Shown one piece after another: positions 1-39,119 of a stretch of 39,119 nucleotides of DNA; the first letter of the stretch is position 1, and every line of letters begins with the position of its first letter. This DNA is from Bacteroidaceae bacterium (GTDB taxonomy: Bacteria; Bacteroidota; Bacteroidia; Bacteroidales; Bacteroidaceae). Position numbers and translations under genes: made by a program. The notes under the pieces were generated by a model. It was given only the letters and a program-made list of their open reading frames with translations. It made no database searches and had not been told where the DNA came from. The DNA is taken from the NCBI GenBank assembly GCA_024398515.1, contig JAKSIZ010000021.1, forward strand, positions 1 through 39,119, given 5' to 3'.

Positions 1-65
1 TTGTCTGCAAACCTGTTTGCAAGAAAAAGATATGGGCAAAGACTATATGCAGCAAAACCGATACA

Positions 66-95
66 TTGTTGAACATTGTTGTTATTATATGTTTG
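66..95 (+). promoter_or_regulatory. Putative promoter of the metalloprotease gene
   Basis: TATGTTTG at 88-95 fits the Bacteroidetes -7 consensus TAnnTTTG, and TTG at 66-68 stands 19 bases upstream, close to the expected -33 position. The leader up to the ATG at 164 is AT-rich. A 7-bp inverted repeat (6-12 with 15-21) at the left edge is probably the end of something outside the window. Confidence 0.5.
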
Positions 96-163
96 CGCAA
101 TGAATTTTTAACTTGTAAAAACTGAATTTATAAACCTATTTATAGAAAAAAATATCGAAGAAA

Positions 164-2698
164 ATGCATTTACGTTTATTCACTCTTTCATTGCTGCTAT
201 GCGGAAACCTCGCGGGGGCTTCGGCTAAGGCTGGCTTATCATTATCGTCGCTGTCGAGCCTGAAAAGTGACTCGGCTTCAAGCGACATCAGTAAAATCAA
301 GAAAGACGCAACAATCAAGAAGGGACTTTTCACCACCTATTTCAACGAAAAGACTGGCAAACTCTACCTTGCACTTCCCGAAGAAGCGTTCAGGAAACAG
401 TACATGATTTCGAGCCGAATAGCCTCGACCAGCGACGGACAAGACTACGTGGCAGGACAGTTGAACACGCAACCTATCCTGATTTCGTTCTCAACCGACG
501 GGCGCAATGTATATATGCACCAGGCGCAAAACCTTAACGTGGTTGACGAAGACGACCCGATGGCACCTGCTTTCAAGCGTAATAACCTCGACCCAGTAAT
601 GAAGGGTTTCAAGGTTGCAGCACGCGACGGAAAGGATTATGTCATTGACGTGACCACTTTCTTTGGCGGAAACGAGAAGTCCATAAGCCCTATCAAGGAC
701 ACCGGAGTGCTCGGTAAACTGCTCGGATCAGACAGTAAACTGAAAGGAACATTCCAGGCAGACGCATCGGGAATATCACTTGTGAAGGCATTTGAAAAGA
801 ACATTGAGATAGAATCATTGCTCTCATATCAACTCACAGGCGCAATACAGAAGCCATATTCAGTAGTGGTTCACCGCTCTTTGTTCGCACTTCCTGACGT
901 AAAGATGCAGATGCGACTGCAGGATAATCGCGTAGGTTACTTCCCTACAGACAAGAGTATTTACACAACAGATGCCGACCGCATACACCAGAAAACGTAC
1001 ATCAACCGCTGGCGTATCGAACCAAAGACGGAAGACATAGACAAGTATTTCGCCGGACAACTGGTAGAACCACAGAAGCCTATCGTGTTCTACGTAGATA
1101 CAGCATTCCCTGAAAAGTGGCGCAAAACGATAAGGGAAGGCATTGAAGTATGGAACCGCGCATTCGAAAAGGCAGGTTTCAAGAATGTTGTACGTGCAAT
1201 GGACTACCCTGCAAACGACTCCCTGTTCGATCCTGACAATATAAAATACAACTGTTTCCGTTATGTTGCGACCAACACAGCCAACGCCATGGGACCAAGT
1301 TACATTGACCCACGCACAGGAGAGATATTGGCTGCCGACGTGATTTGGTATCATAACATCATTTCACTGCTTCATAACTGGAGAGTTGTGCAGACGGGTG
1401 CCGTCGATCCACGCGTCAGAAAAGTGAAGTTCGACGACGAAGTGATGCTCGAAGCAATAAAGTATGCGGCATCGCATGAGGTAGGTCACACCCTCGGATT
1501 GATGCATAATATGGGTGCAAGCTACTCGTTCCCAGTAGAAAAACTGCGCGATCCAGCCTTCACACAGCAATACGGCACCACTCCAAGTATCATGGATTAT
1601 GCCCGCAACAACTATATCGCACAGCCTGGTGACTTTGAAAAAGGCGTGAAACTTACCCCACCGGAGCTTGGCGTTTACGACTATTACGCTATCAACTGGG
1701 GCTATCGCATCATTCCAGGCGCTATAACGCCGGAGGCAGAAAAGCCAACTCTCGACAGATGGATTGCCGAAAAAGCCAACGACGCGATGTATGAATTCGG
1801 TGCACAGCAGTTGTTCAGCACCATTGACCCTACCGACCAGACCGAGGATTTGGGCGACGACCACATCAAAGCAGGCAACTATGCGATAAGCAACCTGAAG
1901 ATTCTCGTCGATAATTTCGACACCTGGATGATGGAAAAGGGACAACGCTACGACGAAATAGACAACCTCTACCGCGAAATACTGAAGCAGTATGGCCGTT
2001 ATATCAAGCATGTGCTGCCATACATAGGCGGAATCCGCTACAAGGAAATAGTCCAGGGCGGCGGTTCTGACTGTGCAAAGAACTTCATCAGCAAGGCAAA
2101 GACGAAGGAAGCAATGCAGTGGTTGCTCAACCAGATGCGTACCTGCGACAGTTGGTTGCTGCCAAAACGACTCCTGGACAGACTCGAAATAGACCTCGAC
2201 GTGAACCAGAAACTGCGTTCACAAGTGGTGACAGGCATGATGAATGCGTCTGTTCTCTACCGCATACAGGAAGGACATTTCGCAAATCCAACGGCAAACT
2301 ATGCACTTGAGGACTATCTCAACGACATGACAAACGAGATATTCAAGGCTCCGACAAACGGCGAACTCAGCAAGGCAGAGCAACAGATACAGACCGCAGC
2401 ACTGACTTATATCATCAATAATTCAGGGCTCCTACCAAAGGCAGCGGCATCATCTTCAAGCAGCAGCATAACGGATGACGACTGCGAAGAGGCGTTCTGC
2501 TCACACTACAGCACCGACTTTGCACGCATCAACATGGGAGTTTCGGCATTGTCGAAGGACCAGATGAGTGCGATAATGATGGGACGGCTGAAGAAAATCC
2601 TGACAAAATATCGTGCCAATCGTGCCCTCGCCAAAGGTTTGACAAAGGACTTTTATGATTACGAGATATTGCAAATAGAAAAAGCATTGAAGCTGTAA
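164..2698 (+). CDS. Secreted zinc-dependent metalloprotease (DUF5118/DUF5117/DUF4953 type)
   Basis: Predicted exported zinc endopeptidase of 844 residues. Residues 1-22 form a signal peptide with no lipobox, so the product is periplasmic or released. The region from about residue 50 (KKGLFTTYF, then PEEAFRKQYMISSRIA) resembles the N-terminal DUF5118/DUF5117 part of a Bacteroidetes family of about 800-860 residues. The catalytic site is HEVGHTLGLMH at 438-448: His438, His442 and His448 are the likely zinc ligands and Glu439 the general base. A following PSIMDYAR segment looks like the Met-turn of metzincins. The next gene, susC, starts 62 bases downstream on the same strand, so the protease may feed the SusC/SusD transporter. 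The family and the metal site are clear; the substrate cannot be read from the sequence. Confidence 0.88.
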   Translation: MHLRLFTLSLLLCGNLAGASAKAGLSLSSLSSLKSDSASSDISKIKKDATIKKGLFTTYFNEKTGKLYLALPEEAFRKQYMISSRIASTSDGQDYVAGQLNTQPILISFSTDGRNVYMHQAQNLNVVDEDDPMAPAFKRNNLDPVMKGFKVAARDGKDYVIDVTTFFGGNEKSISPIKDTGVLGKLLGSDSKLKGTFQADASGISLVKAFEKNIEIESLLSYQLTGAIQKPYSVVVHRSLFALPDVKMQMRLQDNRVGYFPTDKSIYTTDADRIHQKTYINRWRIEPKTEDIDKYFAGQLVEPQKPIVFYVDTAFPEKWRKTIREGIEVWNRAFEKAGFKNVVRAMDYPANDSLFDPDNIKYNCFRYVATNTANAMGPSYIDPRTGEILAADVIWYHNIISLLHNWRVVQTGAVDPRVRKVKFDDEVMLEAIKYAASHEVGHTLGLMHNMGASYSFPVEKLRDPAFTQQYGTTPSIMDYARNNYIAQPGDFEKGVKLTPPELGVYDYYAINWGYRIIPGAITPEAEKPTLDRWIAEKANDAMYEFGAQQLFSTIDPTDQTEDLGDDHIKAGNYAISNLKILVDNFDTWMMEKGQRYDEIDNLYREILKQYGRYIKHVLPYIGGIRYKEIVQGGGSDCAKNFISKAKTKEAMQWLLNQMRTCDSWLLPKRLLDRLEIDLDVNQKLRSQVVTGMMNASVLYRIQEGHFANPTANYALEDYLNDMTNEIFKAPTNGELSKAEQQIQTAALTYIINNSGLLPKAAASSSSSSITDDDCEEAFCSHYSTDFARINMGVSALSKDQMSAIMMGRLKKILTKYRANRALAKGLTKDFYDYEILQIEKALKL

Positions 2699-2710
2699 TC
2701 AAGGATAACC

Positions 2711-2750
2711 CCCAATCGAAATCTCGAATATTCGAAATCTCGAAAAAAAA
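2711..2750. repeat. TCGAAATC-type low-complexity leader tract
   Basis: Repeated words built on TCGAAAT and CTCGAA fill the gap between the metalloprotease stop and the susC start at 2761. Similar tracts precede five other genes in the window. Confidence 0.6.
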
Positions 2751-2760
2751 TTAAGAAAAA

Positions 2761-5700
2761 ATGCAAAAGAAAATAATATTCCTCATAGTAAATTTAATTG
2801 GGATTTTCGCCTTCGCAAACGCAACATTTGCCCAATCTAACCCGTCGTTCCTCAAGGGAAAAGTGGTTGACAGCGGCGGCGAACCGCTTATCGGTGCCGT
2901 TGTAAAATGGAAAGATGCCAAGACAGGAACGATAACAAACGTTGAAGGAAACTTCTCAATCGAGAAAAATGCAAGTACAAACGTGCTCACGATATCGTGC
3001 ATCGGATTCAAGTCGAGCGAAGTCACAATCGGGAAAGAACAGACATCTATCGACGTAAAACTAAAGGACGATGCCCAGCACCTCGATGAACTTGTGGTTG
3101 TAGGATACGGTGTGCAGAAGAAAAATTCACTCACCGGCTCGGTTGAAACCATAAAAGCCGCCGACCTTCTCATGGCACCAACATCAAACCTTGACCAAGC
3201 CCTGTCAGGTCAGGCAGCAGGTTTGCAGGTAATGCAGACCACAGGCGACCCAAGTACAGCAAAGGAAGCGTCGATACATATTCGTGGTATCAACGACAGT
3301 CCATTGCTCGTTATCGACGGTGTGCCACGTTTCGGAACATCAACCGGCGACGGAGAATTGCGCATGTCGGACCTCAACCCTGACGATATCGAGAGCGTAA
3401 CCATACTTAAGGATGCCGCTGCATCGGCAGTTTATGGTGCCCGTGCTGCCAATGGTGTAATCCTGATTCAGACAAAACGTTCGGAAGGAGAACAAAAGTT
3501 GAAGATCAATTATCGTGGACAATTCAACTTGCAGCAGGCAGCGCATTTGCCTGATTTCCTCAATGCATACGAATTTGCACTGCTACGAAACCGTGCAGTT
3601 GCCAATACGCCTTCGACTACCGTATTGCCTTATACCGAGGAACAGCTTGAACAGATACGCACACATTCCAATCCTAATGTGTTTGGCGACGAGAACATAC
3701 TCGACTATCTTGACAAGACAGGATGGAACACTACGCATAGCGTATCGGCAAGCGGCGGCAGCAAAAACGTAAACTATTACCTCTCATTCGGCTATGCCGA
3801 CTCGAAAGGTCTTTACAACAAAATAGGTAGAAAGCGACTGAACTACATGGCAAAGATTGACGTAAAACTGAGCAAGAGCCTCACTCTCTCTACCGATTTC
3901 AGTGGAACTCGCTCAAATGCACGCAACAGTAGCTACTCTACTATCGAATCGGCCTACTCGTTCTCGCCTTTGCAGGTGACGACATTTACCAATGGTTATC
4001 TTGCCAGTGACGATGGAAGCAACGCACTCATAAACATAAACGGACTTGGCGGATACATCAAGGAGAACAGCAAGATGAATACAATCAACGCCACATTGCG
4101 TTGGGAAGTGCCTTGGGTAAAGGGCCTGAGTGCATATCTGCGCGGAACATTCGACGACAATAACCGCATGGAAATAAATTTCAGCAAGCCTGTAACACTC
4201 TATTTGTATGATGCTGAAAACGATACATACAGCGAAGATCCTAATACGGTTTACCCTTCAGCAAAGGTAACATATACTCAACAGGATGCCTTTTACGAAA
4301 GTCAACTCTACGAAATGGGTATCAACTATAACCGCACATTCGCTGAAAAGCACAATGTAGGTGCAATGATGGTGGCAAACTATCAGCGTACTCACAACCA
4401 GAACATGCGTGGTGCCAACCTCGACAAGGGCATATTCCCAGAGATTATGGGAACGGTACAGGATGCACAACTCTATGGAACTGAGACGAAGAACCAACGT
4501 GCTTCGTGGATTGGAAGGGCAAACTACGGTTACGATGACAAGTATTTCTTTGAATTCAGTTTCCGTGTTGACGGATCAAACAACTTCGCACCAGAACACC
4601 GTTGGGGTTTCTTCCCATCATTCTCAGGTGCATGGGTGCTGTCAAATGAAAACTTCTTCAAGAACTGGAAGCAAAAGGTTATATCAAACGTGAAGTTCCG
4701 CGCATCTACAGGATGGCTCGGAAACGATGGTCTTGCAGGAGCATATTCATATCTTAAGACCTATATTGAGTCGCCGAACTATGGTTACAGCATTGGCGGA
4801 AACTATCGTTCGGGATTGATGCTGCAAGGAAATCCTAATCCAAACCTGACATGGGGAAAGACACATGACTACAACTTTGCAACCGACTTAGGTTTCTGGG
4901 GTGGACGTATCGGCGTATCGTTTGAATACTTTATACGCTACGACACCGATATGATAACTTACGCTCCGGAATACTTGTACCCACCTTCAACAGGTATCAA
5001 CGGCAATGTTCCTAATATCAACTTCGCTAAACTGAAGGGCTGGGGCTGGGATTTGTCGATAAACCACAAGAACACAATCGGTAAATTCAAATACAACGTA
5101 GGTCTTTCCTTGGCAAAGTCGGATGACGAATGGCTTGACTATGGTGACGAGAGCGCACAAAACGAAAACCTTCGCCGCGTAGGAACAAGCAGTCTTGTAT
5201 GGACAATGTACGTTGCCGACGGATTGTTCCGCAGCCAAGAAGAGATTGCCAACTATGGCGTTGATCAAGACGGACAGGGAAATGCAACCATTGCTCCTGG
5301 TGATATTAAGTATGTTGACCTGAATGGTGACGGCAAAATTACGGCACTCGACCAGACGTATATAAAGAATTCATCATATCCTGACATGGATATTTCGTTC
5401 CGTTTCGGTTTGTCATATAAGGGATTTTACTTGAATGCAATGTTCATGGGAGAAAAGGGATATACACAAAACATAAAAGATTACTATACCCTTGAAAACG
5501 GAACATTGCAGCGTTTCCAAAGGTATCATCTTACAGATACATGGAGCGAAGACAACCCTGATGCATCATATCCTGCCATTAAGTTTGTCACTACCTCAGA
5601 CAACAACAGAAAGACTTCGAATTTCTGGGTAAAGAACTGTGACTTCCTAAGACTGAAGACACTGAATATCGGCTATCAAGTGCCAACATCTGCACTGAAA

Positions 5701-5844
5701 AAGATACACCTCACGTCGGCAAGTATTGCACTCCAAGGCAGCAACCTCTTTACGATTACAAACCTTGACGACATGGATCCAGAGTCACTGCGTGGCTATC
5801 CTATCCAGAGAAGTTATGGCGTTACAGTTAATTTAGGCTTTTAA
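2761..5844 (+). CDS. SusC-type TonB-linked outer membrane transporter
   Basis: Outer-membrane beta-barrel of 1027 residues, normal SusC length, that imports oligomers using TonB energy together with its SusD partner. A signal peptide covers residues 1-24 (cleavage near FAQ). A carboxypeptidase-regulatory-like beta domain follows at about 30-105 (KGKVVDSGGEPLIGAVV). The SusC hallmark LDELVVVGYGVQKKNSLTGS comes next, then the plug (IHIRGINDSPLLVIDGVPR; ILKDAAASAVYGARAANGV). The rest is the barrel, ending in the aromatic residue of VTVNLGF as expected for BAM-assembled barrels. susD lies 79 bases downstream. No TAnnTTTG promoter was found in the 62-base gap upstream, so transcription from the protease promoter is possible. 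Family assignment is secure; substrate is unknown. Confidence 0.95.
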   Translation: MQKKIIFLIVNLIGIFAFANATFAQSNPSFLKGKVVDSGGEPLIGAVVKWKDAKTGTITNVEGNFSIEKNASTNVLTISCIGFKSSEVTIGKEQTSIDVKLKDDAQHLDELVVVGYGVQKKNSLTGSVETIKAADLLMAPTSNLDQALSGQAAGLQVMQTTGDPSTAKEASIHIRGINDSPLLVIDGVPRFGTSTGDGELRMSDLNPDDIESVTILKDAAASAVYGARAANGVILIQTKRSEGEQKLKINYRGQFNLQQAAHLPDFLNAYEFALLRNRAVANTPSTTVLPYTEEQLEQIRTHSNPNVFGDENILDYLDKTGWNTTHSVSASGGSKNVNYYLSFGYADSKGLYNKIGRKRLNYMAKIDVKLSKSLTLSTDFSGTRSNARNSSYSTIESAYSFSPLQVTTFTNGYLASDDGSNALININGLGGYIKENSKMNTINATLRWEVPWVKGLSAYLRGTFDDNNRMEINFSKPVTLYLYDAENDTYSEDPNTVYPSAKVTYTQQDAFYESQLYEMGINYNRTFAEKHNVGAMMVANYQRTHNQNMRGANLDKGIFPEIMGTVQDAQLYGTETKNQRASWIGRANYGYDDKYFFEFSFRVDGSNNFAPEHRWGFFPSFSGAWVLSNENFFKNWKQKVISNVKFRASTGWLGNDGLAGAYSYLKTYIESPNYGYSIGGNYRSGLMLQGNPNPNLTWGKTHDYNFATDLGFWGGRIGVSFEYFIRYDTDMITYAPEYLYPPSTGINGNVPNINFAKLKGWGWDLSINHKNTIGKFKYNVGLSLAKSDDEWLDYGDESAQNENLRRVGTSSLVWTMYVADGLFRSQEEIANYGVDQDGQGNATIAPGDIKYVDLNGDGKITALDQTYIKNSSYPDMDISFRFGLSYKGFYLNAMFMGEKGYTQNIKDYYTLENGTLQRFQRYHLTDTWSEDNPDASYPAIKFVTTSDNNRKTSNFWVKNCDFLRLKTLNIGYQVPTSALKKIHLTSASIALQGSNLFTITNLDDMDPESLRGYPIQRSYGVTVNLGF

Positions 5845-5856
5845 GGAATAAAGAAT

Positions 5857-5918
5857 AATCGGAATTACGAACTCCCGAGAACTCGCAATCTCGAGACTCG
5901 AAAACTCGAAAAAATCAG
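5857..5918. repeat. TCGAAA/CTCGA low-complexity leader tract
   Basis: A run of CTCGA, TCGAGA and CTCGAAAA words fills the gap between susC and susD and ends just before the susD start at 5924. Confidence 0.6.
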
Positions 5919-5923
5919 AAATT

Positions 5924-7678
5924 ATGAAAATCAGCAAACATATAATAAAAGGTGTAGCGGTGGCAATGATTGCCATGAGCAGCGTTTCATGTAACAGCCT
6001 CTTTGACGATGCTCCGCTAAACACTTTGTCGGAAGAGACAACATGGGACAACACACTCATACTCGATGAATATGTAAACACATGGTATAGAGGCATGGGA
6101 TGTGGCTTCGACATTTTCGTATTCACTATGTCGCAATTCTCTACCCTATCACGTTATTACCTCCCTTGGTTCGGTGACCAAATAACAGTTGGCAAAAACG
6201 ACTGGTTCAATTCAGGATACGGTGACATCCTTAAGGACAACATGACAGCCGTACAGCAATGGGGCAAGACAACATGGACTGAATACTACACAAACATTCA
6301 ATACATCAACACATTCTTTGCGAATGCTGACAAAGTAACAAATGAGAAACAGAAGCAACGTGTTTTGGGCGAAGCACATTTCTTCCGCGCATATTACTAC
6401 TACATGCTATGGCGTAGATTTGGCGGTGCATTGCTCATCGACCATGTTATCGACCCATTAGTGAAAGTGGAAACTACCCCACGTGCATCATATACAGAGA
6501 TGCTCAAATTCATCGTGGCAGATGCTGAAGAAGCAATGAAATACTTGCCGGAAAAGTACGATGCCGTTGATGCAGGTAGAGTTACAAAAGGAACTGCTGC
6601 AATGCTTAAGGCAAAAGCATACTTTTGGGCAGCAAGCGAAACTTTCCAAAACAAGGAAAAGGAATACTTAGGCTTCACGGACAATCAATCTAATGAGTTG
6701 CTCAAGAAGGCCAAGAAAGCATACGAAGACCTTTTTGCACTTGGAGTTTACTCACTTATTCCAATCAAGTCAACGACTCAGGACGGAATAAAAAATGAAT
6801 ACCGCTCAATCTTCCTTACAAAGAATAGCGTCGAGTCAATACTCGAAATACAACATAGCGACGATGGTGACTATGACATGAAATATGGTCATAAGCTTGA
6901 CCGAGAGGCAGCTCCACCTTCACTTACAGGTACAACTGCCGCATACACTCCGACTCATAATCACGCAATGGAATATGGTATGCGCAATGGTGCAAAGTAC
7001 GATGACCAACATCCTTTCGACAATCGTGACTACCGTTTCTATGCAAACATCTTGTACGATGGCTGCACCTTCCGCGGTCAGACTTTGGACATTCGCTATA
7101 CAAATGGCAAAGCAGGAAAAGACCTGACTACCTATACTTCGTCAACATCTGATGCTGTTACAAGAACAGGATATTATTTGGGCAAGTTTGTAGATGAATC
7201 ACAGACAATCGACGATAACGACACATACGCAAGTAAGCAAAACTTCATTATCTGGCGTTTGTCTGAAGCAATACTCGACTATGCTGAAGTTGCATATAGA
7301 CTTGGCGATGTCGAACTGGCTTGCAAACAAGTGAACCTTATTCGCAACCGTGTACACATGGATGAATACGACACTGTGACTCTTGACCAGATACTAAATG
7401 AACGACGCGTAGAACTTGCTTTTGAGGAAACAGTTTATTGGGATCATTTCCGTCTTGGGAATGCAATGGAAAAACTCAATGGTTCAAAGAACCCTCTTAA
7501 GACAATCACCGTCAACTACACAACAAGTATAAACAAATTAGAATACAAGGTAACAAATATGAACAGGTTCCCGAACAGGGTACGTGTCTTTAGTGAAAAG
7601 GATTATTACTTCCCTATTCCTTGGGATGAAGTCAGAGCACAAGGAATAGAGCAAAACCCAGGATGGGATGAAGTATAA
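5924..7678 (+). CDS. SusD/RagB-type surface nutrient-binding lipoprotein
   Basis: Partner lid of the SusC transporter, 584 residues. The N-terminus carries a lipoprotein signal with cleavage before Cys23 (SSVSC), followed by the early acidic residues often seen in surface-exported Bacteroidetes lipoproteins. The segment KQRVLGEAHFFRAYYYYML is the typical SusD helical signature, and EAILDYAEVAYRLGD, ILNERRVELAFEE and YYFPIPWDEV near the C-terminus are the usual SusD/RagB end motifs. The gene follows susC and is followed 47 bases later by a dockerin-tailed secreted protein, where other loci carry SusE/SusF-like proteins. The ligand cannot be inferred. Confidence 0.95.
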   Translation: MKISKHIIKGVAVAMIAMSSVSCNSLFDDAPLNTLSEETTWDNTLILDEYVNTWYRGMGCGFDIFVFTMSQFSTLSRYYLPWFGDQITVGKNDWFNSGYGDILKDNMTAVQQWGKTTWTEYYTNIQYINTFFANADKVTNEKQKQRVLGEAHFFRAYYYYMLWRRFGGALLIDHVIDPLVKVETTPRASYTEMLKFIVADAEEAMKYLPEKYDAVDAGRVTKGTAAMLKAKAYFWAASETFQNKEKEYLGFTDNQSNELLKKAKKAYEDLFALGVYSLIPIKSTTQDGIKNEYRSIFLTKNSVESILEIQHSDDGDYDMKYGHKLDREAAPPSLTGTTAAYTPTHNHAMEYGMRNGAKYDDQHPFDNRDYRFYANILYDGCTFRGQTLDIRYTNGKAGKDLTTYTSSTSDAVTRTGYYLGKFVDESQTIDDNDTYASKQNFIIWRLSEAILDYAEVAYRLGDVELACKQVNLIRNRVHMDEYDTVTLDQILNERRVELAFEETVYWDHFRLGNAMEKLNGSKNPLKTITVNYTTSINKLEYKVTNMNRFPNRVRVFSEKDYYFPIPWDEVRAQGIEQNPGWDEV

Positions 7679-7725
7679 TATTATAAGGTGTAAATAAATT
7701 TATAACATTATAAAAAATAAAGATT

Positions 7726-8604
7726 ATGAAAAAGATTTTATCTATCGTATGTCTCTTGCTTGGGACAAGTAGCCTTATGGCACAACAAACTTACAATCTG
7801 TTTCCTGCCTCAGATGTTGACGAAAACGGCTGGCTATGGTTTAACACACAAGAAAAAATCGATAAATATGTCGGTCTTATCGATGAAGAGAACTACCGCC
7901 TTGACATGGAAGGCAAAATTGTTCAGATGATTTATGCTGACCAAATTCCTGATTATCCTGAAACCATGGCAAACCCATACGCCGTTGGAGTTGGCGTCAA
8001 TGCTGAATACGGCGAAGAGACATCTCGCACAGGTGCCATCATACTTGCTCCTTCAACACAACAGATGTCAACTAATGGTGGAGGTATTGCATTGAAGTTG
8101 CCTTCATGTAGCACTATCAGCATGTATCTTTCCTCCGAAGCTCGTATGCTCGGACGTACACTATCAACAAGTGACCCAACTTATGACTTCAACAGATATT
8201 GGCCAGTATGCATCAAAGCCGTTACTGGATTCATGCAGTTACACGGTGCAGGAGTTTTTGCTTGGGAAGGTATCGAAACTGCAAACAATTGCTCTGACCA
8301 TCCTAATTTTACTTTCGTTTCTGACGGACCAACTTATTTCTATTTCCAAAATTGTAATGCATATCCATTATACATTCATGGTATAAAGGTTACGACTCCA
8401 AAGAATGAAGTAGTTGAAGACGACCCTTTGTTGGGCGATGCAAATGAGGACAAGAATGTTGATGTTGCCGACATCACAACTATTGCTTCTTACATCCTTG
8501 GGCAGAATCCTTCTCCATTTAACAAGAAAAACGCAGATGTTGACACAGACAATAATATCACAGTTGCCGACATCACTGGTACAGCATCAATTATCTTAAA
8601 ATAA
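7726..8604 (+). CDS. Secreted protein with C-terminal dockerin-like repeat pair
   Basis: Exported protein of 292 residues with a signal peptide ending near LMAQ at residue 20 and no lipobox cysteine. Residues about 25-230 match no family I recognise; they are rich in aromatic and beta-forming residues and could be a binding domain. Residues about 234-292 hold two EF-hand-like calcium-loop segments, DANEDKNVDVADIT and DVDTDNNITVADIT, each followed by a short helix, which is the layout of a type I dockerin. No cohesin is visible in the window. Its position after susD suggests a role in substrate capture by the same system, as an inference from context only. Confidence 0.75.
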   Translation: MKKILSIVCLLLGTSSLMAQQTYNLFPASDVDENGWLWFNTQEKIDKYVGLIDEENYRLDMEGKIVQMIYADQIPDYPETMANPYAVGVGVNAEYGEETSRTGAIILAPSTQQMSTNGGGIALKLPSCSTISMYLSSEARMLGRTLSTSDPTYDFNRYWPVCIKAVTGFMQLHGAGVFAWEGIETANNCSDHPNFTFVSDGPTYFYFQNCNAYPLYIHGIKVTTPKNEVVEDDPLLGDANEDKNVDVADITTIASYILGQNPSPFNKKNADVDTDNNITVADITGTASIILK

Positions 8605-8642
8605 GTGTTTATTAATTTAGTGTTTAACAAAAAAGTAATTTT

Positions 8643-11600
8643 ATGAAAAAAGTTTTATTTACTTTTATTGCTGCATTATTAACTTGCAGCAGTTTGTGGG
8701 CGGCAGACGAAGTGGCTCCGACCTACATGTTCCCAGAAGGAACCTTCTTCTCTGGCTACAGCAACAAGGGTGGCCTCTTGGCTCCTTATCTCTACATGCC
8801 AGGCGCTGAGACTTATGTCTTCACTACCAATGAAGCAGCTGCATGGCAAGCAGGAACCGTAACCGCTACTGATGTCAATTCTTTTGACGCTAAGTATGTC
8901 TTCGGTTACTCAAGCAACCCGATTCCTACCGTAACCATCGGAGAAACTCCGTATTCTTATGGTTCTGGTTCTACTACTTCAGGCTCAAAGGTAGCACGCG
9001 TTGCTTCTTCATCCTTTAACTTGATGACCAGTGGTATGACGTTTGCCGCAGGCAAAAGTGTAACAATGGTGGCAAAGATTGCAGACGTTACTGACTATTA
9101 CGTTTATATGCCTAACAAGGCAGGACAGGTAATGCGCGTAAAGGGTGTTTCTATTCCTATTACCACCAACAACAAAGGTGATGACAAAACAACCAAGGCT
9201 TTGTTCCCTGACGAGAATGCACACATGTGTGTCCAGTTGTTCAACGCTTCATTTACTCGCAATGCCGATTGGACCACAACAAAAGCTAAAGGCAGCAAAG
9301 AACTGACTCCGAAATATACTGCTACAATTGATAACTTTACCCCAAATTCAGACACTAAGCAATACGTAGGCTCTATCAATATTGAGTTTGAAGACACTGT
9401 TGATATCGTAGGTCCATTCGTGGTTGTTCTCTCTGACTTTGCTGGTATGGGTGCTGAGACACGCCTTTGCTGTGATAATGCTCAGAGCAACACAACACAA
9501 TATCATAAAGGTAGCTCGTTCTATAAGACAACCAGCGGTTATCTTGTATCAGTAGATGCTATGTTCCCTGGCGTACTGAATGCAGGTAAGACAGAATTCC
9601 AGTTTGATGTAAAGGAAGGCAAGGATACTATTGCTTTCTATACTAACACAAAGCCAGAAGACCTGAAGATTCAGGTTCCAGAATGGCTTACATACACAGT
9701 TGCATACCAGTCAGATGATAAGTTCTATACAAACCGTAAGGTCTATCTTTGCCTTGAAGCTGCAGAAAACACAGCTGATTCTGTTCGCAATGGCGAAATC
9801 ATTATCGACAACTATGGCATGAAGTTGAACTACGCAGTTCAGCAAGAAGCAGCAGCTCCTGCACCGGCAGACGAAGTGGCTCCGACCTACATGTTCCCAG
9901 AAGGAACCTTCTTCTCTGGCTACAACAACAAGGGTGGCCTCTTGGGTCCTTATTTCTTTATGCCAGGCGCTGAGACTTATGTCTTCACTACCAATGAAGC
10001 AGGTGCATGGCAAGCAGGAGACGTAACCGCTACTGATGTCAATTCTTTTGACGCCAAGTATGTCTTCGGTTACTCAGGCAACTCAGGCAACCCTATTCCT
10101 ACCGTAACCATTGGGGAAACATCTTATCAGTATGGTTCAGGTTTTTCAACCGAAGGCGCTAAGGTTGCACGCGTAGCATCTCCAAACTTTAACTTGATGA
10201 CCAGTGGTATGACCTTTGCAGCAGGTAAAAGCGCAACAATGGTGCCAAAGATTGCAGGCGTTACTGACTATTACGTTTATATGCCTAACAAGGCAGGACA
10301 GGTAATGCGCGTAAAGGGTGTTTCTATTCCTATTACCACCAACAACAAAGGTGATGACAAAACAACCAAGGCTTTGTTCCCTGACGAGAATGCACACATG
10401 TGTGTCCAGTTGTTCAACGCTTCATTTACTCGCAATGCCGATTGGACCACAACAAAAGCTAAAGGCAGCAAAGAACTGACTCCTAAGTACACCGCTACAA
10501 TTGATAACTTTACCCCAAATTCAGACTCTAAGCAATACGTAGGTTCTATTAATATTAAGTTTAAAGACACTGTTGATATCGTAGGTCCGTTCGTGGTTGT
10601 TCTCTCCGACTTTGAGAGTATGGGTGCTGAGACACGCATTTTCTGTGATAAGGCACAGAGCAACACAACACAATATCATAAAGGTGGTAAGTTCTATCAA
10701 ACAACCAGCGGTTATCTTGTATCAGTAGATGCTATGTTCCCTGGCGTACTGAATACAGGCAAGACAGAATTCCAGTTTGCTGCAAAGGAAGGCAAGGATA
10801 CTATTGCTTTCTATACTAACAAAAAACCAGAAGACCTGAAGATTCAGGTTCCTGAATGGCTTACATACACAGTAGCATATCAGGAAGATAAGTTCAACGT
10901 ATCCAGTCAGGTTTATCTCTGCCTTGAAGCTGCAGAAAACACTGTTGATTCTGGTCGCAATGGCGAAATCATTATCGACAACTATGGCATGAAGTTGAAC
11001 TACGCAGTTCAGCAAGAAGCAGCAGCTCCTGCACCAGATCCTGTTATCACATTCGTTTCACCTGTTGGCGCTGAACGTTCAATAACTGTTGGTCTTAATG
11101 CCGCTGGTACAGTTGGTGTTGACTGGGGTGATGGCGTTATTACTGAACAAACTACTACTCAGGCATACGACGGATGGGACGGTAGCGTATCATTCACTGG
11201 CACTCCTGCTGGCGAAGGCATCGTAAAGATCTATGCTGATGGTCTCATTTACCTCGGAGCTAACGGTAAGTTCAATGAAGACAAGAGCGATATTCCTAAC
11301 GGAATCACTTCAATAGACTTGACAAAGGCTGTTGACTTGGAAGAACTGCTTCTCAATGTTAATAAGCTTGACAACATCGACTTGAGCCAGAACGCAAAGC
11401 TCACTTCTCTGAACATCGCAAACAACATGTTCTCTGATATCGACCTCTCTGCAAACACAGCATTGACTTCGCTTACTGCAAACAACAATAACTTTGAAAC
11501 TATCGACATCAGCAAGAACACTGCATTGGCTACTCTCTATATCAATGCAAACAAGTTCAAGGCTGTTGACTTTACTGCAAACACAGTATTGAAGAGCATT

Positions 11601-13442
11601 TATGCCCAGGAGAACGAAATCGAAAGCGTTGTTATTGGTCCTAACGAGGCAAAGGGGCATACAATGAACTTCAGCAACAACAAGCTGACTTCATTCAGCC
11701 TTGCTGATGCTGCAAACATTTCTACTTCTTACGTCTATCTCCGCAACAACCAGCTTACAGACAACTCTGTTGTATTGCCTACAGCAGTAAAGCGCATGTG
11801 GCTTGATGGTAACAACTTCACTCTCGCTGGTCTCTATGCTTACAAGGCAATGGCTACACAGACATTCACATACGCAACTACGTTTGCAACTGAATTTGCT
11901 CAGGCACCTCTCGCTATAACATCTGAAGAAGGTGTCATCGACCTCTCTGCACAGGCTAAGCTTGGTGAAAGCGCAACAACATTCACATGGATTACTGCTG
12001 CAAACGACACACTCGTTGAGGGCACTGACTATACTGTAGTTGATGGTGTATTCACATTCATGACAAGCAATGATAGCATCCGTTGCTACTTGTCAAATGC
12101 CGAACTTCCTAACTTCACAGCTGCAGTTCCATACGTTACAACATGGACTTCTGTAGAAGCTGTTCTTGTTCCTGTTATCACTATGACTGGTACTGTTGGT
12201 GCAGAACGCACTATCAGCGTAGGTACAAAGACAGTAGGCGATAAGGTTATGCTCGACTGGGGTGATGGCAACGTTATCGAACAGACTATCTCAACTGATA
12301 TGTGGGGCGACCCTGCACCTGCTGAGTTCACTGGTACTCCTGCAGGCGAAGGCGCAATAAAGATTTATGGTGATGCTATCACTTACATCGAGGCAGTTGG
12401 AAGACTTACTGATGGTGACATTCCAAATGCTATCACTTCTATCGACGTTACAAAGGCTACTGCTTTGCAAGAGCTGTATCTCAACATGAACAAGCTTTCA
12501 AGCATTGACCTGAGCCAGAACACAGCACTCAAGACTTTGAACATTGCAAGCAACTTGTTTGAGACTATCGATTTATCTGCTAATGCAGAACTTGCTTCAC
12601 TCACTGCTGATGCAAACAATCTTACAAGCATCAACCTCAGCAAGAACCCTGCAATCACTACTGTTGTTTTGAGCAACAACCAGATTGCAGAACTCGACTT
12701 CAGCAACAACCCATTGCTGAAGACAGCTACTTGTCTTAACAACGTATTGACAAGTGTGAACCTTGGCAAGAACACTGCCAAGAACCATACTTTGCAGTTC
12801 GGTGGCAATAAGTTGGCTTCAATTTCTCTTGAAGGCCTTGAGAACTTCAGCGGCACTTACTTGCGCTTGCGCGACAACATCTTTGCATCTGCTGACTCTA
12901 TCAAGCTCCCTGGCAAAATCAAGCAGCTTTGGGTTGACGGTAATGCACTGAACCTTGTTGAACTCTATGCACTCAAGTCTAAGGCAACTACTCTCACTTA
13001 TGCAACAGCAGGTATGTTCACAAGTGAATTTGCTCAGGTTCCTTTCGCACTTGATGAGACTTATCCTGCTGACGCACCTGTTGACCTTTCTTCACAGGCT
13101 ATGCTTGGCGAGGCAGCTACAACATTCGTATGGAAGAATGCTGCTGGCGACGTTCTCGTTGAAGGCGTTGACTACACGGTTGAAAATGGTGTATTCACAT
13201 TCATCACAGCCAACGACAGCATCCGTTGCTACCTGTCAAATGCCGAACTTGCTAACTTTACAGATGCAGTTCCATACGTTACAACATGGATTTCTGTTCA
13301 GCATGCAACTGGCATCAAGAACGTAAACACTACAGACATGATGAATAGCAATGCTATTTACAACCTGAATGGTGTTCGCGTAAATAAGGATTACAACGGT
13401 ATTATTATCCGCAACGGAAAGAGATTTATCAACAAGAAGTAA
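8643..13442 (+). CDS. Giant secreted A-A-B-B repeat protein with leucine-rich repeats
   Basis: Secreted protein of 1599 residues, signal peptide about 1-20 (SSLWAADE). Module A (about 20-407) and its copy (about 408-797) each start DEVAPTYMFPEGTFFSGY and end in MKLNYAVQQEAAAPAP, with beta-rich sequence between. Two B modules follow (about 799-1175 and 1176-1550). Each starts with a beta segment containing DWGDG, continues with SDS22/internalin-like leucine-rich repeats of the LTSLNIANNMFSDIDLSANT pattern, and ends DSIRCYLSNAEL..F. The C-terminal tail (IYNLNGVRVNKDYNGIIIRN, then GKRFINKK) resembles the short C-terminal tails of secreted Prevotella proteins and may be a type IX secretion or anchoring signal. 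Likely a cell-surface adhesin or substrate-binding protein of the preceding SusC/D locus. Function is inferred from layout, not from a recognised enzyme domain. Confidence 0.8.
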   Translation: MKKVLFTFIAALLTCSSLWAADEVAPTYMFPEGTFFSGYSNKGGLLAPYLYMPGAETYVFTTNEAAAWQAGTVTATDVNSFDAKYVFGYSSNPIPTVTIGETPYSYGSGSTTSGSKVARVASSSFNLMTSGMTFAAGKSVTMVAKIADVTDYYVYMPNKAGQVMRVKGVSIPITTNNKGDDKTTKALFPDENAHMCVQLFNASFTRNADWTTTKAKGSKELTPKYTATIDNFTPNSDTKQYVGSINIEFEDTVDIVGPFVVVLSDFAGMGAETRLCCDNAQSNTTQYHKGSSFYKTTSGYLVSVDAMFPGVLNAGKTEFQFDVKEGKDTIAFYTNTKPEDLKIQVPEWLTYTVAYQSDDKFYTNRKVYLCLEAAENTADSVRNGEIIIDNYGMKLNYAVQQEAAAPAPADEVAPTYMFPEGTFFSGYNNKGGLLGPYFFMPGAETYVFTTNEAGAWQAGDVTATDVNSFDAKYVFGYSGNSGNPIPTVTIGETSYQYGSGFSTEGAKVARVASPNFNLMTSGMTFAAGKSATMVPKIAGVTDYYVYMPNKAGQVMRVKGVSIPITTNNKGDDKTTKALFPDENAHMCVQLFNASFTRNADWTTTKAKGSKELTPKYTATIDNFTPNSDSKQYVGSINIKFKDTVDIVGPFVVVLSDFESMGAETRIFCDKAQSNTTQYHKGGKFYQTTSGYLVSVDAMFPGVLNTGKTEFQFAAKEGKDTIAFYTNKKPEDLKIQVPEWLTYTVAYQEDKFNVSSQVYLCLEAAENTVDSGRNGEIIIDNYGMKLNYAVQQEAAAPAPDPVITFVSPVGAERSITVGLNAAGTVGVDWGDGVITEQTTTQAYDGWDGSVSFTGTPAGEGIVKIYADGLIYLGANGKFNEDKSDIPNGITSIDLTKAVDLEELLLNVNKLDNIDLSQNAKLTSLNIANNMFSDIDLSANTALTSLTANNNNFETIDISKNTALATLYINANKFKAVDFTANTVLKSIYAQENEIESVVIGPNEAKGHTMNFSNNKLTSFSLADAANISTSYVYLRNNQLTDNSVVLPTAVKRMWLDGNNFTLAGLYAYKAMATQTFTYATTFATEFAQAPLAITSEEGVIDLSAQAKLGESATTFTWITAANDTLVEGTDYTVVDGVFTFMTSNDSIRCYLSNAELPNFTAAVPYVTTWTSVEAVLVPVITMTGTVGAERTISVGTKTVGDKVMLDWGDGNVIEQTISTDMWGDPAPAEFTGTPAGEGAIKIYGDAITYIEAVGRLTDGDIPNAITSIDVTKATALQELYLNMNKLSSIDLSQNTALKTLNIASNLFETIDLSANAELASLTADANNLTSINLSKNPAITTVVLSNNQIAELDFSNNPLLKTATCLNNVLTSVNLGKNTAKNHTLQFGGNKLASISLEGLENFSGTYLRLRDNIFASADSIKLPGKIKQLWVDGNALNLVELYALKSKATTLTYATAGMFTSEFAQVPFALDETYPADAPVDLSSQAMLGEAATTFVWKNAAGDVLVEGVDYTVENGVFTFITANDSIRCYLSNAELANFTDAVPYVTTWISVQHATGIKNVNTTDMMNSNAIYNLNGVRVNKDYNGIIIRNGKRFINKK
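8701..11036 (+). repeat. Tandem near-identical 1.17-kb coding repeat (module A)
   Basis: Two direct copies start at 8701 and 9865. The second has 9 extra bases (NSGNP in place of SNP). Within them 9086-9310 and 10259-10483 are identical over 225 bases, while other parts have diverged, including at the protein level (for example YLYMPGAE against YFFMPGAE). This points to recent duplication or gene conversion of the central part. Confidence 0.9.
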
Positions 13443-13483
13443 ATCTCCAATCCCTGTTCTCCCCCAAAGGGAGTGACTTTTGC

Positions 13484-13522
13484 CTTCATGGTAGATTCGT
13501 CTGCCATGAAGGTTTTTCATTT
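13484..13522 (+). terminator. Rho-independent terminator after the surface-protein gene
   Basis: A 13-bp stem (13484-13496 with 13501-13513, one G-T wobble) closes a TTCG tetraloop and is followed by TTTTTCATTTTT. It ends the susC/susD-containing plus-strand unit. Confidence 0.9.
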
Positions 13523-13540
13523 TTACACCTTATTAATAAA

Positions 13541-13556
13541 CGCGCGCACGCGCGTA
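13541..13556. other. Alternating CG palindrome (Z-DNA-prone)
   Basis: Two 7-base arms ACGCGCG and CGCGCGT flank CA, giving 16 bases of purine/pyrimidine alternation inside very AT-rich DNA upstream of the kinase promoter. What it does is unknown. Confidence 0.5.
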
Positions 13557-13739
13557 CAAAGTATCAGTCTTTTAACACATAATAGTTTCACTTTTTACAG
13601 ATTATTTTTGCAAATCAAGCAAATTCTATTTTATAATGTTAGTTAATTATACGAAACTATATTCGCTTTTTTCTGTTAATTTTTAATATATCTGCGAATT
13701 TATGCTTAAAATCATTCTTATTTTTAACATAAAATGCCT

Positions 13740-13747
13740 TACCTTTG
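13740..13747 (+). promoter_or_regulatory. Putative promoter of the two-component operon
   Basis: TACCTTTG fits the -7 consensus TAnnTTTG and lies 21 bases before the kinase ATG. The -33 region is T-rich but has no clear TTTG. Confidence 0.55.
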
Positions 13748-13768
13748 CAGCGAGTTAAAAAATAAGAA

Positions 13769-15310
13769 ATGAAGAAATCGACTATTTGGATCATTAGCAT
13801 CGTCATGGGTATCTCGTTTATAGCCCTGCTGTTCATGCAGCTAAGCTATATCAACTCAATGGTCAAGATGAAGCGTGAGCAGTTCGACGAATCGGTCAAC
13901 CGTTCACTGTATCAGGCATCGAAGAACCTGGAGCTCAACGAGACTATGATGTATCTTGAGAACGACGTGAACGAGGTGAAGAAAAATTCCCTCTTCAAAG
14001 AGTCTGTTTCTACCGATTCAAATGGCATCGTATCACAGGCACGCACGTTCTCAGCCACTGGAAACGACGGAACGACATACTCTTCGTTCACACTAAAGAC
14101 TACGCAGACTAAGGCAAAAGACCTGTCAAAGTTTGGTTGGAACGGCAAGAAAAAGAGCGAAAATGTCTCTACCGACATACAAGACATGGTACGCACACGC
14201 TACGTATATCAAAAAGCATTGCTCGATGAAGTCATCTACAGCATACTCTATACTGCAAGCGACAGACCGCTGAAAGAGCGCATCAACTTCAAGCATCTCG
14301 ACCAAGACTTGCGCAGCGAATTAGCAAACAACGGCATAAAAATACCGTATCACTTCTCTGTAACTACCGCCGACGGGCGAATTGTCTATCGCTGCCCTGA
14401 CTATGTTGAGGACGGAAACGAGAACACTTACACGCAGGTTCTCTTCCGCAACGACCCTCCGTCGAAGATGGGACTTGTCACAATCCACTTCCCTGACATG
14501 AACCAATACATCTTCAGCAGCGTCCGGTTCATGATTCCGTCGTTGATATTCCTGGCTGTTCTGCTGATTACGTTCATCTTCACCATCTATGCCGTGTTCC
14601 GCCAGAAGCGCATCAGCGAGATGAGAAACGACTTCATCAACAACATGACGCACGAACTGAAGACGCCTATAAGCAGCATTTCACTCGCCGCACAGATGAT
14701 TGGCGACAAGGATGTGGTGAAGAACGAGACCATGATGAACCATGTCAGCAAGGTTGTACTCGACGAGAGCAAACGCCTCAGGATGCTCGTAGATAAGGTT
14801 CTGCAAATGTCAATGTTTGATAAGGCAGAGTCTGTACTAAAGAAAACAGAACTCGACATGAACGAGTTGATAGAGAATGTTGTCGAGACGTTCAAGCTGA
14901 AAGTCGATTACTCAGGCGGCGAGATCACGTCACAACTCAATGCAGAGAACGCAATGTCATACGTTGACGAGATGCACCTGACGAATGTCGTGTTCAATCT
15001 CATGGACAATGCCGTGAAGTATAAACGCCACGACGTGCCGTTGAAGCTCGACATTTCAACATGGAACGAAGGCGAAAAACTCTGCATCTCGGTGGCAGAC
15101 AATGGGCTTGGAATAAAGAAGGACAACCTAAAAAAGATATTCGACAAGTTCTATCGCGTTCACACCGGAAACGTACACAACGTGAAAGGTTTCGGTCTCG
15201 GGCTTGCCTACGTCAAGAAGATTGTGCTGGCACATGGCGGAACAATCCGCGCCGAGAGCGAATATGGCAAGGGTACAAAGTTTGTCATCACACTTGCATG
15301 TGCAAAATAA
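13769..15310 (+). CDS. rprX: RprX-like sensor histidine kinase
   Basis: Inner-membrane sensor kinase of 513 residues. Two membrane segments, about 4-27 and 249-277, bracket a periplasmic sensor region of about 220 residues. The cytoplasmic part has the H box MTHELKTPISS with phospho-acceptor His295, the N box FNLMDNAVKYK, the G1 box VADNGLGI, the F box KIFDKFYRV and the G2 box GFGLGLAYVKKI. All are intact, so the kinase should be active. The response regulator gene begins 40 bases downstream, making a two-gene operon. The arrangement and architecture match RprX/RprY of Bacteroides; the symbol is given by resemblance. Nothing ties it specifically to the upstream SusC/D locus, from which a terminator separates it. 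Confidence 0.85.
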   Translation: MKKSTIWIISIVMGISFIALLFMQLSYINSMVKMKREQFDESVNRSLYQASKNLELNETMMYLENDVNEVKKNSLFKESVSTDSNGIVSQARTFSATGNDGTTYSSFTLKTTQTKAKDLSKFGWNGKKKSENVSTDIQDMVRTRYVYQKALLDEVIYSILYTASDRPLKERINFKHLDQDLRSELANNGIKIPYHFSVTTADGRIVYRCPDYVEDGNENTYTQVLFRNDPPSKMGLVTIHFPDMNQYIFSSVRFMIPSLIFLAVLLITFIFTIYAVFRQKRISEMRNDFINNMTHELKTPISSISLAAQMIGDKDVVKNETMMNHVSKVVLDESKRLRMLVDKVLQMSMFDKAESVLKKTELDMNELIENVVETFKLKVDYSGGEITSQLNAENAMSYVDEMHLTNVVFNLMDNAVKYKRHDVPLKLDISTWNEGEKLCISVADNGLGIKKDNLKKIFDKFYRVHTGNVHNVKGFGLGLAYVKKIVLAHGGTIRAESEYGKGTKFVITLACAK

Positions 15311-15350
15311 TTAGATAAATTCAGTATTAACATTATAAAAAGAGACGATT

Positions 15351-16064
15351 ATGAAAAAGGAAATTGAAGAAAAAGTGCAGTTGCTTTTATGCGAAGACGA
15401 CGAGAACCTCGGCATGTTGCTGCGCGAATATTTACAGGCAAAAGGCTACAACGTAACCCTCAGCCCTGACGGAGAAGACGGATACAAGAAGTTCATCGAC
15501 GGCAAATTCGACCTTTGCGTGCTCGACGTGATGATGCCAAAGAAGGATGGTTTCTCACTCGCACAGGACATCCGACTTGTCAATTCCGACGTTCCAATCA
15601 TCTTCCTCACGGCAAAAGCACTGAAGGAAGACATTCTCGAAGGCTTCAAGATTGGTGCCGACGATTACATCACAAAGCCATTCTCAATGGAAGAACTCGT
15701 GCTTCGTATCGAGGCTATCATGCGTCGTGTACGTGGAAAGAAGACTAAGGAGTGCAATGTATATCGCATCGGCAAGTTCACTTTCGACACTCAGAAGCAG
15801 CTTCTCCTGCTTGGCGACAAGCAGACTAAGCTCACTACAAAGGAGAACGAACTGCTTACACTGCTTTGCTGTCACGCAAACGAAATACTCCAGCGCGACT
15901 TTGCATTGAAGGCAATATGGATTGACGACAACTACTTCAACGCTCGTTCTATGGATGTTTACATCACTAAACTCCGCAAGCACCTGCGTGAAGATCCTCA
16001 GATTGAAATCATCAACATCCACGGAAAGGGCTATAAGCTCATCACTCCTGAGATTGAGATTTAG
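15351..16064 (+). CDS. rprY: RprY-like OmpR-family response regulator
   Basis: DNA-binding response regulator of 237 residues. The receiver domain (about 10-125) has the acidic pair in CEDDEN, phospho-acceptor Asp59 in CVLDVMMPKKDG, the Thr of FLTAKA and Lys109 in YITKPFS. A winged-helix effector domain of the OmpR/PhoB type follows (about 140-232), with TKENELLTLLC and the recognition-helix region ending SMDVYITKLRKHL and IHGKGYKL. It is co-transcribed with the kinase 40 bases upstream and should be phosphorylated by it. The regulon cannot be determined from the window. Confidence 0.88.
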   Translation: MKKEIEEKVQLLLCEDDENLGMLLREYLQAKGYNVTLSPDGEDGYKKFIDGKFDLCVLDVMMPKKDGFSLAQDIRLVNSDVPIIFLTAKALKEDILEGFKIGADDYITKPFSMEELVLRIEAIMRRVRGKKTKECNVYRIGKFTFDTQKQLLLLGDKQTKLTTKENELLTLLCCHANEILQRDFALKAIWIDDNYFNARSMDVYITKLRKHLREDPQIEIINIHGKGYKLITPEIEI

Positions 16065-16073
16065 GTTTCATGG

Positions 16074-16110
16074 TTCATCCCCTCTCTGCCCTTCCAGAGG
16101 GGGGGATGAA
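16074..16110. terminator. Hairpin between convergent genes
   Basis: TTCATCCCC...TCTG pairs with CAGA...GGGGATGAA across a short loop, between the convergent ends of the regulator gene and the GH5 gene. There is no clean T tract on either side, so it may terminate weakly or only protect transcript ends. Confidence 0.5.
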
Positions 16111-16140
16111 AGATTTAGAGGATAAATTGTAAATTATCCC

Positions 16141-16196
16141 CACACACACAACCTACAACCAATAACCCACAACCAATAACCTATAACCTACAACTT
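16141..16196. repeat. ACAACC/ATAACCTA low-complexity tract
   Basis: A CA repeat is followed by irregular 6-8 base units of the type ACAACC, ATAACC and CCTACA, running up to the 3' end of the GH5 gene. Tracts of the same words occur at 17497-17541 and inside both copies of the large structured element. Confidence 0.6.
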
Positions 16197-17483
16197 TTGC
16201 AAGTTATCAACTTGCGAAAGTTGATTTAATTTATTTGCAAAGTTCTTTATTATCTTCAATGTCGATTTGTCATCGTCAAACACGGAGTTCAGTCCTTGCT
16301 CTTCCTGTGCAGGATCACCTACATAATCATCCCAGCGTTGCCAAATGACATGTTTCACCTTTGCCTTGCCTCCCCATCCCCAGAAGTTGCAACCTGCAAT
16401 TTTGCCAGAATCATAGATGACGGAGAACACATATTTATAATATGCATCACGCCCTGTGGTCGGACTTCCTGGCTTGAACGACATATTATCGCGTGGATAT
16501 CCAAATTCTTCGAGCACTACAGGACGCCCGAAAGGTTGCATACGCTCGTATGCCTCGTCAATATAACGCATTGTCAGTTCATTTACAGAATCTGGTTTTT
16601 CTTTTATCCAACTCCAGTTGTATGGCCATATATGAATACATGCATAGTCAATACACGGCAAGGAATGAATGGTTGTAAAAAGATTGATATCCTGTTCACA
16701 TCCGTGCTTGCCCTCAGAACCCGTCGTGACAAGATGGTTTGGATCCAGTTGTTTAATCAATTTCGATTGGCGGTCGATGAATGCAACAAGCCGTGCCTTA
16801 TGCACAGAATCATCAACAAAGCATCGTGGTTCGTTGGCTATCTCCCATGCCATCAGTGCCGGAGAATCCTTATACAGTTGTCTTGTTACCGTATTGCGTC
16901 TTGTTACGATATTCTTTACATGATTGGTCGATAGTTCTATAGCCTTGTCGTTCATCACGAAGTCGCCTACATATTCCATATATTGAGGCCATCCGTCAAC
17001 ACTTGGGATGGGGCATCGCTTGCCTGTAGCCCACTCAAGATAGGTTCCATATCCCCCACTCCACTCCCAAGCATTATTGAAATAAAGGATTGCCTTCATG
17101 TTTCGCTTTTCAAATTCTGCCATAAGATAGTCCAAACCTTGCAGGATTGTGTCATTATATTCTCCTGGAGCTGTCTGCAACACTGGTTCAATATGACTTG
17201 CAAGCCCTTCCTTGCCATCGCCTCCTACCAGCACCCTTACATTCTCAACTCCGTTATCTTGCATGAGGTCTAATTCTTTTTTCAAGCGTTTCCTGTCTCC
17301 TCCACGCCCCTCACTGGCAAGAATGGCACCATACCAGAAGTTTGTTCCTACATACCGGTATTCTTTGTCGCCGAGAAAGAACTTGCCGTTCTTTACTGTG
17401 ACAAACTGGGCAGACGCACTATCTCCCATCAGAATAGCGACAAACGCGAGTAGAATCCATAAGCTATGTTTTAGTCTGTTCAT
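16188..17483 (-). CDS. Secreted GH5 beta-mannanase (GH5_7-like)
   Basis: Predicted mannan endo-1,4-beta-mannosidase of 431 residues. Signal peptide about 1-25 (SASAQ) with no lipobox, so periplasmic or secreted. The GH5 TIM barrel follows directly (FFLGDKEYRYVGTNFWYGA). The acid/base glutamate is Glu218 in AWEIANEPR and the nucleophile is Glu326 in VVLEEFGYPRD; both are present. The pattern, including NAWEWSGGYGTYLEWA, fits subfamily GH5_7 best; other GH5 beta-mannan or glucan specificities are less likely. It lies 45 bases downstream of an SDR epimerase gene on the same strand and is probably co-transcribed with it. No other mannan-degrading gene is visible in the window. Confidence 0.85.
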   Translation of the reverse strand: MNRLKHSLWILLAFVAILMGDSASAQFVTVKNGKFFLGDKEYRYVGTNFWYGAILASEGRGGDRKRLKKELDLMQDNGVENVRVLVGGDGKEGLASHIEPVLQTAPGEYNDTILQGLDYLMAEFEKRNMKAILYFNNAWEWSGGYGTYLEWATGKRCPIPSVDGWPQYMEYVGDFVMNDKAIELSTNHVKNIVTRRNTVTRQLYKDSPALMAWEIANEPRCFVDDSVHKARLVAFIDRQSKLIKQLDPNHLVTTGSEGKHGCEQDINLFTTIHSLPCIDYACIHIWPYNWSWIKEKPDSVNELTMRYIDEAYERMQPFGRPVVLEEFGYPRDNMSFKPGSPTTGRDAYYKYVFSVIYDSGKIAGCNFWGWGGKAKVKHVIWQRWDDYVGDPAQEEQGLNSVFDDDKSTLKIIKNFANKLNQLSQVDNLQKL

Positions 17484-17496
17484 ACAATTATTCTTT

Positions 17497-17541
17497 TTGC
17501 AACCTCAAAACCTCATGACCTCAAAACCTTAAAACCTCATC
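17497..17541. repeat. AAACCTCA-type low-complexity tract
   Basis: Units such as CAAAACCTCA and CATGACCTCA repeat between the GH5 start and the SDR gene and run into the last codons of the SDR gene, whose stop codon lies inside the tract (17529-17531). Confidence 0.6.
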
Positions 17542-18539
17542 CCATCCACCGCTGCGATGATGCGATCACACCATTCGTCGAACTCTGGGTCTTCTACCTG
17601 GAGTTCCGGATGGGACAATACATTCTCCAATGTCCAGCGTATTCCCTGGTCAAATCTGACGGTTGCCTTGAACTCAGGCACCGCCTTTTTTAGTTTTGTA
17701 TTGTCGAAAACTACCGACGTAGCCTTGTCTCCGATGAGTGCCCCGAGCAAATCAAACTTGCCGGTCGAGGCAAGAAAGTCGGACGACACATGGTATGCCT
17801 TTAGTTCTACGCCCAATACGTTGGCTATTGTCGAGTATATCTGATTCCATGTAAGACTCTCGTCAGACGTTATCTGGAAGGCATTGCCTATGGCATGTGC
17901 GTTATTCATAAGCCCTATAAAGCCCTTTGCGAAGTCAGTGTTGTGCGTCATTGTCCACAGTGATGTGCCGTCGCCATGAATGATTACAGGCTTTCCGTCG
18001 AGCATACGGCGTATTACTTGCCATGAACCCTTGTTGCCATGTACGCCGAGTGGAACGCTACGGTCGTCGTAAGTGTGGCTTGGGCGTATGATTGTCACAG
18101 GAAATCCTTGTTCGCGATATTGCTTCATGAGGTATTCCTCACACGCTATTTTGTTGCGCGAATACTCCCAGTATGGGTTTGCAAGTGGTGTTCCCTCAGT
18201 GATGATGTAGTTTGCCGATGGCTTCTGATAGGCTGATGCCGAACTGATATACATATATTGGTCGGTGCAATCGTGGAACAATCTGTAGTCACGCTCCACT
18301 TGTTCCGGTACGAAACCAATGAAGTCGCAGACCGTATCGAAGTGCATACCTTCGATTTTCGACTTCACATCTGCCTCGTCGTTCACGTCAGCGCGTATCA
18401 CCTTCACGTTCTCGGGCACCTCACTCATACGGTTGCCGCGGTTCAACAGATACAATTCCCATTCAGGGTTCTGTGCAAGGCTGCGGGTGATTGCCATGCT
18501 GATAGTCCCCGTGCCCCCGATAAACAATGCTTTCTTCAT
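17529..18539 (-). CDS. Extended SDR NAD-dependent epimerase/dehydratase
   Basis: Cytoplasmic NAD(P)-binding protein of 336 residues of the extended short-chain dehydrogenase family. The Rossmann signature GGTGTIS stands at residues 8-14, an acidic residue follows in IRADVND, and the catalytic pair is Tyr126 and Lys130 in YSRNK. The YMYISSASAY segment supplies the active-site serine. IIRPSHTYDDRSVP and the C-terminal region suggest a nucleotide-sugar epimerase or dehydratase, but the exact sugar cannot be read. It precedes the mannanase gene with 45 bases between and has its own promoter, so the two may be one operon. There is no signal peptide, so it acts inside the cell. Confidence 0.8.
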   Translation of the reverse strand: MKKALFIGGTGTISMAITRSLAQNPEWELYLLNRGNRMSEVPENVKVIRADVNDEADVKSKIEGMHFDTVCDFIGFVPEQVERDYRLFHDCTDQYMYISSASAYQKPSANYIITEGTPLANPYWEYSRNKIACEEYLMKQYREQGFPVTIIRPSHTYDDRSVPLGVHGNKGSWQVIRRMLDGKPVIIHGDGTSLWTMTHNTDFAKGFIGLMNNAHAIGNAFQITSDESLTWNQIYSTIANVLGVELKAYHVSSDFLASTGKFDLLGALIGDKATSVVFDNTKLKKAVPEFKATVRFDQGIRWTLENVLSHPELQVEDPEFDEWCDRIIAAVDGMRF

Positions 18540-18567
18540 AACAAAACGATTTATTTCTTTCCGTATG

Positions 18568-18598
18568 CAAATTTACACATTTCCCCCACAACTTCCAA
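18568..18598 (-). promoter_or_regulatory. Putative promoter of the SDR/mannanase unit
   Basis: On the minus strand TAAATTTG (18575-18568) fits TAnnTTTG, with TTG at 18598-18596 twenty bases upstream. It lies 29 bases before the SDR start. Confidence 0.5.
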
Positions 18599-18705
18599 CA
18601 TCTTTCGCCAAAAAGTTCGATTTTACGGTTTTTAGTTTTTCGGCACAGATTAAATCTTCCATAGGAGTGAACGCCCTGAAAGAGCTACTCAATAAGATCA
18701 AAATA

Positions 18706-19135
18706 CATTTCATTATGTGTGGTCTGCCTTAGGCAGCCTTGATGTGTTGGTTGCGTCTGTGCTTATATGAACAAGTTCATAAAGCCCAGTCGCAACCAAC
18801 ACATCGCTCTTCGTTCCGAAGAGCCACACATAATGAAATGACAAAATACCTTACGGTAAAAAATGTGGCCGTTGGCCATAAAAAATAATATTTGACTATA
18901 GGTTATGGGTTGTAGGTTATGGAGTTCTGATTTTAGGTTATCAACCAACAACCAAACCACATTTTTTACGAACGAAGTGAGATATTTTTTATGCGAAGCA
19001 TATTTTGTATATGATGTATGGATGGCCACGACAGTGGTGTCTGTTTATGGTATTGCAGCGCAAGAACTTGTTCTTTAGCGCTGCAATACCATAAACAGAC
19101 ATGGGCTTCAGTATGATGCACACCATACATCATAT
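18706..19135 (+). repeat. Structured intergenic element, copy A (complete)
   Basis: Domain I (18706-18840) is a DNA or RNA cloverleaf: a perfect 17-bp closing stem (18706-18722 with 18824-18840) holding three arms at 18724-18736, 18741-18805 (15 perfect bp, then a near-perfect inner stem) and 18807-18823. Domain II (18841-19001) carries small hairpins TACC/GGTA, TGGCC/GGCCA and ATGC/GCAT, and a 13-bp alternative stem (18856-18868 with 18957-18969). Domain III (19009-19135) has a 13-bp closing stem (19009-19021 with 19123-19135), a small arm (19025-19038) and a perfect 24-bp arm (19038-19061 with 19078-19101). Two inner blocks match copy B at 52 of 54 and 78 of 81 bases. No protein is encoded. 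Confidence 0.85.
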
Positions 19136-19259
19136 CATTTTTTTCCATTATGATTACACCAGATTTTGCATTCGAGCCATATTAATTCATCGGAACGTTG
19201 GAAGGTTGAGGCTGACTTGAGCGCTATGCTTTCGGGGAATGTTCGGTTGGGGTGTTGAA

Positions 19260-19364
19260 GTTGAACGCTTAAGTCTGCCAAACATTGCTGCAATGTTCGA
19301 GTCAACATTGCTACAATGTTCGGACCAACATTGCTGCAATGTTTTTACGGGTTAAGCGCTCAAC
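19260..19364. repeat. Triple 17-base palindrome array inside an inverted repeat (locus 1)
   Basis: Three units of AACATTG-NNN-CAATGTT sit at 19281-19297, 19304-19320 and 19327-19343, separated by 6-base spacers (exact 23-base period). Flanks GTTGAACGCTTAAG (19260-19273) and GTTAAGCGCTCAAC (19351-19364) are inverted with one internal mismatch. The same design occurs at 26371-26475. Confidence 0.85.
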
Positions 19365-19399
19365 CTCACAAACGCAAACGCTGAACCCTGCAATTCAAA

Positions 19400-19447
19400 A
19401 AGGACAAAATAAATCCCCCAACCCTTCACATACGGAAAGATTGGGGG
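19400..19447 (-). terminator. Terminator of the nagB operon
   Basis: Read on the minus strand, CCCCCAA (19447-19441 side) pairs with TTGGGGG (19421-19415) over a 19-base loop and is followed by ATTTATTTTG. It lies about 20-50 bases past the nagB stop codon. Confidence 0.75.
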
Positions 19448-19466
19448 CGACAATGAAAGCAATCAC

Positions 19467-20285
19467 TTAAAATCTGTTCAAATAACGCTCAACGATTCCT
19501 TCAAGACGCTGCTTGTCCTTGAAGTACTGATAGGTTGAAACCTTGAGCTCTACACAAGCCTCCTCGTCGCAGACAATGTTTCCGTGAGGATGAGCCTGCA
19601 ATGCCGATACAGTCCACATGTGGTTGATACCGTTGTCGATTACGTGGTGGAGAGCACGGCTCTTCTGTGGTCCGTTGCAAACGATGAGCACCTCGCGTGC
19701 TGCCATAACGGTGCCGACACCAACTGTCAACGCCTGCTTTGGCACGAGGTTTACGTCGTTGTTGAAGAAACGACAGTTTGCCTGGATTGTGTTTGTAGTA
19801 AGAGTCTTGATACGGGTTTTGCTGCCGAGCGAACTTCCTGGCTCGTTGAAAGCAATGTGACCATCAGGTCCGATGCCACCCATAAAGAGGTCGATGCCAC
19901 CGGCTGCCTCGATAGCCTTCTCGTAATTCTCACATTCTGCCATAAGGTCAGGGGCATTTCCGTTAAGTATGTGCACGTTCTCCTTCTTGATGTCAATATG
20001 ACTGAAGAAGTTTGTCCACATGAAACTATGATAACTTTCAGGGTGATCCTCTGGAAGACCTACATATTCGTCCATGTTGAATGTGATGACATTCTTGAAC
20101 GATATCTTTCCAGCCTCGTACAATTTGATTAAATTCTTGTAAAGACCAAGTGGAGAACTACCAGTAGGACAGCCCAATTTGAAAGGTTTTTCTGGTGTTG
20201 GGTTATAATCAATAATCTTTTCTGCAACATAATTTGCAGCCCATTTCGACATGTCGTCGTAATTGTTAGTGATGATTACTCTCAT
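19467..20285 (-). CDS. nagB: Glucosamine-6-phosphate deaminase
   Basis: Converts glucosamine-6-phosphate to fructose-6-phosphate and ammonia in the cytoplasm. At 272 residues it is close to the usual ~266. Residue numbers match the known E. coli active site: Asp72 in NMDEYVGL (enolising base), Asp141 and His143 in IGPDGHIAFNEPG, and Glu148. The phosphate-loop segment CPTGSSPLGLY is intact near 39-49. It is the last gene of a four-gene minus-strand operon, 23 bases behind the UDP-glucuronate epimerase, and is closed by a terminator. Its place with uronate-sugar genes is unusual: it may adjust hexosamine flow to nucleotide sugars or glycolysis. Confidence 0.95.
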   Translation of the reverse strand: MRVIITNNYDDMSKWAANYVAEKIIDYNPTPEKPFKLGCPTGSSPLGLYKNLIKLYEAGKISFKNVITFNMDEYVGLPEDHPESYHSFMWTNFFSHIDIKKENVHILNGNAPDLMAECENYEKAIEAAGGIDLFMGGIGPDGHIAFNEPGSSLGSKTRIKTLTTNTIQANCRFFNNDVNLVPKQALTVGVGTVMAAREVLIVCNGPQKSRALHHVIDNGINHMWTVSALQAHPHGNIVCDEEACVELKVSTYQYFKDKQRLEGIVERYLNRF

Positions 20286-20308
20286 AATTATTAGTAATTA
20301 AATTAAAC

Positions 20309-21286
20309 TTATTTCAAAGGATTCTTGTCACTTTTATACCATTCAATGAACTTGCCAATGCCCTCTTTGAGTGTTGTCGTTGGCTTGTAGCCCATGTTTT
20401 GTTCGAGTTTTGACGTGTCGGCGTAAGTCTGATACACGTCACCTGGCTGCATTGGCAGCATGATTTTCTCGGCAGGAGTGCCGATTGCGTCCTCAATAGT
20501 GGAGATAAAGTCCATCAATTTCACTGGATTGCTGCAACCGATGTTATATACTTCGTGGCTTCTACCGTCGGAATCTTCCGTCGGAGGGTTATCAAGAACG
20601 CGGATAACGCCCTCAACAATGTCGTCAACATACGTGAAGTCGCGCATCATATCGCCATTGTTGAACACCTTTATAGGCTGTCCGTTGCTAATTGCTTTGG
20701 CGAAAAGCATCGGCGCCATGTCTGGTCTGCCCCAAGGACCATAGACGGTAAAGAAGCGAAGACCAGTCGCTGCAATCTTGTAAAGCTTAGAATAGCAGCT
20801 TGCCATAAGCTCATTTGCCTTCTTTGTAGCAGCGTAGAGCGACACTGGATTATCTACTTTGTCCTCTTCAGAGAACGGAGTTTTGGTGTTTCCACCATAC
20901 ACACTGCTCGACGAAGCATATACAAGATGCTTCACAGGATAGTGGCGGCAGCACTCAAGAATGTTTGCAAAACCTACAAGATTGGCATCAACGTAGGCAA
21001 AAGGATTCTCGATTGAGTAGCGTACACCTGCTTGTGCAGCAAGGTTTACCACCTTGTCAAACTGTTCCTGCCCGAAGAGTTTTGGCAGCATCTGCTTGTC
21101 GGCAATGTCGCCTTCAACAAATTTGAAGTTAGGATTTGTGATTTCTGCAAGGCGCGCGTGCTTCAATTCTACGGGATAATAATGGTTGAGATTGTCGATT
21201 CCAACAACCGTGTCACCACGTTGAAGCAGTTTCTGAGTGAGGTGAAAACCAATGAAGCCAGCGGCTCCTGTTACTAATATCTTCAT
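20309..21286 (-). CDS. UDP-glucuronate 4-epimerase
   Basis: Cytoplasmic NAD-dependent enzyme that interconverts UDP-glucuronate and UDP-galacturonate; 325 residues from the chosen start. The Rossmann motif GAAGFIG is at 7-13, and the catalytic pair is Tyr151 and Lys155 in YAATKK. NLAAQAGVRYSIENP and YASSSSVYGGN are typical of the UDP-GlcA 4-epimerase branch rather than GalE. The open frame extends 31 codons upstream, but those codons are translated from the TCGAAA leader tract and lie before a clean MKILVTGAAGF start, so 21286 is used. It is third in the operon, after a galacturonokinase-like kinase and a nucleotidyltransferase, which supplies its likely substrate. dTDP-glucose dehydratase is an alternative but fits less well. 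Confidence 0.85.
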   Translation of the reverse strand: MKILVTGAAGFIGFHLTQKLLQRGDTVVGIDNLNHYYPVELKHARLAEITNPNFKFVEGDIADKQMLPKLFGQEQFDKVVNLAAQAGVRYSIENPFAYVDANLVGFANILECCRHYPVKHLVYASSSSVYGGNTKTPFSEEDKVDNPVSLYAATKKANELMASCYSKLYKIAATGLRFFTVYGPWGRPDMAPMLFAKAISNGQPIKVFNNGDMMRDFTYVDDIVEGVIRVLDNPPTEDSDGRSHEVYNIGCSNPVKLMDFISTIEDAIGTPAEKIMLPMQPGDVYQTYADTSKLEQNMGYKPTTTLKEGIGKFIEWYKSDKNPLK

Positions 21287-21299
21287 ATATTTTTTTTCT

Positions 21300-21342
21300 A
21301 TTTTATTCGAGTTCTCGAAGATCCGAGATTTCGATACTCTAT
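21300..21342. repeat. TCGAAA/CTCGA low-complexity leader tract
   Basis: Words such as TTCGAG, CTCGAAG and ATTTCGA fill the gap between the nucleotidyltransferase stop and the epimerase start at 21286 (minus strand). Confidence 0.55.
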
Positions 21343-21344
21343 GT

Positions 21345-22097
21345 TTATATTCCGTTTTTGTATCTCTCGTACACTTCAAGGTTGCCGATGTTGTAGCGTT
21401 TACCTGGCATTTCCCATGCGTGCATCACTGATTTGTCGCAAAGATAATGCGCAAGATTGCCTGGAGCATCGAAGCCGCAACCGTTTTCTATGCAGTGTTC
21501 AATCAGTTCGTAATCCTTTTCTGAGTATATATAAAAAGGTGGGACCGCCCAATGAGACTTTGGTTCTTTCGGTTTTTCTTCCATGAGCAACACCTTGTTA
21601 TCGCTGTCAAGACATACGACTCCCGTGCGTTGGAGGTTGGCAATGCTCTCTTCGTTGTGGCACATAATCAATGATGTGCCCTTCTCTTTGAAGTATTCTA
21701 CGAAACCTTTAAGCGAAAAATCGAGGATATTGTCGGCTGCAACGACGAGCAATGAGTGGTCGTTTGACGTAGAATTTGCCTCGCGCGACTTCAATGTTTC
21801 GAGTGCAAGCAACAGGTCTTTCACTGCTCCGATGCGATTATCATTGGTTGTCGAGCCGTCGTCGATGATAGTAATTGGTTTCTTATAGCTTGATTTTTCC
21901 TTCCATTCATTGAAGATTGAGGCAAACTTATGGTTTGTAACAACGATATGTTCCGTTATGTCGTCGAAATTATCAACGTCCTCCATCATGCGATCGAGTA
22001 TCGTCTTGTCGCCAATCTTGAGTAATGGCTTAGGAAAATTCTCGGTTAATGGGAACATTCTTGTTGCATACCCTGCTGCCAATACGATATTCTTCAT
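21345..22097 (-). CDS. NDP-sugar nucleotidyltransferase (pyrophosphorylase)
   Basis: Cytoplasmic enzyme of 250 residues that should join a sugar-1-phosphate to a nucleoside triphosphate. The N-terminal nucleotide-binding signature AAGYATRMFPLTENFPKPLL is intact, and the metal-binding aspartate lies in LVVAADNILDF. Later parts (PPFYIYSEKDYELIEHCIEN, AWEMPGKRYNIGNLEVY) fit the short RmlA/GalU-like NTP_transferase fold without a hexapeptide-repeat tail. It lies 29 bases after the kinase and 58 before the epimerase, so the likely substrate is the kinase product, galacturonate-1-phosphate. The nucleotide (UTP expected) cannot be read from sequence. Confidence 0.85.
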   Translation of the reverse strand: MKNIVLAAGYATRMFPLTENFPKPLLKIGDKTILDRMMEDVDNFDDITEHIVVTNHKFASIFNEWKEKSSYKKPITIIDDGSTTNDNRIGAVKDLLLALETLKSREANSTSNDHSLLVVAADNILDFSLKGFVEYFKEKGTSLIMCHNEESIANLQRTGVVCLDSDNKVLLMEEKPKEPKSHWAVPPFYIYSEKDYELIEHCIENGCGFDAPGNLAHYLCDKSVMHAWEMPGKRYNIGNLEVYERYKNGI

Positions 22098-22126
22098 ACA
22101 CCTTATTATATATATATCGTTCCGTA

Positions 22127-23302
22127 TTATATAAATCTTGCTCCGTCATCAGTCTTGCAGAAATGGACGGCAAACGTGTCTTCGTACTCTGGGAACTGTT
22201 CAAGATAGCGTCGGGTAAGCTCTTCCTTGATGGTTTCTTCCTTGCTCGGGTCAACAAGAGCAATACAAGCTCCCTTGAATCCTGCGCCCGAAAAACGCCC
22301 GCCATACACACCATCCAATGAACGCATGATGTCGTAGATAGCAATCAGTTCGGCTGATCCGCATTCATAATTATGTATAGAACTCTCGCAACTCTCGAAT
22401 GAAAGTTTGCCGAAAAGCTGCAAGTTACCACTCTCCCACGCTGTCACGCCCTGACGAACACGGCGATATTCGGTATAGAAATGCTCTGCCCTACGTGCGA
22501 AACGCTTTGGCATGATGTCGCAGGTCTTTTCATAAACCTCCTTAGGAATGTCGCGAAGGAATGTTTTGTCAAGTTTCTTCAACGGTTGGTCAGTGTAAGC
22601 AAGCATATTCCAAGCGGCTGTCTTGCACTCAGCAACGCGAAGATTGTAGTCACTGCTAACAAGAGAACGGGTGAGACCGGAGAAGAAAATGCCGAGGTGG
22701 AAGTCTGGCATCTTTGGATTCTTCTTGATAACTCGGTATTCTTCTGTGTCAGTGTCGAGGAAAAGAAGGCTGTCCTTTTCAGAAAGAGCAATGCAACTTT
22801 GGTCGAGTATTCCGTTGTTCAGCCCGATGTATTCCCTTTCAGCCTGGGAAGCAATCTTGATAACCTCCATCTTTGTCAACTCAATGTTGTTTGCCTTAGC
22901 CATTGCCATGACGTATGCAATCAGTACTGCAGCCGAAGATGAAAGTCCACCGACTGGCAAAGAACCTATGACAACGCCTTTGATGCCATATTTAAGTGTA
23001 AACCTTTTCTTCAAAGCATACTTTGCTCCACGTGCGTAGTCACCCCAGTTTCCATTCTTAACTTGCACAGGTGCAGCAATGTCAAACTTCACATCACCAT
23101 CAAAGCCGGGGCTTTTCAAGTCAACAGTTCCGTCTTCCGTTACGCTAAAATATAGATTTATTCCCTTGTCGAAAGCAAAACCCGTGACCAATCCATGCTG
23201 ATGGTCAACGTGTGCTCCAAGTGGACAAACGCGATATGGCGAATAAATATGGTATTCAGGTTCGCCACCATAATTCCTTATATATAATTCTTTGTCGTTC
23301 AT
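22127..23302 (-). CDS. Galacturonokinase-like GHMP sugar kinase
   Basis: Predicted cytoplasmic sugar-1-kinase of 391 residues in the galactokinase branch of GHMP kinases. Motif 1 reads SPYRVCPLGAHVDHQHG (21-37), not the galactokinase form GRxNLIGEHTDY. This version, together with GDYARGAKYAL, GLNNGILDQS, SDYNLRVAECKTAAW, SIHNYECGS and GVYGGRFSGAGFKG, closely resembles plant galacturonokinase as I recall it. The phosphate-binding loop VGGLSSSAAV is at 117-126. A longer frame starts at TTG 23320, but ATG at 23302 gives a better start. First gene of an operon with a nucleotidyltransferase, UDP-GlcA 4-epimerase and nagB. The expected reaction is D-galacturonate plus ATP to galacturonate-1-phosphate. 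Galactokinase is the likely automatic label but fits the motifs less well. Confidence 0.8.
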   Translation of the reverse strand: MNDKELYIRNYGGEPEYHIYSPYRVCPLGAHVDHQHGLVTGFAFDKGINLYFSVTEDGTVDLKSPGFDGDVKFDIAAPVQVKNGNWGDYARGAKYALKKRFTLKYGIKGVVIGSLPVGGLSSSAAVLIAYVMAMAKANNIELTKMEVIKIASQAEREYIGLNNGILDQSCIALSEKDSLLFLDTDTEEYRVIKKNPKMPDFHLGIFFSGLTRSLVSSDYNLRVAECKTAAWNMLAYTDQPLKKLDKTFLRDIPKEVYEKTCDIMPKRFARRAEHFYTEYRRVRQGVTAWESGNLQLFGKLSFESCESSIHNYECGSAELIAIYDIMRSLDGVYGGRFSGAGFKGACIALVDPSKEETIKEELTRRYLEQFPEYEDTFAVHFCKTDDGARFI

Positions 23303-23324
23303 ACATTCGTCAAATAACAAAATG

Positions 23325-23332
23325 CAAAAATA
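23325..23332 (-). promoter_or_regulatory. Putative promoter of the uronate-kinase operon
   Basis: TATTTTTG on the minus strand fits TAnnTTTG and lies 22 bases before the ATG at 23302. No clear -33 TTTG is visible. The gap is shared with the divergent phosphatase promoter. Confidence 0.4.
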
Positions 23333-23438
23333 GACAATAATTTTAATTTTATACTTTTTTTAGACTTCAATTTTACATTTTTTAAGAGAAAATTGTACTA
23401 AATCAAGTTAAATGTTCGCTGAATACAAAAAAAATGTT

Positions 23439-23446
23439 TAATTTTG
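23439..23446 (+). promoter_or_regulatory. Putative promoter of the phosphatase gene
   Basis: TAATTTTG fits TAnnTTTG, 24 bases before the ATG at 23471. The -33 region is not distinct. Confidence 0.5.
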
Positions 23447-23470
23447 TGACGCTTTACAAAAACCACAAAT

Positions 23471-24805
23471 ATGAAAAGAATCTCCATACTCGCAGCTTGC
23501 ATGTTACTTGCCATAGCCGTTTTCGCACAGACAGCACGCGAAGAAATCAAGGCAGATATCTATAAATCAGCAAGTAATCACATGGCATATCCAGGTCCAC
23601 AAAAGGTTCTGACAGCATGTCCTGAGGGCAAAAAACCTTTCTATATTTCGCATTACGGTCGTCACGGCTCACGTTATCTGTGCGGAGAAATGGAGTATGG
23701 TTTTCCTTTGGGAGTGCTGAAAAGGGCTGAGAAGAGCGGTAAACTGACCGAACTTGGCAAGGATGTCCTGCGCAGAGTAGAGCTTATCAGCAACGAAGCA
23801 TACAAAAGAGTTGGCGAACTTACCCCTCTTGGTGCCGAGCAACATCGCAATATCGCAAAGCGAATGTTCGAACGATTCCCAGAAATTTTTGCCGATTCTG
23901 CCAATGTAGATGCGAAGAGCACGGTTGTCATACGCTGCATTCTTTCAATGGAGAACGCCCTTCAGCAATTGAAAGGTATGAATCCAAAGTTGAAAATACG
24001 CCATGATGCAAGCAATCACGACATGTATTATATGAATTTTGGCAAGGATTGGATTGAAAACCGACGCATTGCCAAGGAGACGAAAGTCAAGTTCAACGAG
24101 TGGAAACAAAAGCATTGCGTGCCCGACAGACTTATGTCCGTGCTGTTCAACGACGCTTCATACGCCAAGGACAGCATACCTGCATCGCCTTTCTTCTCCG
24201 CTTTATTCAAGGTTGCTTCCATTATTCAGAACCAAGAAGCACGCCACAAAGTCACTCTTTACGACATATTCACCGAGGAAGAAATATATAATCTCTGGGA
24301 ACATGATAACATTTCGTGGTATCTCGGCTATGGTGGAAACCCTCAAAACAACGGTTTGCCTCCATACATTCAGCGCAATCTTCTGCGAAAGATCATCGAA
24401 GAAGCCGACAGTTGTATGCTGTTAGAAAAGCCTGGAGCAACGCTTCGCTATGGTCACGAGACCATGGTGCTGCCTCTTTCTTTCCTAATGGAACTCAACA
24501 ACAATGCCGTTCAGGTGACAGACTTAGAGCAAATAACCGCGAATTGGCAGAACTATAAGTGCTTCCCAATGGCGGCAAACATACAGTTAGTGTTCTATCG
24601 TGCCGACGTGAACGACAAGGATATTCTCGTCAAAGTGCTGTTCAACGAGGACGAAGCCACGCTTCCAGTCAAGACCGATTGCGCTCCTTACTACCATTGG
24701 ACAGACGTAAGACAATACTATCTGAACAAGTTAAATACCTTCGAAGCCAATATGGAGAGCATCAAGAAGGAGGCTGAAAAGAAGGAGTGGGACAAGTTCT
24801 GGTAA
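23471..24805 (+). CDS. Secreted histidine acid phosphatase, MINPP/phytase-like
   Basis: Exported branch-2 histidine phosphatase of 444 residues; signal peptide about 1-20 (AVFAQ). The phosphate-binding motif is HYGRHGSRYL with nucleophile His65 and Arg64/Arg68. The proton-donor motif is His329-Glu330 in RYGHETMVLPL. Having HE rather than the HD of classical phytases puts it nearer to multiple inositol polyphosphate phosphatases (MINPP), which use HAE. The likely role is release of phosphate from inositol phosphates or other phosphoesters in the periplasm or on the surface. It stands divergent from the uronate-kinase operon, with separate promoters in the 168-base gap, and is followed by a cysteine peptidase gene. 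Substrate is inferred only from family. Confidence 0.85.
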   Translation: MKRISILAACMLLAIAVFAQTAREEIKADIYKSASNHMAYPGPQKVLTACPEGKKPFYISHYGRHGSRYLCGEMEYGFPLGVLKRAEKSGKLTELGKDVLRRVELISNEAYKRVGELTPLGAEQHRNIAKRMFERFPEIFADSANVDAKSTVVIRCILSMENALQQLKGMNPKLKIRHDASNHDMYYMNFGKDWIENRRIAKETKVKFNEWKQKHCVPDRLMSVLFNDASYAKDSIPASPFFSALFKVASIIQNQEARHKVTLYDIFTEEEIYNLWEHDNISWYLGYGGNPQNNGLPPYIQRNLLRKIIEEADSCMLLEKPGATLRYGHETMVLPLSFLMELNNNAVQVTDLEQITANWQNYKCFPMAANIQLVFYRADVNDKDILVKVLFNEDEATLPVKTDCAPYYHWTDVRQYYLNKLNTFEANMESIKKEAEKKEWDKFW

Positions 24806-24830
24806 CAAAAAACAGGCAATCATCCTGCGC

Positions 24831-24900
24831 GAAACATCGAATAATCGAGATTCCGAGACTTCGAAATATCGAGAACCCGAAATCTAAAAAGTTCGAACAA
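24831..24900. repeat. TCGAGA/TCGAAA low-complexity leader tract
   Basis: Words such as ATCGAATAATCGAGA and TTCGAAATATCGAGA fill the gap between the phosphatase stop and the peptidase start at 24942. Confidence 0.6.
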
Positions 24901-24941
24901 CACCATAATATATATAATAATTAATCATAAACCTATCAAAA

Positions 24942-26147
24942 ATGAAACATTTATTTTTAGTATCATGCCTTGCATTGTTTGCTGTCAGCGGCAATGCTGC
25001 AACCAAGGCTAAGAAGTCAAACTCGAACAAACCTGTGTTCACAGTAGTAAAAGAGAACAAAATCACGAGCATCAAGGACCAAAATCGCAGCGGTACGTGC
25101 TGGGATTACTCAACACTTTCGTTCTTTGAGGCTGAGATTTTGAAGAAAACCGGCAAGACATACGACCTTTGCGAGGCATTCGTATGCAACAAGACATACA
25201 TGGACCGTGCCGTTCAGGTAGTTCGTTTCCACGGTGATTGTCAGTTTGCACAAGGCGGTAGCGCATACGATCCGCTCTATTGCATCCAGAACTATGGCAT
25301 CTGTCCTGAGGATGCAATGCCTGCTGCAGGAAGTCTCTACGGCGATTCTCTCAACAATTTCAACGAGTTCTTCTCAGTGCTTTCACCATACGTAAACGCT
25401 GTATCGAAGAGTGACAGCAAGAAACTCTCCACTCAATGGCGCGTAGGTTTTCAGGGTATCCTCGATGCTTACCTCGGTAAATGTCCTGAAGAGTTCACAT
25501 ACGAAGGCAAGAAATACACTCCAAAATCGTTTGCTGCAAGCCTTGGACTCAACTGGGACGACTATGTATCAGTAACAAGTTACACGCATCATCCATTCTG
25601 GACACAGTTTGCCGTTGAGGTACAGGACAACTGGCGTTTCCCTCTTTCTTACAATGTACCGATGGCTGACATGCAACGCATCATCGACAATGCCGTTAAC
25701 GAAGGCTACACAATAGCATGGGGCGGCGACGTAAGCGAGGATGGTTTCACCCGCAAGGGCCTTGCATACTACGTGGATTCAAAGCAGACATCGTCGCTTG
25801 CAGGCAGTGACATGGCGAAGTGGCTCAAGCTTGCCAAGACTGCAAAGACCGATAAGATTGACTCACTCGGCTGTCTTGTTCCAGAGGTTACGCCTACACA
25901 GGAACTCCGCCAAGAGCGTTTCGACAACTGGGAACTCACCGACGACCACGGAATGCTTATCTATGGCATCGCAAAGGACCAGAATGGCAAGGAGTATTAT
26001 ATGGTTAAGAACTCTTGGGGCGAAACAGGTGACTACAAGGGAATCTGGTATATGACAAAGAACTTCATCATTGGCAACACGATGGACTTCATGGTGAACA
26101 AGAATGCCATCCCTGCCGACCTTCGCCAGAAGATGGGCATAAAGTAA
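24942..26147 (+). CDS. Secreted C1-family cysteine peptidase (bleomycin hydrolase/PepC-like)
   Basis: Papain-fold cysteine peptidase of 401 residues with a signal peptide (about 1-20), so periplasmic or secreted, unlike cytoplasmic PepC. The oxyanion Gln47 and nucleophile Cys53 lie in KDQNRSGTCWDYSTLSFFE. The catalytic His336 is in DDHGMLIYG and Asn357 in MVKNSWGE, so the triad is complete. The order and spacing fit peptidase family C1B (aminopeptidase C/bleomycin hydrolase). A role in peptide processing for nutrition is likely. It follows the phosphatase gene with 136 bases between and is followed by a long hairpin. Confidence 0.88.
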   Translation: MKHLFLVSCLALFAVSGNAATKAKKSNSNKPVFTVVKENKITSIKDQNRSGTCWDYSTLSFFEAEILKKTGKTYDLCEAFVCNKTYMDRAVQVVRFHGDCQFAQGGSAYDPLYCIQNYGICPEDAMPAAGSLYGDSLNNFNEFFSVLSPYVNAVSKSDSKKLSTQWRVGFQGILDAYLGKCPEEFTYEGKKYTPKSFAASLGLNWDDYVSVTSYTHHPFWTQFAVEVQDNWRFPLSYNVPMADMQRIIDNAVNEGYTIAWGGDVSEDGFTRKGLAYYVDSKQTSSLAGSDMAKWLKLAKTAKTDKIDSLGCLVPEVTPTQELRQERFDNWELTDDHGMLIYGIAKDQNGKEYYMVKNSWGETGDYKGIWYMTKNFIIGNTMDFMVNKNAIPADLRQKMGIK

Positions 26148-26169
26148 TTGCCCAACATAAGCAATCCTG

Positions 26170-26238
26170 TACGCTCTGTAGGAGCAAAAGCATTAAAAAC
26201 GCAATGACGTAAAAAAGCTTTTGCTCTTACAGAGCGTA
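26170..26238 (+). terminator. Long hairpin after the cysteine peptidase gene
   Basis: 26170-26191 pairs with 26217-26238 over 22 bp with a single G-T wobble (G26181), enclosing a 25-base A-rich loop. The trailing AATTTTA is a weak T tract, so it may act as a terminator or transcript stabiliser. A smaller hairpin CCAGGG/CCCTGG follows at 26261-26287. Confidence 0.55.
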
Positions 26239-26370
26239 ATTTTAGCGATGTACGCCTTAACCAGGGTGCAGCTTCGCTTTGCCCTGGGCTGATAGGTGTA
26301 AGACTTTCAGGCTATGATTTAGCTGACACGAACGCATAACTTTCCAAGGTCGTGCGTGCTCAATTCTAAA

Positions 26371-26475
26371 GTCGAGCGTTAAAGTGCGAAAAACATTGGA
26401 GCAATGTTGGAGTCAACATTGCTCCAATGTTGAGTCGAACATTGCTGCAATGTTTGGCGGAGTTAAGCGTTCAAC
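26371..26475. repeat. Triple 17-base palindrome array inside an inverted repeat (locus 2)
   Basis: Units AACATTG-NNN-CAATGTT lie at 26392-26408 (centre GAG), 26415-26431 (CTC) and 26438-26454 (CTG), with 6-base spacers and a 23-base period. The flanks 26371-26384 and 26462-26475 pair over about 13 positions with two mismatches and two wobbles. Same layout as 19260-19364. Confidence 0.85.
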
Positions 26476-26551
26476 TTTTCAAGTGCAATCGGAGAGCCGG
26501 AGCAAAAGATAAGGCGAATTTGCAAGTTTCTTCATTTTAATTGGCATTTTA

Positions 26552-26583
26552 TTTGTGCAGGTATGACGTTTTTATTATATTTG
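26552..26583 (+). promoter_or_regulatory. Promoter of radA
   Basis: TTTG at 26552-26555 and TATATTTG at 26576-26583 are separated by 20 bases and match both boxes of the Bacteroidetes consensus. This is the best promoter match in the window, 33 bases before the radA start. Confidence 0.7.
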
Positions 26584-26616
26584 CATCATAATTGCGAAAA
26601 CGTCAAAAACTAATAT

Positions 26617-27999
26617 ATGGCAAAGGACAGGACAGCATACGTATGCGAGAACTGTGGCTACGACTCACAGAAATGGTTGGGCAAATGCCCTAACTGTGGT
26701 CAATGGAACACGTTCAAGGAGATAAAGCTTTCAGGCGGGGCATCGAAAGCCATGCAACCGGCAGCCATGCGAGGAGCATTGACCGCCATGAGCACAAAGC
26801 CGCTGAAGCTGAAGGACATCTCCGACATCGAAGAAGAACGCATAGACATGTGCGACTCGGAACTCAACCGAGTGCTTGGCGGAGGACTGGTGCCTGGCAG
26901 CATTGTACTGCTCGGCGGAGAGCCTGGCATAGGAAAGAGTACGCTCTCACTGCAGACGGCACTGCGGATGAAGGGCAAGGAAATACTCTACGTCAGCGGT
27001 GAGGAGAGTTCGCACCAACTGAAGATGAGGGCGCAAAGACTGCAAGGCAACGGCGCAAAGGACCTTACCATACTCTGCGAAACATCGTTGGAGAAGATAC
27101 TCGAACAACTCAACGAACTGCAGCCAGACCTTGTTGTCATCGACTCAATACAGACAATCGCGTCGGAAAACATTGAGACCGCACCAGGCAATATCACTCA
27201 AGTGCGCGAATGTGCAGCCTCACTCCTGCGATATGCAAAGACGAGTGGCACGCCGATAATACTCATCGGACACATCACAAAGGATGGAACACTGGCAGGA
27301 CCAAAGATACTTGAGCATATCGTTGACACCGTCGTTCAGTTTGAAGGCGATAATCATTACCAATATCGCATATTGCGCAGCATAAAGAATAGGTTCGGTT
27401 CTACCTCCGAACTGGGTATTTACGAGATGGGACAAGACGGGTTGCGAGTGGTTTCAAACCCTTCCGAACTGCTCCTGACCAAAGACCACGACGGACTCAG
27501 CGGCATAGCAATCAGTTCGGCAATAGAGGGCGCAAGGCCTTTCATGCTCGAAACGCAGGCACTTGTATCGACGGCAGCATACGGAACACCGCAGCGTTCA
27601 GCCACCGGTTTCGACCAACGTAGGCTCAACATGCTGCTTGCCGTGCTCGAAAAACGCGTCGGTTTCAAGCTTATACAAAAGGATGTCTTCATAAACATAG
27701 CGGGAGGTTTGCGCGTTACAGACCTCGCCATGGACCTCAGTATCATTGCTGCAGTGCTTTCAAGCAACGTGGATACGGCAATCGAAACAGGCTTCTGCAT
27801 GGCTGGAGAGGTTGGACTGAGTGGAGAAGTGCGGCCAGTAGGAAGGATTGAACAGCGCATTTCCGAGGCAGAAAAGCTTGGATTCAGCCATTTCATCCTG
27901 CCGTCGAACAACATGCAAGGCATCGATGCAAGGCGTTACAACATAGAACTCATCCCAGTAAAACGCGTAGAGGAGGCACTGAGAGCATTGTTTGGTTAG
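26617..27999 (+). CDS. radA: DNA repair protein RadA
   Basis: RecA-like ATPase that helps branch migration and processing of recombination intermediates in the cytoplasm; 460 residues, normal length. The N-terminal C4 zinc finger uses Cys10, Cys13, Cys24 and Cys27 (CENCG and CPNCG). Walker A is GGEPGIGKST near 100-109, Walker B lies in PDLVVIDSIQT, and the RadA-specific KNRFGST motif is near 255-261. The C-terminal part (GFDQRRLNMLLAVLEKR, AGEVGLSGEVRPV) is the inactive Lon-protease-like domain. It has its own promoter. The downstream membrane-anchored protein begins 72 bases later. Confidence 0.97.
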   Translation: MAKDRTAYVCENCGYDSQKWLGKCPNCGQWNTFKEIKLSGGASKAMQPAAMRGALTAMSTKPLKLKDISDIEEERIDMCDSELNRVLGGGLVPGSIVLLGGEPGIGKSTLSLQTALRMKGKEILYVSGEESSHQLKMRAQRLQGNGAKDLTILCETSLEKILEQLNELQPDLVVIDSIQTIASENIETAPGNITQVRECAASLLRYAKTSGTPIILIGHITKDGTLAGPKILEHIVDTVVQFEGDNHYQYRILRSIKNRFGSTSELGIYEMGQDGLRVVSNPSELLLTKDHDGLSGIAISSAIEGARPFMLETQALVSTAAYGTPQRSATGFDQRRLNMLLAVLEKRVGFKLIQKDVFINIAGGLRVTDLAMDLSIIAAVLSSNVDTAIETGFCMAGEVGLSGEVRPVGRIEQRISEAEKLGFSHFILPSNNMQGIDARRYNIELIPVKRVEEALRALFG

Positions 28000-28009
28000 A
28001 AGAAAAACA

Positions 28010-28062
28010 GTCCCGAGAACTCGGAATTTCGAACATTCGGGAACTCGATACCCCGTAAAAAT
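28010..28062. repeat. CTCGGAATTTCGAA-type low-complexity leader tract
   Basis: Words such as CCGAGAACTCGG and TTTCGAACATTCGG precede the start codon at 28072. The spacing to the start is like that of the other TCGA tracts. Confidence 0.55.
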
Positions 28063-28071
28063 TGAAAAATT

Positions 28072-29004
28072 ATGAACTATAATTTCCATAAAAAAACGTT
28101 GATCATTGCCATTTCAGGCGTTGTCGTAGTCATTGCATTGGCTATTCTGCTATGGTTTTCATACGCAACGAAAGGAACATCAGAGGAGGTTGAGACAATC
28201 GTAAAACGCGACTCCACGGCATTATGCGTGGCAGTTATGCCAACGCTTGACTGCCTTCCGGCTATGGTAGCATACGACGACAGCCTGTTCAAAGCAGCAA
28301 ATGCGAATGTCTTTATCGAGACTTTTGCCAGTCAAATGGATTGCGACACGGCACTCATAGGCGGTTCGGCACACTTGGCATTCACCGATGTGATACGTGC
28401 ACAGCGTCTGATCCGCAAGAAAGTAGCGATAGATTACTACTCGAAAACGCCGCTTTCGTGGAAGTTTATCACCAATCCCCGCAGTCGTGTGCGCGAGATG
28501 AAGGATATGGAAGAGAAGCTTGTAGGCATCACACGCTTCTCTGGCACCGACTTCCTGGCAGAGTTGGCGATAGATAGTGCGAAGATGAAACGCGAAAAAG
28601 TATTTCGTGTACAGATAAACGACCTAAACATCCGCCTGAGTATGCTGCTCAACAATGAACTCGATGGCGTTCTTCTGCCCGAACCATACGCCACGGAAGC
28701 ATCGAACCATAACAACAAAGTACTGTACGACTTCGCACGAAATTCGTTCTCGCTTGGCACAATCGTGATGCGCAAAGACCTCATTGCCGACAGCACAGAG
28801 GTTGACCGCTTTGCTTTAGGCTATAACATGGCGGTGGATTCTATCAATAAAAATGGGATACAACATTACAGGGAAACAATAAAAAAATACTTCAACGTGA
28901 AGAGTTCGACCATTGATTCACTCAAACAGATGCGCTTTGAACACGTAACGCCAGTGAACGCATCAGATAAGATTTTGGCTCAAAAATGGTTGGATAAACA
29001 TTGA
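28072..29004 (+). CDS. Membrane-anchored type II periplasmic-binding-like protein
   Basis: Protein of 310 residues with one N-terminal membrane segment at about 9-30 (IIAISGVVVVIALAILLWF) and no lipobox, so the rest should face the periplasm. Residues about 45-300 resemble the NMT1/SsuA-like substrate-binding fold of ABC importers: an early strand ALCVAVMPTLDCLPAM, GGSAHLAFTDVI, then ELDGVLLPEPYATEA and LGTIVMRKDLI, which is the typical LPEP-like hinge region. No permease or ATPase gene is nearby, so transport is not shown; a sensory or scavenging role is equally possible. It lies between radA and a TPR gene on the same strand. The fold call is moderate and the ligand is unknown. Confidence 0.65.
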   Translation: MNYNFHKKTLIIAISGVVVVIALAILLWFSYATKGTSEEVETIVKRDSTALCVAVMPTLDCLPAMVAYDDSLFKAANANVFIETFASQMDCDTALIGGSAHLAFTDVIRAQRLIRKKVAIDYYSKTPLSWKFITNPRSRVREMKDMEEKLVGITRFSGTDFLAELAIDSAKMKREKVFRVQINDLNIRLSMLLNNELDGVLLPEPYATEASNHNNKVLYDFARNSFSLGTIVMRKDLIADSTEVDRFALGYNMAVDSINKNGIQHYRETIKKYFNVKSSTIDSLKQMRFEHVTPVNASDKILAQKWLDKH

Positions 29005-29039
29005 TTTTGGATTAAAGACAATGAGGAAGCAAGGTTTTG

Positions 29040-29085
29040 ACAGCCGAGAAATCGAGTTTTCGAAATCTCGAAAATCCGAAACAAT
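29040..29085. repeat. TCGAAATCTCGAAAA low-complexity leader tract
   Basis: GAAATCGAGTTTTCGAAATCTCGAAAATCCG-type words lie just before the TPR gene start at 29105, very close in sequence to the tract before susC. Confidence 0.6.
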
Positions 29086-29104
29086 AACTTCAAAATAATA
29101 AGAA

Positions 29105-31225
29105 ATGAATAGGAAACTTAATGCGATAAAGAAAAATATCACCGAATCAAAACTCGGAGAAGCACTGAAAGGACTCGAAGAAATCATTGATTCACACATG
29201 GAATGGGGCATAAGCGACGAACTGAAATCGCTTACCGACAACTTTGAACTCATGACTTCATCGCTTGCCAACGGCATGAAAGACCCGTCGCTTGAAGAGA
29301 ATTATTCCCATCTCCTGCATCAGACATACGCCCTGTATGCCCGAGTAAAATGGCATATCAGGAAGACACAAAACCAGGCTGTGACGTTCATATACGGTCA
29401 AAAGCCAGACTTTGACGTGGAGTATTGCCAGACACAGCTTGAGAATTTCTATGCCGATGAGGTTCTCGGACAGCCAGACTATAAGCAACATCAGTTATAT
29501 ATAAATAAGGTGTTCACCACTCTGACCAATCAGGAACTCTGGAGCAATGACACAGCAGAGAAGATGGAAATGCTCCTTTTGTCGCCGACAATCGATACAA
29601 AGGACAAACTCTTGATGATAACGGCAATCATGTTGAGTGCCGCCGGCACATTCGACTTGCGCAAATTGACCGTTTTGCTTCACGTTTACCTTCAAACCGA
29701 TGACGAGAATGTGCGCATCCGTGCGCTTGTAGGATGGGTTATGAGCATTGATTATGATATGGTTGATGTTTATCCTGAACAGAAAGAAATGCTTTTCGAC
29801 TTAGCAGACACACAACCTGTCATAGAAGATTTATACGCCATGCAGGCACAGATGGTGTATTGCCTCAACGCAATGGAAGACCACAAGGCGATAAAAGAAG
29901 ACATCCTGTCGGACTTAGTAAAGGATCAAGGCACGCCAAACATTGACATACGTATCATAGAAGATCCTGAAGAAATAGAGGATTTCCTCGAACGAGAAGA
30001 GGCAGAAGACAAGCTCGACGCACTGCAAGACAAGGTGGAACAGATGATGGACATGCAGCGAAGTGGTGCTGACATATACTTTGGAGGATTTGCTGCAATG
30101 AAGAACTACGCATTCTTCAACACACTTGCCAACTGGTTCTGCCCATTCTACATTGAGCATCCGGAAATCACAAACGTATTCAACGACGAAGAAAACGTCA
30201 ATGCAATAAAGAACCTTTTGAATGCTGTACCGTTCTGCGACTCGGACAAATACTCATTTGCCTTGACTATGCACATGGTGATTCCAAAGATTCCTAAGGA
30301 TATGTTGAAACTTCTCGACACCGGAGAACTGAAATCGATGGAGAACTTTGCAAACATTCCTGAAAGCACACTGATATTGCGAAGATATTTACAAGACCTA
30401 TATCGCTTCTTCCGTCTGTGTCCGATGAACAAGAAATTTGTAAACATATTTGAACCGGAGAAATGCCTTTTCATTACAAATTCTATGTTTTTAACCTCTC
30501 ACTTCATAGAGAAATCAACAAGCATTGCTAAAATACTTATAAAGAAAGACAACGACAGATACTTCCAGTATCTTGCACAGCACTGTCTTTCAATGACACA
30601 AGAGTTGCTGGGCATGATAGGCAAGCGATACATGCAAAAGGAAGATTATGAAACAGCACTGCACCTTTTCCAAGAACTATTTGAGGAGAACAATGAGAGC
30701 AAGATAGCGGTACGCGGTTTGGCGAAGTGCTATTTCCATTTATGGGAACATGAAAAGGCACTCGAAATGTATAATCTGCTCGAACAGATGTCGCCAGACA
30801 ATGACGTAGTAAAACTTAATAAATACGTCTGCATGACCTATCTCTCATTAAACCTTGAAGATGCCATTGCAGGACTTGCCAAGTTATGCTATGAGCATCC
30901 AGACAAGACATCGTATCTTAGTGCACTTGGATGGGCATATCTTGTTCATGGTAAACTTGACATGGCGCTGAAGAAATACAATGAAGCAATAGCATTACCT
31001 GACGCGACAGAGGTTGATCACTTCCACATTGGACTGGCTTACGCCTGTGCTGACGACATACAGAATGCCGTAGTTCACATGGCACAGTATTTCCAAAAGG
31101 AAGATTCGTACGACTACATCGTTGATGTAATAAAAGAAGAAGCGGTAATCGTTTCAATTATATATAACATAAAAGCAATGAAACTTGCTCTTATTGCAGA
31201 CCTGATAAAGAAGGGACAATCATGA
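29105..31225 (+). CDS. Large tetratricopeptide-repeat protein
   Basis: Cytoplasmic-looking protein of 706 residues with no signal peptide or membrane segment. The first ~500 residues are helical and rich in acidic residues (a charged stretch IEDPEEIEDFLEREEAEDKL near 285-304) and match no family I can name. Residues about 515-680 hold consecutive TPR-like helical pairs (DYETALHLFQELFEENN, HEKALEMYNLLEQMSPDN, LDMALKKYNEAIALPDA), a scaffold for protein-protein contacts. Its stop codon overlaps the start of the next gene in ATGA, implying coupled translation with the phospholipase-D-like protein. Partner and function are unknown. Confidence 0.75.
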   Translation: MNRKLNAIKKNITESKLGEALKGLEEIIDSHMEWGISDELKSLTDNFELMTSSLANGMKDPSLEENYSHLLHQTYALYARVKWHIRKTQNQAVTFIYGQKPDFDVEYCQTQLENFYADEVLGQPDYKQHQLYINKVFTTLTNQELWSNDTAEKMEMLLLSPTIDTKDKLLMITAIMLSAAGTFDLRKLTVLLHVYLQTDDENVRIRALVGWVMSIDYDMVDVYPEQKEMLFDLADTQPVIEDLYAMQAQMVYCLNAMEDHKAIKEDILSDLVKDQGTPNIDIRIIEDPEEIEDFLEREEAEDKLDALQDKVEQMMDMQRSGADIYFGGFAAMKNYAFFNTLANWFCPFYIEHPEITNVFNDEENVNAIKNLLNAVPFCDSDKYSFALTMHMVIPKIPKDMLKLLDTGELKSMENFANIPESTLILRRYLQDLYRFFRLCPMNKKFVNIFEPEKCLFITNSMFLTSHFIEKSTSIAKILIKKDNDRYFQYLAQHCLSMTQELLGMIGKRYMQKEDYETALHLFQELFEENNESKIAVRGLAKCYFHLWEHEKALEMYNLLEQMSPDNDVVKLNKYVCMTYLSLNLEDAIAGLAKLCYEHPDKTSYLSALGWAYLVHGKLDMALKKYNEAIALPDATEVDHFHIGLAYACADDIQNAVVHMAQYFQKEDSYDYIVDVIKEEAVIVSIIYNIKAMKLALIADLIKKGQS

Positions 31226-32481
31226 AAAGAATAGGAGTATTTTGTGCCATTCTCTTTTTTGCTACTGGGCTTTTACATGCGCAAAGCGACAGTGCTATTG
31301 TCGAAACAATGCAGCAATATGGCGTGACATTCTCACACGACAACTCTGTTGTTGTATTCAAGAACGGTCAGGAAAAGTTCGATGACATGTTCCCTGCCAT
31401 TCGTAGTGCCAAACATAGCATTCATCTTGAATACTTCAACTTCCGTAATGACTCCATTGCATCATTGCTTTTCGACATACTTGCCGAAAAGGTTAAGGAA
31501 GGCGTAAAGGTTCGGGCATTGTTCGATGGGTTCGGCAACGACTCAAACAACCAGCCATTGAAGAAGCATCATATAAAAGACCTTCGTAGTCGCGGCATAG
31601 AAATCTACGAATTTGACCCTATACGCTTTCCGTGGGTTAACCACATTTGGCCACGCGACCATAGGAAGATTGTTGTTATCGACGGTCGCATTGCTTACAC
31701 TGGTGGCATGAATGTTGCAGATTATTACATAAAGGGCACACCGCAAGTAGGTACATGGCGCGATATGCATTGTCGCATAGAAGGTTCGGCAGTCAACGAA
31801 CTGCAAAAGATTTTCGTTCGCATCTGGAACAAAACTACAAAGCAGACGCTTACTGTCAACGGTCTTCTACAAGGCGGAACACACTATACCGACGATGTGC
31901 TTAAACTTGACACTACAGCCACTCGCGGCAACAAGACCATAGGAATACTGAACCGCGAGCCACGCACTTCAAACGAAATAATGCGACGTTTCTATTGTTC
32001 TGCCATAGACAATGCTGAATCTACAATAAGAATTATCAATCCATACTTCACTCTAATACCAAGCATCAAGAAGGCATTGCGCAGGGCTATTAAGCGAGGA
32101 ATAAAGGTTGACATACTTGTAAGTCTTCATGGTGACGTGCCTTTGACGCCGGATTGTGTATTCTTCCAGTGCCATACTTTGATGAAGTGTGGAGCAAATG
32201 TTTACATTTACAAGCCAGGGTTTCATCACTCAAAGATTATGACCATCGATGGCAAATACTGTACAATCGGCAGTACCAACCTCGATTCACGCAGTCTCAA
32301 TAGCGACTACGAAGTGAACACACTAATAATCGACCGCCACACAACGGCAGAACTGGACAAGATTTACGATGAAGACATTGAAGATTGTTTCTTGCTGACA
32401 CCTGAGACGTGGAACCAAATGCGTACTCGCTGGCAAAAGACTCGCGGATGGTTTGCACACATCCTTTCGCCATTCCTCTAA
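31222..32481 (+). CDS. Phospholipase D-family protein (cardiolipin-synthase-like)
   Basis: PLD-superfamily phosphatidyltransferase or phosphodiesterase of 419 residues. Both HKD motifs are intact: His147, Lys149 and Asp154 in HRKIVVID, and His336, Lys338 and Asp343 in HSKIMTID, each followed by the usual GG/GS element (YTGGMN, IGSTNLDSRS). Most likely it makes cardiolipin from phosphatidylglycerol. Unlike typical ClsA, the N-terminus is a cleavable-looking signal peptide (about 1-20, LLHAQ) instead of two membrane helices, so it may work in the periplasm. The ATG overlaps the TPR stop codon, so the two are one operon. A bidirectional terminator follows. Confidence 0.85.
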   Translation: MKRIGVFCAILFFATGLLHAQSDSAIVETMQQYGVTFSHDNSVVVFKNGQEKFDDMFPAIRSAKHSIHLEYFNFRNDSIASLLFDILAEKVKEGVKVRALFDGFGNDSNNQPLKKHHIKDLRSRGIEIYEFDPIRFPWVNHIWPRDHRKIVVIDGRIAYTGGMNVADYYIKGTPQVGTWRDMHCRIEGSAVNELQKIFVRIWNKTTKQTLTVNGLLQGGTHYTDDVLKLDTTATRGNKTIGILNREPRTSNEIMRRFYCSAIDNAESTIRIINPYFTLIPSIKKALRRAIKRGIKVDILVSLHGDVPLTPDCVFFQCHTLMKCGANVYIYKPGFHHSKIMTIDGKYCTIGSTNLDSRSLNSDYEVNTLIIDRHTTAELDKIYDEDIEDCFLLTPETWNQMRTRWQKTRGWFAHILSPFL

Positions 32482-32490
32482 AAAAGGCAT

Positions 32491-32540
32491 AAAAAAGCCT
32501 CACTACATCAGTATTTGCAGTGAGGCATTTTTGATTTTTA
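32491..32540. terminator. Bidirectional terminator between convergent genes
   Basis: GCCTCAC (32497-32503) pairs with GTGAGGC (32520-32526), preceded by six A and followed by ATTTTTGATTTTT. It can stop transcription from the PLD gene and from xylA. Confidence 0.85.
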
Positions 32541-32547
32541 TTGATTC

Positions 32548-33858
32548 TTACTTTGTATAGAGTGCTACGATTGTCTCGTAAAGTTCCTGCTTACCTGAAG
32601 TCTGCTTAGGTTCGCCGACCTTCTTTCCATACTCGTAAACCTGCTCGAATGTAAGCTTTCCGTCTTCGAAGTCCTTACCCATACCTGCGTCGAAGCTTGA
32701 GTAGCGTTCCTTAACCATTGCAGGGATTGGAGAGTTTTCGAGGATGTCGGCAGCACTTTCGAGTGCGCGAGCCATTGCGTCCATACCGCTGATGTGAGCG
32801 ATGAGGATGTCTTCGAGGTCTGTTGAGTTACGACGAGTCTTAGCGTCGAAGTTAGTACCACCAGGAGCAAGACCACCGTTGCGGATAATCTGCATCATAG
32901 CCTGTACGAGTTCGTACTGGTCAACAGGGAACTGGTCAGTGTCCCAACCATTCTGGTAGTCACCACGGTTTGCGTCGATTGAACCGAGCATACCAGCGTC
33001 AACAGCACAAGCGAGTTCGTGCTCGAATGTATGACCAGCAAGAGTAGCGTGGTTTACTTCGATGTTTACCTTGAAGTCCTTGTCAAGATTATGTGCCTTG
33101 AGGAAACCGATTACAGTTTCAGTGTCAACGTCATACTGGTGCTTTGTAGGTTCCATTGGCTTTGGCTCAATGAGGAAGTTGCCCTTGAAGCCCTTTGAAC
33201 GTGCATAGTCACGAGCCATAGTGAGCATTGTTGCCATGTGTTCCTTCTCACGCTTCTGGTCTGTATTGAGGATTGACATGTAACCTTCACGGCCACCCCA
33301 GAATACATAGTTCTCAGCACCGAGTTCGATACCAGCGTCGATAGCGTTCTTAATCTGAACGATTGCACGAGCCACTACGTCGAAGTCAGGGTTTGTTGAA
33401 GCACCGTTCATATAGCGCTTATTGCCGAATACGTTAGCTGTTGACCAAAGGAGTTTCTTGCCTGAAGCAGCCATCTTCTCCTTCAAGTATGCTACGATAG
33501 CCTTCATGTTTGCCTCGTATTCTTCTACTGTTGCGCCTTCGTCGATAAGGTCAACATCGTGGAAACAGAAGTAGTCGATGCCGAGTTTATCCATGATTTC
33601 GAAACCAGCATCAGCCTTATTCTTTGCTACTTCGAGAGCATTGGCACCCTTGTTCCAAGGGAAAGTCTTTGTGCCAGGACCGAACTGGTCAGCTCCTTCT
33701 GCGCAAAGTGTATGCCACCATGCCATTGCAAAACGCAACCAATCCTTCATTTTCTTACCCATGACGACCTTTTCTGCGTCATAATAGTGGAAAGCCATAG
33801 GGTTCTTTGACTCCTTGCCTTCAAACTGAATCTTACTTACATTTGGAAAATAAGCCAT
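32548..33858 (-). CDS. xylA: Xylose isomerase
   Basis: Converts D-xylose to D-xylulose in the cytoplasm using two divalent metal ions; 436 residues, the long (class II) form. His100 and Asp103 in CFHDVDL supply the catalytic His-Asp pair. Metal and substrate sites are visible in FLIEPKPMEPTKHQYDVD and in NIEVNHATLAGHTFEHELA, with GSIDANRGDYQNGWDTD supplying the remaining ligands. The N-terminal segment KNPMAFHYYD is typical of the class. It lies 54 bases downstream of xylB in the same direction, so xylB-xylA form an operon, with a terminator just past the stop. Confidence 0.97.
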   Translation of the reverse strand: MAYFPNVSKIQFEGKESKNPMAFHYYDAEKVVMGKKMKDWLRFAMAWWHTLCAEGADQFGPGTKTFPWNKGANALEVAKNKADAGFEIMDKLGIDYFCFHDVDLIDEGATVEEYEANMKAIVAYLKEKMAASGKKLLWSTANVFGNKRYMNGASTNPDFDVVARAIVQIKNAIDAGIELGAENYVFWGGREGYMSILNTDQKREKEHMATMLTMARDYARSKGFKGNFLIEPKPMEPTKHQYDVDTETVIGFLKAHNLDKDFKVNIEVNHATLAGHTFEHELACAVDAGMLGSIDANRGDYQNGWDTDQFPVDQYELVQAMMQIIRNGGLAPGGTNFDAKTRRNSTDLEDILIAHISGMDAMARALESAADILENSPIPAMVKERYSSFDAGMGKDFEDGKLTFEQVYEYGKKVGEPKQTSGKQELYETIVALYTK

Positions 33859-33912
33859 TGTAATTTTTGATTTTTAGTGTTTTGAAATAATAATGTGAAT
33901 TATATGATACAA

Positions 33913-35409
33913 TTAATCATTTGCTACTTTGCCCAAACGCGACAACCACAAGTTGTATGCGCTGAGGTATGCTTCCTTATTTTTCTCGTCTGGAGCGATA
34001 ATCGAGATGTGTTTCAACGTCGAGAATGCCTCGTTGCTGTCGCGGTAGATGCCAGCACCAATACCTGCTCCCTTTGCTGCTCCAACACCTCCGTCAGTCT
34101 CATAAAGGTCAATAGTTGCACCTGTAACGCTTGCCAACGTGCGGCAGAACATAGGACTGAGGAACATATTTGCGTATGCTGCGTGTATATTAGTTATCGT
34201 CATTCCCATTTCGCGCATGATGTCGATACCCTGTTTGAACGAGAATACGATGCCTTCCTGTGCTGCACGAAGGAAGTGTGCCTTCTTGTGAACATTGAAG
34301 TTTATGCCGTGCATTGAGCAGCCTACTTCTTTGTTCTGAAGCACACGCTCTGCTCCATTGCCAAATGGAATAATGCTCAGGCCTTCGCATCCGATTGGTA
34401 TTTGCTCAGCCAGGCTGTTCATGTCGTTGTATGAAACGCCTTCTGGTGCAATGTTTCTCTTAATCCAAGCATTGAGAATACCCGTGCCGTTAATGCAAAG
34501 AAGAACACCAAGACGAGTAAGTGTAGGACTATAGTTTACGTGTGCAAATGTGTTTACACGGCTCTTTGGATCGTAGTTCACCTCTCCAAGCACACCATAT
34601 ACAACACCCGACGTGCCGCCAGTGGCTGCTATTTCGCCTGGATTCATCACGTTGAGCGACAAAGCATTGTTTGGTTGGTCGCCGCCACGATATGCTATCG
34701 GGGTGCCTACTGGTATTCCAAGTTCAGTTGCCACAGCCTCACATACTTCTGACTGAACGGCAAAAGTAGGAACAATCTCAGGTATCAAGTCGTTGCTGAA
34801 ACCAAAATAGGTCATCACGTCAACACTAACCTTCTGCTCCTTGAAGTCCCAGAACATGCCTTCCGAAAGACCAGAAATAGTGGTATTGACCACTCCCCCA
34901 CTCAACTTCATGGCAATGTAGTCGCCTGGGAGCATTATCTTGTAAATCTTCTCGTATATCTCAGGTTCGTTTTCCTTCACCCATGCCAGTTTTGATGCTG
35001 TGAAATTGCCTGGTGAGTTCAAGAGATGAGACAGGCACTGTTCGCCACCAATTGCCTCGAATGCTGCGTTACCGTAAGGAACAGCACGACCATCACACCA
35101 TATAATAGAAGGGCGAAGTGGTTCGAGGTTCTTGTCAATACAAACCAAACCGTGCATCTGGTAACTGATACCTATTGCCTTCACCGCCTTCATGTCGTGG
35201 TCGGCAGCGAGTTTCTTAGTCGCAGCCACAAGGTTCTCCCACCACATTGCTGGTTCTTGTTCTGCCCATCCAAGTTGTTTGGCAATAATTGGAGCCTCTT
35301 GCTCTGGATAGAATGTTGTAGCAACTATTGCTCCTGTCTCAACATCAACGAGCGAAGCCTTTACTGATGACGTTCCTATGTCGTAGCCTAATAAAAATTC
35401 TTTATTCAT
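33913..35409 (-). CDS. xylB: Xylulokinase
   Basis: FGGY-family kinase of 498 residues that phosphorylates D-xylulose to xylulose-5-phosphate in the cytoplasm. The N-terminal ATPase motif LGYDIGTSSVKASLVD, the substrate loop ISYQMHGLV, IIWCDGRA and the FGGY hinge YRGGDQPNNAL are all present, with ATGGTSGVVYG near the second phosphate loop. The frame runs 10 codons further upstream, but MNKEFLLGYDIG gives the normal start; those extra codons lie next to the promoter box at 35437-35444. First gene of the xylB-xylA operon and next to a beta-xylosidase gene. Confidence 0.95.
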   Translation of the reverse strand: MNKEFLLGYDIGTSSVKASLVDVETGAIVATTFYPEQEAPIIAKQLGWAEQEPAMWWENLVAATKKLAADHDMKAVKAIGISYQMHGLVCIDKNLEPLRPSIIWCDGRAVPYGNAAFEAIGGEQCLSHLLNSPGNFTASKLAWVKENEPEIYEKIYKIMLPGDYIAMKLSGGVVNTTISGLSEGMFWDFKEQKVSVDVMTYFGFSNDLIPEIVPTFAVQSEVCEAVATELGIPVGTPIAYRGGDQPNNALSLNVMNPGEIAATGGTSGVVYGVLGEVNYDPKSRVNTFAHVNYSPTLTRLGVLLCINGTGILNAWIKRNIAPEGVSYNDMNSLAEQIPIGCEGLSIIPFGNGAERVLQNKEVGCSMHGINFNVHKKAHFLRAAQEGIVFSFKQGIDIMREMGMTITNIHAAYANMFLSPMFCRTLASVTGATIDLYETDGGVGAAKGAGIGAGIYRDSNEAFSTLKHISIIAPDEKNKEAYLSAYNLWLSRLGKVAND

Positions 35410-35436
35410 AATATGTCTAATTGTTTTAGCAGTTTG

Positions 35437-35444
35437 CAAATTTA
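35437..35444 (-). promoter_or_regulatory. Putative promoter of xylB-xylA
   Basis: TAAATTTG on the minus strand fits TAnnTTTG and lies 27 bases before the xylB ATG. No well-placed -33 box is seen. Confidence 0.45.
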
Positions 35445-35496
35445 TACATTTTTTTTATATCACGTACCATAAAATCAAATAATTTGTAAAATTTTG

Positions 35497-35514
35497 ACTT
35501 GCATCAACACAAGT
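35497..35514 (-). terminator. Weak hairpin after the beta-xylosidase gene
   Basis: ACTTG pairs with CAAGT over an 8-base loop, just past the xylosidase stop on the minus strand. The stem is short and the following T tract poor, so partial read-through into xylB-xylA is likely. Confidence 0.3.
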
Positions 35515-35520
35515 ATTAAT

Positions 35521-38466
35521 TTACTTCACTACAAAATCCAATGCCTTCAAATCCTTGTCGAGTGATGAGGTGCCATAGAGTATCTGATAGCGGCCTGTGC
35601 GGGTTGAAAGTTCATCAATTGATGGATCGTAGTACTCGAATGATTCGCCGTCGAGCGTTATTTCTGCCTTTGCCGTTTCACCAGATGCAAGCTTTACTTT
35701 CTTGAATCCCTTGAGCGACTTTATTGGTGCATCGGCATAGTCGAGTGCCTTGACATATACCTGAACCGTTTCTTCTCCCTCGCATGAACCAGTGTTGGTG
35801 ACAGGAACAGTGACTGTAACTTTGCCGTCAGCCTTCATTGACGACTTTGAAAGTTTTGCCTTGCCACACTCAAATGTGGTGTATGACATGCCATAGCCAA
35901 AGGCATAGAGTGGAGTGCCATGGAAGTAACGGTAAGTACGATTGTCCATGCTGTAGTCGAGGAAGTCAGGAAGATCATTGTTCGACGCATAGAAGGTAAC
36001 TGGCAACTTACCCGAAGGGTTGTAATCGCCGAATAGAACCTCAGCCAAAGCCTCTGAGCCTCCCTGACCAGGATACCATGCTTGCACGAGTGCATCGTAC
36101 TGATCCTCAACACTGCCAAACGCTATAGCCGAGCCAGAACAGTTGACCATAACCACTGGTTTGCCCGTTGAGCGCATTGCACGCAACAGTCGTTGCTGCA
36201 CGAGAGGGAGTTCTATGTCGGCCTTATCGCCTCCTTCGCCTTCCATTCGCGCTGATATGCCGCCAATGACAACAATGGCATCGGCATTCCTGACGTTGTT
36301 GGTGATTTCGGTAAAATCAACAAGTTTGCGCTCACATATTTCGCCACGCAGCATTGCAAAGTTGCCATCGCCCTTGCGATACTCAATACATACGTCGTAA
36401 GTTTCGCCCGATTTCACTGGGAAAGACTTGTATTCCATGCCGCCCCTGCGACCAAAACCACGACGCATTCCGCCTGGTTTAGCCTCTTCTACGACCTCTC
36501 CGTTTACTTTCAGCGTATAGCCATTGTCGGTCATGAGCGAGTATTTCATCTCGCCAGTGAAGTCTGCCTTATACTTTCCTGAAACACGAACAGAGATCTT
36601 ATCAGTGCTGATGCCCTTTGCAAAGCCCCATGCACCAAAGGTGCTGAAGTTAAGTTCGTTGTAATATCCTTCTGCATCAGGCTTGCCATTGAGTTCCTTG
36701 TTGTTCCAGAACTCTACAAATGCTCCCTTTCCATCATTGAAATCACAGAGATGATTCACCGTGTTGTACTCATCATTTAGCGTACATGCTTTGTGATAAA
36801 CCACGTTTGCACCTGGCACGGCATTCTTTATTCCCTCAAGCAGCGAATGCTTATGGTTGTTTGTAGGCGTGCCTCCATAGTTTCCATTGAGCAGTTCCAC
36901 GTCGTCAGCGTTTGGTCCGACCACGGCAATTGTCTTGATTTGCTTCGAGAGAGGAAGCACACCGTTGTTCTTCAGCAGCACCATCGACTCGCGGGCTGCC
37001 TGTGTTGCGAGTTCGTCATTACTCTCACTGCTGATTACATCAGGCGTAAGATTAGCCCAAGGAAGCATGTCGGCAGGGTCGAACATACCGAGTTCGAAAC
37101 GCCCAAGCAGTGTCTTGCGGAGGTGGAAGTCGAGTGTTGATTCGTTGATTAGTCCCTTGTCAAGGGCTTCAGTGAGCACCATGAACACCTTTCCACACTC
37201 AAGGTCTGTGCCATTAAGCACTGCATCAACCGATGCTTCGAGCGGTCCTTTGTGGGTTTCATGCTGTCCTTTGTTATAGAAATTGTTTATTGCGTCGCAG
37301 TCGGTGAGCACTATTGCGTCATAATTCCACTTACGACGAAGTATGTCAACAAGCAATCTGTCGCTTGTGCAGCACGGTTTTCCTTCATACCTGTTGTATG
37401 CACACATCACTTCACGCACGTTTGCCTTCTTCACCAACGCCTTGAATGCCGGCAGATATGTCTCCCAAAGGTCGCGCATTGATACCGATGCATTGTATGT
37501 ATGGCGCAGTGGTTCCGGTCCGCTATGCACTGCATAATGCTTGGCACAAGCGTGTGTCTTGAAGTATTTGTCGTTGTTGCCTTGCATTCCCAACACTGTC
37601 TGTACGCCGAGGACAGCGTTCATGTATGGGTCTTCGCCGCATGTTTCCTGCCCCCTACCCCATCGTGGATCGCGGAATATATTGACATTCGGGCACCAGA
37701 ACGTGAGTTCAGGATTGCCAGGATAGTATGTTGCTCCCATAGGAACATTGAAAACATTATGGTCGGAACGGTTCCAATTGGCACGAGCCTCGTCTGATAC
37801 TTTCGAGAATACATCATATACGAGCTTCTCGCTGAACGCTGCCGCCATGCCTATTGGCTGTGGAAATACGGTGTAACCATCCTGTCTGACGCCGTGGCAA
37901 GCCTCGCTCCACCAGTTGTACGACGGTATGCCGAGGCGGTCAACAGATATTGATTTGTTCATCATCAAGCCTACTTTCTCCTGTGGTGTGAGCAGAGATA
38001 TGAGGTTTTCAACGCGTTCCTCGTTTGTGAGGTTCGTGTCCTGATATGGATACTTGTGTCCTGCTGGGTATTCTTTAACGGCTGTATTGATGTTTGCCTT
38101 GGTTGTCAGAGAACCGAGAGTCCTGCCTTCCGTATCGAGAAGTTCCACACTTCTATAGGTTTTGCCGTCTGCATTCTTTGGCGAAAGGGCTATCATCACC
38201 TTCGCAGATGCGCCAGGCATGACTTCATCATCGGCAAAATGTGCCGTGATGCAGTCGCATGTCGGGACGACCTTGCCTATCTTCACAGGCTTCTTACTAA
38301 TGTTCTTGAACGTAAACGTATGGCATACCGCACCGTTAGCAGCGTCGATATTACCGAAATCCCACTCGTAAGCATCGAATGACACTACATTGTTTGAATT
38401 GTTCTTGGCGCCAAGGCTCAGCACTGACAGCACAGCAACCGTGGCAAATAAAAATAATCTTTTCAT
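35521..38466 (-). CDS. GH3 beta-xylosidase with N-terminal DUF1573-like domain and PA14 insert
   Basis: Exported glycoside hydrolase of 981 residues, likely xylan 1,4-beta-xylosidase releasing xylose for xylA/xylB. Signal peptide about 1-20. Residues about 28-125 (YEWDFGNIDAANGAVCHTFTF, VPTCDCITAHF) resemble a DUF1573 beta-sandwich, an extra domain not usual on GH3 enzymes. The GH3 barrel follows from about 145 (YNWWSEACHGV, DPRWGRGQETCGEDPYM) with nucleophile Asp389 in VLTDCDAINNF. A PA14-like insert (about 565-720) lies inside the C-terminal GH3 domain, and a fibronectin-III-like end domain closes the protein (VTVTVPVTNTGSCEGEETVQ, then KSLKGFKKVKL). Other GH3 specificities, such as arabinosidase or glucosidase, are possible, but the xylose operon next door favours xylosidase. 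Confidence 0.9.
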   Translation of the reverse strand: MKRLFLFATVAVLSVLSLGAKNNSNNVVSFDAYEWDFGNIDAANGAVCHTFTFKNISKKPVKIGKVVPTCDCITAHFADDEVMPGASAKVMIALSPKNADGKTYRSVELLDTEGRTLGSLTTKANINTAVKEYPAGHKYPYQDTNLTNEERVENLISLLTPQEKVGLMMNKSISVDRLGIPSYNWWSEACHGVRQDGYTVFPQPIGMAAAFSEKLVYDVFSKVSDEARANWNRSDHNVFNVPMGATYYPGNPELTFWCPNVNIFRDPRWGRGQETCGEDPYMNAVLGVQTVLGMQGNNDKYFKTHACAKHYAVHSGPEPLRHTYNASVSMRDLWETYLPAFKALVKKANVREVMCAYNRYEGKPCCTSDRLLVDILRRKWNYDAIVLTDCDAINNFYNKGQHETHKGPLEASVDAVLNGTDLECGKVFMVLTEALDKGLINESTLDFHLRKTLLGRFELGMFDPADMLPWANLTPDVISSESNDELATQAARESMVLLKNNGVLPLSKQIKTIAVVGPNADDVELLNGNYGGTPTNNHKHSLLEGIKNAVPGANVVYHKACTLNDEYNTVNHLCDFNDGKGAFVEFWNNKELNGKPDAEGYYNELNFSTFGAWGFAKGISTDKISVRVSGKYKADFTGEMKYSLMTDNGYTLKVNGEVVEEAKPGGMRRGFGRRGGMEYKSFPVKSGETYDVCIEYRKGDGNFAMLRGEICERKLVDFTEITNNVRNADAIVVIGGISARMEGEGGDKADIELPLVQQRLLRAMRSTGKPVVMVNCSGSAIAFGSVEDQYDALVQAWYPGQGGSEALAEVLFGDYNPSGKLPVTFYASNNDLPDFLDYSMDNRTYRYFHGTPLYAFGYGMSYTTFECGKAKLSKSSMKADGKVTVTVPVTNTGSCEGEETVQVYVKALDYADAPIKSLKGFKKVKLASGETAKAEITLDGESFEYYDPSIDELSTRTGRYQILYGTSSLDKDLKALDFVVK

Positions 38467-38529
38467 AGTTTTAACATATTTATTAGAGATTTATGTGCAA
38501 TGTAATATAACCGACATCGTATCGTTATG

Positions 38530-38560
38530 CAAAGATAATGATTTATTCCATAACAAACAA
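38530..38560 (-). promoter_or_regulatory. Putative promoter of the beta-xylosidase gene
   Basis: TATCTTTG on the minus strand (38537-38530) fits TAnnTTTG, with TTG at 38560-38558 twenty bases upstream. The leader to the ATG is about 60 bases. Confidence 0.55.
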
Positions 38561-38628
38561 GAAAATTGAAGATATTCTAAGTCGATGAATGATTTTTATA
38601 TTAGAAAGAGCTATTTGGCACAGTTGAA

Positions 38629-38644
38629 AACTTCCATGGAAGTT
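38629..38644. promoter_or_regulatory. 16-base perfect palindrome, possible operator
   Basis: AACTTCCATGGAAGTT is its own reverse complement and lies about 70-90 bases upstream of the xylosidase promoter. It has the form of a dimeric regulator site; the regulator is unknown. Confidence 0.4.
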
Positions 38645-38702
38645 AATTGTAGAGCATCGTAAGATAAAACGTGAGATAGCACAACACTAAAAGATAAAAA
38701 TA

Positions 38703-39119
38703 CTTTGTTATTGTCTTCTTGTTTAGGTCTGCATTTGCAATGCATCCCTGGCATCTATGAGCGTCAGTTCGTCTGCATACCCCATGGCTATACAGACGAA
38801 CAGCCACTCACAGCAGCCAAAGACAATAACAAAGACAAAATGCCTAACGGTAAAAAATGTGGCCGTTGGCCATAAAAAATAATATTTGGTTATAGGTTGT
38901 TGGTTGTAGGTTATGGGGGTTATGGGGTTGATGTTAACCTACGACCTAAAACTTTCAACCAACAACAATCTTCATTTTTTACGAACGAAGTGAGATATTT
39001 TTTATGCGAAGTATATTTTTTATATGATGTATGGATGGCCACGTCAGTGGTGTCTATGTGTAGTATTGCAGCGCAAGAACTTGTTCTTTAGCGCTGCAAT
39101 ACTACACATAGACATGGGC
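38703..39119 (+). repeat. Structured intergenic element, copy B (cut by window edge)
   Basis: Domain I has a 15-bp closing stem (38703-38717 with 38820-38834), a 6-bp arm with a TGC loop (38730-38744) and a 9-bp arm (38767-38775 with 38793-38801). Its sequence is unlike that of copy A. The inner blocks 38835-38888 and 38975-39055 match copy A at 52 of 54 and 78 of 81 bases. The middle keeps a stem GTAAAAAATG/CATTTTTTAC (38850-38859 with 38973-38982). Domain III has a perfect long arm with compensated changes relative to copy A; its outer closing strand lies beyond the window. Confidence 0.85.

Follow-up and report, generated by a model that had tools for sequence, protein, structure and literature searches.

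The 39,119-nucleotide stretch of DNA analysed here (contig JAKSIZ010000021.1 of a Bacteroidaceae bacterium, hereafter the window) probably contains two non-autonomous copies of a mobile element, the full form of which would consist of two outward-facing cloverleaf hairpins (heads) placed around a GxxExxY gene. Both copies are members of a family dispersed in a Prevotella-like genome (hereafter the source genome), and their component parts are as follows.

18706–18840, outward strand minus: left head of copy 1, a type A cloverleaf, its CTTG loop lying on the minus strand (CAAG at 18772–18775).
18841–18894: left arm of copy 1, in which A6/T6 linkers separate short hairpins; identical to copy 2 at 52 of 54 positions.
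18895–18961: variable centre of copy 1, made up of GGTTAT-like repeats; a GxxExxY gene occupies the equivalent place on contig C73.
18962–19008: right arm of copy 1 (T6, hairpin, T6, hairpin, T), the core of which has 34 occurrences in the genome.
19009–19135, outward strand plus: right head of copy 1, a type D cloverleaf with its long arm at 19038–19101 and CTTG at 19067–19070.
19136–19152: outer T-run and AT-rich flank of copy 1, common to many copies, the flanks beyond being unlike.
38703–38834, minus strand: left head of copy 2, of type B, with no evident likeness to type A; the same type stands beside GxxExxY on C73.
38835–38888: left arm of copy 2, compared with that of copy 1.
38975–39021: right arm of copy 2, likewise compared with copy 1.
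39022–39119, plus strand: right head of copy 2, of type D, ended by the contig end, with its long arm at 39051–39114.

Recomputation confirmed two statements made in an earlier note on this DNA, namely that the inner blocks of the two copies are nearly identical (52/54 and 78/81 positions), and that within the nine long-arm pairs counted from 19043 and 39056, respectively, four differ and all four are compensated (GC/AT, TA/GC, AT/GC and GC/AT). Relative to 50 mononucleotide shuffles, the fold energies corresponded to z values of −14.3 for head A on its outward strand, −12.5 for head D and −9.1 for head B. The note's description of a ~430-base element present twice is accurate for the window, with copy 1 whole and copy 2 cut by the contig end, but not for the genome, in which the right-arm core occurred 34 times when up to two mismatches were allowed and BLAST returned 81 matches. 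The right-arm core was absent from 397/397 other genomes of the genus. The exact core pattern had no match in genome_contigs or viral_contigs, and a full-element search of 60 genomes returned the source genome together with one further genome in which two stretches of 44–48 bases matched the central repeats. An Rfam scan of the window gave no match, the element hence not being a listed structured RNA at the gathering score, a result consistent with the note's statement that no known family was recognised.

Each element comprises two ~130-nt cloverleaf heads, facing outward and connected by arms made up of short hairpins and T-runs, the order on each side from the centre to the outside being T6, small hairpin, T6, small hairpin, T, head and T7. 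Among 22 distinct left arms, 14 led to a head of type A, four to type B (one of them cut) and two to type C, the remaining two being cut too short or at the core; the 28 right arms led to type D in 21 cases (one shortened), to type E in three and to other heads in two, with a further two cut. To the eye, types A, B and C were mutually unlike, as were D and E, the loop region excepted, and the pairings A-D, B-D, C-D, A-E and C-E all occurred; further head pairs in the source genome were F-G on contig C1 and H-I on contig C45. Heads unlike in sequence shared a common design, in which an outer stem is combined with a single long arm and with either one or two short ones. In 14/14 heads the long arm measured 62–69 nt; it spanned 28–31 pair columns in 12/12, and its loop read CTTG on the outward strand in 10 of the 11 head types A–K, type B being the exception.

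Some individual copies carried peculiarities of their own. One D head (L036, contig C81, position 137, reverse complement), without its long and third arms, is now one simple palindrome; hairpins of another repeat, of the TCATCGACTTTAGTCGC type, were inserted into element linkers at L004, L005 and L027; and a lone D head and the F-G pair stood on either side of what appeared by eye to be a DpnII-like restriction-modification set (L096 8800–12770, equivalent to C1:68800–72770). Many assembly contigs start or stop within heads or arms (the window at 39119, and contigs C9, C46, C54, C62, C80 and C82), so that the elements fragment this genome assembly.

Further copies agreed with the claim in the earlier note that covariation points to a maintained structure. 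In a sample of 14 D heads taken from 18 distinct ones, 14 of the 53 pairs had changed on both sides, and covariation amounted to 47 cells against 15.4 ± 3.0 in shuffles, none of the 500 shuffles reaching as high a value. The paired changes were confined to the long arm, the other helices being nearly invariant. Pairing is kept under selection; a separate set of pair counts was circular, every row having been aligned by its own fold. On the outward strand, the 18 D heads exhibited 36 G·T versus three A·C cells (10 versus one columns), and 11 K heads from the relative G008 exhibited 20 versus one; 14 A heads, with nine cells of each kind, had no wobble asymmetry. With RNA parameters the outward strand gave the better fold in 41 of 45 heads, and with DNA parameters in 43 of 45; heads F–K had been oriented by the strand bearing CTTG ahead of this comparison of energies. 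From the wobble bias in types D and K, taken together with the better outward-strand fold, it seems that one strand matters in single-stranded form, with RNA and DNA both possible as the working form.

Relatives were sought by shape using R1, a covariance (structure) model prepared from heads picked regardless of nearby genes, which scores CTTG favourably and so biases upward the tip counts of its matches. Five of 60 genomes were matched, namely the source genome with 55 matches, G008 with 17, G002 with two, G047 with one and G042 with one weak match, some places being hit on both strands in these counts. Matches were obtained in 15 of 249 genomes of the genus and in four of 296 genomes of the phylum, the source genome included in each case. 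In G008 the same layout recurred with the linker CTTTGCG replacing T6 and with several mutually unlike left heads, and by family the linkers read ATTTTTT, CTTTGCG, ATTTTC, GTTTTT and ATTGTT. In nearby pairs with both heads detected (G219 at two places, one each; G141, two; G095, one), the left head matched best on the minus strand and the right on the plus strand; at L279, L283 and L285, the two R1 matches apiece did not form an outward pair. Whole-genome searches beyond the genus gave six matches (L144, L146, L430, L431, L432 and L433, located in G047, G042, where the match was weak, G556, G714, with two, and G655), each 2–14 bp 3' of a tRNA-Ser (four) or tRNA-Met (two) gene and on the same strand, and the stretches fetched around these six heads had no GxxExxY gene. 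In G047, part of the head was repeated close by.

On contig C73 of the source genome, a type B left head and left arm, 88–93% to copy 2 of the window, L017 and L032, are followed in turn by an intact 149-aa GxxExxY gene, the right-arm core TTTTTTACGAACGAAGTGAGATATTTTTTATG and the contig end. On sequence grounds, this locus is the gene-bearing form of the window family, observed up to the right-arm core, with the right head lying beyond the contig end. As C73 carries the left head type of copy 2 and the right arm of the window, the two copies in the window appear to be derivatives, lacking the gene, of a GxxExxY element. Similarly, contig C12 has an H head, a GxxExxY gene and a second head in succession, and the H-I pair on C45, which has the C12 head types and no gene, is the gene-less form of the C12 element. 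In G205, a GxxExxY gene is framed by a G008-type left head, linkers, hairpins and a K head, the right head being located with R1 and the left by our own structural scan; the G008-family copies that were read have this layout without the gene found inside the G205 relative, and in G008 itself, with 17 head matches, GxxExxY is matched only in part. At L346 (G190 C75:898–1146), a GxxExxY gene that has decayed and contains stops adjoins a head, as if the element were losing its gene. Gene-bearing relatives, in the same genome and elsewhere, speak for one option of the earlier note, a non-autonomous mobile element with palindromic ends. The likeness to IS200/IS605-type systems that it had drawn was not supported, the sole Y1 match in the source genome being a broken gene amid other repeats and the 17 R1 matches of G008 being accompanied by no Y1.

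Heads are placed beside GxxExxY genes. Of the 80 named Bacteroidales loci, 41 had an R1 head no farther than 500 bp from the gene (E ≤ 0.05, a threshold at which 57 of the 68 R1 rows near these loci counted and ~0.05 chance matches were expected overall), with best strands that pointed outward, minus on the left by 21:1 and plus on the right by 23:4, and with heads on both sides at eight. Of the 56 genus loci, from which partial, decayed and long-ORF PF13366 matches had been excluded (L314, L315 and L316 dropped) and which partly overlap the 80 named loci through several shared contigs (e.g. L350, L354, L366, L393 and L423), 10 had an R1 head within the same distance at E ≤ 0.02 (L283, L287, L289, L292, L298, L300, L312, L318, L324 and L325, the L283 match being scored on L347), the left head being on the minus strand in 6/7, the right on the plus strand in 6/7, and both sides occupied at four. 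The tips at the named loci read CTTG in 33 of 57 cases and CTCG in 10, R1 itself rewarding CTTG. None of 33 control loci (25 PF05635 and 8 Y1), drawn from genus and order relatives in genomes other than those of the 80 loci, had an R1 head within 500 bp, the sole match lying 725 bp from the gene; 41/80 versus 0/33 corresponds to a Fisher p of 1.2e-8, the controls being unmatched. The association rests on the covariance model because our own structural scan, run with no energy or loop limits, was too loose, returning at least one side at 32 of 56 GxxExxY loci versus 12 of 35 controls and both sides at 8 versus 1. At 39 of the 80 named loci no R1 head was present within 500 bp at E ≤ 0.05, and the GxxExxY family was present in 30 of 32 genus genomes tested, including genomes with no R1 matches, so that presence of the gene alone does not separate head-bearing genomes.

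Curated scores identified the element gene as GxxExxY, two proteins scoring 100 and 135 bits against TIGR04256 (cut-off 35) and six sequences 87–138 bits against PF13366 (cut-off 22). Residues E42, D82, E92, K94, Q106 and Y110 (E, D, ExK, QxxxY) were invariant in 28/28 named relatives, and in 20/20 more diverse proteins the same pattern was invariant, a result partly selected by the search pattern, which demanded D and ExK and recovered 20 of 32 loci. This E-D-ExK-QxxxY motif presumably marks the Cas4/lambda exonuclease clade. The best Foldseek match to the predicted fold (pLDDT 92.4) was SSO0001, which we take to be a Cas4 (E 7.9e-4, the sole match at ≤ 0.001; TM about 0.5), followed by LHK-Exo and lambda exonuclease (TM about 0.4–0.5); a sequence search with the C12 protein gave no convincing solved relative. 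Judged by its modelled fold, GxxExxY looks like a putative, nuclease-like member of the PD-(D/E)XK group, akin to Cas4 and lambda exonuclease. It resembles that clade in fold and in the E-D-ExK-QxxxY residues, but differs in being about 146 aa long and in standing beside hairpin ends.

In one group of similar elements (L351, L352, L356, L358 and L359), likeness ends at ACAAAAACC and GGTTTTTGT or close by, and the flanks are unrelated. Terminal motifs took the form ACAAAAACC...GGTTTTTGT in this group and GGSTCACC ends in some G008 copies, and the termini of the window family have a short AT-rich motif only. No consistent target duplication was evident among the 16 pairs compared, some of which were alike far past the element and thus uninformative on ends, and an 8-bp duplication in one of ten G008 spans tried lay within tandem repeat DNA; a fixed target duplication does not seem to accompany insertion. 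Empty sites in related genomes, suggested in the earlier note as a check, were not found, the best flanking-gene relatives, ~75% identical over one gene, being of no use for this purpose. We infer movement from the dispersal of the elements, the coexistence of gene-bearing and gene-less forms, and the unrelated flanks.

We tentatively propose that GxxExxY proteins may drive the movement of a distinct mobile element class, one that encodes no transposase, integrase or reverse transcriptase, and that as Cas4-like nucleases they may recognise by shape and not sequence the paired, mostly CTTG-capped, four-way-junction hairpins. The covariation, and the wobble bias in two of three families, suggest that the folded outward strand of each head would be the recognition form; the association and the predicted fold suggest that GxxExxY might bind the cloverleaf and cut at the head feet or linkers, and the family-specific linkers may be the sites of the protein. 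It would act in cis, and in trans on copies that lack the gene, those of the window among them, the latter suggested by the head type and arm shared with C73, and the moving form could be either DNA or RNA. Against the reading of the window elements as gene-less copies of a GxxExxY mobile element stand the want of an empty site and of a consistent target duplication, the occurrence of GxxExxY in genomes without R1 matches and the 39 of 80 loci without heads, the 17 heads of G008 alongside a partial GxxExxY match, the symmetrical wobble of type A and the absence of a CTTG loop from type B, and the extra-genus heads that stand beside tRNA genes and not GxxExxY.

GxxExxY might instead be a passenger, serving in defence or addiction with structured transcripts while some other enzyme moves the heads, which we consider unlikely. 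In its favour, the copies read are mostly gene-less, neither a target duplication nor a transposase signature points to a mechanism, R1 heads are missing near 39 of 80 GxxExxY loci, and the PD-(D/E)XK fold is common in defence. Against it, the only other gene seen inside an element at the loci read belongs to the four-helix family PF05635 (in G008), and heads are otherwise missing beside PF05635 loci. That gene lies amid GGTTCATGG repeats in one truncated G008 element (L202; G008 C27:123000–124500), and as a candidate element gene the 23S rRNA IVP gene (PF05635) was rejected, one of 11 G008 matches being inside an element.

It is improbable that the heads are instead a structured RNA or bidirectional terminator serving the cell, to which the GxxExxY elements are merely similar in shape. 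In the source genome a T-run follows each hairpin on the outward strand, the six extra-genus heads lie directly downstream of tRNA genes and share their strand, and G-T mispairs far outnumber A-C on the outward strand of types D and K, this one-strand wobble in two families favouring a single-stranded working form, structured RNA included. Nevertheless, a rough ORF call at 32 loci placed 16 copies between tandem, eight between divergent and five between convergent genes, with three undetermined, a placement unlike that of terminators, and the G008 linker CTTTGCG is no T-run; a terminator was rejected on these two grounds. The lack of the arm core in 397 other genus genomes and the existence of gene-bearing versions also argue against a function for the cell.

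A REPIN/BIME-like element mobilised by a Y1 (RAYT) transposase is highly improbable and was rejected: the paired, inverted, strand-specific hairpins in many intergenic copies would suit it, as would the 'atypical secondary structures' that the passage found in PMC6006769 places beside RAYT subclass 2.6 of the Bacteroidetes, but that passage terms those structures weaker, the present heads being very strong, and the heads read have no conserved GTAG/GTGG foot, the only Y1 match of the source genome is broken and surrounded by other repeats, G008 has none, and R1 heads occur at 0/8 Y1 loci. The broken Y1 gene lies between arrays of other palindromes (GCCCTTTCAGGGC, CCCAGGGC...GCCCTGGG; L137, C18:22396–22599) and is perhaps part of a separate decayed REP system. 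An IS1595-type MITE was rejected as well, IS1595 transposase being present in 0/6 genomes.

The element nevertheless shares with REPINs/BIMEs and their RAYT (TnpA-REP) the inverted, strand-specific hairpin pairs, intergenic location, many copies and a gene-bearing source copy. It differs from them in having ~130-nt four-way cloverleaf heads in place of a short hairpin, a PD-(D/E)XK GxxExxY gene in place of an HUH/Y1 gene, and feet that read by eye ATTTTTT, CTTTGCG, GTTTTT and similar in place of GT[AG]G; a cognate Y1 framed by hairpins was found neither in the source genome nor in G008 nor at the 8 Y1 loci. The resemblance to MITEs extends to the derivation of gene-less copies from an element with a gene, to possible terminal inverted motifs and to unrelated flanks (one group tested). 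Gene-bearing relatives exist in the same genome, on C73, whose contig stops before the right end, and on C12 in the case of the H-I pair. Unlike MITEs, however, the gene is no known transposase, no consistent target duplication was seen, and the ends diverge in sequence yet keep their shape.

By curated score, the gene carried by full elements belongs to the GxxExxY family (TIGR04256/PF13366), for which, as for the repeats covered by PMC6006769, PMC2229807 and PMC5771137, the passages found, from a coverage excluding preprints and most subscription papers, describe neither paired heads nor a mobile context, the GxxExxY passage not being on mobility. The element is apparently a new kind of bacterial mobile element. 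Repeats at assembly breaks are explained by it, and sequence searches miss such elements, the core being present in 0/397 other genus genomes and the shape in 14 besides the source genome in another draw of the genus. GxxExxY, a nuclease-like family of unknown function present in 30/32 genus genomes, gains a context and a testable role, and a candidate class of mobile element emerges whose ends are conserved by shape and not by sequence. If the proposal for GxxExxY is true, these ends would be free to drift via compensatory change, and their one-strand tolerance of G-T pairs would mean that they act as RNA or single-stranded DNA.
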